Shown in pieces: positions 1-64,000 of a stretch of 64,000 nt of DNA. Position 1 is the first letter of the stretch. Every line of letters starts with the position of its first letter. The translations under genes were made by a program, and so were the position numbers. The notes beneath the pieces were generated by a model, which saw only the letters and a list, made by a program, of their open reading frames with translations, was not told the DNA's origin and ran no database searches. The DNA is from Marinibacterium anthonyi (lineage in GTDB: Bacteria; Pseudomonadota; Alphaproteobacteria; Rhodobacterales; Rhodobacteraceae): positions 1,413,501 to 1,477,500 of the forward strand of contig CP031585.1 in the NCBI GenBank assembly GCA_003217735.2, read 5' to 3'.

Positions 1-2348
1 ACGACATATTGCCGTCCGTCCTCGGGCGAGATGTAGGAGATCGGCGTGCCTTGCGAACCCACGGGCAGCCGGGCCTTCCAGACCAGTTCGCCGGTCGACG
101 AATCGAACGCCCGCAGCCAGTAGTCCTGCGTCGCCGCAAAGAACACCAGGCCGCCCTGCGTCGCCAGCGACCCGCCGATCGTGGGCATGCCCACCGGCAT
201 CGGCATCCGCATCTTGGCGCCGAACAGGACGGTATCCTGCACGGTGCCCAGCGGCGCCTCCCAGGCGACGGTCTGGGTCGACATGTCGATGGCCGTCAGC
301 GACCCGAAGGGCGGTTCCTGGCAGGGGATGCCCAGCGGCGACAGGAAGCGGTCCTTGACCACCGAATAGGGTGTCCCCTTCAGCGGCACGGCCCCCATCA
401 CGGCATTGACCGCCTCGGACCCGTTCGAGGCCGCGGCGCCCTGGTCCTGCTGTTCCATGTGCACCCACAGGCCCAGCCGCATGTCGTTGACGAACAGCAG
501 GTTGGCCGTCGGGTCATAGGACAGCCCGCCCCAGTTCAGACCGCCCAGCGAACCGGGGAAGGACAGCGAATAATCGGTGTCCGGCGCGGTGAACAGCCCG
601 TCATAGCGGTAGCCCCGAAAGATGACCCGGCACATCAGCTGGTCAAAGGGCGTGGCGCCCCACATGTCGGCTTCGGTCAGGTGTTCGGCCCCGATCTGGG
701 GCATGCCCACCGACACGGGCTGCGTGGCCGCATATGTCTCGTCGGGGATCGTCGCCGGTTTCACCGGCACCTCGTCGACCCGGGTCAGCGGTTGGCCGGT
801 CAGCCGGTCCAGCACGAAAAGCTGGCCGACCTTGGTGCCCACGACCAGCGCCGGCGTGCCCTTGAAGTCGATCAGCGTCGGCTGCATCGGCACGTCGTAA
901 TCCCACAGGTCGTGCCGCACGGTCTGGTAGTGCCATTTCTCGTTGCCGGTGGTGGCATCCAGCGCCAGAAGCGTGCCGCCATAGGTCTCGTCCTCGGGGG
1001 TGCGTTCGACGCCCCACAGGTCGATGGCGGCGTTGCCCACGCCCATGTAGATCGTGTTGCTGTCCGCGTCCCAGGTCATCGGCGCCCAGACGTTGGGGGT
1101 CGACCGGGTAAAGATCCCGCCGGGGGCGGGGGCGTCGCGGTCGGTCGGGTTGCCGGGGTCGAAGGCCCATCGCATCTGGCCGGTGATCGCGTCAAAGCCC
1201 CGGATCACGCCGCCGGGCATGTCCAGCGCCACGTTGTCGGCGACACGGCCGCCCACCACGATGGTGCTGCCCGCGACCGTCGGCGGCGAGGTCAGCGAAT
1301 ACAGCGGCGCCTGCGCGGCGCCCAGGCCGGCCTTCAGGTCGACGGATCCGGCGTCGCCGAAGTCCTGGCACAGTTCGCCGGTGTCGGCATCCAGCGCGAC
1401 CAGCACGGCGTCGATCGTGTTCATGTAGATCCGCCGGGCGCAGGCGTCGCCTTCGGTGGCGGCCAGCGGGGCGACCGGCGTGGACCCGGGCAGCGTGGGC
1501 CGGGGCAGGGCGGCGGTGGTGTCCAGGTACCCCAGACCACGGCAGCGCACCCAGGTGCGGGTGTCGGTGGGGAAGTCGTGGCGCCAGTTCTCGGCACCGG
1601 TGGTGGCGTTGATCGACAGCACGGTATTGTGCGGCGTGCAGAAGAACAGGTCGTCGCCCACCATCAGCGGCGTGCCCTGGTCCTCGGCGCCGCCGCCGCC
1701 GGGGCTTTCCGGCGTGTCGCCGGTGTGAACCGTCCAGGCGACGTCAAGCTGGTGGACGTTGTCGGGCGTGATCTGGGTCAGCGGGGCAAAGCGGGTGCCG
1801 TCGGCATCGGCGCCATAGGCGGGCCAGTCGGTCCGGGCGTCGCCGGCCTGCGGCGTGGTGCCGGTGGTCAGGGCCAGCAGCTGCTGGCCGTGGGGCTGGA
1901 ACATGCCCCAGCCCATGGCCAGCACCGCCGCCAGCGCCACAACGGCGATGCTCAGGAACGACCCGGTCCGGGGCCGCAGGCCCGCGCGTTTCAGCGTCAG
2001 CGGGTGCAACGCCATGACGGCGCAGAAGATCACCAGGAAGGCGAAGATGCGCGCGTGCAGGGCCCAGAAATCCAGGCCGGCTTCCCAGAAGGCCCAGGCG
2101 ACGGTGGCCGCGAAGGCAATCGCATAGATCACGGCGCCATAGCGCGAGCCGCGGGCGATCTCGACGCCCGACGCGATCAGCGCAAGGCCCATCGCCAGGT
2201 AATACCAGCTGCCGCCGCGTGCGATCAGGATGCCGCCGCCGATGGCCAGGCCAAAGCCCATGACCGCCAGCACCAGCCCCAGCAGGACCAGCAGCCAGGT
2301 CAGGGGCCATGTCAGGGGCCGGGAAAGGGAGGGGGGAGAAAAGTCCAT
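1..2348 (-). CDS. gcd: Membrane-bound PQQ-dependent dehydrogenase, glucose/quinate/shikimate family (3' end outside window)
   Basis: Periplasmic oxidation of an aldose or polyol (glucose, quinate or shikimate type), passing electrons to ubiquinone. Seen: reading from the ATG at 2346-2348, the first ~150 residues form about five hydrophobic membrane spans. A long periplasmic domain follows with repeated beta-propeller blade motifs (for example WPAYGADADGTRFAPL, then GGxxAxDGxxxF-like blades), as in PQQ dehydrogenases. At least 782 residues are present and the frame stays open to base 1, where the C-terminus is cut off; family members are about 780-800 aa, so only a few residues should be missing. 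Substrate cannot be told from sequence. It stands alone, transcribed away from yebC. PQQ biosynthesis genes are not in view. Confidence 0.9.
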   Translation of the reverse strand, partial: MDFSPPSLSRPLTWPLTWLLVLLGLVLAVMGFGLAIGGGILIARGGSWYYLAMGLALIASGVEIARGSRYGAVIYAIAFAATVAWAFWEAGLDFWALHARIFAFLVIFCAVMALHPLTLKRAGLRPRTGSFLSIAVVALAAVLAMGWGMFQPHGQQLLALTTGTTPQAGDARTDWPAYGADADGTRFAPLTQITPDNVHQLDVAWTVHTGDTPESPGGGGAEDQGTPLMVGDDLFFCTPHNTVLSINATTGAENWRHDFPTDTRTWVRCRGLGYLDTTAALPRPTLPGSTPVAPLAATEGDACARRIYMNTIDAVLVALDADTGELCQDFGDAGSVDLKAGLGAAQAPLYSLTSPPTVAGSTIVVGGRVADNVALDMPGGVIRGFDAITGQMRWAFDPGNPTDRDAPAPGGIFTRSTPNVWAPMTWDADSNTIYMGVGNAAIDLWGVERTPEDETYGGTLLALDATTGNEKWHYQTVRHDLWDYDVPMQPTLIDFKGTPALVVGTKVGQLFVLDRLTGQPLTRVDEVPVKPATIPDETYAATQPVSVGMPQIGAEHLTEADMWGATPFDQLMCRVIFRGYRYDGLFTAPDTDYSLSFPGSLGGLNWGGLSYDPTANLLFVNDMRLGLWVHMEQQDQGAAASNGSEAVNAVMGAVPLKGTPYSVVKDRFLSPLGIPCQEPPFGSLTAIDMSTQTVAWEAPLGTVQDTVLFGAKMRMPMPVGMPTIGGSLATQGGLVFFAATQDYWLRAFDSSTGELVWKARLPVGSQGTPISYISPEDGRQYV

Positions 2349-2595
2349 GCTATCGTCCAAATTCAAGTGGTATCCGGTGTCCGACCCGAGATGCAGGACG
2401 CCTCCGCCTCCCCCCGGAAACGGCGCGTCTCGAATTCGATCGGCGGACAAATACCGCATGAGCGGCCCGGTGCAAGGGCCGGTGCGCACAGCTCGGCTGC
2501 ATTCATGCACCGCCGCGCGCAGGCGGGCGGACCCTTCAGGTCGCCGGCAAACGGGCCGCCGGACCGGCACCGGCGGCGGGGCGGATGGTTGCCAT

Positions 2596-2661
2596 TTGGT
2601 TAACCCGCCTCTGCAACCCCTTGGAATCGTTTGGGTGGGGGGATGTCCCACGCGTGGGACA
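2596..2661 (+). repeat. 66-bp repeated element with 18-bp palindrome, copy A
   Basis: Aligns without gaps to the reverse complement of 41460-41525. Shared blocks are TTGGT at the start, CCGCCTCTGCAACCC in the middle, and the perfect palindrome TGTCCCACGCGTGGGACA at 2644-2661. It lies just upstream of the candidate yebC -35 box and points toward yebC. Read as protein the palindrome gives MSHAWD, which creates false N-terminal extensions. Role unknown: operator, RNA hairpin or dispersed repeat. Confidence 0.75.
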
Positions 2662-2683
2662 CCTGCGCCGCCTTGCGCCGCCC

Positions 2684-2713
2684 TTGCTCTTTCCCGGCGG
2701 GCTGGCCTATATG
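2684..2713 (+). promoter_or_regulatory. Candidate sigma70 promoter of yebC
   Basis: TTGCTC (2684-2689), an 18-bp spacer and TATATG (2708-2713), about 45 bp before the start codon. Assigned by eye from consensus similarity. Confidence 0.4.
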
Positions 2714-2756
2714 CACCGTCAGAATTTTCAACCTGGGACGCGCAGGGGAGCATCAC

Positions 2757-3497
2757 ATGGCCGGCCATTCAAAATGGGCCAACATCCAGCACCGGAAGGG
2801 GCGCCAGGACGCCGCCCGGTCAAAGCTGTTTTCGAAGCTGTCGAAGGAAATCACCGTCGCCGCCAAGATGGGCGACCCGGACCCCGAGAAGAACCCGCGC
2901 CTTCGCCTGGCGGTGAAGGAAGCCAAGTCGAATTCGGTCCCCAAGGACGTGATCGACCGGGCCATCAAGAAGGCGACGGGCGGCGACAGCGAGGATTACG
3001 AGGAAATCCGCTACGAAGGCTACGGCCCCAACGGCGTGGCGATCATCGTCGAGGCGATGACCGACAACCGCAACCGGACGGCGTCCAACGTGCGGTCGAC
3101 CTTTTCCAAGAACGGCGGCAACCTGGGCGAAACCGGATCCGTCGGCTTCATGTTCGACCGCAAGGGCGAAATCACCTACCCGGCGTCCGCCGGTGACGCC
3201 GAAGCGATCTTCGAGGCCGCCATCGAGGCCGGCGCCGAGGACGTGGAAAGTTCGGAAGACGGGCACGTGATCTGGTGCGCCGATACCGACCTGGCCGAGG
3301 TCGCGGCCGCGCTGGAAGAGTCCCTGGGCGAAAGCGAAAGCACCAAGCTGGTGTGGAAGCCCCAGACCACGACCGAGATGGACCTGGACAACATGCAGCG
3401 CCTGATGAAGCTGATCGACGCGCTGGAAGACGATGACGACGTCCAGCGGGTGACGACCAACTTCGAAGCCTCCGACGAGGTCATGGAAGCGCTCTGA
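2757..3497 (+). CDS. yebC: YebC/PmpR family protein (TACO1-like)
   Basis: 246 aa, the usual family length. The N-terminus [18 protein letters not shown] is the family hallmark. Members act as DNA-binding regulators and as ribosome-associated factors that relieve stalling at proline-rich stretches (YebC2/TACO1 work). The start is at 2757 because the preceding AGGGGAG is a good ribosome site and the hallmark begins there; an in-frame extension to 2631 only runs through the repeated palindrome. The usual ruvCAB neighbours are not downstream. A strong intrinsic terminator follows at 3520-3545, so the gene is monocistronic. Confidence 0.95.
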
Positions 3498-3519
3498 TCC
3501 CGACCGGATCGCGAAACGA

Positions 3520-3545
3520 AAACGGCTCCCCCGAGGGAGCCGTTT
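3520..3545. terminator. Intrinsic terminator after yebC
   Basis: Perfect 11-bp stem, AAACGGCTCCC (3520-3530) with GGGAGCCGTTT (3535-3545), loop CCGA. The A-rich and T-rich flanks let it work in both directions, ending yebC and the convergent small gene at 3600-3860. Confidence 0.85.
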
Positions 3546-3599
3546 GCATGTGGGGGATCAGCCGCCGGCCCGGTCGCCCCGGTCGCCCCGGTCGCGCAG

Positions 3600-3860
3600 T
3601 CAGCCCCCGACGTAGGGTTTGGCGCTTTTGCCCGGCCGGTAGAAGACCTTCTGATTGTGCAGCTTGCCCAGCAGTTCGTGGGTCTCGGTCAGCTCGGTCT
3701 CGATATCGTCCAGTTCCGTGTTGCGCCGTTCGGCGTCCATGTCCTGCGCAAGCAGGCGCAGACGTTTCAGCGACAGGTCCTTCTTGGCCTGCTGCAGCGC
3801 GTTTTCGATCAGCTCAAGGTCCTGCAACCCAAGCTCGAAATTGCGGTTGTACTTGCCCAA
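3600..3860 (-). CDS. Small conserved hypothetical protein, predicted coiled coil
   Basis: 86 aa, charged and helical (LIENALQQAKKDLSLKRLRL, then ELDDIETELTETHELLGKL), ending in a short basic Gly/Lys/Pro tail. No signal peptide or membrane span, so probably cytosolic. The start is TTG at 3858-3860: an in-frame TAA stands three codons upstream and the next Met is about 40 residues in. GGGG lies about 10 bases before the TTG. It converges with yebC on a shared terminator. No function recognised. Confidence 0.65.
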   Translation of the reverse strand: MGKYNRNFELGLQDLELIENALQQAKKDLSLKRLRLLAQDMDAERRNTELDDIETELTETHELLGKLHNQKVFYRPGKSAKPYVGG

Positions 3861-4049
3861 CTTTCGTTACCCCGAATGAAAGTTTCCGATCGGAAAGATT
3901 TGCCTCAAATGTCATCCGGGTACAAGTCCGACCAATTGCGACCATCGGTCGGCCGAGCGCGACATGTCGGCGGGGTCACGAAGCGGGCAGGCTGGACCGG
4001 CATTTGCCTGTCTGATAGGCGGCCACAGACCCTGTGTGAGAGGCCGGCC

Positions 4050-4649
4050 ATGTTTGCTTCCCTGACCGCCGGCTTCGCGCTTGGCCTGTCGCTGATCGTT
4101 GCCATCGGCGCGCAGAACGCGTTCGTCCTGCGCCAGGGGCTGCGGCGGGACCATGTCTTTGCCGTCTGCCTGACCTGCGCCCTGTCCGATGCCCTGCTGA
4201 TCGCGGGCGGCGTGTCCGGGTTCGGCACGCTGGCCGACCGCTGGCCCTGGTTCGCCGAGGTGATGCGTTTCGGCGGGGCGGCGTTCCTGGTGTTCTACGG
4301 TCTGCGCAGTTTCCACAGCGCCTGGGCCGGGGGCGAACGGCTGGAGGCGGCGGGGCAGGGGCGGGCGCGGCTGGCGCCGGTGCTGGGCACCGTTCTGGCG
4401 CTGACCTGGCTGAACCCGCATGTCTACCTGGATACGGTCGTGCTGCTGGGGTCGGTATCGGCGCAGTATCCCAGCGCCTTGGGCTTCGCCCTGGGGGCCG
4501 CCATCGCCAGCTTTGCGTTCTTCTTCGCCCTGGGCTACGGCGCGCGGTTGCTGGCGCCGGTCTTTGCCCGGCCAAGGGCCTGGCAGGTGCTGGACATCGG
4601 CATCGGAGTTGTGATGTGGGCGATCGCGGCGAAGCTGGTGCTGATGTAA
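4050..4649 (+). CDS. LysE/ArgO family amino acid exporter
   Basis: 199 aa with six hydrophobic segments and family motifs: GLSLIVAIGAQNAFVLRQGL near the N-terminus and LALTWLNPHVYLDTVVLLG about two-thirds through, including the conserved NPxxYLD. Members export basic amino acids such as lysine or arginine across the inner membrane. The start at 4050 places the first membrane helix at the N-terminus; upstream in-frame sequence overlaps the opposite-strand small gene and is not membrane-like. The usual divergent LysR regulator (LysG/ArgP) is absent. Substrate is inferred from family only. Confidence 0.9.
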   Translation: MFASLTAGFALGLSLIVAIGAQNAFVLRQGLRRDHVFAVCLTCALSDALLIAGGVSGFGTLADRWPWFAEVMRFGGAAFLVFYGLRSFHSAWAGGERLEAAGQGRARLAPVLGTVLALTWLNPHVYLDTVVLLGSVSAQYPSALGFALGAAIASFAFFFALGYGARLLAPVFARPRAWQVLDIGIGVVMWAIAAKLVLM

Positions 4650-4706
4650 ACTACCTGCTGGTGTAATCCACTTGTGCGAAGCATGTATTCCGGTGTTGAT
4701 ACCGCC

Positions 4707-5612
4707 ATGCCCAATTCGCGCCCCTCTCGCCCGGTGGTGGGTGTCCTCTGGATGCTGGCCGCCGGTCTGTGTTTCGTTGCCGTCACCGCCCTTGTCAAAA
4801 CGCTCGGCCCCCGGATTCCGGCCGTCGAATCCGCCTTTCTGCGCTACCTGATCGGGCTGATCCTGCTGGTGCCGATGCTGTGGCGGATGAAGACGCCGCA
4901 GATCGACGTGAAGATGCACGGGCTGTTCGCGGTGCGGGGGTTGCTGCATGCGATCGGCGTGGGCTGCTGGTTCTTCGCCATGACGCGGATCCCGCTGGCC
5001 GAGGTGACGGCGCTGAACTACCTGGCGCCGGTCTTTGTCACCGTGGGCGCGGTGGTCTTCCTGGGCGAGACGATGGCGCTGCGCCGGATCCTGGCGGTGG
5101 TGGCGGCATTGGTGGGCGCGGTGATCATCCTGCGCCCGGGGTTCCGGGAATTGTCGCCCGGTCATATCGCGATGCTGTGCGCCGGCGCGGTGTTCGGGGC
5201 GTCCTACCTGCTGGCCAAGGTGCTGGCCGACCGGCTGGACGCGGCGATCGTGGTGGCGATGATGTCGGTCTGGGTGACCGTGGCGCTGGGGCCGGTGGCG
5301 GTGCTGAACTGGGTGACACCGACGCTGGGGGAACTGGCCATCCTGTCCGGCGTCGCCGTCTTTGCCACGGCGGGCCATTACATGATGACCCTGGCGCTGG
5401 CCGCGGCGCCGGTGACGGTGACCCAGCCGGTGACCTTCCTGCAGCTGATCTGGGCGACGCTGCTGGGCGTGCTGGTGTTTTCCGAACCGATCGACCTGTG
5501 GGTCGTTCTGGGCGGCAGCGTGATCCTGGCGGCTGTCAGCTACATGACCTGGCGCGAGGCGCAGCTGAAGCGCCGCGCGGTGACCCCGCCGATCCCCGCG
5601 CCCAAGTACTGA
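4707..5612 (+). CDS. DMT superfamily permease (EamA domains)
   Basis: 301 aa from the ATG at 4707, with ten membrane helices arranged as two EamA repeats (first ends near ALVGAVIILRPGF, second near SEPIDLWVVLGGSVIL). Substrate unknown; relatives export amino acids, nucleosides or metabolites. Alternative in-frame starts are ATG 4683 and GTG 4674. None has a strong ribosome site; 4707 is chosen because the predicted first helix follows closely, as in relatives. It lies 57 bp after lysE on the same strand and may be co-transcribed. It converges on choV with a 6-bp gap. Confidence 0.85.
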   Translation: MPNSRPSRPVVGVLWMLAAGLCFVAVTALVKTLGPRIPAVESAFLRYLIGLILLVPMLWRMKTPQIDVKMHGLFAVRGLLHAIGVGCWFFAMTRIPLAEVTALNYLAPVFVTVGAVVFLGETMALRRILAVVAALVGAVIILRPGFRELSPGHIAMLCAGAVFGASYLLAKVLADRLDAAIVVAMMSVWVTVALGPVAVLNWVTPTLGELAILSGVAVFATAGHYMMTLALAAAPVTVTQPVTFLQLIWATLLGVLVFSEPIDLWVVLGGSVILAAVSYMTWREAQLKRRAVTPPIPAPKY

Positions 5613-5618
5613 TGTCGA

Positions 5619-6644
5619 TCAGCCGCGCGGGTCCAGCAGCTTGGCCAGGATCCCGTTGCGGGTGATCTGGCCCAGCAATTCGCCGTTCTCCATCACGCCG
5701 ACCGGGGCGGTATGGCCCTGGGTCGCCTCCATCACCTCCATGATCGTGGCCGACGGCGGCACGCAGGTCTCGGGCACCGTGGTCGCCGGTTCCATGACGT
5801 CGCCGGCGCACAGCACGCCCAAAGGGTTCATGTGGGCGACGAAATCGGCCACGTATTCGGTGGCGGGGGCGGAAAAGATGTCCTTGGGCGTGCCGTGCTG
5901 GACGATGCGCCCGCCCTCCATGATGGCGATGCGGTCGCCCAGCTTGAAGGCCTCGTCCAGGTCGTGGCTGACGAAGATGATGGTGCGGTTCAGCTTTTTC
6001 TGCAGCGCGATCAGCTCGTCCTGCAGGCGCGACCGGATCAGCGGGTCGAGCGCCGAGAACGGTTCGTCCATCAGCAGGATCGGTGCTTCGGTGGCGAAGG
6101 CGCGGGCCAGGCCGACGCGTTGCTGCATGCCGCCCGACAGTTCCCCCACCTTGCGGTCGGCCCAGTCCGACAGGCCGACCAGGTCAAGCTGGCGGTCCAC
6201 CTGTTCGGTGCGCGCCCTGCGGCCCATCCCGGCCAGTTCCAGCCCCAGCCCGACGTTTTCGCGCACGCTGCGCCAGGGCAGCAGGCCGAATTGCTGGAAC
6301 ACCATGGCGACGCGGTTCAGGCGGATCTGGCGCAGGGTGGCGGCATCGGCATGCGAAACGTCGACCAGCCCGTCGCCATTGTCCACGTGCACCGATCCGC
6401 GCACCACCGGGTTCAGCCCGTTGACGGCGCGCAGCAGGGTGGATTTGCCCGACCCGGACAGCCCCATCAGCACGAGGATCTCGCCTTCCTCGACGCTGAG
6501 CGAACAATCGTGGACCCCCAGCACCTGGCCGGTGGCGGTCTGGATCTCGGCCCGGTCCTTCATCGCATCCATCAGGGGCAGGGCGCGGTCGGGGTGGTCG
6601 CCGAAGACGATGTTGACCTTGTCGAAGGAAACGGCTGTGCCCAT
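5619..6644 (-). CDS. choV: Choline ABC transporter, ATP-binding subunit
   Basis: 341 aa. Walker A GLSGSGKST at 61-69, signature LSGGMQQ at 169-175 and Walker B LLMDEP near 190-195, followed by a C-terminal region resembling a CBS-type regulatory domain, as in ProV/OpuA ATPases. It energises high-affinity choline uptake with ChoW and ChoX. The start at 6642-6644 overlaps the choW stop by one base (TGATG), so translation is coupled. An in-frame extension upstream to 7175 is only the shadow of choW. Last gene of the choXWV operon. Confidence 0.95.
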   Translation of the reverse strand: MGTAVSFDKVNIVFGDHPDRALPLMDAMKDRAEIQTATGQVLGVHDCSLSVEEGEILVLMGLSGSGKSTLLRAVNGLNPVVRGSVHVDNGDGLVDVSHADAATLRQIRLNRVAMVFQQFGLLPWRSVRENVGLGLELAGMGRRARTEQVDRQLDLVGLSDWADRKVGELSGGMQQRVGLARAFATEAPILLMDEPFSALDPLIRSRLQDELIALQKKLNRTIIFVSHDLDEAFKLGDRIAIMEGGRIVQHGTPKDIFSAPATEYVADFVAHMNPLGVLCAGDVMEPATTVPETCVPPSATIMEVMEATQGHTAPVGVMENGELLGQITRNGILAKLLDPRG

Positions 6645-7477
6645 CAGTCCCGCTCCATCCGCAGCATCCGGTCGAGCATGATGGCCACGACCACGATGAT
6701 GAACCCGGATTCGAACCCAAGCGCGGTGTTCACCTGGTTCAGCGCCCGCACCACCGGCACGCCCAGCCCGTCGGCGCCGACAAGGGCGGCGATCACGACC
6801 ATGGACAGCGACAGCATGATGGTCTGGTTCAGCCCGGCCATGATCTGGGGCAGGGCATAGGGCAATTCGACCTTCCACAGCGTCTGGCGCGGGGTGGCGC
6901 CGAAGGCCTGCGAGGCTTCCAGCAGGGCCTGCGGGGTCGAGGTGACGCCCAGGTGGGTCAACCGGATCGGCGCGGGCAGCACGAAGATCACCGTGGCGAT
7001 CAGGCCCGGCACCATGCCGATGCCGAAAAAGACGATGGCGGGGATCAGGTAGACGAAGGTGGGCAGGGTCTGCATCAGGTCCAGGACGGGCCGCATGAGC
7101 TTGTAAAGCCCGGGCCGGTGCGCGGCGGCGATGCCGATGGGCATGCCCAGCCCCATGCAGACGATGCAGGCGCACAGCACCAGCGTCAGGCTTTCCAGCG
7201 TTTCTTCCCAGTAGCCCTGGTTGAGGATGAACAGGAACCCCAGCACCACGAAGGCGACGGTCTTCCAGCTGCGTTGCAGCGCCCAGGTGAGCGCGGCGAA
7301 GATCGCGACGATGACCAGCGGATGCGGGCTTTCCAGCGCCCAGAGGATGTGTTCGATCAGCGCGTCCATGGCATCGGAGAGCGCATCGAAAAACCAGCCC
7401 CCGTGCATCTGCAGCCAGTCAAAGACCGCACCGGCCCATTTCCCCACGGGGATCTTGTTTTCGGTCAACCAGTCCAT
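6644..7477 (-). CDS. choW: Choline ABC transporter, permease subunit
   Basis: 277 aa with about six membrane helices and the binding-protein-dependent permease loop (EASQAFGATPRQTLWKVELP, the EAA-type motif contacting the ATPase). The N-terminus MDWLTENKIPVGKWAGAVFD matches ProW/ChoW-type permeases. It lies between choX, 127 bp upstream across a hairpin-rich spacer, and choV, overlapping by one base. It forms the inner-membrane channel for choline. Confidence 0.95.
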   Translation of the reverse strand: MDWLTENKIPVGKWAGAVFDWLQMHGGWFFDALSDAMDALIEHILWALESPHPLVIVAIFAALTWALQRSWKTVAFVVLGFLFILNQGYWEETLESLTLVLCACIVCMGLGMPIGIAAAHRPGLYKLMRPVLDLMQTLPTFVYLIPAIVFFGIGMVPGLIATVIFVLPAPIRLTHLGVTSTPQALLEASQAFGATPRQTLWKVELPYALPQIMAGLNQTIMLSLSMVVIAALVGADGLGVPVVRALNQVNTALGFESGFIIVVVAIMLDRMLRMERD

Positions 7478-7499
7478 GCGTCCCTCGTCGATTGCGGTG

Positions 7500-7571
7500 C
7501 AAAATTCTTACAAGAATTTTGGCAAGAAAATCAGGGATTTTCCTGGCGGCGCGAGGTGCGCCCGCGCCGCC
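7500..7571 (-). promoter_or_regulatory. Hairpin cluster between choX and choW
   Basis: Three consecutive perfect inverted repeats lie in the 127-bp spacer: CAAAATTCTT/AAGAATTTTG (7500-7521), GAAAATC/GATTTTC (7526-7542) and GGCGGCGCG/CGCGCCGCC (7545-7571). In the choX-to-choW direction the GC stem comes first. Such structures often stabilise the binding-protein mRNA or partially terminate, making binding protein exceed permease. Function inferred. Confidence 0.55.
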
Positions 7572-7604
7572 TTGCGTCTGAGGTCAATACCTCAGGTCGG
7601 CGCT

Positions 7605-8525
7605 TCAGTTCAGCGCCGACTTGACCGCCGCCAACGCGTCGCCGCCATCCTTCGTGGTCACGCCGTCCAGCCAGCCGTCCAGCACGCCGGGATTGGCGGT
7701 CAGCCAGGCGGTAGCGGCCTTTGCCGGATCTTCGCCGTCATCCAGGATCGCGCCCATGATCTCGTTCTCCATGGGCAGGGTGAATTCGAGGTTTTCCAGC
7801 AGCTTGCCCACGTTCGGGCATTCGGTGACATAGCCCGCGCGCGTGTTGGTATAGACCGTCGCGCCGCCCAGATCGGGGCCGAAGTAATCGTCGCCGCCGG
7901 TCAGGTAGGACATGTCGTAATTGGCGTTCATCGGATGCGGCTCCCAGCCCAGGAAGACCACCGGCTCGCCGCGCCGGTCGGCGCGGGCGACCTGCGCCAG
8001 CATCCCCTGTTCAGAACTTTCCACCACTTCGAACCCGTCCAGGTCAAAGGCGTCGGCGTCGATCATGTCCATGATCAGCCGGTTGCCGTCGTTGCCCGGC
8101 TCGATCCCGTAGATCTTGCCGTCCAGTTCGTCCTTGTGGGCGGCGATGTCGGCGAAATCCTTGATGCCCAGGTCGGCGGCGGCCTTGTTGACGGCCAGCG
8201 TGTACTTGGCGCCTTCCAGGTTGGCGCGGACCGTGTCGACGGTGCCCGCATCGCGATAGGGGGCGATGTCGCCTTCCATGGTGGGCATCCAGTTGCCCAG
8301 GAACACGTCGATGTCGCCGGCCGCCATCGAGGTATAGGTCACCGGAACCGACAGAACCTTGATGTCGGTGTCGTATCCCAGCGCGTCCAGCACCACGGTG
8401 GTGGCCGCCGTCGTCGCGGTGATGTCGGTCCATCCCACGTCCGAGAACGTCACGTCGTCACATTCGGCAAACGCCGGGGCGGCGGCCAGAAGGGCCAGAA
8501 CGGAAAGGGTCGTCTTGGTCGTCAT
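7605..8525 (-). CDS. choX: Choline-binding periplasmic protein
   Basis: 306 aa. A signal peptide (MTTKTTLSVLALLAAAPAFA) precedes an OpuAC/ProX-type substrate-binding domain with motifs such as VFLGNWMPTMEGD and VVFLGWEPHPMNA, whose aromatic residues build the quaternary-ammonium cage. It delivers choline to ChoWV. The start at 8523-8525 follows GGGAGCC; in-frame sequence further upstream runs through the operator region and is not signal-like. First gene of choXWV, divergent from betI. Confidence 0.95.
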   Translation of the reverse strand: MTTKTTLSVLALLAAAPAFAECDDVTFSDVGWTDITATTAATTVVLDALGYDTDIKVLSVPVTYTSMAAGDIDVFLGNWMPTMEGDIAPYRDAGTVDTVRANLEGAKYTLAVNKAAADLGIKDFADIAAHKDELDGKIYGIEPGNDGNRLIMDMIDADAFDLDGFEVVESSEQGMLAQVARADRRGEPVVFLGWEPHPMNANYDMSYLTGGDDYFGPDLGGATVYTNTRAGYVTECPNVGKLLENLEFTLPMENEIMGAILDDGEDPAKAATAWLTANPGVLDGWLDGVTTKDGGDALAAVKSALN

Positions 8526-8572
8526 GTTGTCGGCTCCCTGTTTGTTGGTTTCCGCAAGGCTATTTTTTCTTG

Positions 8573-8586
8573 ATTGACGAGTCAAT
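8573..8586. promoter_or_regulatory. Candidate BetI operator between choX and betI
   Basis: Perfect dyad ATTGAC-GA-GTCAAT within the 106-bp divergent intergenic region, 47 bp upstream of choX and 45 bp upstream of betI. BetI is a TetR-type repressor that binds dyads of this style in bet promoters and is released by choline. The site could control both directions. Assignment is by position and symmetry. Confidence 0.55.
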
Positions 8587-8631
8587 AAACCGTTCCTACC
8601 CTTTGGCCGAAAGCCCGTGGAAGGATGCGGA

Positions 8632-9204
8632 ATGCCCAAAGTTGGGATGGAACCTGTCAGGCGGGATGCGCTGGTCAGGGCGACGATTGCCGAGATCGGG
8701 CAAGCCGGGTCGCTGGACGTGACCGTCAGCCAGATCGCGCGGCGGGCGGGGATGTCCTCGGCGCTGGCGCATCATTACTTCGGCGGCAAGGCCCAGATCT
8801 TCCTGGCGGCAATGCGCCACATCCTGACCGAATACGGGGCCGAGGTGCGCCGCGAACTGTCCGGCGCCGCCCCCGAACAACGGGCCGAGGCGATCATCCG
8901 GGCCAGTTTCGCGCCGTCGTCGTTCCGGCGCGAAAGCATCGGGGCCTGGATGACCTTCTACGTGCTGGCCCAGACCGAACCGCAGGCGCTGCGGCTGTGG
9001 CGGATCTACCAGCGCCGGCTGAGGTCCAACCTGACCCACGCGCTGCGCCCGGTCTGCCCGGCGCCCGAGGCGGCGGCCGACACGCTGATCGCGCTGATCG
9101 ACGGGCTCTACATCCGCGCCGCGCTCAATGACCCCGAGGCGCCGGGCCTCGCCCGCGATCACGCGCTGCGCGTGCTGGCACTGTTCAAGGACCAATCCGC
9201 ATGA
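8632..9204 (+). CDS. betI: TetR-family choline-responsive repressor BetI
   Basis: 190 aa. The N-terminus MPKVGMEPVRRDALVRATI is the BetI hallmark, followed by a TetR helix-turn-helix (TVSQIARRAGMSSALAHHYF, about residues 33-52). It represses choline uptake and oxidation genes until choline binds. The start at 8632 has AAGGA nine bases upstream; in-frame GTG 8617 would add five non-conserved residues. Its stop overlaps the betC start (ATGA), so the two are translationally coupled. Probably autoregulated through the dyad at 8573-8586. Confidence 0.95.
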   Translation: MPKVGMEPVRRDALVRATIAEIGQAGSLDVTVSQIARRAGMSSALAHHYFGGKAQIFLAAMRHILTEYGAEVRRELSGAAPEQRAEAIIRASFAPSSFRRESIGAWMTFYVLAQTEPQALRLWRIYQRRLRSNLTHALRPVCPAPEAAADTLIALIDGLYIRAALNDPEAPGLARDHALRVLALFKDQSA

Positions 9205-10709
9205 CCAATCCCAACATCCTGATCCTGATGGTCGACCAGCTGAACGGCACCCTGTTTCCCGACGGGCCGGCCGACTGGCTGCACGCGCCGAACCTGAAAC
9301 GCCTGGCCGAACGATCGGTGCGGTTCGCCAATGCCTATACCGGATCGCCCCTGTGCGCGCCGGGGCGGGCGGCCTTCATGTCCGGGCAATTGCCGCGCCG
9401 CACCGGCGTCTACGACAACGCGGCGGAATTCCGGTCCGACATCCCGACCTATGCCCACCACCTGCGCCGGGCGGGCTATTACACCTGCCTCTCGGGCAAG
9501 ATGCACTTTGTCGGCCCCGACCAGCTGCACGGGTTCGAAGACCGCCTGACCACCGACATCTACCCGGCCGATTTCGGCTGGACGCCGGATTACCGCAAGC
9601 CGGGCGAACGCATCGACTGGTGGTATCACAACATGGGGTCCGTCACGGGCGCCGGCGTGGCCGAGATCACCAACCAGCTCGAATATGATGACGAGGTCGC
9701 CTACAACGCCTGCGCCAAGCTTTACGATCTGGCGCGCGGCAAGGATGCGCGGCCCTGGAGCCTGACGGTCAGCTTTACCCACCCGCATGACCCTTACGTC
9801 GCGCGCAAGAAATACTGGGACCTCTACGAGGAATGCGAACACCTCGCTCCGGACGTGCCGGACCTGGGCTACGACGCACAGGATCCCCATTCGAAACGAC
9901 TGTTCGACGCCAACGACTGGCGCAACTTCAACATCACCGAAGAAGACATCCGCCGGTCGCGGCGCGCCTATTTCGCCAATATCTCCTATGTCGACGATAA
10001 GATCGGCGAGATCCTCCAGGTGCTGGAAGACACCCGGCAGGAGGCGGTGATCCTGTTCCTGTCCGACCACGGCGACATGCTGGGCGAACGGGGCTTGTGG
10101 TTCAAGATGTCCTTCTACGAAGGCTCCGCCCGGGTGCCGCTGATGATGTGCGCCCCGGGACTCGCGCCGCAGCGGATCGACACGCCGGTGTCCTCGATCG
10201 ACGTGACGCCCACGCTCGGCGCGCTGGCCGGCGTCGACATGTCCGACATCGCCCCCTGGACCGATGGCGAAAACCTGGTGCCCCTGGCGAAAGGAACCCC
10301 GCGCGAGGCGCCGGTGGCGATCGAATACGCCGCCGAAGGCTCGCAGGCGCCGCTGGTCTGCCTGCGCATGGGGCGGTGGAAATACACCCGCTGCACGCTG
10401 GATCCCGACCAGCTGTTCGACCTTCAGGCCGACCCGCACGAGCTGACCAACCTGGCCTGCGACCCGGCCCATGCGCAACCGCTGGCGCAGTTGCGCGCCA
10501 TGGCCGATGCCCGCTGGGACCTGGACGCCTACGACGCCGAGGTGCGCGCCAGCCAGGCCCGTCGCTGGGTGGTCTACGAAGCGCTGCGCCAGGGCGGCTA
10601 TTACCCCTGGGATTACCAGCCGCTGCGCCAGGCCTCCGAACGCTACATGCGCAACCACATGGATCTCAACGCCCTGGAAGACAGTCAGCGGTTCCCGCGC
10701 GGCGAATAG
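9201..10709 (+). CDS. betC: Choline-sulfatase
   Basis: 502 aa. Hydrolyses choline-O-sulfate to choline and sulfate in the cytoplasm. The sulfatase motif CAPGR (residues 52-56) carries the cysteine converted to formylglycine. Metal-binding Asp residues are seen near VDQ at the N-terminus and in [12 protein letters not shown], and the C-terminal choline-sulfatase extension ends in an aromatic-rich stretch ([20 protein letters not shown]). Coupled to betI by an ATGA overlap. With BetA it lets the cell use choline sulfate both as a sulfur source and as a glycine betaine precursor. Confidence 0.95.
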
Positions 10710-10711
10710 CG

Positions 10712-10736
10712 TCTTCTTCTTGGCAAAAATACCTCT
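10712..10736 (-). repeat. Fragment of dispersed repeat between betC and betA
   Basis: CTTCTTCTTGGCAAAAATACC, read on the minus strand, is the GGTATTT..GCCAAGAAGAAG block also found at 14311-14332 and 47851-47872. It starts just after the betC stop in the 110-bp spacer before betA. Confidence 0.55.
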
Positions 10737-10819
10737 GCGACCCCCCCGGTCACAGAGCCACACACCCCTCATGGGCGCCCCGGACCGGCGCGCCCGGGAC
10801 GACAAGGAAAGGTCCTGAC

Positions 10820-12469
10820 ATGGAAGCGGATTTCGTGATCGTCGGCGCCGGCAGTGCCGGGTGCGCCATGGCCTATCGCCTGTCCGAGGCGGGTGCGTCC
10901 GTCATCGTCGTGGAACACGGGGGCACCGATGCCGGCCCGTTCATCCAGATGCCGGCCGCGCTCAGCTACCCGATGAACATGGCGCGCTACGACTGGGGCT
11001 ACAGATCCGAACCCGAACCGCACCTGGGCAACCGCGAACTCGCCTGCCCGCGGGGCAAGGTGATCGGCGGGTCGTCGTCGATCAACGGCATGGTCTACGT
11101 GCGCGGCCACGCGATGGATTACGAACACTGGAACGAAAGCGGCGCCGACGGCTGGGGCTATGCCGACGTGCTGCCCTATTTCCAGCGAATGGAACATTGG
11201 CACGACGGCGGCCATGGCGGCGATCCCGAATGGCGGGGCACGGACGGGCCGCTGCACGTCACGCGCGGCACCCGGGAAAACCCCCTGCACGCGGCCTTTG
11301 TCGAGGCCGGAAAGCAGGCCGGCTACCCGCTGACCGACGATTACAACGGCCGCCAGCAGGAAGGCTTTGGCGCGATGGAGCAGACGGTCTGGCAGGGCCG
11401 GCGCTGGTCGGCGGCCAATGCCTACCTGAAGCCCGCGCTCAAGCGCGACAACTGCACCCTGGTGCGCGGCCTCGTCACCCGCGTGGTGATCGAGGAGGGG
11501 CGCGCCACCGGCGTCGAACTGGCCGGGCGCGCGCCGATCAAGGCGCGGCGCGAGGTGATCCTGGCCGCCTCGGCGATCAATTCGCCCAAGATCCTGATGC
11601 TGTCGGGCATCGGCCCGGCCAGCCACCTGGCCGAACACGGCATTGGCGTCGTGGCCGACCGTCCCGGCGTGGGGGCCAACCTGCAAGACCACCTGGAAGT
11701 CTATATCCAGATGGCGGCAAGCCAGCCGATCACGCTGTACAAATACTGGAGCCTGTTCGGAAAGGCGCGCGTGGGCGCGCAATGGCTGTTCACCGGCAAG
11801 GGGCCCGGCGCGTCGAACCAGTTCGAAAGCTGCGCCTTCATCCGCACCCGGCCGGGCGTCAAGTACCCGGATATCCAGTATCATTTCCTGCCCATCGCCG
11901 TGCGCTACGACGGCCAGGCGGCGGCCGAGGGCCATGGCTTCCAGGCCCATGTCGGCCCGATGCGGTCCAAAAGCCGGGGCCGGATCCGGCTGCGGTCGGG
12001 CAAGGCCGAGGACGCGCCGGTGATCCGTTTCAACTACATGTCCACGCCCGAGGACTGGGCCGATTTCCGCACCTGCATCCGCCTCACGCGCGAGATCTTC
12101 GGGCAGGAGGCCTTTGCGCCCTATGTCCGCCACGAGATCCAGCCCGGCGCCGACCTGCAGACCGATGACGAACTGGACGGGTTCATCCGCGCGCACGCCG
12201 AAAGCGCCTATCACCCCTGCGGCACCTGCCGGATGGGGGCGGCTTCGGATTCGCGGTCTGTGGTCGACCCGCAAGGCCGGGTGATCGGGGTCACGGGGCT
12301 GCGCGTCGCCGACAGTTCGATCTTTCCGCGCATCACCAACGGCAATCTCAACGGGCCGTCGATCATGGTAGGCGAAAAGATGTCCGATCACATCCTTGGC
12401 CGCGACCCGCTGCCCCGGTCGAACAAGCGTCCATGGATCAACCCGGACTGGCAGACCGCGCAGCGGTGA
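10820..12469 (+). CDS. betA: Choline dehydrogenase (GMC flavoprotein)
   Basis: 549 aa. Oxidises choline to betaine aldehyde, and often onward to glycine betaine, with bound FAD. The FAD-binding motif GAGSAG is at residues 9-14, GMC signature 1 at about 76-96 ([21 protein letters not shown] region), and the active-site segment [10 protein letters not shown] near residue 470. Ribosome site AAGGAAAGG precedes the ATG at 10820. It follows betC by 110 bp across a repeat fragment. The expected betB (betaine aldehyde dehydrogenase) is not downstream, so it must lie elsewhere. Confidence 0.95.
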
Positions 12470-12564
12470 TTTCTCGTGATAGGGTCTGCGGTTTGATCCG
12501 GGTCAAGGCGCACCATATCCGCTTCAGATAGCGTGACGCAAAATCAACGAGGAAGGAGACAGAC

Positions 12565-12807
12565 ATGTCGCATACGCCCCACGAGCTTGCCGAGGAATTC
12601 CCGGACATGGTCGACCTGATGAGCAAGCTGAAGTCCAGCGATACCCACTTTGCCAGGCTCTACGAGGAATATCACGACCTGAACCGCAAGGTGCATCGGG
12701 CCGAAACCAACGTGGAACCGATGGAAGACCTGACCGAAGGCGAGATCCGCAAGCAGCGCGCCGCGCTGAAGGACGAGATCTACGCCTATCTCAAGGAACA
12801 GGCCTGA
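12565..12807 (+). CDS. YdcH/DUF465 family small protein
   Basis: 80 aa, highly charged and helical (FARLYEEYHDLNRKVHRAE, then EIRKQRAALKDEIYAYLK), matching the DUF465/YdcH family. Strong ribosome site GAGGAAGGAGA. Family members are small soluble helical hairpins of unknown function. It ends two bases before the convergent stop of pccR, so the pair has no terminator between them. Confidence 0.85.
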   Translation: MSHTPHELAEEFPDMVDLMSKLKSSDTHFARLYEEYHDLNRKVHRAETNVEPMEDLTEGEIRKQRAALKDEIYAYLKEQA

Positions 12808-12809
12808 GC

Positions 12810-14207
12810 CTAGCGCACGTTGTAGGGCAATACGCCACGCCGGTCGGCCTCGATGGTCAGCCGGCGTTCAAGCGGGGGAACCGACCGTTGGTGGCAGGTC
12901 CTGCGTTCACAGATCCGGCAGGAAATGCCAATGGGTTCAAAGGCCTGGGCGTTGGAAATGTCCAGGCCTTCCGCATAGACGAGCGATCCGGCATGCCGGA
13001 CCTCGCATCCAAGTGAAATCGCGTATCGCCTGACCGGCGCGCCGAAGGCGCCGCCGGATTTCGACACGTCGCGCGCGATCGAGATATAGCGCACCCCGTC
13101 CGGCGTTTCCGCCAGCTGGCGCAGGAAGCGGCCCGGGGTCTCGAAGGCGCGGTGCACGTTCCACAGCGGGCAGGCGCCGCCGAAGCGGGCGAATTGCAGG
13201 CGCGTGGCCGAATGGCGCTTGGTGATCGTGCCGGCCTGGTCGACGCGGACGAAGAAGAACGGAATGCCCTTGGCGCCAGGGCGCTGCATGGTCGAAAGCC
13301 GGTGGGCGACCTGTTCGATGGACGCCCCGAAATGGCGGGAAAGTCGTTCCAGATCATGGCGATAGTCCTGTGCGGCCTCCAGGAAGGCGCGGTAGGGCAT
13401 CAGCGCGGCGCCGGCAAAGTAATTGGCCAGCCCGATCTTGGCGATGGCGCGCGCCTCCTCGCTCTGGAACCTCGCGAAATCAAGCGTGGCTTCCAGCAGC
13501 TTGTCCTGCCTCAGCAGCGCCAGTTGCAGCAGCATCTGGAACACCCGCGTCTCGATACCGGCGCGCGACGACAGCGTCAGCCGGCCGGTTTCGGCATCGA
13601 AGCGGCGCAGATCCTCCATCTCGTCCAGCGCGACGGTCAGCCCCATGTCGTTCAGCGTGGCCTCGGCATGCGCCGCGATGCCACCCGCGCCGGCGTGCGA
13701 GGCAAAGGTTTCGGCGGCGCGGTCGACAGCGTCCAGGTAGTTGTCACAATAGTGAAAAAAGTCCCGTACCTCGTCCCAGGGCGAGGTCTGGATCCGGGCA
13801 TCTTCCCGTCCCAGCGCCTCGTCCAGAGAGGCCAGGCGTTCATGGGTCTGCCGGTAGGCGCGGTGCAATTCGATGAAGGCCCGTGCCAGGGCAGGAGCAT
13901 TCGACGCAGTCAGGCGCAGATCGGCGAGCGGTGGGGTCATGTCGGCGAAGACAGGATCGGCGAGGACTTCGCGCAGGTCGGAAACAAGGCGTTCGCCGTC
14001 GCCGGTGGACAATTCGGTGACGTCGATGCCGAATTCCCGGGCCAGCGCCAGGACGACGGTAGTGGAGACCGGGCGGTTGTTGTTTTCCATCTGGTTGAGA
14101 TAGGGCAGCGACACCCCCAGCTTGGCCGCAAAATCCTTTTGTGTCAGTGACATGCGGGTCCGGATTTCGCGCAGCTTGGTGCCGGCGTAAAGCTTCTGGG
14201 TGGCCAT
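12810..14207 (-). CDS. pccR: Short-chain fatty acyl-CoA regulator (ScfR family), PccR-like
   Basis: 465 aa. An N-terminal XRE helix-turn-helix (LREIRTRMSLTQKDFAAKLG, about residues 11-30) is followed by a long helical IrrE/DUF955-like region and a C-terminal DUF2083 region whose cysteines (ISCRICERRTCHQR) resemble the RamB/ScfR family. In Rhodobacter sphaeroides PccR senses propionyl-CoA and activates pcc genes. Its position next to pccB and the TTTGCAAA boxes in its own and the pccB upstream regions support that assignment. The start at 14205-14207 puts the HTH at the N-terminus; extension to 14351 would run through boxes and repeat. Confidence 0.9.
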   Translation of the reverse strand: MATQKLYAGTKLREIRTRMSLTQKDFAAKLGVSLPYLNQMENNNRPVSTTVVLALAREFGIDVTELSTGDGERLVSDLREVLADPVFADMTPPLADLRLTASNAPALARAFIELHRAYRQTHERLASLDEALGREDARIQTSPWDEVRDFFHYCDNYLDAVDRAAETFASHAGAGGIAAHAEATLNDMGLTVALDEMEDLRRFDAETGRLTLSSRAGIETRVFQMLLQLALLRQDKLLEATLDFARFQSEEARAIAKIGLANYFAGAALMPYRAFLEAAQDYRHDLERLSRHFGASIEQVAHRLSTMQRPGAKGIPFFFVRVDQAGTITKRHSATRLQFARFGGACPLWNVHRAFETPGRFLRQLAETPDGVRYISIARDVSKSGGAFGAPVRRYAISLGCEVRHAGSLVYAEGLDISNAQAFEPIGISCRICERRTCHQRSVPPLERRLTIEADRRGVLPYNVR

Positions 14208-14215
14208 GGGATGCC

Positions 14216-14254
14216 TTTGCAAATCTTTGCGTTGAGAGAGATTAGGTTTGCAAA
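14216..14254. promoter_or_regulatory. Candidate PccR boxes upstream of pccR
   Basis: TTTGCAAA at 14216-14223 followed by TTTGC at 14226-14230, and a second TTTGCAAA at 14247-14254. The first sits 9 bp before the pccR start, consistent with autoregulation. The TTTGCAAA half-site is the published PccR motif of R. sphaeroides, from recall. Confidence 0.6.
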
Positions 14255-14269
14255 GGGTGCGCCGCAAGA

Positions 14270-14441
14270 GGGGGCGCTGCCCCCGTCCTCCGATGGAGGA
14301 CTCCCCCGAGGGTATTTGGGCCAAGAAGAAGATATGGCCCGTTTTGTACAAAAATCGCGGCGCGGTTTGTCTGTTTTGTACGGAATTTCAGGGACGCGCG
14401 GCCTGCTGCTTCTTTCTTTTTCCAAATACCCGGCGCGCCAT
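14270..14441. repeat. Composite dispersed repeat, copy 1
   Basis: Left part: GGGGGCGCTGCCCCC and the mini-hairpin GTCCTCC/GGAGGAC, then CTCCCCCGAGGGTATTTGGG and CCAAGAAGAAGA. Right part: GCGCGGCCTGCTG, a pyrimidine-rich TTCTTTC run and CCAAATACCCGGC, which inverts the TATTTGG of the left part. Copy 2 at 47810-47987 has the same two parts in the same order around an unrelated middle. It separates pccR from the MFS gene. Confidence 0.7.
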
Positions 14442-14459
14442 CGGCCAGCGGGCGCGGCG

Positions 14460-15677
14460 TCAGGTGGTCAGCGTCAGGCGTCGTTCCCGGCGGATCACCA
14501 TCAGCACGGCGATGAGCCCGAGGATCGACGAGGTGAACATCAACCACAGCAACGGGTAGGCGCCGGATTCGTGGGTCAGCAGCGAACCGGCGAGGGCCGA
14601 GAGCGCGGCGCCGCCGCCGATCATCAGCGCGCCGCCAAGGCCCGAGGCGGTGCCGGCCAGGTGGGGGCGGACCGAGAGCATGCCGGCGGTGGCGTTGGGG
14701 ATGGCAAGGCCGTTGCCGAGGCCGATGAAGGCCATGCATCCGAAGAAGGTCAGCGCCGAGCCGAGGCCGGCGGCGAAGAGGCTGAGCGCCAGCAGCATGC
14801 CGCCGGCGCAGATCGAGCAGCCCCAGAGCACCATCAGGTTCACGCCCACGGCCTGGGAAAACCGGCCCGTGATGAAGTTGCCCAGGAAATAGCCGATGGC
14901 CGGCACGCCGAAATGCAGACCCAGCGCCTGGGGTGTCAGGCTGAAGATCTCGCTGCCGACGAAAGGCGCGCCGCCGAGGTAGCTGAAGAAGCTGCCCGAA
15001 CACAGCGCGCAGGCCAGCGCGTAGCCCCAGAACCGGGGGGAGGTCAGAAGTTCGGGGTAGTCGCGGACCTGTTCGCGGAAGCTTTGGCCGGTGATCTGCG
15101 CCGTCTCGCCCTGGTCGGCCCAGCACAGCCAGAAGACCAGCGCGCCCAGGGCGAACAGCAGCCAGAAGCTGCCCTGCCAGCCCATGATCGAATCCAGCGC
15201 GCCGCCGATCGCGGGGCTGACCATCGGCGCCACCGCCATGCCCATGGTGACATAGCCGATCATGCTGGCGGCCCGGTCCTGGTGGTGGATGTCGCGGATG
15301 ATGGCCCGGCTGAGAACCAGGCCCACCGCCACCACCGCCTGGCACATGCGGAACATCAGGAAGATCCCGGCGGTGGGCGCGAAGATGCAGCCCAGCGTCG
15401 CCAGGGAGAACAGCGCAAAACCCGCCAGCACCACGGGCCGGCGGCCCAGCTGGTCCGACAGCGGGCCGATGAACAGCTGCAGCAGGCCGCTGACCGCAAG
15501 GTACAGCGCCACCGACAATTGCATCACCTTGTAGTCGGTCTGGAAATAGGCCGTCATGTTCGGCAGGCTCGGCAGGAAGATGTTCATCGACAGCGCCGAC
15601 AGCGAACACATGATGATCAGCGTCGCGATATGCGGCGGGGACTTCCGGTCGAGAAAGGTGATGGATGCGTTTGTCAT
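14460..15677 (-). CDS. Bcr/CflA family drug-resistance MFS transporter
   Basis: 405 aa with twelve predicted membrane helices. The early motif SALSMNIFLPSLPNM and the MFS loop LSDQLGRRPVVLAG identify the Bcr/CflA (DHA1) group, proton-driven exporters of drugs or metabolites. The start at 15677 (MTNASITF) is chosen because the first helix follows at once; in-frame ATG at 15704 is an alternative. It lies between pccR and pccB, which are direct neighbours in R. sphaeroides, so it may be an insertion or a co-opted exporter. It is flanked by a dispersed repeat on its 3' side. Confidence 0.9.
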   Translation of the reverse strand: MTNASITFLDRKSPPHIATLIIMCSLSALSMNIFLPSLPNMTAYFQTDYKVMQLSVALYLAVSGLLQLFIGPLSDQLGRRPVVLAGFALFSLATLGCIFAPTAGIFLMFRMCQAVVAVGLVLSRAIIRDIHHQDRAASMIGYVTMGMAVAPMVSPAIGGALDSIMGWQGSFWLLFALGALVFWLCWADQGETAQITGQSFREQVRDYPELLTSPRFWGYALACALCSGSFFSYLGGAPFVGSEIFSLTPQALGLHFGVPAIGYFLGNFITGRFSQAVGVNLMVLWGCSICAGGMLLALSLFAAGLGSALTFFGCMAFIGLGNGLAIPNATAGMLSVRPHLAGTASGLGGALMIGGGAALSALAGSLLTHESGAYPLLWLMFTSSILGLIAVLMVIRRERRLTLTT

Positions 15678-15761
15678 GCAGTTGCAATAGTCCTGTACTG
15701 GCATCTTGTCTATCTTGCTGAAGCGGCTGGCCTTGCGTGGGGTGGATGAAAACCGGCGGAA

Positions 15762-15809
15762 TTTGCGGGTTTGCATTTTGCAGAACGCATGCTGCCAATA
15801 GTTTGCAAA
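15762..15809. promoter_or_regulatory. Candidate PccR boxes upstream of pccB
   Basis: TTTGC (15762-15766), TTTGCA (15770-15775), TTTGCA (15777-15782) and a full TTTGCAAA (15802-15809), ending 73 bp before the pccB start. The run of three half-sites spaced 7-8 bp apart, plus a perfect palindrome, fits binding of PccR at the promoter of the propionyl-CoA carboxylase operon. It could also affect the divergent MFS gene. Confidence 0.65.
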
Positions 15810-15882
15810 TATTCCGATTCATGCTTTGGATGCGGCGGCGCGGCATGTAAGGTCTGCCGCGAAACCGGGAGAAGGTAGACCG

Positions 15883-17415
<1,533 letters not shown>

Positions 17416-17452
17416 CGGGAAGGTCGCTGGGAATCTCCGGGGAGGAGAAGAG

Positions 17453-17506
17453 CGGGGCCGGCCCGGCCAATCCGGGCCGTGCGGCCGGCCCCGTTGCCCG
17501 GATTGG
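17453..17506 (+). promoter_or_regulatory. Mutually exclusive hairpins between pccB and ridA
   Basis: Two perfect 11-bp stems share bases. CGGGGCCGGCC (17453-17463) pairs with GGCCGGCCCCG (17483-17493). CCAATCCGGGC (17467-17477) pairs with GCCCGGATTGG (17496-17506). The second right arm overlaps the ridA ribosome site GGAGG (17505-17509). This looks like a terminator or attenuator with an alternative fold that hides the ribosome site. Functional reading is inferred. Confidence 0.55.
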
Positions 17507-17517
17507 AGGAGTTGGAC

Positions 17518-17919
17518 ATGTCCTTGCCCGAATTTCACATGATCGCCGGTGGGCCGCGCCCCGTCGCGCCGTTCTCCCATGCGGTGGAGGCCGATGGCTG
17601 GGTGATGCTGACCGGGCAGATGCCGACCGATCCGAATGCGCCGGACGCGCCGCTGCCCGACGGGATCGAGGCGCAGACGCGCCGGGTGATGGAGAACCTG
17701 GAGATCGTGCTGAAGGGGGTGGGGCTTGGGCTGGAACACGTGGTGCAGTGCCGGTGCTACCTGACGGCGTTTCACCGCGATTACGCGGCGTTCAACGACA
17801 CCTACCAGAGCTTTTTCCCCGAAGACCGGCGGCCCGCCCGGACCACCGTGGGCGTGACCGCGCTGGCGGTGGGGGCGCTGGTGGAGATCGACTGCATGGC
17901 GAGAAGACCCGATGCGTGA
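17518..17919 (+). CDS. RidA family (Rid/YjgF) enamine/imine deaminase
   Basis: 133 aa, the normal length. Family features are PVAPFSHAVEADGWVMLTGQ, the YLTAFHRDYAAFNDTY segment, and the C-terminal RPARTTVGVTAL carrying the conserved arginine. RidA proteins hydrolyse reactive 2-aminoacrylate-type imines. The start at 17518 is preceded by GGAGG. It overlaps the next gene by 8 bp, so it is part of the pcc operon. The exact substrate here is unknown. Confidence 0.9.
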   Translation: MSLPEFHMIAGGPRPVAPFSHAVEADGWVMLTGQMPTDPNAPDAPLPDGIEAQTRRVMENLEIVLKGVGLGLEHVVQCRCYLTAFHRDYAAFNDTYQSFFPEDRRPARTTVGVTALAVGALVEIDCMARRPDA

Positions 17920-18637
17920 CCGCTGGCATGTGCTGAAAGAGCCCGGAACCTATACGCTGGCCCGCCGCCTGCCGGTGCGCTTTGACGTGGCGGTGACGAC
18001 GACCTTGCCCAAGATGCGCAAGGAACGGCTGGCGCAGCAGGTGCGCCAGGACATGTGGCGGGCGCTGCAGAAGGTGCGGGGGTTTTCGCCGGTGGTGCGG
18101 GTCGTCGAGACCGAGGCGGGCTGCGAGGTGACGGCCGGGGGCAGCGTGGAGGCGAAGAGCTTTCCGAAGGCGCGGATGGAAGAGGTGCTGGTCGCGATCC
18201 TGGAGGATCCGGAGCGGCGGGCGCGTTGGGGGCGTTGGGCGGTTGCGATGGTTGCGGCGCTGGTCCTGCCGGTGCTGATTGCGGGCGGCGCGGCGGCCGG
18301 GCCGGCGCCGGTGCCGGTCAAGGTGCCGTCGGGCCGGGAGGTCGCGTTGATGGGGGTGCTGCTGGACGATACGCCGGGCGCCTTGTGGGCGCGGTTCCGG
18401 TTCGTGGCGCCGGGGCTGGGGGACGCGGCATCGGCGGAGGCGACGGCGCAGGACATGGACGATCTGTGTGCCCACGTGGCGGTGCCCTACCTTGAGCACA
18501 ACAAGATCCAGCCGGCACGGGTGGTGATTTCGCTGTCCGACCGCGAGATCGAGTTCGGCAAGAACGCCCCGGACGCGGTGCAGTATTTCGAGGCCTATAC
18601 GCTGGACGGCGACACCTGTGTCTGGGAGGGGCTGTGA
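17912..18637 (+). CDS. Hypothetical protein with C-terminal DUF6497-like region, possible fusion
   Basis: 241 aa in one open frame. Residues 1-105 are a basic soluble segment (PVRFDVAVTTTLPKMRKERL). Residues 108-130 are a hydrophobic span (VAMVAALVLPVLIAGG). The rest (VPSGREVALMGVLLDDTPGA to VQYFEAYTLDGDTCVWEGL) resembles the DUF6497 proteins found in Rhodobacteraceae pcc clusters. It overlaps ridA by 8 bp. Related genomes may carry these as two genes; here no stop separates them. Topology would be N-in with a periplasmic C-terminus. Function unknown. Confidence 0.65.
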   Translation: MRDRWHVLKEPGTYTLARRLPVRFDVAVTTTLPKMRKERLAQQVRQDMWRALQKVRGFSPVVRVVETEAGCEVTAGGSVEAKSFPKARMEEVLVAILEDPERRARWGRWAVAMVAALVLPVLIAGGAAAGPAPVPVKVPSGREVALMGVLLDDTPGALWARFRFVAPGLGDAASAEATAQDMDDLCAHVAVPYLEHNKIQPARVVISLSDREIEFGKNAPDAVQYFEAYTLDGDTCVWEGL

Positions 18638-18812
18638 TGGGCGCGCTGTGCCTGCCCGTATCGGCGCCCGGTTGCCGAGCGCGCGATCACGCCAGATGTC
18701 TTTTGACGCGCGACTGCGGTAATGTGATCGGCGACCGTAACGATGCGGTCGTGAGGGGGCAGGGCGGCACAGAGGCTTGCGCCGGTCCCGACTTCGTGTG
18801 CAGGAGCAACAC

Positions 18813-18956
18813 ATGTTCAAGAGTATCAAGCTGCTGGCCCTGGCCGGCGTCATCGGCACGACCCTGTCGGCCTGCGCCAAGGACGAACCCGAAGTGGTCT
18901 ATGTCCAGCCCGAACCGGTATCGACCGAGCCGACCTACACCGGCAAGTACAAGTAA
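18813..18956 (+). CDS. Small lipoprotein (47 aa) in pcc operon
   Basis: 47 aa: a lipoprotein signal with the lipobox LSAC (Cys at residue 20), then a short Pro/Glu/Tyr-rich tail. Ribosome site AGGAG precedes the ATG at 18813. It is typical of the tiny lipoproteins lying between pccB and pccA in this lineage. A membrane anchor with almost no mature domain; role unknown. Confidence 0.7.
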   Translation: MFKSIKLLALAGVIGTTLSACAKDEPEVVYVQPEPVSTEPTYTGKYK

Positions 18957-19031
18957 CACAACGAAACGCGCCGGGCGGGCCCCTGCGCCTGCCCGCGCGG
19001 TGGCCGTGCCCGTGCGCCCAAGGAGGCGCCC

Positions 19032-19436
19032 ATGCTGAAGCATCGCGGCTTTCCCGGGCGGTTGCCCGGTTCAGATTTCCAGTTCACCGTCCGTCGCGCC
19101 AACCCCAAGGGCGTGACCAAGATCACCCGGCGGGAGCGTTATCGCGACCGCAAGGCCGTGGACAAGCGGGCGGACGCGGCCTTCATGGCCGCGCTGTGGG
19201 ACCATTTCGGCGCCGAGCCGTTCGAACGCGGCAACCTGGATGCCGGCCGGCTGAGCTGGCTGTTCGGGCGCGAGGTGGTGGCGGCCGAGGATCCCTTTGA
19301 CCCTGCAAGCTATGACGCGCTGCTGCGCATCGACGAGGCTGTTGCCCGGGCGTCCTATCCGGATGCGTTCGACGGCGACGGCCTTGGCGATTTCGACGCG
19401 GATGACGGCGACGACGAGGAGGACGAATGGGACTGA
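19032..19436 (+). CDS. Hypothetical acidic-tailed protein in pcc operon
   Basis: 134 aa. The basic N-terminal half (TRRERYRDRKAVDKRAD) and very acidic C-terminus (DFDADDGDDEEDEWD) give a strongly dipolar cytosolic protein. No signal or membrane span. Ribosome site AAGGAGG is ideally spaced. It lies between the 47-aa and 68-aa lipoproteins on the way to pccA, suggesting co-expression with the carboxylase. No known domain recognised. Confidence 0.7.
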   Translation: MLKHRGFPGRLPGSDFQFTVRRANPKGVTKITRRERYRDRKAVDKRADAAFMAALWDHFGAEPFERGNLDAGRLSWLFGREVVAAEDPFDPASYDALLRIDEAVARASYPDAFDGDGLGDFDADDGDDEEDEWD

Positions 19437-19554
19437 TCTGGTCAAGAGCGGATACCCGCCGCATGGCGGAACACCGCGTATGGCCAGCCTGCGGGCGGGA
19501 ACCTTATGTCATGGGACGCGTTAAGATTGCGAAACATGCAGAAGGACAGTACCC

Positions 19555-19761
19555 ATGCCCATCAAACCCATCGTCGTCACCCTTGGTCTTTGTGCAGCCG
19601 TCGCGGCCTGCGGTGAAACCACCGGTCAACAAGCCCTGTTTGGCGGCAGCGCGGGCGCGCTTGGCGGCGCAGCCGTCGGGGCGAACCCGATCGCCACGGC
19701 CGCCGTCGGCGCCGGTGCAAACGTGCTGTATTGCCAGCAGAACCCCGGCAAGTGCAACTGA
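19555..19761 (+). CDS. Small glycine-zipper lipoprotein in pcc operon
   Basis: 68 aa: signal ending in the lipobox AVAAC (Cys 19), then a Gly/Ala-rich zipper (FGGSAGALGGAAVGANPIAT) and a C-terminal segment with two cysteines (YCQQNPGKC) that could form a disulfide. Ribosome site AGAAGGA. Glycine-zipper lipoproteins of this style are small envelope proteins. Function unknown. Confidence 0.7.
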   Translation: MPIKPIVVTLGLCAAVAACGETTGQQALFGGSAGALGGAAVGANPIATAAVGAGANVLYCQQNPGKCN

Positions 19762-19779
19762 TACCGTAAGCCGCGGCGT

Positions 19780-19874
19780 CCGGGGGTTTCCCCCGGCGCA
19801 CGCAGCCGCCCGTCCCGGGCAGCCCGATCCCCAGACAGACACCGTCCCGGCCTTGAGTGGCCAGGGCGGTGTCT
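19780..19874 (+). terminator. Two hairpins between the 68-aa lipoprotein gene and pccA
   Basis: CCGGGGG-TTT-CCCCCGG (19780-19796) is a compact stem. AGACACCG/CGGTGTCT (19837-19844 with 19867-19874) closes a longer imperfect stem 45 bp before pccA. Either could partially terminate upstream transcription or stabilise the pccA message. No long T tract is seen. Confidence 0.4.
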
Positions 19875-19919
19875 TGCGTTTGGTCCCCCAATCATGCGGA
19901 TGAAGACGAAGGACGAGAT

Positions 19920-21941
19920 ATGTTCAAGAAGATCCTGATCGCGAACCGGGGCGAGATCGCCTGCCGGGTCATCAAGACGGCCCGCAAGATGGGCATCCAG
20001 ACCGTCGCCGTCTATTCCGACGCCGACAAGAACGCGCTGCACGTGGCGATGGCGGACGAGGCGATCCACATCGGCCCGCCGCCGGCCAACCAGTCGTACA
20101 TCATCATCGACAAGATCATGGCGGCGATCAGGGAAAGCGGCGCCGAGGCGGTGCATCCGGGCTATGGCTTCCTGTCGGAAAACCCCAAGTTCGCCGAGGC
20201 GCTGGACGCCGCCGGCGTCGCCTTTATCGGGCCGCCCAAGGGCGCGATCGAGGCGATGGGCGACAAGATCACGTCCAAGAAGATCGCGCAGGAGGCCAAC
20301 GTGTCGACCGTGCCCGGCTACATGGGGCTGATCGCGGACGCGGACGAGGCGGTGAAGATTTCCGGCGAGATCGGCTATCCGGTGATGATCAAGGCCAGCG
20401 CCGGGGGCGGCGGCAAGGGGATGCGGATCGCCTGGAACGACGAGGAGGCGCGCGAAGGCTTCCAGAGTTCCAAGAACGAGGCGGCCAATTCCTTCGGCGA
20501 CGACCGGATCTTTATCGAAAAGTTCGTGACCCAGCCGCGCCATATCGAGATCCAGGTGCTGGCCGACCAGCACGGCAATTGCATCTACCTGGGCGAACGC
20601 GAATGTTCGATCCAGCGCCGCAACCAGAAGGTCATCGAGGAAGCGCCGTCGCCGTTCCTGGATGAAGCCACCCGCAAGGCCATGGGCGAACAATCCTGCG
20701 CGCTGGCCAAGGCGGTTGGCTATGCGTCGGCGGGCACGGTCGAATTCATCGTCGATGGCGACCGGAACTTCTATTTCCTCGAGATGAACACGCGCCTGCA
20801 GGTGGAACACCCGGTGACCGAGCTGATCACCGGCGTCGACCTGGTGGAACAGATGATCCGGGTGGCCAATGGCGAGCCGCTGAGCCTGACCCAGGACGAC
20901 GTGAAGCTGAACGGCTGGGCGATGGAAAGCCGGCTGTACGCCGAGGATCCCTATCGCAACTTCCTGCCGTCGATCGGCCGGCTGACACGGTATCGCCCGC
21001 CGGCGGAAACCGAAAGCTATGCGCCCGGCGTGGTGCCGAGCGAACCGGTGATCCGTAACGATACCGGCGTCTACGAAGGCGGCGAGATTTCGATGTTCTA
21101 CGACCCGATGATCGCCAAGCTGTGCACCTGGGGCAAGGATCGCCTGAGCGCCATCGAAGAGATGCGCGGCGCGCTGGATGCCTTCGAGGTGGAAGGGATC
21201 GGGCACAACCTGCCGTTCCTGAGCGCGGTGATGGACCATCCGAAATTCGTCGCCGGAGAGATGACGACGGCCTTCATCGCCGAGGAATATCCCGAAGGGT
21301 TCGACGGCGTCATGCTGTCCGAAGGCGCGCTGAAGAAGGTCGCGGCGGCGGCGGCGGCAATGAACCGGGTGGCCGAGATCCGGCGCACGCGCGTGTCGGG
21401 GCGCATGGACAACCACGAACGCACCGTGGGCACCGATTGGGTGGTGACGGCGCAGGGCACCAGCTTTGCCGTGAGCATTGCCGCCGATCATGACGGCGCG
21501 ACGGTGTCGTTCGACGACGGCGCGGCGCTGCGCGTGGCCAGCGACTGGACGCCGGGCAAGACGCTGGCGGTTCTGAGCATCGACGGCGCGCCGGTGACGC
21601 TGAAGGTCGAACCGATCTCGGGCGGGTTCCGGGTGCGGACCGGCGGCGCGGACATGAAGGTGCACGTGCGCACCCCGCGCCAGCACGAACTGGCGCTGCT
21701 GATGCCCGAAAAGCTGCCCCCCGATACGTCCAAGCTTCTGCTGTGTCCGATGCCGGGGCTGATCGTGAAGGTCAATGTCGAGGTCGGCCAGGAGGTGCAG
21801 GACGGTCAGGCGCTGTGCACCGTCGAGGCGATGAAGATGGAAAACATCCTGCGCGCCGAGAAGAAGGGCGTGATTTCCAAGATCAACGCGGCGCCGGGCG
21901 ACAGCCTGGCGGTCGACGACGTGATCATGGAATTCGAATGA
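19920..21941 (+). CDS. pccA: Propionyl-CoA carboxylase, alpha (biotin carboxylase/BCCP) subunit
   Basis: 673 aa. Biotin carboxylase domain at residues ~1-450 (MFKKILIANRGEIACRVIKT start, ATP-binding MIKASAGGGGKGMRI, EMNTRLQVEHPVTE), a linker/BT domain, then a C-terminal biotinyl domain with EAMKM, biotinylated Lys at 639. ATP and bicarbonate carboxylate the biotin for PccB. The start at 19920 gives the standard N-terminus; upstream codons are not conserved. With PccB it forms the alpha6-beta6-type enzyme of propionate assimilation. Confidence 0.95.
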   Translation: MFKKILIANRGEIACRVIKTARKMGIQTVAVYSDADKNALHVAMADEAIHIGPPPANQSYIIIDKIMAAIRESGAEAVHPGYGFLSENPKFAEALDAAGVAFIGPPKGAIEAMGDKITSKKIAQEANVSTVPGYMGLIADADEAVKISGEIGYPVMIKASAGGGGKGMRIAWNDEEAREGFQSSKNEAANSFGDDRIFIEKFVTQPRHIEIQVLADQHGNCIYLGERECSIQRRNQKVIEEAPSPFLDEATRKAMGEQSCALAKAVGYASAGTVEFIVDGDRNFYFLEMNTRLQVEHPVTELITGVDLVEQMIRVANGEPLSLTQDDVKLNGWAMESRLYAEDPYRNFLPSIGRLTRYRPPAETESYAPGVVPSEPVIRNDTGVYEGGEISMFYDPMIAKLCTWGKDRLSAIEEMRGALDAFEVEGIGHNLPFLSAVMDHPKFVAGEMTTAFIAEEYPEGFDGVMLSEGALKKVAAAAAAMNRVAEIRRTRVSGRMDNHERTVGTDWVVTAQGTSFAVSIAADHDGATVSFDDGAALRVASDWTPGKTLAVLSIDGAPVTLKVEPISGGFRVRTGGADMKVHVRTPRQHELALLMPEKLPPDTSKLLLCPMPGLIVKVNVEVGQEVQDGQALCTVEAMKMENILRAEKKGVISKINAAPGDSLAVDDVIMEFE

Positions 21942-22100
21942 CCCTTCGGGCCGCTCATATCCCGGCGCCTTCGGGTGCCTTGGGCGTCATGGGCATTGTG
22001 GGCGGCCCGTGTCGCCGGTCCGGGGCCGTGGCCCCGGCAACCGGCTGTTCACCTTTGCGCGCTAGCGTCGGGGCAGGATCTGTCCGGGCGGAAGGGCGTG

Positions 22101-22607
22101 ATGGGACGATTGCTGGCGATGGGGCTGTGCCTGCTGGTGGCTGCGGGCTGCAAGCTCGACCGGGAGGACGCGCTGCGGGACGAGCTTGCGGGCTGGCTTT
22201 CGGTGGCCGAGGTGCTGGAGTTCCGGTCGCGGTCGACCTGCACCGGCGCGGTGCTGCGGCTGAAGGATGCGGTGATCAGCGACCGGCTGACCAAGGCGAC
22301 GTCGGTCGAGACGGCGGTGCATTACCTGCGCGCCGGGCGGGCGGTGGCCTTCGTGCTGGTGGATGCCACCCCGAACGAGGTGTCGGAACGGATCATGACG
22401 GCCAGCCTGGAACAGGGGCTGGGGCTGTTGTCCAACGGGCTGGGCGCGGCCAAGCGGTGCCTGTCGGACCGGGGCGGGATGGCGTTTTATGCCGCGATCA
22501 TGTCGCCCGATGCGGTGATGATCTACGATCCGGGGGGCAATTCGCTGACGCTGGTGCACAGGCAGTCGACGGTGCCTCTGGCGATCTTCCTGCGCGGGAA
22601 CGTCTGA
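22101..22607 (+). CDS. Conserved hypothetical lipoprotein downstream of pccA
   Basis: 168 aa starting at ATG 22101 after GGAAGGG. Lipoprotein signal MGRLLAMGLCLLVAAGC with Cys at 17, then a compact domain with two further cysteines (RSTCTGAVLRLK, GAAKRCLSDRGGMAFYAA). No catalytic motif recognised. It follows pccA by 159 bp across an 8-bp perfect stem (22020-22037) and is probably in the same regulon. Cellular location: inner or outer membrane, periplasmic face. Confidence 0.65.
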   Translation: MGRLLAMGLCLLVAAGCKLDREDALRDELAGWLSVAEVLEFRSRSTCTGAVLRLKDAVISDRLTKATSVETAVHYLRAGRAVAFVLVDATPNEVSERIMTASLEQGLGLLSNGLGAAKRCLSDRGGMAFYAAIMSPDAVMIYDPGGNSLTLVHRQSTVPLAIFLRGNV

Positions 22608-22956
22608 CGCGGTCTCTGCCGGTTCGGGGGCAGCGGATGTTGGGTGCCCGGTCCGCGTGGTGCGGCTTTGGGGCTGGGGCGCTTGGATTGTTCGCGTGGT
22701 GTGGATCGGTGCCTCGTGAATCGGTGCCGGGTGGATCGGTGCCGCGTGGAACGTTCGGGCAAGGCGAGTCCGAGCCGCGTCGAATGGCGGCCCGGTCAAC
22801 GCAACGTCGGTTTGCGCGTCCTCGGGCCGCGCAGGGGCGATCGGTGCATTGCAGGTGCGTGCCAGGCCTGTCCGAAATCAGCCAGTCCGCGCAATGGCAG
22901 ACCGACATAAGTCATTCCGTGGCCAGTCGCGTCACGAACAGTCGCGCCACGAACTG
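22608..22956. other. 349-bp non-coding region with 15-bp tandem repeats
   Basis: No credible gene. 22701-22745 contains three 15-bp units of the form GTGGATCGGTGCCGC, with a decaying fourth. 22920-22965 has a weaker repetition around CAGTCGCG.CACGAAC. Small open frames here are low-complexity Arg/Pro-rich and look spurious. Confidence 0.5.
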
Positions 22957-23427
22957 TCAGTCGGAAATTTCCTCGGTGCCCTGGGCCCGACGTTCGCGGA
23001 CCTCTTCCTGGCGCGAGGTGGTCTTGTCGATGGTCCGCGTGATCTCGCGCACCGAATACGGCAGGGGCTTGCGCAGGATGACGGTGCCGTCCTTGTCGAC
23101 CAGCACCATCTGGAATCCGCGCGGGCGCAGTTTGGACCGGATCGCGCCGGGCGCGGCCGGGTCGGTGTCGGTCAGGACCACCACGTCGCGGTCGGCCAGG
23201 CGCGGGATGTCGGCCTTCAGGTTGGCGATCTGCTGCTGGAACTTCGGGTCGGCCGGCGTGTCGGCAAAGACCACGATGGGCCGGGCGATCCACTGGAAAC
23301 TGTCCAGCGTGAAATCCCCGGCCTCGACGATCGCCCCGGGGACCGGCGCGGGCGCCGGATCTTCGGCGGCATGGACGCAGGCGGCGGCGAGGATCCCGGC
23401 AAGGGCGAAGGCGATCAGTCTTGTCAT
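22957..23427 (-). CDS. DUF4174 secreted protein
   Basis: 156 aa. Signal peptide (MTRLIAFALAGILAAACVHA), then a thioredoxin-like-fold DUF4174 domain (RPIVVFADTPADPKFQQQIA, DRDVVVLTDTDP, GFQMVLVDKDGTVILRKP). No CxxC redox pair is present, so it is probably not an active thioredoxin. The start at 23425-23427 gives the signal; the upstream extension is unrelated. It is transcribed against the pcc/mcm direction. Periplasmic, function unknown. Confidence 0.8.
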   Translation of the reverse strand: MTRLIAFALAGILAAACVHAAEDPAPAPVPGAIVEAGDFTLDSFQWIARPIVVFADTPADPKFQQQIANLKADIPRLADRDVVVLTDTDPAAPGAIRSKLRPRGFQMVLVDKDGTVILRKPLPYSVREITRTIDKTTSRQEEVRERRAQGTEEISD

Positions 23428-23526
23428 GGGTCCGACTATAGACGGTGCAGGGACCGAAGGCACAAGTCGCGTCTGCGCGATGGGGGAAAATTTTAGCTTT
23501 AAGGCCTTGATGAGGGGTGCGGCGCA

Positions 23527-24588
23527 ATGATGGCCCCGACCCCAGACATCCGGCCGGTGGGGGCGGCCCTTGCCGAATGGAGCCGCCGCGCCATGGACGT
23601 CATCCTGCATATCGGGGCGCATCGCACCGCAACCACCACGTTCCAGCATTACCTGCGCGCCCAGTCCGATTGGCTGGACAGGGCCGATGTGGGATTCTGG
23701 GGGCCGGGGCGCACGCGGTCGGGGCTGTTTCACGGGCTGCACGCGGCCGGGTATGGGGCTGGCGGATCCCCGACTGATGGATCGCAGCCGGCGTGCCGCC
23801 GGGCCATGGGCCGGGTGGCGCTGAACCTGGCGCAGGCCCGCGATCGGGGGCGCGCGGTCCTGCTGGTCAGCGACGAGAACATGGCCGGATCGGTGCGCGA
23901 CAACCTGCGCAGCGGCAGGCTGTATCCGGGGATCGGCGCCCGGCTGTCGCGCCTGCACGCGGCCTTTGGCGGACAGGTGTCGCAGGTGGTTCTGACGATC
24001 CGCAGCCAGGACCTGTACTGGACCTCGGCCCTGGCCTTTGGCGTGACGCGCGGGTGCCGCGTGCCGCGAACCGAAGACCTGGACCGAATCGTCACCGCCG
24101 CGCGCAGCTGGCGCGACGTGATCGCGGATGTGGCCTGCGCCATGCCCGGCGCGCGCATCCGCGCGCTGCCGTTCGAGGCCATGGGCGGGCGCCCCGAGAC
24201 GTTGCTGTCGGCCATGCTGGGCCGCGCGGTGCCGGCGGGTGAACGCCGCCATCTGAACCGGGCGCCGGACCTGGCCGCCTTGCGCGAGATCGCGGGGGCG
24301 GACGGTTTGCCCGATGGTCTGTCCGATGGTCTGTCCGCGGGCCACGGCCGCTGGCAGCCCTTCGATGCCCACCAGGCCGCCGCCCTGCGCGAGACCTACC
24401 AGGACGACCTGTTCTGGCTGGCCGCCGGCGCCGACGGGCTGGCCGAACCGATCACCAAGACGGCGAACCCGACACATTCGCATACCACCAAACCGACAAA
24501 CGAGGCGGGGCAAACCCCGCCGCCGACCGACATGACAAGAGGACGTTCCCATGACAGCCAGCAAAGACGAATGGCGCCGCCTCGCTGA
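23527..24588 (+). CDS. P-loop sulfotransferase-like protein
   Basis: 353 aa. [20 protein letters not shown] (residues ~25-44) resembles the 5'-phosphosulfate loop of sulfotransferases. Later segments ([31 protein letters not shown]) fit the 3'-phosphate-binding part. The extreme C-terminus is low-complexity and overlaps the mcm start by 38 bp. Starts at 23527, 23530 or 23593 are possible. Location directly before mcm recurs in Rhodobacteraceae as far as I recall. Substrate unknown; activity unproven. Confidence 0.65.
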
Positions 24589-26683
24589 AGGTGAGCTGCG
24601 CAACCGGACGGTCGACGATCTGACCTGGAAGACGCTCGAGGGCATCGACGTCTCTCCGATCTATACCGAGGAGGACCTGGAGGGGGTCGACCACCTGGGC
24701 ACGATCCCGGGCCAGGCGCCGTTCCTGCGCGGCGTGAAGGCGACGATGTATGCCGGGCGCCCCTGGACGATCCGGCAATATGCCGGGTTCTCGACGGCCG
24801 AGGATTCGAACGCCTTCTACCGCAAGGCGCTGGCCGCCGGGCAACAGGGCGTGTCGGTGGCCTTCGACCTGGCCACGCACCGCGGCTATGACAGCGACCA
24901 TCCCCGGGTGGTCGGTGACGTGGGCAAGGCCGGCGTGGCGATCGACAGCGTCGAGGACATGAAGATCCTGTTCGACGGCATCCCGCTGGACAAGGTGTCG
25001 GTGTCGATGACGATGAACGGCGCGGTGATCCCGGTGCTGGCGAACTTCATCGTCGCGGGCGAGGAGCAGGGACACGACAAGTCGGTGCTGTCGGGGACCA
25101 TCCAGAACGACATCCTGAAGGAGTTCATGGTCCGCAACACGTATATCTATCCGCCCGAACCGTCGATGCGGATCATCGCGGACATCATCGAATATACCTC
25201 GGGCGAGATGCCCAGGTTCAACTCGATCTCGATCTCGGGCTACCACATGCAGGAGGCCGGCGCGAACCTGGTGCAGGAGCTGGCGTTCACGCTGGCCGAC
25301 GGGCGCGAATACGTGCGCGCGGCGCTGGCCAAGGGCATGGATGTCGACACGTTCGCCGGGCGGCTGAGCTTTTTCTTCTGCATCGGCATGAACTTCTTCA
25401 TGGAGGCCGCCAAGCTGCGCGCCGCGCGGCTGCTGTGGCACCGCATCATGTCGGAATTCGAACCCAAGAACCCCAAGTCGATGATGCTGCGCACCCATTG
25501 CCAGACGTCGGGCGTGTCGCTGGCCGAACAGGATCCCTACAACAATGTGGTCCGCACCGCCTACGAGGCGATGTCGGCGGTGCTGGGCGGCACCCAGTCG
25601 CTGCACACGAATTCGTTCGACGAAGCGATTGCGCTGCCAACGGAATTCTCGGCCCGGATCGCGCGGAACACGCAGCTGATCCTGCAGGAGGAAACCGGCG
25701 TGACCAACGTGGTCGATCCGCTGGCGGGGTCCTATTACGTCGAGAAGCTGACGGCGGACCTGGCCGATGCGGCCTGGGCGCTGATCGAGGAGGTCGAGGA
25801 GATGGGCGGCATGACCAAGGCGGTGGCCTCGGGCATGCCCAAGCTGAGGATCGAGGAGGCGGCGGCGACGCGGCAGGCCAAGATCGACCGGGGCGAGGAC
25901 GTGGTGGTCGGCGTCAACAAGTACCGCAAGGACAAGGAAGACCCGATCGACATCCTGGATGTCGACAACGTGGCCGTGCGCGTTTCCCAGGTCGCGCGGC
26001 TTGAGAAGATGCGCAGCGAGCGGGACGAAGACGCCTGCCAGGCGGCGCTGGCCGAACTGGAACGGCGCGCGAAGGAGGGGGGCAACCTGTTGGAAGCGGC
26101 GGTCGAGGCGGCAAGAGCCCGGGCGTCTGTCGGAGAGATCAGCATGGCGATGGAAAAGGAATTCGGCCGCCACAGGGCCGAGGTGAAGACGCTGGCGGGC
26201 GTCTATGGCGCCGCCTACGAAGGGGACGAAGGCTTTGCCGCGATCCAGAAATCGGTGGAGGATTTCGCCGAGGAAGAGGGGCGCCGGCCCCGGATGCTGG
26301 TGGTGAAGATGGGCCAGGACGGGCACGACCGGGGCGCCAAGGTGATCGCCACGGCCTTTGCCGACATCGGCTTTGACGTGGACGTGGGGCCGCTGTTCCA
26401 GACGCCGGAAGAGGCGGCGGAGGACGCCATCGACAACGACGTGCACGTGATCGGGATCTCGTCGCAGGCGGCGGGGCACAAGACGCTGGCGCCGCAGCTG
26501 GTCGAGGCGCTGAAGGCGGCGGGCGCCGAAGACATCATCGTGATCTGCGGCGGCGTGATCCCGCAGCAGGATTACCAGTTCCTGTACGACAACGGGGTCA
26601 AGGCGATCTTTGGCCCCGGCACCAACATCCCCGCGGCGGCCCAGGACATCCTGCGCCTGATCCGCGAGGTCCGGGCCGCCTGA
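24551..26683 (+). CDS. mcm: Methylmalonyl-CoA mutase, single-chain, B12-dependent
   Basis: 710 aa. Converts (R)-methylmalonyl-CoA to succinyl-CoA by adenosylcobalamin radical chemistry. N-terminal TIM barrel with [32 protein letters not shown] and [20 protein letters not shown]-terminal B12-binding domain with DGHDRG (axial His 592), ISSQAAGH and VICGGVIP. Ribosome site AAGAGGA precedes 24551. It completes the propionate route with PccAB; methylmalonyl-CoA epimerase is not in view. A strong hairpin ends the unit. Confidence 0.95.
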
Positions 26684-26709
26684 GGGCGGTTCGGGACTAT
26701 CCGGGCGAA

Positions 26710-26762
26710 GCGGGGGCCAGCCGGGGCCGGGTGCCGTGCACCCGGCCCCGGCTGGCCCCCGC
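26710..26762. terminator. 25-bp perfect hairpin after mcm
   Basis: Arm 26710-26734 is exactly complementary to 26738-26762, with a 3-base loop (CGT). The stem is nearly all G and C and is unusually long. No T tract follows, so it may be a structural 3' end or bidirectional barrier rather than a classic intrinsic terminator. Confidence 0.7.
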
Positions 26763-26804
26763 CCGCGCATTGTCCAAACGTCAAGCGCATGTCATGAAAC
26801 GGGT

Positions 26805-27413
26805 ATGAGACTCGATCACATCGTCATCGCCGGCGCCACGCTGGCCGAAGCCACCGAGATGGCCGAAGCCGCGCTTGGCGTGCCCTTCGGTCCCGGCGGC
26901 CGGCACGAGATCTTTGGCACGCACAACCGGCTGCTGGGGCTCGACGACGGGCTTTACATCGAAACCATCGCCGTGGATCCCGACGCCGAGCCGCCGGGAC
27001 GGCCCAGGTGGTTCGACCTGGATGCCTTTGACGGCGCGCCGCGGCTGACCAACTGGGTCTGCCGGACGGTCGACCTGAACGGGCTGATCCAGCATCTGCC
27101 GGGGTCGGGCAGGCCGGTGGCGGTGGCGCGGGGCGACCTGCGCTGGCAGATGGCGGTGCCCGATCGCGGGCGGCTGCCGTTCGACAACCTGTGTCCGGCG
27201 CTGATCCAGTGGGAAGGCACGGCCCATCCGTCGCAGCGGCTGGCGAAATCGGGCTGCCGCCTGGCCCGGCTGATCGTCACCCATCCCGAGGCGTCGGACC
27301 TGTCGGCGCTGCTGGAACACCGGTTGTCGGATCCGCGCGTGGTGTTCCGCACCGGCCCCGCCGGGCTGAGCGCCGAGATCGAGACGCCGGACGGGATGCG
27401 GGTTCTGGCATGA
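26805..27413 (+). CDS. VOC-fold glyoxalase-like protein
   Basis: 202 aa. MRLDHIVIAGATLAEATEMA begins a vicinal-oxygen-chelate domain of the Glyoxalase_3 type, with GGRHEIFGTHNRLLGLDDGLYIE as the second strand group. Metal ligands are plausible (His 5, Glu in YIE) but substrate is unknown. The start at 26805 is where similarity begins. It overlaps the following GNAT gene by ATGA. Cytosolic. Confidence 0.8.
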   Translation: MRLDHIVIAGATLAEATEMAEAALGVPFGPGGRHEIFGTHNRLLGLDDGLYIETIAVDPDAEPPGRPRWFDLDAFDGAPRLTNWVCRTVDLNGLIQHLPGSGRPVAVARGDLRWQMAVPDRGRLPFDNLCPALIQWEGTAHPSQRLAKSGCRLARLIVTHPEASDLSALLEHRLSDPRVVFRTGPAGLSAEIETPDGMRVLA

Positions 27414-27889
27414 TCCTGCGCCCGGCGCGGCCCGGGGATGCCGGGGACATCGCGCGCATCACCAACCAGGTCATCGCCGACACGCTGGTGACCTTCACCA
27501 CGATCCTGCGCCGGCCCGAGGATGTCGCCGCCGACATCGCGGCGCGTCTGCCCGCCTACCTGGTGCTGGACAGCGGCGGCGCGGTCGAGGGATTCGCCAC
27601 CTATGGCCCGTTTCGCGGCGGGCCGGGCTATGCGGCGACCTGTGAACATTCGATCCAGCTGTCGCAGGCGATCCGGGGGCAGGGCGGCGGGCGCCTGCTG
27701 ATGACCCGCCTGATGGAGATCGCGCGCGACAGTGGCATCCACGTGATGGTGGCCGGTGTCAGCAGCGTCAATCCCGCCGGCATCGCCTTTCACGCCGCAA
27801 TGGGGTTCACCGAGGTCGGGCGCATGCCCGAGGTCGGACGCAAGCAGGGCCAATGGCTTGACCTGATTCTGATGCAAAAAATCCTGTGA
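27410..27889 (+). CDS. GNAT N-acetyltransferase, phosphinothricin-acetyltransferase-like
   Basis: 159 aa. ILRPARPGDAGDIARITNQV start, acetyl-CoA loop IRGQGGGRLLMTRLMEIAR (Q/RxxGxG/A form) and GIAFHAAMGFTEVGRMPEVG at the C-terminus, as in PAT/YncA relatives that acetylate amino-acid analogues. Translationally coupled to the VOC gene through an ATGA overlap. Exact substrate unknown. Confidence 0.85.
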   Translation: MILRPARPGDAGDIARITNQVIADTLVTFTTILRRPEDVAADIAARLPAYLVLDSGGAVEGFATYGPFRGGPGYAATCEHSIQLSQAIRGQGGGRLLMTRLMEIARDSGIHVMVAGVSSVNPAGIAFHAAMGFTEVGRMPEVGRKQGQWLDLILMQKIL

Positions 27890-27930
27890 ATGCGCTGACA
27901 GTTCCGGCGCGCCGGGATAGGGTCCGGCCC

Positions 27931-28614
27931 ATGTCGATCTGGTCCCGCATCACCGCCGCGATTTCGGCTCTCACCCAGGGTGAGGGGCTGACCGCCGTGT
28001 TCGATCACCTGCGCGCGCCGCCCGAGCGCAGCGTGGCCTTTACCATTGCGGTCATCGCCCTGGGGGCAAAGATGGCCAAGGCCGACGGAAAGGTGACCCG
28101 CGACGAGGTCACCGCCTTTCGCGAGGTCTTTCAGATCGCGCGCGAGGACGAGGCCAACGCGGCCCGGGTCTTCAACCTGGCGCGCACCGACGTGGCCGGG
28201 TACCGCGAATATGCCGAACGCATCCATGACATGTTCCAGCACGATCCGGGCACGCTGTGGGACCTCATGGAAGGGCTGTTCCACATTGCGCTGGCCGACG
28301 GGGTCTATCACCCGGACGAGGCGGCGTTCCTGGAAGACGTGGCGACGATCTTCGGCCTGCCCAGGCACGAGTTCCGGGCCATGCGGGCGCGGTACGTTCC
28401 GGACGCGGCGCCCGATCCCTATACCGTGCTGGGGGTGACCCCGAACATGGAAGTGACCGAGATTCGCCGGGTCTGGCGCCGCCTGGTGCGCGAGACGCAT
28501 CCCGATGCGATGATGGCGCGCGGCCTGCCGGAAGAGGCGATCAAGCTGGCCGAAAAACGCCTGATCGCGATCAACCGCGCCTGGGAGGAAATCAGCCACG
28601 GGGCTGCCACCTGA
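27931..28614 (+). CDS. TerB-DnaJ co-chaperone (DjlA-like)
   Basis: 227 aa. A TerB-like helical domain occupies residues ~30-145 (AKMAKADGKVTRDEVTAFRE, then LADGVYHPDEAAFLEDVATI, both D-G-x-V acidic loops). A C-terminal J domain (PDPYTVLGVTPNMEVTEIRR) contains a recognisable helix end RETHPD in place of HPD-flanking family residues. No N-terminal membrane anchor, unlike E. coli DjlA. Presumed partner of DnaK. Start at 27931 follows GGTCCGG weakly. Confidence 0.85.
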   Translation: MSIWSRITAAISALTQGEGLTAVFDHLRAPPERSVAFTIAVIALGAKMAKADGKVTRDEVTAFREVFQIAREDEANAARVFNLARTDVAGYREYAERIHDMFQHDPGTLWDLMEGLFHIALADGVYHPDEAAFLEDVATIFGLPRHEFRAMRARYVPDAAPDPYTVLGVTPNMEVTEIRRVWRRLVRETHPDAMMARGLPEEAIKLAEKRLIAINRAWEEISHGAAT

Positions 28615-28660
28615 CCATGGGGGGCTTTCCGGATGGGATCGGAAGGCCTACATTCGGGGC

Positions 28661-29047
28661 ATGAAACGGATCATCGCCCTTATCGTGATTCCGGTCGCTG
28701 TCGGCCTGGCGGCGCCTGCCGTGGCGCAGCAGACCGAGGATGAGCCGCGCGGCGGGCTGGACCGGTTCCTGGACGATTTCCGGGACGGGATGGGCGACGC
28801 CCTGGGCGGCCTGCAGGGGTGGGCGGAAGACATCGGCCCGGCGATGAAGAGCTTCATCGAGGAGATGGGCCCGGCGCTGTCGGACATGATGGACGAGGTC
28901 AAGGACTGGTCCCGCTACGAGGCGCCCGAGATGCTGGACAACGGCGACATCATCATCCGCCGCAAGCCCGAAGACCCCGCCGACCCCGATGCCCCACCGG
29001 TGCCGCCCCCCGCAGAGGACGGCGACAGCAGCCCGATCGACATCTGA
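28661..29047 (+). CDS. Small secreted hypothetical protein
   Basis: 128 aa. Signal peptide (MKRIIALIVIPVAVGLAAPAVA), then an acidic helical region rich in Gly/Met/Asp (GGLDRFLDDFRDGMGDALGG, IGPAMKSFIEEMGPALSDMM) and a Pro/Asp tail. Conserved in Rhodobacterales to my recollection, where it is sometimes misnamed as an AAA ATPase; no P-loop is present. It converges with ppx. Function unknown. Confidence 0.7.
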   Translation: MKRIIALIVIPVAVGLAAPAVAQQTEDEPRGGLDRFLDDFRDGMGDALGGLQGWAEDIGPAMKSFIEEMGPALSDMMDEVKDWSRYEAPEMLDNGDIIIRRKPEDPADPDAPPVPPPAEDGDSSPIDI

Positions 29048-29065
29048 ACGGGATCTGGACCGCGA

Positions 29066-30607
29066 TCAGTCCAGCGTGACCAGCGGTCGCGCCCCGATGG
29101 CGGAGGCGAGCGACTGGAACCGGGATTCGGCGACCTCTCCGAACAGGCTTTTGGAATCCTCGGACAGTTTCAGTTCCAGCACCTTCTTGCGCGCCTGCCA
29201 GTTCAGCGTGGCCGTGGGCGCCGTATCGCTGAGCCAGAGCATCGCGCCGAACCGCATCGCCTTGCCCAGCAGTTCCGCCTGGTCGACCTGTTTCGGCGTC
29301 AGCAGCGGCAGCAGGGTTTCGGCGCGCGAACCCGAGCGTTTGTTGGTGTAGCGGTGCAGCATGGCCAGCGCCAGGAACACCCGTTCGGCATGGTCCAGCC
29401 CGCCGAGGTTGGCGCGGGTGGCATAGTCGAAACAGGTTTCGGCGCGGTAATCGGGGTGCGCGCGCCAGCTGACATCGTGCAGCAGGCAGGCGGCGCGGAT
29501 CAGGCGCAGGCGCTGGGGCGAGGCATTGGGGAACAGCGGCAGCACGAAGCGGAACAGCGTGCGGCCATAGCCCGCGCTGCGCGCGTCCTTGGTTTCGGCG
29601 AACATGCAGGCTTCGATCAGCGGGTCGCGGTCGCGCACGCCGGGGGGCATCTGTTCGTACAGCAGGCCTTCGCGGATGCCATAGCTTGATATGGCGATGT
29701 CGGTGGGGTGGAAGGTGCGCACCAGGCTGGTCAGCACCTCGATGGCCAGCGGCACCAGTTCCATCCGGCTGCTCGAGACCTTGGCGGCCGAGCGCAGGGC
29801 GTCTGGATCGGTTTCGGCGATGTAGCGGGCGGTCTTGTTCGCGTCCGCCGTGGTCATCCGGTATTCGTGCAGCACGCGCAGGGGATAATCGCGCCGGGCC
29901 ATGTCGATCTTGGCGATTGCGCGCCAGGACCCGCCGACCAGGAAAAGCCGTTTGCGTTCGGTGCCGAAATCGGCGTGCAGGGCTTCGACCGTCTGCTTGA
30001 TATGGGCCTTCACCGCCGGGGCGCCGCCCTGGATCGTCTGCAGCTTCAGCGGCCCGAGGTTCGAAGTCTGGCGGCGGCCCACGACGCCGCCGTCCAGTTC
30101 GGCCAGTTCCATCGACGACCCGCCGATGTCACAGACCAGGCCGCTGGCATCGGGCCAGCCCAGCAGCACGCCCTGGGCCGAATACCGCGCCTCTTCCTCG
30201 CCGGGGATGACGTGGATCTTCAGCCCGGTTTCGCGCAGGACCTCGTCGCAGAAATCCGGCCCGTCTTCGGCGTCGCGCACGGCGGCGGTGGCCACGGCGG
30301 TCAGCGGCGGCATGTCCATATGCGCGGCCAGCGTCTGGAACCGGGCCAGCGCCTTGAGCGCGCGCTTGCGCCCTTCGGGGTTCAGCCGGCCGGTGTCCGA
30401 CAGGCCCGACCCCAGGCCGCACATGACCTTTTCATTGAAGAAATACGCCGGCGACCGCGCGGCGCCGTCGAAGACCACCAGTCGGACAGAGTTCGATCCC
30501 ACGTCCACGACACCCACACGGGACAGCGACTGTGCGCTGGGGTCGTCGAAAAGGGGGCGTCCGAAGGGTTCCCAATCGGCCATGGTCGGGTCCACCTGAA
30601 AGTTCAT
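29066..30607 (-). CDS. ppx: Exopolyphosphatase (Ppx/GppA family)
   Basis: 513 aa. Removes terminal phosphate from polyphosphate (or pppGpp). The ASKHA fold is shown by RVGVVDVGSNSVRLVVFDG (phosphate 1 loop) and CDIGGSSMELAELDGG (phosphate 2 loop). The C-terminal helical half has an HD-like region (CLLHDVSWRAHPDYRAE). Start at 30605-30607 chosen; MADWEPFG nine codons in is an alternative. It follows ppk by 75 bp on the same strand, pairing polymer synthesis and breakdown. Confidence 0.93.
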   Translation of the reverse strand: MNFQVDPTMADWEPFGRPLFDDPSAQSLSRVGVVDVGSNSVRLVVFDGAARSPAYFFNEKVMCGLGSGLSDTGRLNPEGRKRALKALARFQTLAAHMDMPPLTAVATAAVRDAEDGPDFCDEVLRETGLKIHVIPGEEEARYSAQGVLLGWPDASGLVCDIGGSSMELAELDGGVVGRRQTSNLGPLKLQTIQGGAPAVKAHIKQTVEALHADFGTERKRLFLVGGSWRAIAKIDMARRDYPLRVLHEYRMTTADANKTARYIAETDPDALRSAAKVSSSRMELVPLAIEVLTSLVRTFHPTDIAISSYGIREGLLYEQMPPGVRDRDPLIEACMFAETKDARSAGYGRTLFRFVLPLFPNASPQRLRLIRAACLLHDVSWRAHPDYRAETCFDYATRANLGGLDHAERVFLALAMLHRYTNKRSGSRAETLLPLLTPKQVDQAELLGKAMRFGAMLWLSDTAPTATLNWQARKKVLELKLSEDSKSLFGEVAESRFQSLASAIGARPLVTLD

Positions 30608-30682
30608 GGAGACCTGCGCGTTCCGGTTGAATATGGACCTGCAGGTTGCACCAAATGTTGTATCTGGTCAATGAATGACCGG

Positions 30683-32857
30683 CTAGTCCTCGGCGTGGGT
30701 CAGGCTGGGCACGTCCTTGGCGCCCGCTGATCCGCGACCCGAGAGGGACGGGTTCTCCATGAAGAAACGGTGACAGTTGAAGGCGAATTCGCCATCCTTG
30801 ACCTCGGCCCGGTGATGGCTGCCGTCGGGGCGCATGATCCAGCTTTGCGCGACGTCGGCAAGATTGGCGGCCATGATCTGGCTGACGATCTGGGCCTTGA
30901 CGGTGTCGTTGTGGATTTCGACCAGGGTTTCGATGCGCCGGTTCAGGTTGCGGCCCATCCAGTCGGCGGACGAGATGTAGACGCGGGCCTGTTTCGACGG
31001 CAATCCGCCGCCGTTGCCGTAGCAGACGATGCGCGAATGTTCGAGGAACCGGCCGACGATGGACTTGACGCGGATGTTGTCCGACAGGCCCTTGATGCCC
31101 GGGCGGATGCCGTTGATGCCGCGGATCACCAGGTCGATCTTCACGCCGCCCTGGGATCCGCGATACAGCGCGTCGATCACCTCGGGGTCGATGAGCGAAT
31201 TCATCTTGGCCCAGATCTGCGCCGGGCGTCCCGCCTTGGCATGGGCGATTTCCGCGTCGATGCCGGCGATCAGCGTCTTCTTCAGCGTCGAGGGCGAGAT
31301 CGACAGGTTTTCCAGCTTTTCGGGGAAAGCGTAGCCCGACAGGTAGTTGAACACCTTGGTCGCGTCGCGCCCCAGCGCGGCGTCGCAGGTGAAAAAGCTG
31401 AGGTCGGTGTAGATGCGCGCGGTGATCGGGTGGTAATTGCCGGTGCCGTAATGGGTGTAGGTGACCAGCTGGTCGCCTTCGCGCCGCACCACGGTCGAGA
31501 TTTTCGCGTGCGTCTTCAGGTCGATGAACCCGTAGACCACGTGCGCCCCGGCCCGTTCCAGGCGGCGGGACTGGCGGATGTTGGCGGCTTCGTCGAAGCG
31601 GGCCTTGAGTTCGACAAGCGCGGTGACCGACTTGCCGTCTTCGGCCGCCTCGCACAGCGCGGCGACGATCGGGCTGTCGCGCGAGGTGCGGTAGAGCGTC
31701 TGCTTGATGGCCACGACATTGGGATCGGCGGCTGCCTGGTTCAGGAAGCGGACCACCATGTCGAAGGTTTCATACGGGTGGTGCAGCAGCATGTCCTTGC
31801 GCCGGATCGCGGCGAACATGTCGCCGTCGTGGTCCTGCACGCGTTCGGGCACGCGCGGCGTGAACGACGGCCACAGCAGATCGGGGCGCGCGTCGATCAC
31901 CAGTTCCGACAGGTCGGCGACGCCGATCATGCCGTCGATCTCGATCACCTCGGCGCCGGTGACGTGCAATTCGCGCATCACCACGTCCTTCAGTTCGGCG
32001 GGCGCGCCGGCGGTCAGGGTCAGGCGCACCACCTCGCCCCGGCGGCGGCGCTTCAGCGCGACCTCGAATTCGCGGACCAGGTCCTCGGCCTCTTCCTCGA
32101 CTTCCAGGTCGCTGTCGCGCAGGACGCGGAATTCGAAATGCGCCCTGACCCGGTAGCCGGGGAACAGCCGGTCGATGAAGACCAGCAGCAGTTCTTCCAG
32201 CGGCAGGAACCGGTGCGCGCCGGCCGGCGCGGGCAGCGATACGAAGCGGTCGATCTGGTGGGGAATCGGCAGCAGCGCCTGCAGGGATCGTTTGTCGCGG
32301 GTGCGTTCCAGCTGCAGGGCCAGCGAAAAGCCGGTGTTGGGGATGAAGGGGAACGGGTGCGCCGGGTCGATGGCCAGCGGCGAAAGCACCGGGAAGACCT
32401 GGTTCAGGAACACCCCTTCGAGATGGGCAAGGTCGCTGTCGTCCAGCGCGTGGCGGTCGAGGATGGAAATCCGCTCGGCCTCCATCAGGCCCTTGAGGTT
32501 GGCCAGCACGGTCTGCTGGCGGGTCATCAGGCGGCGGGCGTCTTCGTCGATCATCACCAGCTGCTGGGACGGTGTCAGCCCGTCCTGGCCGGGCGTGGTG
32601 TTGCCGGCATGGGCCAGTTCCCGCAGGCCGGCGACGCGGACGGTATAGAATTCATCCAGGTTGTTGGCCGAGATCGACAGGAAGCGCAGCCGTTCCAGCA
32701 GCGGCACGCGGTGGTTTTCGGCCTCTTCCAGGACACGCCAGTTGAAGCCAAGCCAGCTGAGTTCGCGATTGAAGAACCGTCCCGACCCGGCAAGGTCGAG
32801 GTCGGGCATCGCCACGGGTTCGGGCAGCGGGGAGTTCAGGAAATCGGCTTCGTACAT
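30683..32857 (-). CDS. ppk: Polyphosphate kinase 1
   Basis: 724 aa, normal for PPK1. Reversible ATP-dependent polyphosphate synthesis. Seen: [19 protein letters not shown] at the N-terminus, [17 protein letters not shown], the catalytic-His region [20 protein letters not shown] (autophosphorylated His), and the final RYEAD-type region [19 protein letters not shown]. The start at 32855-32857 (MYEADFL) is preferred to an in-frame start seven codons upstream. It sits between hdaA and ppx, a conserved order in this lineage. Confidence 0.95.
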
Positions 32858-32898
32858 ACTGGCTCTCGTCAATCGCACGCGGGAAAAGGGCCCCGTGG

Positions 32899-33588
32899 TT
32901 ACGCTTTTCTATCTTCTGCGCCAAGGACTTCGGCGGCAAGGGCCCGCGTGACGTCGCGCCGGGCATCCAGCGATGCGCGGTCCAGTCGGGCCACGATATC
33001 GGCAGCGGCGGCAAAGGATCGTTCCATGTGCCGCAGGACATAGGGAATCACGTCCGGGCGCGGCAGCAGCTGGCGATCGGTGAACAGCTTGACCAGCACG
33101 GCGGCCAACAGGGCGTCGTCGGGGGCTTCCAGTTCGGCATGGGCCGCGGCGGCGATGCGGCTTTTGAGATCCGGCAGCACGATCTTCCACAGCGACGGCG
33201 CGTTGCGCCCGGTCAGCAGCAGGGGGTGGCCGGCCTGGGCCAGCATGTTGTGCAGGTGAAACAGGGCGCGTTCGCGTTGGCGGTCGCCGGCGATCCCGGG
33301 GACGTCTTCGACCGCGACGGGACCTTCGGCCAGCACGGGTACCAGGTCTTCGTCCAGGCCGGCGGCGGGCAGCAGGCGGCCGCCGTATTCGGCGGCCCAG
33401 ACATGGGCCAGGTGGGTCTTGCCGGCGCCGGGCGCGCCGGTGATGGCCAGCTTGCGACCGGGCAGGTCGACGGCGCGGTCGATCAGGTCGATGGCCAGCG
33501 CGTTGGAGGGCGCGACAAAGAAATCCTCGCGCCCAAGCGCGGGACGGACCGGCAGATCAAAGCTCAGCTGGCGGGGCAGGTCAGTCAT
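32899..33588 (-). CDS. hdaA: DnaA-related regulatory protein HdaA/Hda
   Basis: 229 aa. Resembles DnaA domain III: P-loop GAPGAGKT at 51-58, VAVEDVPGI as the Walker B region, and a C-terminal lid ([20 protein letters not shown]), without the DNA-binding domain IV. The N-terminal QLSFDLP is the clamp-binding motif of Hda proteins. Stimulates DnaA-ATP hydrolysis with the DnaN clamp to limit initiation. The start at 33588 lies inside the 3' end of the permease gene (8-bp overlap). Confidence 0.9.
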
Positions 33589-34660
33589 CGGTCCCGGTTT
33601 CAAGTCCGGTATCCAGTCCGGTGTAAAGCTTGGAATGCTTGTACTGGTCGATGCCGAAGCGCACCAGCACGCCGATGGCGGCGGCCAGGGGCACGGCGAC
33701 CAGCAGGCCGATGAAGCCGAAGATCGCACCGAAGACCGACAGGGCCAGCAGCAGCCAGACCGGGTGCAGCCCGACGGAACTGCCGACCAGGTTCGGGGTC
33801 AGGAAGTTGCCTTCGGCGAACTGGCCGACCTGGAAGATGACGACCACGGCGATGATCATGACCCAGTCGCCCCAGAACTGGAACAGCGCCAGGCCCACGG
33901 CCAGCACGCCGCCGATCAGGGCGCCGAGATAGGGGATGAAGGTCAGCGCGCCGGCGATGAACCCCACGACCAGCCCGAAATCCAGCCCCACGAGCATCAA
34001 TGCCAGCGCATAATAGGTGCCCAGGATCCCGCAGACCGACACCATGCCGCGCACGAAACCCGACATGGTCTTGTCGATGTCGCGGCCCAGCCGGCGGATC
34101 GTGTCCACGTGATCGCGCGGCAGCAATTCGTCCACCCGGGCGACCATGTTGTCCCAGTCCAGCAGCAGGTAGACCGCGACGACCGGGGTGATGACCATCA
34201 GCACGATGATGTTGATCACCGTCAGCGCCGAGCTGAGCGCGGTGTTCACCAGTTCCAGCGACCGGCTTTGCGCGGCTTCGCCGATCTTGACCAGGGTCTG
34301 GCGCAGCTGGGAGTCCTCGTTGAGGATCGAGGGGAACTGCCGGACCAGGAAATCCTGGAAATCCTTGAACAACTGCGGCACCAGGTTGGCCAGATCTATC
34401 GCCTGGCGGATCAGCGCGGGCAGCACCGCCAGCATGATGATCACGAGGATGGCGACGGTTCCGACGGTGATCACCGCCGTGGCGGCCCCGCGCGACAGGC
34501 CCCAGCGTTCCAGCCGGTCGGCGATGGGATCCAGGAAATAGGCGATCGCGCCGCCGATGACGAAGGGCACAAGGACGTCCCCCAGGAACCACAGCAGCGC
34601 CACGAGGATCACTGCCGCGATCCCCCAGTACCTGAGCTGAACTTTGACCGGCAGCGCCAT
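33581..34660 (-). CDS. AI-2E family transporter (PerM/UPF0118)
   Basis: 359 aa with about eight hydrophobic segments. Typical features are the N-terminal pair ([20 protein letters not shown]), the central soluble loop with [18 protein letters not shown], and [20 protein letters not shown] with the conserved PYLG. Members are proposed permeases for autoinducer-2 or Na+/H+ antiporters; role here is unknown. The gene directly upstream of hdaA overlaps it by 8 bp, so the two are co-translated. Confidence 0.88.
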
Positions 34661-34817
34661 GCGACCTCACTTTCGCGTCTTGTCCTTGCTTGGCCCAGCC
34701 GTGGCTTGCATGCAAGAGCCTAGGCGCGGGGGAATGCACAGGCGAACGGGCAATTGCCTGACCGGGGGCTTTGGCTTAGATGGGCCGGAACCAACGTTTC
34801 AGCAAAGGGCCCGTTCC

Positions 34818-36176
34818 ATGCGCCTCTCCCGCTATTTCCTGCCCGTCCTGAAAGAGACGCCTTCCGAGGCGCAGATCGCCAGCCACCGCCTGATGCTGCG
34901 GGCCGGCATGATCAAGCAGTCGTCGGCGGGGATCTATTCCTGGCTGCCGATGGGCTTCAAGGTGTTGCGCAAGCTGGAAAACATCGTCCACGAGGAACAG
35001 ATCCGGGCGGGCCACATCCCGATGCTGATGCCGACGCTGCAATCGGCCGACCTGTGGAAGGAATCGGGGCGCTACGACGCCTACGGGCCGGAAATGCTGC
35101 GCATCCGCGACCGCCACGACCGCGACATGCTGTACGGACCGACCAACGAGGAGATGATCACCGACATCTTCCGCGCCCACGTGTCGTCCTACAAGGACCT
35201 GCCGCTGACGCTGTATCACATCCAGTGGAAGTTCCGCGACGAGGTGCGTCCGCGCTTTGGCGTGATGCGTGGCCGCGAATTCCTGATGAAGGACGGCTAC
35301 AATTTCGACCTGACCAAGGAAGACGCGCTGCACGCCTACAACCGCCACCTGGTGGCCTATCTGCGGACCTATGAACGCATGGGCCTGCAGGCGATCCCGA
35401 TGCGCGCCGATTCCGGGCCCATCGGCGGTGACGACACGCACGAATTCCTGGTGCTGGCGGACACGGGCGAATCCGAGGTCTTTTACGACAGCGCCGTGAC
35501 CGACATCCGCCTGGGCGAACGCCAGATCGATTACGACAGCGTCGAACAATGCCAGGCGGTGATGGAGGAGTTCACCTCGCTTTATGCCCGCACGGACGAG
35601 ACCCACGACGAGGCGGTGTTCGGCGAGATCCCCGAGGATCGGCGCCGGTCCGCGCGCGGGATCGAGGTTGGGCAGATCTTCTACTTCGGCACCAAGTATT
35701 CCGAACCGATGGGCGCGACGGTGCAGGGGCCGGACGGGAAACCGGTGCCGGTGCACATGGGGTCGCACGGGATCGGCGTCAGCCGCCTGATCGGCGCCAT
35801 CATCGAAGCCAACCACGACGAGAACGGCATCATCTGGCCCGAAGGCGTGACGCCGTTCCATTGCGGGATCGTCAACCTGAAACAGGGCGATGCGGACACG
35901 GATGCAGCCTGTGAAAAGCTGTACGCCGCGCTGGTCAAGCTGGGGTTGGACCCGCTGTACGACGACCGCAACGAACGCGCCGGCGGCAAGTTCGCCACGA
36001 TGGACCTGATCGGTCTGCCCTGGCGGATCACCGTGGGTCCGCGGGGCCTGAAAAACGGGGTGGTCGAACTGACCTCGCGCCGGACGGGCGAAAGCGAAGA
36101 GCTGAGCCTGGAAGACGCCGAGCAGAAGATCGCCGAGATCTACGCGCCGCACCGGTCACACCTGCAGCACCCGTAA
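34818..36176 (+). CDS. proS: Prolyl-tRNA synthetase, short alphaproteobacterial form
   Basis: 452 aa. Charges tRNA-Pro. Class II motifs: motif 1 around [20 protein letters not shown], motif 2 [20 protein letters not shown], motif 3 [13 protein letters not shown]; anticodon-binding domain at the C-terminus ([20 protein letters not shown]). The roughly 180-residue editing insertion of E. coli ProRS is absent, as normal in alphaproteobacteria, where a free-standing deacylase edits Ala-tRNA-Pro. Start at 34818 (MRLSRYF) is the conserved one. The stop codon lies in the loop of a perfect hairpin. Confidence 0.96.
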
Positions 36177-36185
36177 GGGTGCTGC
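36164..36185. terminator. Hairpin enclosing the proS stop codon
   Basis: GCAGCACCC (36164-36172), loop GTAA, GGGTGCTGC (36177-36185): a perfect 9-bp stem whose loop and first right-arm base frame the TAA stop at 36174-36176. It lies between convergent proS and the 36206 gene. No T tract. Confidence 0.55.
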
Positions 36186-36205
36186 GCCGACGGGATCGGA
36201 CGGGA

Positions 36206-36559
36206 TCAGACGCGCAGCTTGCCACAGCTCGGCCGGCCCGGAAGCGGGCGAACGGCCGGGCGACCCAGCCGCGAGGCAAGTTCGCGCATGCCGGAGCCGA
36301 GATGGCGCATGGTGCAGATATGGGTGCCGCTGTCGGTCCGGGTCAGCCACAGCCGGCCATCGCGGAAGGCCAGCCCATAGCCGCGCCGGTCCAGCGCGTC
36401 GTTCAGGGTATGCCAGCACGAGGCCTGGTCGATCAGCGGCTGGATCCAGCTGCGCATCAGCGCCGCGGTCTCGTAATCGAGGTCCGGGGCATCGGGGTCG
36501 GCGGAAAATGCCGGGAACTGGCTGAGGCGTTGGGCGTTCTGAGCATGTTCGGGTGTCAT
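36206..36559 (-). CDS. Hypothetical protein
   Basis: 117 aa. A helical N-terminal half (LDYETAALMRSWIQPLIDQA) and a small beta-rich half (RGYGLAFRDGRLWLTRTDSG) end in a Pro/Arg-rich tail. No signal peptide, membrane span or known motif. Upstream is a relatively AT-rich 238-bp region before lolC that probably carries promoters for both. Coding bias fits neighbours, supporting a real gene. Confidence 0.65.
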   Translation of the reverse strand: MTPEHAQNAQRLSQFPAFSADPDAPDLDYETAALMRSWIQPLIDQASCWHTLNDALDRRGYGLAFRDGRLWLTRTDSGTHICTMRHLGSGMRELASRLGRPAVRPLPGRPSCGKLRV

Positions 36560-36797
36560 CGGGTCAATCCTTCAAACGGTATCTGTTGATTTTGTCCTGC
36601 GGTCTGAAAATGAATCTCGTCTCGAAATAAGGAAAATATGCGGTGCCGGACGGGTCATGTCTGTGACGTACCTCTCACATTGATGATGTTCTTTAATTAA
36701 TGTTTCACAAAGCCCGGAAGTTCCGGGCCCCTTCCGACGCCTTGACCCTGTGACCTTCAGGCCCCACTTTCCGCCCCAAAACGAGCAGGAGCCATGA

Positions 36798-38084
36798 ATG
36801 GCCAGATCCCCGATGCCCTTTTCCCGTTTCGAATGGATGATCGCCCGACGCTACCTGCGGGCGCGGCGCCACGAAGGGGGGGTGGCCGTGATGACCTGGA
36901 TCAGCCTGATCGGCATCACGCTGGCGGTCTTCGCGCTGATCGCGACGCTGGCGGTGCGGTCCGGTTTCCGGTCTGAATTCGTCGACACGATCCTGGGCGC
37001 CAATGCCCATGCCACGATCTACCAGATGGGCCAGGCCAACGAGGCGGGCCAGCTGGATCGCACGATCACCGATTACGACGCCATGGCCCAGCGGCTGGCC
37101 GAAGTTCCCGGCGTCACCCGGGCGGCGCCGCTGGTGAAATCGCAGGTGCTGATCGCCAACCGGGGGCGCAACGCGGGGGTGGAGATCTTTGGCATCACGC
37201 CGGACGATCTGCGCGCCACGCCGGGCATCATCAACGACGAAACCGGGCAGGGCGATCCGTCGCGCCTGGGCGAGGGGATCGCCATCGGCACCGGTGTCGC
37301 GCGCGAGATCGGGGCGATGGTGGGCGACAAGGTCCGCCTGATCTCGCCCGATGGGGTCAAGACGCCGATGGGCACGTCGCCCCGGTCGAACGCCTACGAG
37401 GTGGTCTATATCTTCAGCGCGGGTCGCTACGACATCGACCGGACGCGGGTCTACATGCCGATGGCCGAGGCGCAGAGCTTTTTCAACCGCGAGGGAAAAG
37501 CCGACGAGATCGAGGTCATGGTCGAGGATCCCGAACGCGTGGATGACATGGGGCCGGCGTTGATGGCCGCCGCCGGGGAGGGATCGCTGATCTGGACCTG
37601 GCGCGATGCCTCGGGCAACTTCCTGCGGGCGCTGGATGTCGAGGACAACGTGATGTTCATCATTCTGTCGATCCTGGTGCTGATCGCGGCGATGAACATC
37701 GTGTCCGGGCTGATCATGCTGGTAAAGAACAAGAACCGCGACATCGGCATCCTGCGCACCATCGGGCTGAGCGAAGGATCGATCCTGCGGATCTTCTTCA
37801 TCTGCGGGGCGCTGACCGGGGTGATCGGCACGCTGATGGGGGTGATCCTGGGCTGCCTGTTCGCCATCTACATCGACCCGATCTTTTCCTTCGTGAACTA
37901 CGTGATGGGCGGCGGCGTCTGGGATCCGTCCATTCGCGGCATCTACGCGCTGCCCGCCGAGTTGCGTCCGCAGGACGTGGCCAAGGCCATGGGCCTGTCG
38001 CTGGGCCTGTCGTTTATCGTCACGATCTTTCCCGCCCGGCGCGCTGCCCGGCTGAACCCGGTGGAGGCGCTGCGCTATGAGTGA
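36798..38084 (+). CDS. lolC: Lipoprotein-releasing ABC transporter permease (LolC/E)
   Basis: 428 aa. Four membrane helices: one near residue 33-53 ([19 protein letters not shown]), then a large periplasmic MacB-like domain, and three at 285-400 ending in the FtsX-type motif [17 protein letters not shown]. The N-terminal [14 protein letters not shown] is the LolCE signature. With LolD it extracts outer-membrane lipoproteins from the inner membrane; in alphaproteobacteria a single LolC/E-type permease often does both roles. Overlaps lolD by 8 bp. Confidence 0.93.
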
Positions 38085-38760
38085 CATCATCCTGAACCTG
38101 TCGGGCCTGAAAAAGATCTACAACCAAGGCCTTCCGGGCGAGATCCGGGTGCTGGACGGGCTTGACCTGTCGGTGTCCGCCGGCGAGGCGGTGGCGCTGG
38201 TCGCGCCGTCGGGAGCGGGCAAGTCGACGCTGCTGCATATCGCCGGCCTGCTGGACCGGCCCGACGACGGGCGGGTTGAAATCGCCGGGCGCGATGCCAC
38301 CGCGCTGGATGACCACGGGCGAACGGGGCTGCGCCGCGAAGACATCGGGTTCGTCTACCAGTTCCATCACCTGCTGCCGGAATTCACCGCGCTGGAAAAC
38401 ATCGTCTTGCCGCAGCTGGCCAACGGCGTGTCGGACCGCGCCGCCCGCAGTCGCGCGCAGGATCTGCTTGAAACCGTCGGCGTCGGCCCCCGGGCCGATC
38501 ACCGGCCGGCGGCCTTGTCGGGGGGCGAACAGCAACGGGTGGCATTCTGCCGGGCGCTGGCCAACAACCCGCGCCTGTTGCTGGCGGACGAACCCACCGG
38601 CAACCTGGATCCCGACACGTCGGAACAGGTCTTTGGCGCGCTGATGAAACTGGTGCGCGAGGCCGGGCTGGCGGCGCTGGTCGCCACGCACAACCCCGAC
38701 CTGGCGGCGCGCATGGACCGGATCGTGCGGCTGTCCTCGGGGCGGGTCGCGGGCGCGTGA
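38077..38760 (+). CDS. lolD: Lipoprotein-releasing ABC transporter, ATP-binding subunit
   Basis: 227 aa. Walker A PSGAGKST (44-51), [18 protein letters not shown] with the Q-loop, signature [15 protein letters not shown], Walker [13 protein letters not shown]. This matches the LolD/MacB/FtsE subgroup. It overlaps lolC by 8 bp, so the proteins are made together. Powers release of outer-membrane lipoproteins, relevant here to the many lipoproteins in the window. Confidence 0.95.
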
Positions 38761-38773
38761 CGCGCCCTGCGGC

Positions 38774-39475
38774 TCACTCGCAGATGCCCTTTACCTGCGC
38801 GCCCGACCAGGGCAGGTAGACATCGTTTTCCCGCTGCTTCGGCAGCGGGGAGATGTCGAAGACCTTCGACAGCATTCCATGCAGCCGTTCGGTGCGGGCC
38901 GCATCCGGTTCCAGCGCACGGCAACAGACGTATTCCTCGACGATGGTGGCCTGCTGTTCATAGCCGTAGGACAGGAAGCCGTGGGTCGTGGTGACGTCGA
39001 ACAGGTAGGGGTCGTCGCTGGCCTGGTGTTCGGCGGCGGCGCGCAGCGGGCTGTAGCCGGTTTCCTTGCGGTTCTGCCATTGCCAGGCATGGGTCATCTC
39101 GTGCGCCAGCAGCATCGCTTCGGTCAGGTACAGCTTGTGGGGATAATCGGGCAGGTAGTCATCAAGATACCAGGGATGGGTCATGAAGATCCGGTTGAAC
39201 AGCGTCACGGCGGCGGGGCTGGCGGTGACCAGCTCCTCCTTCGCGGGGGGCAGCAACCGTTCCCGGCAGGTCACCCGGGGGCGGGGCTTGCGCACAAAGG
39301 TCACCTTGCCGACCAGCGCGCCGCGCACCAGCCGCACCTGTTCGGTGTCCAGCGTGTCGCCCTGCAGGTCCCCCAGGAAGGCGACCTCGTTCTCTGTCAG
39401 GGGGCGGCCGCAGGCGGCCAGCAGAAGCAGCCCGCCCAGCAATCCCAGCCAGCGGCGGCGATGGTCATTGCGCAT
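38774..39475 (-). CDS. Lipoprotein with HExxH metallopeptidase-like motif
   Basis: 233 aa from the ATG at 39473-39475. Lipoprotein signal (LLGGLLLLAAC, Cys 22), then HEMTH at residues 125-129 within YLTEAMLLAHEMTHAWQWQN, the zinc-protease helix, followed about 50 residues later by EEYVCC, a possible third ligand Glu. Three cysteines (CRE, CC, CE) could form disulfides. Probably a membrane-anchored periplasmic zinc protein; proteolytic activity not established. Converges with lolD. Confidence 0.7.
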   Translation of the reverse strand: MRNDHRRRWLGLLGGLLLLAACGRPLTENEVAFLGDLQGDTLDTEQVRLVRGALVGKVTFVRKPRPRVTCRERLLPPAKEELVTASPAAVTLFNRIFMTHPWYLDDYLPDYPHKLYLTEAMLLAHEMTHAWQWQNRKETGYSPLRAAAEHQASDDPYLFDVTTTHGFLSYGYEQQATIVEEYVCCRALEPDAARTERLHGMLSKVFDISPLPKQRENDVYLPWSGAQVKGICE

Positions 39476-39748
39476 GGGCTGGAACCTTCGCCGGGCTTTG
39501 GGCAACGCCCTGAGGCGCAAAGCTTTCCTGAATCATGAAATGGTCAACCATGGGTGTCGTCACGCGCGTCCTTCGGATCCGGGTCAGGTTAGCGGCCCGC
39601 CACGCCGGCGTCGACAACCAGAAGATCGGCTGAAGATGGAAACGCACCGTCACGGCAGACTTGCCGCTTGGGAACGCGGGACCTAGGTTTTCCTTCGAAT
39701 CGAACGATCGGCCGGATGGGGCCGCAACTGTCCGAAGGGGGACCGATT

Positions 39749-40318
39749 ATGAAGAAGATGATTATCAGCGCAGTCGCGGCGCTGGGGCTGATGGCGTCAG
39801 CCGCACTGGCAGAGGTCACGCTGACGCCGGCCAACCCGCAACCCAAGGGGCTGAAGACGGGCCTGTCCGTGACCTATGCCTACCCGGTGGACATCAAGAC
39901 CCTGGCCCAGGCCAAGAACGCCCTGGCCAGCGCGCCCGAAGCCGGCCCGCCGCTGAGCGGGCTGACCTACCCCGACGGCGGCAACCTGGGCAAGGCGCTG
40001 ACGTCCAAGCAGGTGACGTCGGTCGCGGCGGCGATCAACGGCTACATCCGCTTCGACGAGGCCGGTGTCTATTCGCTGAAATTCTACACCAACGACGGGC
40101 TGGACATGCGCATCGGCGGACAACGGGTCGGCTATGAAACCGACCGGACGCCCTGCTCCAGCACCGGCAACACCAAGGTCAACGTGCCTCAGGCGGGCTG
40201 GTACGATCTGACGGGCCTGTGGTTCCAGCGGCTGTCAAGCTCGTGCCTGGAGATGGAATGGACGACACCCTCGGGCAAGAAGGGTGCGGTTCCCAATTCG
40301 GTCTTCGGCTACAAGTGA
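39749..40318 (+). CDS. Secreted PA14-domain-like protein
   Basis: 189 aa. Signal peptide (MIISAVAALGLMASAALA), then a domain with the PA14 pattern: YIRFDEAGVYSLKFYTNDGL, DMRIGG and AGWYDLTGLWFQ, corresponding to the beta-sandwich with the SDDGxxLxIDG-like strand. PA14 domains bind glycans or mediate assembly. Start chosen at 39749 for the signal. Two cysteines (PCSS, SSCLEM) may pair. Followed by a clear terminator. Monocistronic. Confidence 0.75.
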   Translation: MKKMIISAVAALGLMASAALAEVTLTPANPQPKGLKTGLSVTYAYPVDIKTLAQAKNALASAPEAGPPLSGLTYPDGGNLGKALTSKQVTSVAAAINGYIRFDEAGVYSLKFYTNDGLDMRIGGQRVGYETDRTPCSSTGNTKVNVPQAGWYDLTGLWFQRLSSSCLEMEWTTPSGKKGAVPNSVFGYK

Positions 40319-40354
40319 TCTGTCGCAAACCCGACAGGCGTGTCGGGTGCGGGG

Positions 40355-40382
40355 AAAGGGCGGCCTTCAGGGCGCCCTTTTT
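40355..40382 (+). terminator. Intrinsic terminator after PA14 gene
   Basis: AAAGGGCG (40355-40362) pairs with CGCCCTTT (40373-40380), followed by further T. Lies 36 bp after the stop. Can also act on the opposite strand. Confidence 0.75.
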
Positions 40383-40436
40383 CATTGGGTTGGCACGCTG
40401 CCTGCTGGTTCCTTGCAAAGGCATGGAGGGCGGCGG

Positions 40437-40835
40437 ATGGCGCGCGTGGTGTTTTACGAGAAACCTGGCTGCATCGCGAACCGGCGCCAGAAGGCGCTGT
40501 TGGAGCGGAGCGGGCATGCGTTGGAGCTGCGCAACCTGCTGGAGGAAGACTGGACGGAGGAGCGGTTGCGGCCGTTCTTCGGCGCGCTGCCGGTTGGCGC
40601 GTGGTTCAACCCTTCGGCGCCGGCGGTGAAAACGGGGCGGGTGGTGCCCCGGGATATGGGCGAGGCCGGGGCGCTGGCGGCGATGTGTGCCGATCCGTTG
40701 CTGATCCGGCGGCCCTTGATGCAGGTCGGAACGGAGCGGCGGGCCGGGTTCGTTACGGAGGCGGTGGCGGCCTGGATCGGGCTGGTGGCGGTGGATGGCC
40801 CGGTCGGGGACAGCTGTCCGCTGACCGGGCCCTGA
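40437..40835 (+). CDS. ArsC/Spx-family thioredoxin-fold protein
   Basis: 132 aa. VVFYEKPGCIANRRQKALLE begins an ArsC-like fold in which PGCIAN replaces the redox CxxC; GHALELRNLLEEDWTEERLR and PLLIRRPLMQVGTERRAGF are the typical later parts, with the RRP(L/I) loop. Similar proteins beside nitrogenase genes are called nitrogenase-associated; here there are no nif genes. Start at 40437 follows GGAGGGCGG. Possibly an arsenate-reductase-like or Spx-like regulator; activity not assigned. Confidence 0.75.
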   Translation: MARVVFYEKPGCIANRRQKALLERSGHALELRNLLEEDWTEERLRPFFGALPVGAWFNPSAPAVKTGRVVPRDMGEAGALAAMCADPLLIRRPLMQVGTERRAGFVTEAVAAWIGLVAVDGPVGDSCPLTGP

Positions 40836-40839
40836 GGGG

Positions 40840-41394
40840 TCAGTCGCGCGGGTCGGCGGAAAGGACCTGGTAGATGTCGCGAGAGAGCAGCCAGCCGGAT
40901 TCGGTCAGCGCCCAGACATGCATGTAACGGCCGTGGATCGTGGCGTCGGGGAGGTCGAGCTGGGTGGTGGCGATCTCGACCGCGGTGGCGGGGCCGTGCT
41001 GGCGGATTTCCTGGATGTTGATCCTGAGGTTGGTGGCGCCGGTTTCGAACGTGGCCGCGTATTGGGCGGCGATGGCGGGGCGGCCGACGATGGGGGCGCC
41101 CTGGGGCGGCAGGAGCGCGGCGTCGTCGGTATAGAGGCCGGCGATGGCTTCGGCGTCCTGGGCCTCGAAGGCCCGGGCGAAGGCGGACAGGCGGGCGACG
41201 ATGGGGTTGTTGCGGATCCGGGCGTCCTGGTCGGCGTCCTCGGGGGTCTGTTCGGGTTTTTCGGGGGCTTCGGCGGCCGGCTGGTCGGCGGTGGTGTCCG
41301 GCGCGACGTCCTGGGTGGTGTTTGGGGCGGTGTTTTGGGCAGCGGCGGGGAGGGCTGTGAGGCAGAGGAGGAGGGCGAGAAGGGGGCGGGACAT
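40840..41394 (-). CDS. Secreted SnoaL/DUF4440-type (NTF2-fold) protein
   Basis: 184 aa. Signal peptide (MSRPLLALLLCLTALPAAAQ), a Thr/Asp/Glu/Pro-rich linker, then an NTF2-like domain (AFARAFEAQDAEAIAGLYTD, DDAALLPPQGAPIVGRPAI, HVWALTESGWLLSRDIYQV), usual for SnoaL/DUF4440. Periplasmic. Start at 41392-41394 gives the signal; an in-frame extension to 41478 only translates the palindrome as MSHAWD. The 66-bp repeated element lies 66 bp upstream with a TTGACC..TACCCT promoter between. Confidence 0.75.
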   Translation of the reverse strand: MSRPLLALLLCLTALPAAAQNTAPNTTQDVAPDTTADQPAAEAPEKPEQTPEDADQDARIRNNPIVARLSAFARAFEAQDAEAIAGLYTDDAALLPPQGAPIVGRPAIAAQYAATFETGATNLRINIQEIRQHGPATAVEIATTQLDLPDATIHGRYMHVWALTESGWLLSRDIYQVLSADPRD

Positions 41395-41423
41395 GGGACA
41401 TCTTTCAATCGGAATTCGGGGGC

Positions 41424-41451
41424 AGGGTAACGGGATCCCCGGTCCGGTCAA
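41424..41451 (-). promoter_or_regulatory. Candidate sigma70 promoter of the NTF2-like gene
   Basis: On the minus strand TTGACC (41451-41446), a 16-bp spacer and TACCCT (41429-41424), 9 bp beyond the palindrome of repeated element copy B. Confidence 0.35.
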
Positions 41452-41459
41452 TGAAGAGA

Positions 41460-41525
41460 TGTCCCACGCGTGGGACATTTGTCGGGTTGAATGTTTTCAA
41501 TGGGTTGCAGAGGCGGATTTACCAA
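41460..41525 (-). repeat. 66-bp repeated element with 18-bp palindrome, copy B
   Basis: Minus-strand copy of the element at 2596-2661, gapless over 66 bases: palindrome TGTCCCACGCGTGGGACA at 41460-41477 and the block CCGCCTCTGCAACCC. It points toward the NTF2-like gene. A separate hairpin, CCAATCC/GGATTGG (41522-41539), abuts its upstream edge. Confidence 0.75.
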
Positions 41526-41567
41526 TCCTTAGGGATTGGCAGGGGCGACGGAGGTGCCGTGGGGACA

Positions 41568-41589
41568 GGATGGGTGATGTCACCCATCC
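41568..41589. repeat. GGATGGGTGA hairpin repeat, copy 1
   Basis: GGATGGGTGA (41568-41577), TG, TCACCCATCC (41580-41589): 10-bp stem. It lies 13 bp beyond the stop of the 43-aa gene and may end its transcript. Related hairpins are at 41943-41962 and 42515-42535. Confidence 0.6.
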
Positions 41590-41602
41590 CCTAGCCGGGC
41601 GC

Positions 41603-41734
41603 TCAGCCGAGCTTCTTGCCGGCGATCACGGTCGCCGTCTTGCCGGCGTTGGAATTCGCGGTGGCCAGCACCTTGGGCTGTTCCTTTTTCGGCTTCTTGG
41701 CTTCGCGATGGCCACGGTTCTTTTGCTTGGACAT
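41603..41734 (-). CDS. Small basic conserved protein (43 aa)
   Basis: 43 aa, very basic: MSKQKNRGHREAKKPKKEQP, then a Thr/Ala stretch and the ending TVIAGKKLG. About one-quarter Lys/Arg, no hydrophobic segment. Similar tiny Lys-rich proteins occur in alphaproteobacterial genomes as I recall, and suggest nucleic-acid or ribosome association. Start at 41732-41734 is the likely one. Function unknown. Confidence 0.55.
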   Translation of the reverse strand: MSKQKNRGHREAKKPKKEQPKVLATANSNAGKTATVIAGKKLG

Positions 41735-42081
41735 TGGATTTCCTGACATTTGCCGGGGGCACCATGCCACCCGGGCCGGTGTCATGGGTGTCAGGGTTGC
41801 CTGGGTCCGCGTCTATGGACGGGCGCCAGGGCGATGATCCCGGTGGGACAGCAAAGGCGCGGGGTCCGCGACCTTGTACACCGTTCAAAATATGCGGGAT
41901 CGGGGCGCGGCGCAAGGTGCACGCGATGTTCGGAGGTGGGAAGATGGGTGATATCACCCATCCTACATCCTACATCCTACATCCTACATCCTACTGGGCC
42001 GGGGCGCGTCGTGTCACATTGCGCGGGGCGGCGTTCGGGCGCAGGATCGCGGGGCGGTGTCACGGGAGGAGGAGCGTGATC
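41735..42081. other. 347-bp intergenic region with palindrome and tandem repeat
   Basis: No gene seen. It contains the perfect 20-bp palindrome GATGGGTGATATCACCCATC (41943-41962) followed immediately by five copies of ATCCTAC. A possible promoter (TTGTAC near 41873, AT-rich AAAATAT near 41887) could serve the cytochrome gene. Confidence 0.5.
41943..41994. repeat. GATGGGTGAT palindrome plus ATCCTAC x5 tandem repeat
   Basis: Perfect palindrome at 41943-41962, then ATCCTAC repeated five times at 41960-41994. The last arm TCC continues into the tandem units, so the array looks like slippage of the CCATCCTAC edge that also follows copy 3 at 42515-42540. Confidence 0.8.
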
Positions 42082-42498
42082 ATGCGTATGGCCTTGCTGG
42101 CGGCCCTGAGCTGCCTTGCTGCCCCGGTCGGCCCGGTCGGCCCGGTCGCGGCGCAGGATGTGGAGGAAGGGCAGGCGATATTCGACCATTACTGCGCCAC
42201 CTGTCACGGGCCCGAGGCGCGGGGTGACGGGGTGATGGCGGGGGTTCTGGTGGTGGCGCCGTCGAACCTGCGGACGCTGTCGTCGCGCAACGGGGGCGAT
42301 TTCCCGCTGGCCCGCGTGGTGGAGCGGATCGACGGGCAGGACCCTTTGATGAGCCACGGGTCGGCGATGCCGGTCTGGGGGCCGTTCTTTCAGGGCGGAT
42401 GGGACGTGCGGGTGGAGACGCTGTCGGGCGAGGCGGTGGAGACCAGCCGGCCGATCGCCCATGTGGTCAGCTACCTGATGTCGGTGCAGGACGAGTGA
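42082..42498 (+). CDS. Cytochrome c, periplasmic
   Basis: 138 aa. Signal peptide (MRMALLAALSCLAAPVGPVG..AAQ), haem motif CATCH at residues 38-42 in FDHYCATCHGPEARGDG, probable distal ligand Met 96 (GSAMPVWGP). Single-haem class I type, like the small cytochromes that feed or accept electrons from dehydrogenases. ATG 42082 has AGGAGG nine bases upstream; GTG 42076 is possible. Electron partner unknown. Confidence 0.88.
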   Translation: MRMALLAALSCLAAPVGPVGPVAAQDVEEGQAIFDHYCATCHGPEARGDGVMAGVLVVAPSNLRTLSSRNGGDFPLARVVERIDGQDPLMSHGSAMPVWGPFFQGGWDVRVETLSGEAVETSRPIAHVVSYLMSVQDE

Positions 42499-42514
42499 GG
42501 TTGGTTGGATGTAA

Positions 42515-42535
42515 GATGGGTGCTGAGCACCCATC
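42515..42535. repeat. GATGGGTGCT hairpin repeat, copy 3
   Basis: GATGGGTGCT-G-AGCACCCATC followed by CTACGGG, 16 bp after the cytochrome stop; may serve as its transcript end. Same family as 41568-41589 and 41943-41962. Confidence 0.6.
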
Positions 42536-42628
42536 CTACGGGTGGGTGTTCGGGAGGACCGGCGGGGGAAGGATTCCGGGTTGGGGTTGATTGGGGGGGG
42601 CTTGGGGGGCGCTTTGACCTCCACCCGA

Positions 42629-42677
42629 TGCGTGATGCCCTGCATCACGCACGCGCCCGACCCGCCCCATGGGCGGG
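42629..42677. repeat. Two further hairpins upstream of the low-GC gene
   Basis: TGCGTGATGC-CCT-GCATCACGCA (42629-42651) and CCCGCCC-CAT-GGGCGGG (42661-42677), with a GACGCTTTT run after. They end the repeat-rich 42.5-42.7 kb stretch, after which base composition drops abruptly. Confidence 0.55.
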
Positions 42678-42777
42678 CGCGACGCTTTTGGTTGGTGGCG
42701 AGGGATTTTTCTTGCCAAGAATGAACGATCTAAGAGTGCACATGTGGCCTTGACCCGAAAACGCTAACTGCAATGGT

Positions 42778-43565
42778 ATGATTGACCGGGATACGTTTGG
42801 GAAATCGGCAATGAAACAAGTGACGCTAACTGCATCGGTTCCATTGCTTGCAAGTTGGGGATGGGATGATCGTGTAATCACCCCAAGCACGCATCCGCAG
42901 CGCAGGCGAGTAGACTTAATGATGTTGCAGAGCAGAAGGTGGCAGACTGCCAGTGCTATTGAAAGAGATTTTCAAGAATTGCTTCAGTTCGTATCGCCTT
43001 CTTGTCAGAATTTTCCGTGCCATTCACCTCGGATTTCTGCGTTGCTCGTGCGGACATGTATGGAGGTCGAAAGCTGTTTTAAATCGATCCTTTCAGAAAA
43101 TGATGTCTCGAAGAAGCGTCAGAAAAGTATCGAAGATTTTAGGGTTGTCGAGAAGTCGCACTCATTGTCTCGATACAGTGTAAAAATTCACGGTTGGCAT
43201 CAAGGAAGCAAAGTCTTTCGACCATTCCAAGCTTGGGGGGCTGAACGTAGTTGCGACCCGCCACTAGGTAAGTTGGTGTGGTATTCAGCTTATGGCAGTC
43301 TCAAACACAATGTGCTTGATGAGGTGGAATATGGGACATTCGAGAATCTGTGTTGCTCGATATGCGGATTGCACGCGCTTTTGGTGAGTCAATTTGGATT
43401 TACAGGATGGGGCCCCCAAGGCGTTCTCGGGTTTTATTCCGCTCCTGAGTACGAATGTGCGGTCGGAAGTACTGTCGAAGTTCGGTTCCCCCGACCCGAA
43501 GAATGCAATGTGGTTTATGATTTACCCAAGACTTGGAGCTATCCAATCGAGAGTTTTGAGTACAA

Positions 43566-43569
<4 letters not shown>
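42778..43569 (+). CDS. Low-GC orphan protein, HEPN-like features
   Basis: 263 aa. Codon use is markedly lower in GC than all neighbours up to the prophage, suggesting recent transfer. Helical segments ISALLVRTCMEVESCFKSIL (~87-106) and LVWYSAYGSLKHN (~166-178) followed by FENLCCSICGLHALLVSQF resemble uncharacterised HEPN-like proteins with a W-Y-x-x-Y-x-x-x-K-H-N motif; many such proteins are RNases in defence. Start uncertain: 42778, 42811 or 42919. Its TAA stop overlaps the parE stop (43566-43569), so it ends exactly against parE. Function not known. Confidence 0.6.
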
Positions 43570-45518
<1,949 letters not shown>

Positions 45519-45602
45519 GCGGCTGCTCGTTATGGGTTGGTTGGCGCGGAGTATTGCAGGCCGGGTGGGGCGGGGAAAGAGCGATTGTCCGCAAGGCCCG
45601 GT

Positions 45603-46700
45603 TCAGCCGGCCGCGGCGGGGGGATCGATGGCGGATTTGCCGTTGCGCAGCAGCCGATCGGCCAGTTTGCGGCCGCGCCGGCCGGCGACAAGGGGGCGGG
45701 CCGGGCTGTGGTCGAGGTCGGGAAAGAGGGCCCTGATTTCCTGTGCGGCGGCGGCGGGCAGCAGGTGCAGCGCATCGGGGAACAGCGATTCCGTGGGCGC
45801 GCCGCTGGAATAGATCACCTGGTGACGGTCGAAGAGCAGGTGCAGATAGGTGACCTGGGTGCAATCGGTGTCGATGTCGATGCCGGGCAGCGAGGTCAGG
45901 TGCCTGGCGGCGACCAGGATCTCGGGCTGGCCGAACATGCGCATGGCCACGCGCGAGCGGATCAGCACGCGGTGCTGGGGCGACAGGCGCAGGGGCAGGC
46001 GCGGCGTGGCCGGCCCCAGGGCGCCCGGCAGGATGCGGATCGGGCGCAGGTTGGGTGCCAGGTCGCGGTCCGAAAGGCTGCGGCTGGCGATCCAGCGCAG
46101 CGGTTGAAAGCCCTCGTCCCGGGTCAGGATCATGTCGCCGGGCGCCAGGTCCGTGACCAGCCGGTCGCCGCGGGCGGTGGCGATCACGGTTTCGGCGGTG
46201 AAACAGGCCACCGCATTGGCGGGATCCAGGCACTGGATGTCCCGCGCGCTGCCGGTGCAATAGGTCAGTTCGGTCCCTGCCGGCGGCAGGTCGCCTTCGA
46301 AGACGAAGCCGACGATCCGGGTGTCGATGGATATCGCCACCATGTGGTAGGTGCCGCCGTCCGAGCCGGCCAACGTGATTTCGTATTCATCCTCGATCAG
46401 GCTGCCGGCGGGATAGATCACGTTGCCGTCGGGGCCGCACAGGTCGCTGGCCAGCCCCTGGTAGCTGAACAGGGGATCGTCCTGCAGCACGTCGTTGGAA
46501 TCGGCCACCTCGACCGTCTGGACCGTGGCGTCGGCGGACACCGTCAGCGTGGGCGAGGTCGAGGAATACCAATCCCATTGCGCCCCGCTGGGAAACGCCT
46601 GGATGATGTCGGGCACGCTGACCTGGGCGCTGTCCAGCGTCAGGAAGGAAAGGCTGTAGGTCGGCAAGGGACGGTCCACTCCGATACGGAATCGCCGCAA
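45603..46700 (-). CDS. Hint (hedgehog/intein) domain protein
   Basis: 365 aa. Residues 1-160 form a beta-rich acidic domain (TYSLSFLTLDSAQVSVPDII) with no signal. Residues ~164-310 are a Hint domain: ACFTAETVIATARGDRLVTD with catalytic Cys 166, LAPGDMILTRDEG, and LSPQHRVLIRS block B. Hint proteins of this sort are common in Rhodobacteraceae and are often attached to extracellular or haemolysin-like proteins. Self-cleavage is expected by family, not shown. C-terminal tail is basic. No partner gene adjacent. Confidence 0.85.
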   Translation of the reverse strand: MRRFRIGVDRPLPTYSLSFLTLDSAQVSVPDIIQAFPSGAQWDWYSSTSPTLTVSADATVQTVEVADSNDVLQDDPLFSYQGLASDLCGPDGNVIYPAGSLIEDEYEITLAGSDGGTYHMVAISIDTRIVGFVFEGDLPPAGTELTYCTGSARDIQCLDPANAVACFTAETVIATARGDRLVTDLAPGDMILTRDEGFQPLRWIASRSLSDRDLAPNLRPIRILPGALGPATPRLPLRLSPQHRVLIRSRVAMRMFGQPEILVAARHLTSLPGIDIDTDCTQVTYLHLLFDRHQVIYSSGAPTESLFPDALHLLPAAAAQEIRALFPDLDHSPARPLVAGRRGRKLADRLLRNGKSAIDPPAAAG

Positions 46701-46751
46701 GACTCCTCTGAAAACATGAAGAAACGGGTTACGCCGCCGGGGCGGGCGGGA

Positions 46752-47624
46752 TCAGGTCCAGTCGAGCACCGCACCCGCCACCTGTTCGGGCCGCTGGTGG
46801 CAGACCCAGTGATCGGCGTCGGCCAGTTCGACACGGGTCAGGTCGGGGGCATAGGCTTCGAGCCCCTCGGTGCTTTGGGGCAGCAGCGCGGTGTCCTTGC
46901 GGCCCCAGATCAGCAGGTGCGGACAGGCGACGCGCAGCCGGTCGGGCGGCATGTCGGGCAGATCGGTGATGGGGACGCCGGGCGCGGCGACCCGCAGGGG
47001 CGAGGCGCGGTACCAGTCGATCATCGTGCCCAGCCGCCCGCCGCCTTCGGACCAGGCGGAGACATACTTCGCCTGGCGGGCCGGCGTCAGCCAGGACAGG
47101 TCCATATGCGCCGAGAAAAGCTTGATCAGGCCGGCAAAGCCGTTGGCGGCCAGCCGGTCCTGCGACCCGGGCGCGCGCAGCAGGTCGATGTATTGCGACG
47201 CTTCCGACTGGGCGCCGCCACGGGCCAGTTCGCGCTGGAACGGGGCGGGATGCACGCCGTTGGCGACGATCAGGCGGGAGACCTTTCCCGGATGCCGGAT
47301 CGCCAGCCCATAGGCCACCGCCGCGCCCCAGTCGTGCCCGAAGACGATGGCCTGCCCGCCCAGATGGTCGATCAGCGCCGCCATGTCCGCCACCAGATGC
47401 GCCGCGCGGTAGGAGTCGACGCCCCGGGGCGACCAGCTTTGGCCATAGCCGCGCTGGTCGGGGGCGACACAGTGAAACCGGTGGGCCAGCCGCGGCGCCA
47501 GGTCTTCCCAGGCACCGCCGTATTCGGGGAACCCGTGCAGCAGAAGCAGCGGCGGCAGGGTGGCATCGCCCCAGCGGCGCAGAAAGAAGGGGCGATCGTT
47601 CAGCAGGCAGGTTTCGGTGATCAT
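46752..47624 (-). CDS. Alpha/beta hydrolase, epoxide-hydrolase-like
   Basis: 290 aa. LLLLHGFPEYGGAWEDLAPR (oxyanion HG), nucleophile elbow FGHDWGAAVAYGLA with Asp as nucleophile, and C-terminal LADADHWVCHQRPEQVA containing the His. The HDWG elbow is that of epoxide hydrolases and haloalkane dehalogenases; substrate not determined. Start at 47622-47624 (MITETCL). Downstream of the composite repeat region, likely single gene. Confidence 0.88.
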   Translation of the reverse strand: MITETCLLNDRPFFLRRWGDATLPPLLLLHGFPEYGGAWEDLAPRLAHRFHCVAPDQRGYGQSWSPRGVDSYRAAHLVADMAALIDHLGGQAIVFGHDWGAAVAYGLAIRHPGKVSRLIVANGVHPAPFQRELARGGAQSEASQYIDLLRAPGSQDRLAANGFAGLIKLFSAHMDLSWLTPARQAKYVSAWSEGGGRLGTMIDWYRASPLRVAAPGVPITDLPDMPPDRLRVACPHLLIWGRKDTALLPQSTEGLEAYAPDLTRVELADADHWVCHQRPEQVAGAVLDWT

Positions 47625-47703
47625 GGGCTCTCCTCCGGTCGGTTTGGGGTGCATGTCGCCTGCTTACGGGGCCGATTGATACAGTTTCTTGACGCCCGCC
47701 GCC

Positions 47704-47751
47704 GGATATCGCGCCGGATTTCGCACGGGATATCGCGCCGGATTTCGTGCA
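47704..47751. repeat. 12-bp tandem repeat, four units
   Basis: GGATATCGCGCC, GGATTTCGCACG, GGATATCGCGCC, GGATTTCGTGCA, then a partial GGATTTGG. Effectively a 24-bp unit repeated twice that arose from a 12-bp unit. Confidence 0.8.
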
Positions 47752-47809
47752 GGATTTGGCATTAGGTGCCGCCCTGCACCCGGACGCGCGCCGCCGGCAC
47801 GCGCGGATT

Positions 47810-47987
47810 GGGGGCGCTGCCCCCGTCCTCCGTCGGAGGACTCCCCCGAGGTATTTGGACCAAGGTGAAGACAGGGGCGTGGCGCCGTGATCCGGGCCGT
47901 GTGGGGCCGTGTGGGGTCGTGTCGGGGCGTGTCGGGGCGGGGAAGGCGCGCGGCCTGCTGTTTCTTTCCGGCTTCAAATACCCGGCC
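47810..47987. repeat. Composite dispersed repeat, copy 2
   Basis: GGGGGCGCTGCCCCC, GTCCTCC/GGAGGAC, CTCCCCCGAGGTATTTGGAC and CAAGGTGAAGA, then after an unrelated middle GCGCGGCCTGCTG, TTTCTTTC and TTCAAATACCCGGC. Same order and spacing class as 14270-14441, so the unit is two-part with an inverted TATTTG core. Confidence 0.7.
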
Positions 47988-48068
47988 GTCCGGTTGGATC
48001 CGGGGGCGGGTCCGGGGTGGCGCGATGTCTCTCTTGCCTCGGGCGCGCGGGGCCCCTATGGGCGGGCC

Positions 48069-49451
48069 ATGAGTACCTCGATGACCCTGTCCCGGCACAT
48101 GCGCGCGACGCTTGTGCTTGGCCTGCCGCTTGTCGGCGGGCACCTGGCGCAATTCGCCATCGGGCTGACCGACACGGTGATGCTGGGGCGCTATTCGATC
48201 GAGGCGCTGGCGGCCGGAACGCTGGCCAACAGCTATTTCTTCGTCTTCTTCCTGTTCGGGGCGGGTTTTGCGCTGGCCGTCATGCCGATGGTGGCGACCT
48301 ACGTGGCCAGTGGCGACGAGACATCCGTGCGCAGGGTGACGCGGATGGGGCTGTGGCTGTCGTTGATGTTCTCGACCCTGGCGATGCCGGTGTTCTGGTG
48401 GTCCGAGGCGCTGTTGCTGGGGCTGGGGCAGACGCCGGACGTGGCGGCGTTGGCGTCTGACTACCTGAAGGTGGCGGGCTGGGGGATCTTTCCGGCGCTG
48501 CTGGTCATGGTGCTGAAATCCTACCTGGCGGCGCTGGAGCGGACGCGGGTGGTGCTGTGGGTCACGGTTCTGGCGGCGCTGATGAACGCGGTGGGGGATT
48601 ACGTGCTGATCTTCGGGCACCTGGGGTTGCCCGAGATGGGGATCGTGGGGGCGGCGACGGCGTCGATCGTCACCCATTGCACGGCGCTGGCGGGGGCCGC
48701 GGTCTATGCGGTGATCGCGCGGCCCGACCACCAGCTTTTCGTGCGCTTCTGGCGGGCGGATTGGGAGATGTTCGCCAAGGTGTTGCGGATGGGCGTGCCG
48801 ATCGGGGTGACCACGCTGTCCGAGGTGAGCCTGTTCGCCGGGTCGGCGATGCTGATGGGTTGGCTGGGGACGATCCCGCTGGCCGCGCATGGCATCGCCA
48901 TGCAGCTGGGGGCGGCGATGTTCATGATGCACCTGGGCGTGTCGAACGCGGCGACGGTGCGCGCCGGGCAGGCCTATGGGCAGCGCGACGGGGTGGCATT
49001 GCGGCGGGGGGCGGCGGCGGCGCTGATCCTGTCGTCCATCGTGTCGCTGGTGACCATCGTGGGGTTCCTGACGATCCCCGATCTGCTGCTGGACCTGTTC
49101 CTGGATGCCGACAATCCCGACCGGCCGCAGATCCTGGCGATCGGGGTGGGGCTGCTGGCGGTTGCGGCGCTGTTTCAGATGATGGACGGGGCGCAGGTGG
49201 TGGCGCTGGGGCTGCTGCGCGGCGTGCATGACACCACGGTGCCGATGGTGATGGCCGGGGTCGGTTATTGGGTCGTCGGGCTTCCGGCGTCCTATGGGCT
49301 GGGTTTCGTGGCCGGCTATGGCGCGGTGGGGATCTGGCTGGGGCTGGTGCTGGGGCTGGTGACCGCCGCGGTGCTGCTGCTGTGGCGGTTCTGGGGATGG
49401 GCCGTGCAACAGGTGCCGGCGCGGGCGGCGGCGACGGCCGCGGCGGGGTAG
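48069..49451 (+). CDS. MATE family multidrug efflux pump
   Basis: 460 aa with twelve membrane helices in two MatE halves (first starts LPLVGGHLAQFAIGLTDTVM, second MGVPIGVTTLSEVSLFAGS). Na+- or H+-coupled export of cationic compounds. Start at 48069 puts the first helix near residue 15; upstream in-frame sequence is repeat DNA. Ends 68 bp before the convergent small gene. No regulator adjacent. Confidence 0.92.
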   Translation: MSTSMTLSRHMRATLVLGLPLVGGHLAQFAIGLTDTVMLGRYSIEALAAGTLANSYFFVFFLFGAGFALAVMPMVATYVASGDETSVRRVTRMGLWLSLMFSTLAMPVFWWSEALLLGLGQTPDVAALASDYLKVAGWGIFPALLVMVLKSYLAALERTRVVLWVTVLAALMNAVGDYVLIFGHLGLPEMGIVGAATASIVTHCTALAGAAVYAVIARPDHQLFVRFWRADWEMFAKVLRMGVPIGVTTLSEVSLFAGSAMLMGWLGTIPLAAHGIAMQLGAAMFMMHLGVSNAATVRAGQAYGQRDGVALRRGAAAALILSSIVSLVTIVGFLTIPDLLLDLFLDADNPDRPQILAIGVGLLAVAALFQMMDGAQVVALGLLRGVHDTTVPMVMAGVGYWVVGLPASYGLGFVAGYGAVGIWLGLVLGLVTAAVLLLWRFWGWAVQQVPARAAATAAAG

Positions 49452-49519
49452 GCCCGGCCGCTATCGGACCGGGTCAAACCCTGGGTCAGCCCCCGGTCAG
49501 CCCCCGGTCAGACCTTTGG

Positions 49520-51668
<2,149 letters not shown>

Positions 51669-51671
51669 GCG

Positions 51672-51929
51672 ATGAGCGAACCACGGGATATCCGGATCCG
51701 GCGGATGAAGATGCGGGCCATGCGCCGCGGCATCCGCGAGATGGACCTGATGCTGTCGGCCTATGCCGACGCGCGTCTGGAACACATGACGGAGGGCGAG
51801 TTGAATCTTTTCGATCAACTTCTTGGCGAAAACGACCAAGATCTTTATGCTTGGGTCACTGGACAAACCCCGGCAGGGGCTGCATTTTCAGGAATGATCG
51901 AGGAGATCGCCGTAAACTATCAGAAATAG
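51672..51929 (+). CDS. sdhE: FAD assembly factor SdhE
   Basis: 85 aa. The RRGIRE motif at residues 18-23 (binds the flavoprotein), and HMTEGELNLFDQLLGENDQD, YAWVTGQ are the family hallmarks. Promotes covalent flavinylation of succinate dehydrogenase SdhA and fumarate reductase. It lies 3 bp after the XRE gene. Succinate made by the propionate route upstream in the window enters the TCA cycle at the enzyme this factor matures. Confidence 0.92.
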   Translation: MSEPRDIRIRRMKMRAMRRGIREMDLMLSAYADARLEHMTEGELNLFDQLLGENDQDLYAWVTGQTPAGAAFSGMIEEIAVNYQK

Positions 51930-52006
51930 CGCGGCTTTTTCCACTTAACCGATTCTTCGGGAATTGTTGCCACTTTCGGTCCGAGCAGAACGAGTCGGAG
52001 TGAAAT

Positions 52007-52504
52007 ATGCGTATGGACAAGCCCCCCGCGTCCCTTGGTCGCGCTGGGTTCATGGCCGGATATCTTGAGGCGCTCGCCCTTGTCGAGCGTCTGCATCGGC
52101 TGCTTCTTGACGTTATCAAGGACGAATTCGAACGGATCGGTGTCCTTGAGATCAACGCCGTGCAAGCGCTGTTGCTGTTCAATATCGGCGACAACGAGGT
52201 AACCGCGGGCGAACTGAAGACTCGCGGTTACTACCAGGGCAGCAATGTCAGCTACAATCTGAAGAAGCTGGTGGAGATGGGTTACATGCACCACCAGCGT
52301 TGCGAGATCGACCGCCGGTCGGTGCGGGTGCGCCTGACACCGCGCGGGCGCGAGATTCGCGACATTGTCGACCAGCTGTTCCTCCGCCATGCGGAAGGGC
52401 TGCAGGAAAAGGGCGTTATCGATGCCGCCGGCATCGAGGACATCACCAACGCGCTGCGGCGCGTGGAACGATACTGGACGGATCAGATCCGGTACATCTA
52501 CTAG
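52007..52504 (+). CDS. ldtR: MarR-type winged-helix regulator, LdtR-like
   Basis: 165 aa. Winged-helix core: LEINAVQALLLFNIGDNEVT, AGELKTRGYYQGSNVSYNLK (recognition helix region), CEIDRRSVRVRLTPRGREI (wing). Matches the alphaproteobacterial LdtR group that controls L,D-transpeptidase and osmotic-stress genes in Liberibacter and Sinorhizobium. Start at 52007 or 52013. An ldtR target gene is not adjacent here. Confidence 0.85.
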   Translation: MRMDKPPASLGRAGFMAGYLEALALVERLHRLLLDVIKDEFERIGVLEINAVQALLLFNIGDNEVTAGELKTRGYYQGSNVSYNLKKLVEMGYMHHQRCEIDRRSVRVRLTPRGREIRDIVDQLFLRHAEGLQEKGVIDAAGIEDITNALRRVERYWTDQIRYIY

Positions 52505-52511
52505 GGCTGCG

Positions 52512-53324
52512 TTACCTGCCGGTGCCAGAACGGACCGGCCCGGCCTGCGCCAAGGACAGGCCTTCCAGCTCGCGCAGCAGTTTGCGCACCATCGCCTCTT
52601 TGTAGGCGTGAAACCCCAGTGCGGTTTCGACAAAGGCGCCGGGTCCCGTGATGACATAGGCCCGGAAATAGCCCGCCAGCGATTGGGCATCCTCGGCATT
52701 GGCCGTCCCGCGGCGCGGATTGTCGGCCCCGATCACCAAGGCGTTGACCGTGACACCCCCGGCCTGGAGCCGGGTTTTCTGTGTCTGGGGGTGGGGCCCC
52801 ATGTTGTGCTTGCCGTCGCCCGAGACGTCGAGCGTCTGTTTCCAGCAGCCGGGGTGGGCGGCCATCAGGGCGGCGCCGGTCTGCAGCGCGCTGCCGATGG
52901 CGGTGCCGGGGGGCGCATCGACGCGGCGGATGGCGCGCAGGCGGGCGATGACGGTGTCCAGCGTGGCGGCATCGGTGATCGCTGTCCAGGGCAGCAGGGT
53001 TCTCTGGTAGTCGGGGCTGCTCCATTCATAGGCGGTCAGGTCGACGGGGGCCTGGGGCTGCGACAGCAGCGCGCGGCGCACGTCGGGATTGGCCAGCGCA
53101 CCGGCAAGCCCGTCGATCTGCATCCGGTATTCCGCGCTGTCGACGGAGCCTGAGACATCCAGCGCCAGGGCCAGGGCCTGGCGGCAGCGGGATTGGGCCT
53201 GCGTGGGTTGGGCCTGCGCGGATTGGGCCTGTGCGGATTGGGCCTGCGCGGATTGTGCGTGAACGAGCGGGGCGTGAACAAGCGCGGCCCAGAGGGAGAG
53301 GAGCAGGGGAAGGGCGTGTCTCAT
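52512..53324 (-). CDS. DUF1194 secreted protein with MIDAS-like motif (1)
   Basis: 270 aa. Signal peptide (LPLLLSLWAALVHAPLVHA), then a QSAQA pentapeptide repeated several times (encoded by 15-bp tandem repeats at 53191-53265), then a von Willebrand A-like DUF1194 domain with LALDVSGSVDSAEYRMQIDG (MIDAS DxSxS). Cysteine 47 region may pair. Tandem paralogue of the next gene, which has no such repeat. Periplasmic; function unknown. Confidence 0.85.
   Translation of the reverse strand: MRHALPLLLSLWAALVHAPLVHAQSAQAQSAQAQSAQAQPTQAQSRCRQALALALDVSGSVDSAEYRMQIDGLAGALANPDVRRALLSQPQAPVDLTAYEWSSPDYQRTLLPWTAITDAATLDTVIARLRAIRRVDAPPGTAIGSALQTGAALMAAHPGCWKQTLDVSGDGKHNMGPHPQTQKTRLQAGGVTVNALVIGADNPRRGTANAEDAQSLAGYFRAYVITGPGAFVETALGFHAYKEAMVRKLLRELEGLSLAQAGPVRSGTGR
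53191..53265. repeat. 15-bp tandem repeat within DUF1194 gene 1
   Basis: Five units of GATTGGGCCTGCGCG with small variations. It codes for QSAQA/QPTQA repeats just after the signal peptide, a length-variable spacer. Confidence 0.8.
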
Positions 53325-53352
53325 GGTTCGGCTGCCGTCGGGGCGCGGCCTC

Positions 53353-54096
53353 TCAGCCGTTGTCGTCCTGCGGCGTCAGGCCGCCGATCACCCGGGGGCG
53401 CAGTTCGCGTTCCAGCTTGCGGCGCATGGCGCGTTCGTAATCCTCGAACCCGGCGGCGACCTCGACAAAGGCGCCGGGGCCGCGGATGACCTCGTTGCGG
53501 TAATAGTTGACCAGGCTCGAATCCTCGACATCGCCCGGCCCGTCGACCGCCAGCCCGTTCACCACGACGTCGGCAAAGGCAAAGTGCCGGTAGGCGCGGG
53601 AGGGGGCGAAGCCTTCGTTGTTCTCGCCGTCGCCGGCCACGTCGATGGTCTGGAACAGGCAGGCCGGCGCCCGTTGCAGCAGGGTCGAGGCGAAGCCGAG
53701 CGCATAGCCCATGGCGGTGGGGAATTCATCGTGGCTGCGGGTGGATCCGCCGATGGCCTGGGCGACGGACAACAGCGCCTCGGGGCTGTCGACCAGGGTC
53801 CAGTCGACCAGGATCTCGTGGTTGTAGCGCCCGCTCCATTCGAAGGCGGCGATGGCGATGGGCAGGTCGCCGGCAAACAGCGCCTCCTGGATCTCGGGCG
53901 CGAGCAGGGCAGAGGCCAGGCCGCCCCGCTGCAGCGCATCCTCGGACGAATCGACCGAGGACGAGACATCAAGCGCCAGGACCAGCGCCAGCCGGCAGTC
54001 GGCCGCGGCGGCCGCCCCGGCAAGACCGGCGACCAGACTGGTGGCCAGACCGGCGGCCAGCGCCGCCGCGAGGCATGCGGCGCGCAGGTCTACCAA
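53353..54096 (-). CDS. DUF1194 secreted protein with MIDAS-like motif (2)
   Basis: 247 aa. Signal peptide (MVDLRAACLAAALAAGLATSL..AAA), then LVLALDVSSSVDSSEDALQR (MIDAS DxSxS), VVNGLAVDGPGDVEDSSLVN and the conserved GAFVEVAAGFEDYERAMRRK shared with gene 1 (GAFVETALGFHAYKEAMVRK). The pair arose by duplication. Overlaps gloA by 7 bp. Periplasmic; function unknown. Confidence 0.85.
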   Translation of the reverse strand: MVDLRAACLAAALAAGLATSLVAGLAGAAAAADCRLALVLALDVSSSVDSSEDALQRGGLASALLAPEIQEALFAGDLPIAIAAFEWSGRYNHEILVDWTLVDSPEALLSVAQAIGGSTRSHDEFPTAMGYALGFASTLLQRAPACLFQTIDVAGDGENNEGFAPSRAYRHFAFADVVVNGLAVDGPGDVEDSSLVNYYRNEVIRGPGAFVEVAAGFEDYERAMRRKLERELRPRVIGGLTPQDDNG

Positions 54097-54518
54097 TGGC
54101 CGGTGTTTTCCATGCTGGCCCAGGGTTCGGCCGGTTCCAGCGCATCACCGATCTGCAGCAGTTCGATGGACACGTTGTCGGGCGAACGCACGAAGGCCAT
54201 GCGGCCATCGCGGGGCGGGCGGTTGATGGTGACGCCGTTGTCGGCAAGGTGCCGGCACATGTCGTAGATGTTGTCGACGCCATAGGCGAGGTGGCCGAAA
54301 TGGCGGCTGTCGCTGGGCAGCCCGTCGTCGCCATCCCAGTTGTAGGTCAGTTCGACGGGGCAGTCTTCTTGTCCCGGGGGCGCCATGAAGATCAGGGTGA
54401 ACCGACCGCCTTCGCTGTCGGTGCGCCGCGTCTCCTTCAGGCCGAGGAGTTCGTAGAACGCCATGCTTTTTTCAAGGTCGAGGACGCGGACCATGGTGTG
54501 CAGGTATTTCGTCGCCAT
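54090..54518 (-). CDS. gloA: Lactoylglutathione lyase (glyoxalase I)
   Basis: 142 aa. MATKYLHTMVRVLDLEKSMA with the first metal His 7, HFGHLAYGVDNIYDMCRHLA with the next His, and NVSIELLQIG with Glu. Converts the methylglyoxal-glutathione hemithioacetal to S-lactoylglutathione. Ribosome site AAAGGAG precedes the start at 54516-54518; an upstream in-frame start at 54560 is not conserved. Its 3' end overlaps the DUF1194-2 start by 7 bp. Confidence 0.9.
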   Translation of the reverse strand: MATKYLHTMVRVLDLEKSMAFYELLGLKETRRTDSEGGRFTLIFMAPPGQEDCPVELTYNWDGDDGLPSDSRHFGHLAYGVDNIYDMCRHLADNGVTINRPPRDGRMAFVRSPDNVSIELLQIGDALEPAEPWASMENTGHW

Positions 54519-54585
54519 GAAAGTCTCCTTTTTGGGTCCATGGTAGTGCGTCCCCCGCAAGACGCCAGAGGCATCAGGCGGGAAA

Positions 54586-55980
54586 TCAGAATTTCGACCG
54601 GAAGCCGAGCGAGAGTGAGACCTCGTTCATGCTGTAGCGGCTGTCGTTGCTGTCCTTTTCGCCGGCCCGCAGGCGCAGCATGGGCGAGAAACCGGCGAAT
54701 TCGACTTGGTGGAACATCATGTTGATTTCGCCGTAGATCGATTTGTCCTGGCGTCCGCCGGGCACGTCGATGAACCCGCCCGAGATGAAATCGGGGTAAT
54801 CGGAATAGCCCAGGATCAGACCGGCCGACAGGCGCACCGGGCCGACGGGGCGGCCAAGTTCGTATTCGGTGCGCAGCGAGGCCGAGGTATAGGTGCCGTT
54901 CCGGTGGTCCGCCCGGGTATCGCGCCAGGCCACGGCCACGTCCAGCGCATCGCCGTTGCGCAGGTCCTTCCGCCAGAGAGCGCCGAGGCCCAGGATGGCG
55001 GCGTCATTGGTCTTGTAGCGGGCCAGGAACCGGGTTTCGGCCATGGCGTTCACGCCCAGCCTGTGGCCACCCGCCAGCCACCAGGACCGGTCGACGTTCA
55101 GGCGCGAGAAGCGGAAGGACCGTTCGCCGCCCGACCAGGCTTCGCCCAGCGACCCGGTCAGCGACGCGGTGCCACGCGCGCCCGCGGCCCAGACATGGCG
55201 CAGGCTGGCCTCGGCGTAGGTGGTGGCGAAATCGGAATTGTCGACGTCGGGCGCCTGGTCGCGGGCCTCGTCCGACAGGGCCACGCGCTGGATGTAGAGC
55301 CGGCCCAGAACGGCGGTTTCGCTGCGCTCGGTCCGGTCGATCCGGTAGGAGGTGGCGAAATCGTAGGAGGTGATGAGCCCCGACAGCGCCTGCGCCGAGC
55401 CCGAAAGGTAGCCGGTGACCGGCACGCCGTCGATGATCTGCAGCGCGGTATCCGCGCCCTTGTTGACGTTGTTTGAAGGGCGCAGATCGGCCTGAAAGCG
55501 CACCGACCACGGGTTGAGCCGGCGCAGCACGCGGTAATCCTTGGCCACGGCGGTCTTGGCGCGGTCGTCGGGGGCGTGGATGGCGGCGCGGCGCAGCCAG
55601 TATTGCGACAGCGTGTAATGGTGTTCCTGGTAGGCCAACTGCGCGGCCAGCTGGGCGGACCGGAAGCGCGCGGTGGGAGTCCGCGCCAGGTGATAGGCCC
55701 GGGCGGCGGCGCGCCGACCTGCGTCGGGGTGATGCTGCTGCGCCTCGGCGTTGGCGATGACGTAATGGGCGACGAAATCGTCCGGGTTCGCCTGCAGCAG
55801 GCCACGCGCCAGTGCGATGGCCAGCCCCGGATCGCCGGCCTTCAGCGCCTGCACGGCCATGTCGCGGGCCTGGTCCAGGCCCACGCGGACGGTGTCGGCC
55901 CCGGCCGGGGCGGCGAGGAGGAGCGCCGCCGCCAGGGCCGACAGAATTTTACGGAAGCGGCTGATCGCAGACCGCCGCAT
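54586..55980 (-). CDS. Surface lipoprotein assembly modifier (Slam, DUF560-like) outer membrane protein
   Basis: 464 aa. Signal peptide (SALAAALLLAAPAGA), a TPR-like helical N-terminal domain (QALKAGDPGLAIALARGLLQ, DFVAHYVIANAEAQQ, ~35-160), then a ~300-residue beta-barrel of alternating strands ending in LSLGFRSKF with terminal Phe. This is the Slam architecture (TPR plus 14-strand barrel). Slams move lipoproteins to the outer leaflet of the outer membrane. Overlaps its upstream lipoprotein gene by 32 bp. Strongly suggested pair. Confidence 0.82.
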   Translation of the reverse strand: MRRSAISRFRKILSALAAALLLAAPAGADTVRVGLDQARDMAVQALKAGDPGLAIALARGLLQANPDDFVAHYVIANAEAQQHHPDAGRRAAARAYHLARTPTARFRSAQLAAQLAYQEHHYTLSQYWLRRAAIHAPDDRAKTAVAKDYRVLRRLNPWSVRFQADLRPSNNVNKGADTALQIIDGVPVTGYLSGSAQALSGLITSYDFATSYRIDRTERSETAVLGRLYIQRVALSDEARDQAPDVDNSDFATTYAEASLRHVWAAGARGTASLTGSLGEAWSGGERSFRFSRLNVDRSWWLAGGHRLGVNAMAETRFLARYKTNDAAILGLGALWRKDLRNGDALDVAVAWRDTRADHRNGTYTSASLRTEYELGRPVGPVRLSAGLILGYSDYPDFISGGFIDVPGGRQDKSIYGEINMMFHQVEFAGFSPMLRLRAGEKDSNDSRYSMNEVSLSLGFRSKF

Positions 55981-56857
55981 CGTTTGCCGTCCCGCATTGG
56001 CCGAGGACGAAGATGCCCTGTTCGATCTCGTTGTCGACGCCGTCGATATGATCGCTGAGAAAGACCGCCCCGGCGACCGCCGTGGCGCCCTGGCCGGCGA
56101 AATTGCCGCCGTAGGTGCCGACTTCGGTGGTGCTGTCGATGGTTGCGGATCCGGTGAAGGTGCCATCGGAGTTGATGGCGGTGTTGGACAGGGTGACGTC
56201 CTTCAGATCGCCGTCGGCATAGTCGGGGATGGCGCGGTTGTAGATGACGCCATCGGTGACGTTGTCGGCGAAATCGGCGGTGATGAAGACGTCGCCGGTG
56301 ACTTCGGCGGCCTGACGGGGCAGGACGGCGGGATCGGTGCCCGCGGCCACCGGGTTCAGGTCTCCGCTATCGCCGGGCCCGTTGACGAGGCCCACGTAAT
56401 TGCCGGCGTAATGCACGATGCCGCCCGGCTGGCTGACGTCGGGGGCGGAATAGCTGCCGCTGCGCGAATAGGTGGCGCCGCTGAACACCTCGTTGAACTG
56501 TCCGCCGGCCATGACGACAAAGGCCTGCGCCCCGTCGATTTCCTTGACATAGGCGGTGTGGTGGCGGCCCAGGGATCCTTCTTGCGCGGTATAGGCTTCG
56601 TACCCGCCGCGGTCGAGACCGGGCTTGCGGGTATAGGTCGCGGCATAGGGCGTGTCGTCGATGGACTGGCCGCGCACGATCAGGGTCTGGTTGGCGGCAT
56701 CGTAAGTGATGCTGTCGACGTCGCCGGCGATATCGGCCGGGATTTCCGACGTGGTGCCGGTGTCGGGGTCTTCGGGGTCGGCCTCGTCGAACGGGTTCCC
56801 GTCGCCGCATGCGCATAGCGCGAGGCCCGTCGCGAGTGCGACGATCAACCTGTTCAT
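55949..56857 (-). CDS. Surface lipoprotein, TbpB-like beta-barrel, probable Slam client
   Basis: 302 aa. Lipoprotein signal [17 protein letters not shown] (Cys 17), an acidic Pro-rich handle ([17 protein letters not shown]), then repeated beta-strands ending in [20 protein letters not shown], the G-x-F-x-G..A..A-G-x-F signature of TbpB-type eight-strand barrels. Slam-exported lipoproteins are marked by this domain. It lies immediately upstream of the slam gene with 32-bp overlap. The bound ligand is unknown; relatives bind transferrin, haem or solutes. Expected surface-exposed. Confidence 0.75.
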
Positions 56858-57065
56858 GCCTGTCTGCCTCGGTGTTTTTTTATACTCGATCCGCAGCGAG
56901 TTTTCCTGTCATGCGGGTGAAAGTCAATTAAGGGGCGAGGTTGGGGCGGCGATTCAATCGATTGGCATGGCATCGTTGCCATACCTTATACCTCATATCG
57001 CGTTTCGTCTGGGCGGGCGGCCATATATAGTGGTGGGCGACTCGTATCTAAGGGGAATTGCCGCC

Positions 57066-57965
57066 ATGGCCCTGTCGTCTGACCAGCTTGCCGAAATCGC
57101 CGACCTGCGCAGCCAGCGGCAGGACACCCTGCGCGCCGTCGCCCCGGGGATGGAGGCGCATCTTTATGAAGCCAAGCCGGTGCTGGATCATGGTTTTGTC
57201 CGGGTGGTCGATTACATGGGCGACGACGCGGCGATCTGCCAGGCGGCGCGGGTATCCTATGGCAAGGGCACCAAGTCGGTGCAGAACGACGAGGGGCTGA
57301 TCCGCTACCTGATGCGGCACTGGCATTCGACACCCTTCGAGATGTGCGAGGTCAAGCTGCACGTGAAGCTGCCGGTCTTCGTGGCGCGGCAGTGGATCCG
57401 CCACCGCACCGCCAACGTGAACGAATATTCGGCGCGCTATTCGATCCTGGACCGCGAATTCTATATCCCCGCGCCCGAGCATGTCGCGGCGCAGTCCGAG
57501 GTGAACAACCAGGGGCGGGGCGCGGTGCTGGAAGGCGATGCGGCGGCGCAGGTGCTGGAGGTTCTGAAGACCGACAGCATGCGGGCCTACGACAATTACG
57601 AGGCGATGATCGCCGAACAGGGGCTGGCGCGCGAATTGGCGCGGATGAACCTGCCGGCGAACATCTACACCCAGTGGTACTGGAAGGTGGACCTGCACAA
57701 CCTGTTCCACTTCCTGCGGCTGCGCGCGGATTCCCATGCGCAATACGAAATCCGGGTCTATGCCGAGGAGATCTGCAAGATCGTCGCCGACTGGGTGCCT
57801 TTTGCCTATGGCGCGTTCGAGGAATACCGGCTGGGCGCCGAGACGCTGAGCGCCACGGCGCTGGAGTGCGTGCGGCGGATGCTGAAGGGCGAGGCGGTGA
57901 CGCAGGAGACGTCCGGTCTGACCAAGCGCGAATGGCGCGAGCTTGAGGCCGTGCTGAAGGGCTAG
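57066..57965 (+). CDS. thyX: Flavin-dependent thymidylate synthase
   Basis: 299 aa. Makes dTMP from dUMP with FAD and methylene-THF. The ThyX motif RHR-x7-S is [11 protein letters not shown] (residues 112-122). [20 protein letters not shown] and the C-terminal [19 protein letters not shown] match the family. Start at 57066; in-frame upstream sequence belongs to the lipoprotein promoter region. The candidate end of the Mu-like element begins 50 bp after the stop. Confidence 0.95.
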
Positions 57966-57982
57966 GCCCGTCACACGGGTGC

Positions 57983-57994
57983 GGGGGGGGGGGG
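57983..57994 (+). repeat. Homopolymeric G tract (12 G)
   Basis: Twelve consecutive G between thyX and the Mu-like element. Such tracts vary in length during replication and sequencing. No gene overlaps it. Confidence 0.8.
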
Positions 57995-58015
57995 CGTTTA
58001 CGGGGGCGGTTCAGC

Positions 58016-58063
58016 TGTTAGTTATCACCCGGTTTGATATGCCGATTTCATGAGGTTTGACAC
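58016..58063 (-). mobile_element. Candidate end of Mu-like element (5'-TG terminus and transposase-site-like repeats)
   Basis: The sequence 5'-TGTTAGTTATCACCC begins at 58016, and GGTTTGATAT (58031-58040) and GGTTTGACAC (58054-58063) are two direct repeats 23 bp apart, as expected for transposase-binding sites inside a Mu-type end (TG...CA). The last prophage-like gene stops 72 bp inside. No target-site duplication can be checked, since the other end is outside the window. Confidence 0.4.
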
Positions 58064-58087
58064 CGGAAGAGCCGGGAAGTCCGGGGG

Positions 58088-58747
58088 TTATCCGGGATGA
58101 TCCGGAGAGGTCAGCCAGACCGAATGGTATTCTTTGAACAGCCGCTCTTTGTTCAAACCAGATGCCCTCGCAAAAAACTGGGGGGATTCGCGGTCTGACT
58201 TTTGGGAATCCTTGTTCGGAGAATTTGTTTGGGGAAACACTGAGACCACACGCGCGTACGGCACACAAAACTCCGCAGGCACAAAAGTGGGGAGTTTGGG
58301 AACCATTTCCTTAAACTCAGGGTCTTCAAAACAAAGCGTGTAAAGCGACACGAACTTACTATGGAACGAAATCTCGCCAACAGGCTCGACCTCGTAAACA
58401 ACTCCTCTGGAAATGGACGCGTACATTTGCGCCCATTTCTCTTGGTTTGTAATAAATATTTGCTCGTGAAAATACGTTGATGTTTTGTTCCAAGGCATGA
58501 AGTGCGGTGAGAAATTTGTGACGCTGCTGGGCAATAGAACATCGCCAACAAAACGACCAGTTGGACCGCCGTGTAGCCAGCGCGATCCCTCGGCACCTTT
58601 GACTACAATGTCATGCATCACTTGTTCCAACTCATCGAGCGGTTCACGTTCGCACTCAAGAGCTTCGAAGTAGTAATGAGCATACTTTTCCTTCAAGCTC
58701 CAGCCTTTGGTACCGTTGATCAACGACTTCCGTTTTTCAGCGTCCAT
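58088..58747 (-). CDS. Arr-like ADP-ribosyltransferase-fold protein, cargo of Mu-like element
   Basis: 219 aa, low GC for the window. Residues 55-125 line up by eye with rifampin ADP-ribosyltransferases: HG at 59-60, GD at 68-69, NF at 78-79, and GVVYEVEPVGEI (116-127), where Arr has YVVEPTG. The Arr tyrosine in the second motif seems to be Phe (IFITN), so activity may differ. The C-terminal 40 residues are unlike Arr. The start at 58745-58747 follows GAGGAGGAG. Overlaps the upstream HTH gene by 11 bp. Could be an ART toxin or modifier. Confidence 0.5.
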   Translation of the reverse strand: MDAEKRKSLINGTKGWSLKEKYAHYYFEALECEREPLDELEQVMHDIVVKGAEGSRWLHGGPTGRFVGDVLLPSSVTNFSPHFMPWNKTSTYFHEQIFITNQEKWAQMYASISRGVVYEVEPVGEISFHSKFVSLYTLCFEDPEFKEMVPKLPTFVPAEFCVPYARVVSVFPQTNSPNKDSQKSDRESPQFFARASGLNKERLFKEYHSVWLTSPDHPG

Positions 58748-59096
58748 CGGTACTCCTCCTCCACCATTCATAGATCGCGCTCTTACCCACGCGCCGAGCG
58801 GGCGGAAAAGCCTTAGCCACCGCATCTGCCAATTGCTGGAAAGTCATGCTGTCGATCCTCGCAGCGATGAATGCCTGAAGCTCGGGGTCTCCGTCGATCT
58901 TTGGAGCCCGACCAGGTCGGTGGAAACGGCGATGCTCCGAGACAGGAGCTGCGCTTTGCGGCGGATAGACCAAACCGCCTTGAAGGGTGGCTTCAAGCGC
59001 CGTTTCAAGGGCGGATATTGCGCAGCCTTGGGTGGCGTGACCGGCTCGAAGATCGGCCAGCGCTTGCAGGAGGTGGTCAGGAAGTTCTGAAGCCAT
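58737..59096 (-). CDS. Small HTH protein paired with Arr-like gene
   Basis: 119 aa. An N-terminal helical part and a linker, then LQAFIAARIDSMTFQQLADA and VGKSAIYEWWRR, an HTH of the kind in phage small-terminase/regulatory proteins (TFxQLAxxVAxxFPxxRxVxKSAIxxWW). The 11-bp overlap with the Arr-like gene indicates co-translation, typical of a toxin-antitoxin or regulator-effector pair. No other domain. Function inferred only. Confidence 0.5.
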   Translation of the reverse strand: MASELPDHLLQALADLRAGHATQGCAISALETALEATLQGGLVYPPQSAAPVSEHRRFHRPGRAPKIDGDPELQAFIAARIDSMTFQQLADAVAKAFPPARRVGKSAIYEWWRRSTDGR

Positions 59097-59123
59097 GGTG
59101 TTACCAACGTGCTCAAAGTCATA

Positions 59124-59157
59124 CGGTCCGTGACGGCCGGATCTCCGTCACGGACCG
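59124..59157. terminator. Strong hairpin between protease gene and cargo pair
   Basis: CGGTCCGTGACGG (59124-59136) pairs perfectly with CCGTCACGGACCG (59145-59157), loop of eight. Lies 36 bp after the protease stop and before the HTH gene start, so it may separate the head operon from the cargo operon. No T tract on the minus strand. Confidence 0.6.
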
Positions 59158-59192
59158 ACAAGACGCGCGCCAACTCGCCAGAAGCGCGCGCC

Positions 59193-60155
59193 TCATTCGG
59201 TGCCGTCCATTGCCTCAGGATCAATTCCGAGCTGCGAGCAAATGGCCGTGCGCTCGCTACTGCCTCGAAACCGTCCCCGCTCCAGTGTGGCCGGTGGCGT
59301 CTTTCCCGCTAGGCGGGGCGGACCAAGATTGACCAGTGGTAGCGCGGTCGCCTCCCATGCCTCGAAGCTGGCGAGGTTGCTGGACGCCAGTTCCTGTGCC
59401 CAACCCTCCATCGCGGGTACGAGCTTGCCCGTGCTTCTGGCACGCTCCAGCGCGGCTTCCACCCGGTCCTCATGCAACTCACTCAGGAGCGTCATGTAGC
59501 TGGACGCAAGTGCCTTGGCCGAAGCGTTGTCGGTTCTGGTGCTGTCCGCCGCCGCCAGGATCGCCTGTGCTCTGCGGATAAGATCCGCGACCGGTGTATC
59601 CGGCGAGGCCCCAAGGGCTTCACGCAACATCGCGATGACATCGGCTTTGTCCTGGGCCACATCACCCTCTGGCGTTTCGTCCTCGGTGGAACAAATCGCC
59701 TTCATGGCGATAGCTGGATCGTTGGTCAGTCCGGCACGCTTGATCGACATGACCTCGCCCGCCTTCGTGACCATCACAACAGGGCTGATGAAGCGGTACT
59801 CCCGCCCTTCGATCTTGGCCTTGCCGGTCGGGGTCCAGGCGATGCGGCCCCAGACACCATCGTCTCGGGCCGCAAGTTCTTCGATCCAGCCAGCCGCCGG
59901 CGCTTCGGCCTCACGATGGCGTTCAAGGGCGTGATCCATGTCCACCGGCATGCCACGTTCCAGATCGCCTCGCGAACGGGCGATCACTGCCGCAACGTCC
60001 TTCACAACCCAGGGACCCCGCTTGTCCGTCAGGTCGAAGCGCCCCGCAGGCAGGAGCTGCACCCAGCTCTCGGGCTTGCCGTCAGCGCTCGCAAGCTCGA
60101 TATCTGCCAGCAGCAACGCGTTCCCGGTTTCACGGTTCAAACTCATCACGGTCAC
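59193..60155 (-). CDS. Mu-like head protease/scaffold (gpI-like)
   Basis: 320 aa, close to Mu gpI (about 360). The N-terminal protease domain has WVQLLPAGRFDLTDKRGPWV and MPVDMDHALERHREAEAPAA, followed by GWIEEL; then a helical scaffold half (VIAMLREALGASPDTPVADL, AALERARSTGKLVPAMEGWA). It matures the phage capsid. It starts with an ATGA overlap of the head gene stop (60152-60155). In Mu the order is I before T; here T precedes I. Confidence 0.85.
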   Translation of the reverse strand: MTVMSLNRETGNALLLADIELASADGKPESWVQLLPAGRFDLTDKRGPWVVKDVAAVIARSRGDLERGMPVDMDHALERHREAEAPAAGWIEELAARDDGVWGRIAWTPTGKAKIEGREYRFISPVVMVTKAGEVMSIKRAGLTNDPAIAMKAICSTEDETPEGDVAQDKADVIAMLREALGASPDTPVADLIRRAQAILAAADSTRTDNASAKALASSYMTLLSELHEDRVEAALERARSTGKLVPAMEGWAQELASSNLASFEAWEATALPLVNLGPPRLAGKTPPATLERGRFRGSSERTAICSQLGIDPEAMDGTE

Positions 60156-61048
60156 GCTTGCAGATAGGGGGAGACCAGAAGTTCGGCCGAGCCACGCCAG
60201 ACGTTGGTTCCGCCACCGGTTAGCTCTTCAGCGGTAAGCAACGCGCGCCCTGCACCCTCCAGGTCGGGAGGCACCACAAGCAACGTCGGAACCACCCCCA
60301 TGACCCGCCCGCCATCATAGCGCATCGCCTGCATCGCCGCCCGTGCCGCCGCGTAGTTCGCTGCATCCAGCGTTTGTTTCGAGCCATAGGCATACTGCCA
60401 GAGGCCGAACCCGGCATTCACACGCGCCCGCACCCCGTAAAGGTATTCGTCGCGCATGAAGACGTTCCCGTCATCGTCCTTGGTCAACGACTGCATCCGG
60501 TATGGGATGCGGGTCTGGAATACCAGCGGCTTGACGGGGCGACTGACGTCCAGCAGGAACCAGGGCGTGCCAGCGCCGCCTTGGAAGTTCGACACGGATT
60601 GCTCCACGTTGTCCTTGTCCAGGACGGGATGGTCTGTATCGAAATAGGGCTGGCCATCGTAGCATTCCGTTTCGAACCCTTTCTTCAGCACTTCGAAAAC
60701 CAGCTCGTCAGGATGGGTCGCGGCGGCATAAGCCATCATGTTGATCTGCGGGGAATAGACCCCGAGCCGATCGTCTTCGATATCCTCACGCCGGACCCGG
60801 ATCGTGCTTTCAAACTTCCGGTTTTCCAGAGTGTAGCGGGCGGACTGCACGGCCTTGATGTACCGTTCGCCCAGCCACTCGCGCATCTGGGGCATGCCGC
60901 TGAGCCAGCCATAGGTTTCATCCGAGCCGGTGGACTTCACATCCATCGCGATCCGGTTCCAGAACACCGGTGTCGCCTGCACGGACTTGTTGAAGACCGT
61001 ATTGAAACCACTGAACATTTCGTTCAACAGCGAAGCCGTAATATCCAT
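60152..61048 (-). CDS. Mu-like major head protein (gpT-like)
   Basis: 298 aa, almost the length of Mu gpT (305). It starts MDITASLLNEMFSGFNTVFN, with YGWLSGMPQMREWLGERYIK, YGVRARVNAGFGLWQYAYGS and the closing GGTNVWRGSAELLVSPYLQ, standard for Mu-type HK97-fold head subunits. It looks intact. It starts two bases after the mor stop and overlaps the protease start by 4 bp. No portal or terminase is nearby, so packaging is not accounted for. Confidence 0.9.
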   Translation of the reverse strand: MDITASLLNEMFSGFNTVFNKSVQATPVFWNRIAMDVKSTGSDETYGWLSGMPQMREWLGERYIKAVQSARYTLENRKFESTIRVRREDIEDDRLGVYSPQINMMAYAAATHPDELVFEVLKKGFETECYDGQPYFDTDHPVLDKDNVEQSVSNFQGGAGTPWFLLDVSRPVKPLVFQTRIPYRMQSLTKDDDGNVFMRDEYLYGVRARVNAGFGLWQYAYGSKQTLDAANYAAARAAMQAMRYDGGRVMGVVPTLLVVPPDLEGAGRALLTAEELTGGGTNVWRGSAELLVSPYLQA

Positions 61049-61050
61049 TT

Positions 61051-61434
61051 TCAGACTTTCTTCGATTTCGCAGCAGGCGGGGTCTCGCCGCGCAATCTGC
61101 TGCGCAGCTTCCTGACCCACATGCTGGTGACGCCGTGTTTCGCGGCGAGTTCGTTGGATGAGAGGTCGGTTTCGATAACATCGCGCCAAAGGCACATGGT
61201 CTTGTGCATACGCTCGACATGCCCGCGCGACGGAACATCGATATTGCACCCGGCGTAGGCCTCGACCAGCACCCGAGTAAGCTCTTCACCCAGAGTTTCG
61301 ACAAGTTTTCCCGCAACACGTTTGGGAATGTCGATCCTCTGACCGCCATATTCCTGCACCAGTTTGAAAGCCAACTCCTGGCCGCAGGCAGAAATAACGG
61401 TCCTAGCGACGTTAGAGACGGAATAAACCTTCAT
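61051..61434 (-). CDS. mor: Mor-family middle-gene activator
   Basis: 127 aa. LAFKLVQEYGGQRIDIPKRV is the Mor dimer/GG-x-x-I-x-I-P signature; SSNELAAKHGVTSMWVRKLR is the C-terminal HTH. Mu Mor activates the middle promoter. ATG at 61434 with GGGGTG upstream is preferred to GTG 61443. Here Mor directly precedes the head gene with a 2-base gap, which is not the Mu arrangement. Confidence 0.85.
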   Translation of the reverse strand: MKVYSVSNVARTVISACGQELAFKLVQEYGGQRIDIPKRVAGKLVETLGEELTRVLVEAYAGCNIDVPSRGHVERMHKTMCLWRDVIETDLSSNELAAKHGVTSMWVRKLRSRLRGETPPAAKSKKV

Positions 61435-61750
61435 GCACCGCACCCCATTAGTGATGCATTAGTGCTATCGCCGAATGGACTGGTATACCCGGGGGATGCG
61501 GTCCTGAGATCCGCATGCCTACGTCGCCTGAAATCGCGTTCGTCCGCCCTGGGTTCGAAATCAAGCGAGCGAATGCAAGGCTCGAGCGGGGGTATTGGTT
61601 GTGGACACTGCCCGATTGCGACCGTTGGCGCAATGCCCTCTCCTACGCTCTTGGCTTCATCCATTCACCGAATGCAGCCAGCCCCGGAGGAGCCCTCTGA
61701 GGGGCCAATAGGGATTTCGGCCCCAAGGGATCGCAAATGAGGGAGATGGG

Positions 61751-61782
61751 CATTTTTGAACGCGCTCCGGCGTTTTTGAACG
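61751..61782. promoter_or_regulatory. Direct repeats TTTTTGAACG upstream of mor
   Basis: CATTTTTGAACG (61751-61762) and CGTTTTTGAACG (61771-61782), 20 bp apart, about two helical turns. Suitable for binding a phage regulator on one face of DNA. Position is 317-348 bp upstream of mor. Confidence 0.4.
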
Positions 61783-61846
61783 GTGTCTCGTCGCACACCG
61801 TAGATCTACCCATGTCTGGCGCATTCAGGCGGTCCCGAAATGAACA

Positions 61847-61872
61847 AGGGCGGCACCTTGCGGCACCGCCCT
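61847..61872 (-). terminator. Hairpin after gemA
   Basis: AGGGCGG (61847-61853) pairs with CCGCCCT (61866-61872), loop of 12. Minus strand continues TTGTTCATTT, a modest T-rich tail. It ends 22 bp beyond the gemA stop. Confidence 0.6.
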
Positions 61873-61894
61873 CGTGATGTTCGACCGGGGACGG

Positions 61895-62305
61895 TCAGGC
61901 TGCCCTTGCCTTCATGGCCTTGAGCGCCGTGATGACCTTCGGCGCGTTCCGCGCCCGCAGAAACCGAAGGCTGGACACCTTCCAGCAGCGCTCAAGCCAC
62001 TTGTTCAGTTCATCTTCCCCGGCTTCGCCCCGCGTGTATTCGTGCCAGAGCACCCGGATCAGTTCGATCTGTGCGAAGCTCGCCATGCCGGGCCGGTCGC
62101 CGTAGTCTGCACCGCGCGCCTGGAGCGGCGTGAAGCCCAGCCATTGCAGGAAGCCCATCATGGCCTCGAAGCCGTCACCGTCCAGTTCCTTCGTGCTGGT
62201 AACTCCGGCGATCTGCACGAGGGCGCTACGCCAAGTCGCATCGTCCAGTCCGGTCTTGGACTTCCCCGTCCAGAGGAACTTGAGCTGTTGAGGAGTGATT
62301 GTCAT
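61895..62305 (-). CDS. gemA: GemA-like regulator (gp16/DUF1018 family)
   Basis: 136 aa. MTITPQQLKFLWTGKSKTGL is the GemA/gp16 beginning, with ALVQIAGVTSTKELDGDGFE and FMGFLQWLGF-type central motif; C-terminal DKWL-like helix. In Mu, GemA modulates host gyrase and gene expression in the early operon. Overlaps the upstream 166-aa gene by 4 bp. Confidence 0.88.
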   Translation of the reverse strand: MTITPQQLKFLWTGKSKTGLDDATWRSALVQIAGVTSTKELDGDGFEAMMGFLQWLGFTPLQARGADYGDRPGMASFAQIELIRVLWHEYTRGEAGEDELNKWLERCWKVSSLRFLRARNAPKVITALKAMKARAA

Positions 62306-62802
62306 GAGAGCAACTCCTTTTCTGATGCCTGAGTGGTTGCGCTACGGATGATGGAAGCCAGTCGAGATGCGGCCTTACCTTCGGTCTCAGCCGCACTGCG
62401 CATGGCACGTTCGGCGAGTTCCATTACAGCCAGGGGGCCATAGTCATCGGATGCGAAGTAACCCATGCTGATACCAGCATGCAGCAACTCGAATACCGAA
62501 GCTGCGGAGTTCAGAAGGTTTTGCAGATCCTCGGTCGAGCTGCATACAGCGTTCGCCTCTGTGCGGGGAAGAGCAAGTGTCACGCAATCGCCTTGATCGT
62601 GAGCCTGCCGCAAACGGCGCAGCTCGCCAGTCAGTCGGTGGGCTTCGTCCACGACACCCACGATGTGACCGAACGCTGTATGCTCACACTGACCGATTTC
62701 ATCTTGGATCAAGTGAACGGCGGTCAAAAGAGGGTGCTCAAGCCCGGCCAGATGCGCTTCGAACTCCGTGAAAAGGTCGGCCATCGAATGGAGGTCTTTC
62801 AT
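62302..62802 (-). CDS. Prophage early hypothetical protein (166 aa)
   Basis: 166 aa, helical (LFTEFEAHLAGLEHPLLTAV, NLLNSAASVFELLHAGISMG), no HTH, signal or membrane span recognised. ATGA overlaps on both sides (with the 100-aa gene and gemA) show it is part of one translationally coupled early operon. Function unknown. Confidence 0.7.
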   Translation of the reverse strand: MKDLHSMADLFTEFEAHLAGLEHPLLTAVHLIQDEIGQCEHTAFGHIVGVVDEAHRLTGELRRLRQAHDQGDCVTLALPRTEANAVCSSTEDLQNLLNSAASVFELLHAGISMGYFASDDYGPLAVMELAERAMRSAAETEGKAASRLASIIRSATTQASEKELLS

Positions 62803-63101
62803 TGGATCGGCCCCCCTTTGCCATGAGGGTCAGAAATGACCGCGCTAAGGATGACTGGGGCCAGTGCCCGCTTCATCCTTTCGGCGCGCTCCGCGTCTTG
62901 CCGAAGGCCCGTCGCCAGTGCCAATAGATCTTGTGACTCGGACGGCCCGATTTGATCTGCATTCAGGATCTCCAAGAACCGTTCCGAATAGTTCCAGGCG
63001 ATGGTCGGAAATTCTGCGAGGGCGGCCGTCATTTCGCGAGCCGGCTCCACCTGAGACGCCTTAAGCGGGAAGAAGACGTTCACGTCACGATCCTCCTTCA
63101 T
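62799..63101 (-). CDS. Prophage early hypothetical protein (100 aa)
   Basis: 100 aa, helical and charged (SQVEPAREMTAALAEFPTIA, AERAERMKRALAPVILSAVI). Starts 4 bp inside the muB stop and ends 4 bp inside the next gene. No recognised domain. Position between MuB and GemA is where Mu keeps small semi-essential early genes. Confidence 0.7.
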   Translation of the reverse strand: MKEDRDVNVFFPLKASQVEPAREMTAALAEFPTIAWNYSERFLEILNADQIGPSESQDLLALATGLRQDAERAERMKRALAPVILSAVISDPHGKGGPIQ

Positions 63102-63877
63102 TTCATGCCCCTCGGTGCAAGCTTCATGTCGATGATCGCCGCTTTGAGATGTTCCAGCGTCGGCGCATCTTCGCCTGCGAACAGCACGGCGATTTGGGTG
63201 ACGTTCACAACATTGCGGAGACCGCCTTTCAGCCTCGCAATCGCATGCAGCGCGTCGATAGCTGCCGGATTGGCGAAGGGAGTGCCCTCAACCAATGCCG
63301 CAACGTCGGCCCTGCTGGAGTGCCGGATCACGACCGGGCGCATCATCCGACTTTGCAGCTGCGGCTTATTCTCAATGGAGCTGGGTAGGTCCAGATCTCC
63401 ACAGAACACTAGGTGAAACCGCCCTGTTTCCGCCGTAGCTCGCAGCCATTCGAAGGCTTCGCCGATTTGACCGGTCTTGCGGTTGCGCTGATTGAGATAC
63501 TGCGCTTCATCAACAATCAGCACGCGGCCTTGACCGATGTATGCGGCGATCTTGTCGCGCGCCTCGGAATGGCAGTTGAATGTTGGCTTCGCATACCCCC
63601 AGAGATTTGCAAGAGCGTGAGCGAAGTTCCACGCCGTACCCTCTCCACATGCCGCCTGAATATAGATCGCGTCTTGCCCTAGCGTCTCGCAGAAGCGCTG
63701 AACAGCGGACGTCTTGCCGGTGCCCGGTGCGCCAGCGATCATTGTGAGGGCTGGGCGATCCGCCGCATTTACCAGGTCGAGCGAACGCCGGATGTCCTTT
63801 GCAGTTTCCGTGTTTGCCCAATCGCCGATCCCGCGTTGGACAATGCCGGGATTGGCAATGCTTAGATGCTGTGCCAT
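63098..63877 (-). CDS. Mu-like transposition ATPase MuB
   Basis: 259 aa. AAA+ ATPase: GAPGTGKT at 49-56, RVLIVDEAQYLNQRNRKTGQ (Walker B and box), FHLVFCGDLDLPSSIENKPQ. MuB binds target DNA and delivers it to the transposase, giving target immunity. Start at 63875-63877. Lies just after a presumed transposase gene at the window edge. Confidence 0.9.
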   Translation of the reverse strand: MAQHLSIANPGIVQRGIGDWANTETAKDIRRSLDLVNAADRPALTMIAGAPGTGKTSAVQRFCETLGQDAIYIQAACGEGTAWNFAHALANLWGYAKPTFNCHSEARDKIAAYIGQGRVLIVDEAQYLNQRNRKTGQIGEAFEWLRATAETGRFHLVFCGDLDLPSSIENKPQLQSRMMRPVVIRHSSRADVAALVEGTPFANPAAIDALHAIARLKGGLRNVVNVTQIAVLFAGEDAPTLEHLKAAIIDMKLAPRGMK

Positions 63878-63944
63878 TGTTGCCTCCGTTCAATGTGAGG
63901 GCTGACGCCCTCGGTGAATGGCATGGGGGGCGGTGCAACGCCTC

Positions 63945-64000
63945 TCATGCCGACGAACCGCCTCGCGAGCCTTTGGCTGCAAGAGCGGCATCCATGTTCC
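63945..64000 (-). CDS. Possible C-terminal tail of upstream gene (expected MuA transposase), partial
   Basis: A minus-strand open frame runs from the window edge to TGA at 63945-63947: 17 codons ending in Gly/Ser/Ala-rich residues (ALAAKGSRGGSSA), 67 bp before muB. Gene order in Mu puts MuA here. Too short to prove. Confidence 0.3.
   Translation of the reverse strand, partial: NMDAALAAKGSRGGSSA

Follow-up and report, generated by a model that had tools for sequence, protein, structure and literature searches.

A complete Mu-type transposon with precise bounds lies at the right-hand edge of the window, the whole stretch of 64,000 nucleotides that was analysed. This compact Mu-like element is 8,892 bp long (C1:1471516-1480407, window-equivalent 58016-66907) and carries a repressor, MuA, MuB, two small genes, GemA, Mor, gpT, gpI, a gene for a conserved 119-residue protein (h119) and one accessory gene. 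Its features are listed below.

58011..58015, no strand: left copy of the 5-bp target duplication TCAGC, read from the sequence; the right copy lies after the other end (C1:1480408-1480412)
58016..64000, minus: part of the element within the window, with TG...CA ends and an exact 5-bp duplication
58024..58060, plus: paired end repeats of the TTCANNNGGTTTGA type, copies at 58024 and 58047, spacing 23 bp
58088..58747, minus: accessory gene, 219 aa from an ATG inside a longer ORF, weak match to phrog_17296 (1.2e-10)
58737..59096, minus: h119, conserved small protein of 119 aa with a long helix and a C-terminal helix-turn-helix, the last core gene
59193..60155, minus: gpI-type head maturation protease/scaffold, 320 aa (PF10123 2.7e-51, phrog_328 1.2e-59)
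60152..61048, minus: gpT-type major capsid protein, 298 aa (PF10124 5e-124, phrog_371 1.7e-119)
61051..61443, minus: Mor-type late activator (PF08765 4.6e-8, phrog_836 4e-18)
61895..62305, minus: GemA (PF06252 1.1e-23)
62302..62802, minus: small early protein, 166 aa, with similar ORFs in several relatives
62799..63101, minus: small early protein, 100 aa, with similar ORFs in several relatives
63098..63877, minus: MuB-type transposition ATPase (PF13401, AAA_22, 2.7e-13; PF09077 2.8e-11)
63945..64000, minus: 3' end of the MuA transposase gene (PF02914 1.5e-19), which runs on to window-equivalent 65903
window-equivalent 66170-66700, plus: repressor-like HTH gene, just beyond the window

The element has the hallmarks of Mu-like transposition, namely MuA (DDE_2) and a MuB-type ATPase together with TG...CA ends, repeated end sites and a 5-bp duplication. 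At 58011/58016 the sequence TCAGC is followed directly by TGTTAGTT..., and the second end, at C1:1480407, is flanked by TCAGC too. The far end holds two repeat copies with a spacing of 65 bp. When one mismatch at most was allowed, TTCANNNGGTTTGA occurred twice in the 64-kb window, both times at the 58016 end, and four times in the 19.9-kb stretch L004, two per element end; these repeats are putative MuA sites. In a congener the same two flanking genes are present without the element between them. A preliminary description of this DNA had correctly placed a candidate element end at 58016, and its calls of MuB, GemA, Mor, gpT and gpI are all borne out by profile matches. As it expected, MuA, a repressor-like HTH gene and the other end were found beyond position 64000, the two genes just outside and the end at 2.9 kb. 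It had also seen a two-gene cargo, of which the last gene (58088-58747) does look accessory, while the 119-residue HTH gene is part of the conserved core of the family. The accessory gene was matched in 2 of the 198 host-family genomes searched, its own genome counted. As a candidate defence gene it was rejected, PADLOC and NCBIfam giving no match and PHROG a weak one.

Portal, terminase and tail genes were not found inside the element through to its second end, in agreement with the absence first noted within the window; the late genes that might have lain just outside it in a rearranged prophage do not appear before the element end. In this it differs from an autonomous Mu-like phage, which has such genes. 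Of its unassigned ORFs that run with transcription, the longest has 77 aa; opposite-strand ORFs are up to 178 aa. The scanned element proteins include no recognisable lysis enzyme, though a small holin could escape such a scan, and a Pfam scan of ten element proteins found no integrase besides the rve core of MuA. With terminase and portal queries taken from two phages only, a terL or portal match on the same strand within 15 kb was found for 0/29 compact gpT rows vs 53/82 other gpT loci, many of the remaining loci of that set being short contigs.

The gene order MuB-GemA-Mor-gpT-gpI is not confined to one strain. Compact relatives are spread over many genera of one bacterial family, where they occupy differing neighbourhoods, with several copies in some genomes. 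A scan with MuA gave 26 genome loci, none with a terminase or portal match; MuA, MuB, GemA, gpT, gpI and h119 are all present in 10 of them, and the rest are decayed or truncated copies or run off the end of a contig. GemA, gpT, gpI and h119 are common to 23 loci, the window locus counted, and more compact loci are present in host-family genomes and IMG/VR. A gpT search matched 61 genomes, in 16 of which 18 places were classified (19 stretches). The capsid gene precedes the protease gene in 24/24 h119-bearing loci having gpI, whereas the protease gene comes first in 74 of the 78 loci without h119, the remaining four being cut or decayed copies. Some members carry extra gp33-like and gpG-like head proteins, and a tape measure is present in L083.

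Exact 5-bp duplications flank 12 of the 23 elements laid out, a count that is partly by construction because the end search demanded a duplication; the end-repeat pair, checked without that requirement, was found at both ends in all 12. For L062, one search ranked the true ends first, and the other scored a longer chance match above them. Three further elements (L047, L059, L071) have repeats at both ends with no matching 5-mers by eye, and the other eight either run into a contig end or showed no clear end on at least one side. The concern that such loci might merely be decaying holds for some relatives (decayed or truncated copies are L072, L073, L075, L077, L080, L046 and G066), and many others have open reading frames. 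L075, a MuA relative without capsid genes, was considered as a larger phage and rejected, its right half being replaced by chromosomal-looking ORFs.

In the gpT tree, which leaves out six loci fetched twice, gpT matches shorter than 270 residues and rows containing two or more stops, 27 compact capsids form one clade (support 100/98), a recurring lineage that evolves separately from the phages. The window gpT pair falls outside this main clade in the free tree, its lineage forming a long branch of its own; grouping all 29 compact capsids in a single clade is not rejected (p-AU 0.788). The dN/dS of gpT is 0.13-0.24 in six pairs, and gpT, gpI and h119 all have low values (ratios only). The window late cassette resembles that of the relative G382 (gpT 80%, gpI 76%, h119 66%) in spite of MuA being only 32% alike, and gpT-gpI-h119 is found behind other transposases in L050 and L055; from these sequence comparisons, the late cassette therefore seems to travel as a unit. 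The median gpI length is 312.5 aa in compact loci (24 rows) vs 352 aa in the others (69 rows), but as a sign of a small head this was given little weight because the rows are non-independent and because full phages grouped near the compact capsids have gpI proteins of about 322-324 aa.

The h119 gene was found in 31/394 host-family genomes and is absent from all 82 gpT loci without the capsid-first arrangement, a comparison set mostly drawn from one IMG/VR scan (best 80 of 597). Among 385 genomes of the host class, its profile matched its own genome and gave three weak, short matches, with no strong match outside the host family. No h119 was found in phage records or on plasmids, and for MuA no place on plasmids covers 80% of the query. 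The protein and the terminase small subunit have a superficially alike motif (GKSAI...). Its identity as a terminase small subunit was rejected, with an hhalign probability of 3% (P 0.005) against Phage_Mu_Gp27 and no Foldseek match at E <= 0.001. As a guess, helper packaging or assembly may be steered toward the element by h119, the strongest candidate for that role.

With regard to possible helpers, h119 and PF11985, the Mu-type small terminase family, co-occur in 8/394 host-family genomes vs 3.1 expected (Fisher one-sided p = 0.0064), which may be a mere sign of genomes rich in mobile DNA; PF11985 is missing from 23 of the 31 h119-bearing genomes. The co-resident Mu-like cluster may be no working helper because it has no PF02914 match and no tape measure was found in it. 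The CRISPR beside this cluster has 10 spacers, whose longest exact match to the fetched loci (15 bp) is that of chance. Ends common to element and helper were also considered, and the phage ends of RS1 lack the element repeats.

Phage Mu has the same MuA/MuB, GemA, Mor, gpT and gpI families and makes the same 5-bp duplication. Compared with Mu and with artificial mini-Mu, the compact family is natural, conserved and reduced, and has the capsid-first order and h119. The closest phages compared are transposable siphophages of Rhodobacterales with Mu-like heads (RC1, RS1, vB_ThpS-P1, vB_PeaS-P1, vB_RhkS_P1), whose gpT is 49-52% identical to that of the element and whose records are 38.8-40.2 kb long vs 8,892 bp. 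The RS1 annotation shares with the element a repressor, a transposase, a transposition protein, a late activator and a head protease; RS1 differs in carrying genes for a small terminase, a portal and a tail, and in having its protease gene first, followed by a structural protein gene and then the capsid gene. The MuA proteins are only distantly related: when the element MuA was compared with 50,697 phage records, no place covered 80% of the query, and identity was 26-30% among the matches listed (20 of 162).

PICI-type satellites have a site-specific integrase and an att site, whereas the element inserts with 5-bp duplications among varied neighbours. Like cf-PICIs, the window element is small and has its own capsid and head protease; cf-PICIs encode in addition a portal, connectors and both terminase subunits, according to the available text of PMC10690885, whereas no portal or terminase was found in the compact family, which carries MuA/MuB. 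Known satellite families include P4-like satellites, PICIs, PLEs, PICMIs, tycheposons and VEIMEs (PMC11389934, available portion), and helper-dependent spread like theirs is presumed for the compact family. In that portion, none of them is said to move by Mu-type transposition or to carry gpT and gpI together on such a transposon. Such compact elements were found described nowhere in the literature searched, and the accessible part of PMC5488378, on Mu-like elements of bacterial genomes, does not describe them.

The window element probably belongs to a new family of phage satellites that transpose with their own Mu transposase, build a shell of their own and rely on a helper for the portal, the terminase and the tail. 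Because it has shell and protease genes without recognisable means of filling or tailing the shell, it most likely spreads by borrowing the parts of a related virus. From the sequence, we infer that the element depends on a helper and is packaged. The fuller proposal has a slightly better than even chance: an undescribed satellite class with Mu-type transposition and its own capsid shell (in one IMG/VR contig with a tape measure in the protease's place), which takes its portal, terminase and tail from parasitised phages with Mu-like heads and in which h119, specific to the family, redirects packaging or assembly. The element would be kept silent by its repressor until induction or helper infection, when MuA/MuB would copy it around the chromosome and the Mor-like activator would switch on the late cassette. 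gpT and gpI would then form a shell fitted to an element of roughly 7.5-9 kb, and a helper with Mu-like heads would provide portal, terminase, tail and lysis.

A role of the element in interfering with phages is possible. It could even be its main business, gpT and gpI co-assembling with or misprocessing infecting Mu-like heads and so protecting the host, with the element itself unpackaged. Capsid and protease conserved without portal or terminase, and the lack of a PF11985 phage in most carrier genomes (23/31), are in line with such a weapon; nevertheless, the gpG/gp33-type additions, the tape measure of L083 and h119, a dedicated gene at the end, point to the making of particles more than to simple poisoning, and transfer between genera would require a vehicle, which makes this explanation unlikely. 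Mu-type headful packaging accepts short Mu derivatives, and the element owns MuA/MuB and ends, so that a plain mini-Mu packaged with host DNA in full-size helper heads could also be envisaged. Its capsid genes would then serve another role, but the retention of gpT and gpI at low dN/dS would be left unexplained, and this account is very unlikely.

The preliminary description had offered three options, an internal deletion, a satellite using a helper and a domesticated capsid-plus-protease element, of which the satellite fits best. A host-domesticated compartment or particle, encapsulin-like or gene-transfer-agent-like and incidentally on a transposon, would need just capsid and protease for an empty shell, with no packaging genes. 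It fits poorly, and is rather less probable still, because of the precise ends, the exact 5-bp duplications, the varied neighbours, the absence from a congener and the several copies in some genomes; with its low occupancy (h119 in 31/394), the element behaves as mobile. Derelict Mu-like prophages, having lost most late genes through internal deletion, would account for the Mu-phage families of MuA, MuB, GemA, Mor, gpT and gpI and for the many decayed copies. However, internal deletion is disfavoured because the capsid-first order is the reverse of that in 74 gpT loci, a change that simple deletion could not produce; it is also seen in many genera, together with h119, which 0/82 others have. 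A gene peculiar to the family, a single clade of capsids, low dN/dS and ends conserved across many genera point the same way, so that the derelict-prophage reading is largely refuted and the least probable of all.

If the satellite reading is true, a natural Mu-type satellite would show that transposable phages have parasites of their own. It would also mean that the shell may be exchangeable without portal or terminase, and the family would offer a test bed for head-size setting by capsid protein and protease. Finally, h119 marks off the compact elements from the comparison set of 82 other gpT loci, and they can therefore be annotated as such rather than as prophage remnants.

The compact Mu-like element lies at one edge of the window (positions 1413501-1477500 of CP031585.1, within a 6.8-Mb genome), and the sequence past this edge was also taken in, up to the second element end. 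It is 8,892 bp long, and its GC content of about 58-62% is below that of most of the window (about 64-70%). The candidate end placed at 58016 in the preliminary description was borne out by its terminal sequence with TCAGC and by a partner TCAGC end past the window. In a genome of the same genus (G405), both flanking genes are collinear and the element is absent; the alignable parts are 83 bp apart, with a few bases at the site itself without alignment. The features are the following:

58011/58016, element end on the window side: TCAGC flank, then TGTTAGTTATCACCCGGTTTGATA
Past the window edge, element end on the far side, reading inward: TGACGGGTTTCACCCAGTTTGATACC, TCAGC flank again
First in order, opposite in orientation to the other genes: repressor-like HTH gene
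Then, in the direction of transcription: MuA, MuB, u100 and u166 (small early proteins), GemA, Mor, gpT (major capsid protein, T), gpI (head maturation protease/scaffold, I), h119 (conserved 119-aa HTH protein), accessory gene

The largest unassigned ORF in the direction of transcription has 77 aa, too short for either a portal or a large terminase subunit; the lack of packaging genes, first read from the window alone, holds up to the second end. No lysis enzyme was recognised among the element proteins scanned, and a small holin is possible.

The window element belongs to a family. Searching gpT in 394 genomes of the bacterial family gave matches in 61, and 18 places in 16 of them were compared. 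A scan with a MuA alignment found 26 loci in genome contigs, none with a terminase or portal match, and two in viral contigs. MuA, MuB, GemA, T, I and h119 were all present in ten of the 26 (L057-L060, L062-L064, L066, L069, L071). The preliminary description had considered that this order might occur in one strain alone; instead, the record titles of these ten include Primorskyibacter, Ruegeria, Maritimibacter, Roseobacter, Sediminimonas and MAGs. Each of the remaining 16 runs into a contig end, is truncated or has decayed; L077 lacks the MuB match alone and L065 ends ahead of h119. Two members are on MAG contigs titled Verrucomicrobiales (L059) and Burkholderiaceae (L065), probably through misbinning. 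In addition, scanning viral contigs for h119 gave five loci, one known beforehand.

When the layouts of 23 elements were compared, exact 5-bp duplications and TG...CA ends were observed in 12. One of these, with an interrupted MuA, measures 10.8 kb and the others 6.8-8.9 kb; scans that did not demand a duplication found the end-repeat pair at both ends of all 12. Three further elements have both repeat pairs and no matching 5-mers. Spacing within the pairs is kept (64-65 bp at the repressor end, 22-23 bp at the opposite end).

Gene content varies among members. Some add gp33-like and gpG-like head proteins, and the regulators ahead of gpT or behind gpI are of various Mor-like or HTH types. In L083, an IMG/VR contig that reaches 116 bp beyond one element end and breaks off near the expected position of the other, a 700-aa tail tape measure (6597-8699; PF10145, 4.2e-50) stands at the gpI position. 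A DUF4062/PDC-S60-like ORF in L078 (11972-12817) is a possible defence cargo. Genome G386 carries several near-alike gpT copies (L044, L045, L046); MuA is interrupted by 528-aa and 317-aa ORFs in L044, and gpI of L046 contains four stops. G066 has ten h119 matches, several short or stop-bearing, which points to many decayed copies in one genome. L075 (8980-12764) is a truncated member with end repeats, repressor, MuA and MuB, followed by chromosomal-looking ORFs.

Gene order was compared at 111 gpT-bearing loci. gpI precedes gpT in 74, with terminase or portal within reach in 53 of these, and follows it in 28; eight have neither gpI nor h119 detected, and L083 has h119 without gpI. h119 comes after gpT at 25 loci, and all 24 of those with gpI have gpT ahead of it. 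The four loci with this order and no h119 are on contigs that end too soon (L084, L065) or are incomplete or decayed (L078, L045). No terminase or portal match was found in the 29 compact loci, and no h119 in the 82 other gpT loci. The internal deletion given as one option in the preliminary description is disfavoured by the 24 of 24 loci with T before I and h119, versus 74 with I before T; judged from gene order and content, the compact element is not a trimmed phage. In the gpT tree, 27 compact rows form one clade (support 100/98), and gpT of the window and of genome G382 form a separate long branch. Constraining all 29 compact rows to one clade was not rejected (p-AU 0.788) and gave a higher likelihood, so that the compact capsids may have arisen once.

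From sequence comparison, the late cassette T-I-h119 seems to behave like a unit. Between the window and G382, identity reaches 80% for T, 76% for I and 66% for h119, versus 32% for MuA and 33% for MuB. Window MuA is 57-69% identical to the seven other members of alignment A1, and its MuB up to 74% (L043) or 76% (L063). Moreover, L050 and L055 carry the cassette downstream of transposases without PF02914 match. Point estimates of dN/dS from a simple Nei-Gojobori count were 0.13-0.24 for gpT (six pairs). For the pairs with less divergence (L065/L066, L136/L137 and L064/L135) they were about 0.12, 0.19 and 0.27 for gpI and, in two of these pairs, about 0.17 and 0.36 for h119.

In the AlphaFold model of h119 (mean pLDDT 82.8, pTM 0.46), a long helix is accompanied by a helix-turn-helix at the C-terminus. 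A Foldseek search gave no match at E <= 0.001, and phage and plasmid records contained no match to h119. A Mu small terminase was rejected, the profile similarity being non-significant. Its position, fold type and confinement to the compact family lead to the guess that h119 redirects packaging.

Shell-filling parts were found in no compact element; we infer that spread in particles would need another phage, on which these elements would rely. Among the 394 genomes, 31 carry h119, 39 carry a member of the Mu-type small terminase family PF11985 and eight carry both, versus 3.1 expected (one-sided p = 0.0064), a modest co-occurrence that may stem from genomes rich in mobile DNA. The genome itself contains a Mu-like cluster at about 3566-3592 kb of CP031585.1 (L005/L006) that includes both terminase subunits, a portal and gpI-gp33-gpT; family or profile checks cover its small terminase, gpT and a few other genes, and the rest are named by place and phage similarity. 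Since neither a PF02914 match nor a tape measure was found in this cluster, it may be unable to serve as a helper. A D12 DNA methyltransferase lies between its terminase and portal. A CRISPR array of 11 repeats (L005:472-5771, positions 3560471-3565770) adjoins this cluster, beside ORFs that we take, by their sequence, to be cas-like; its ten spacers gave no match above chance in any of the loci compared.

Since no description of such compact elements was found in the literature, covered without most subscription papers, the family, with its putative satellite step, may represent a previously undescribed variant among phage satellites.
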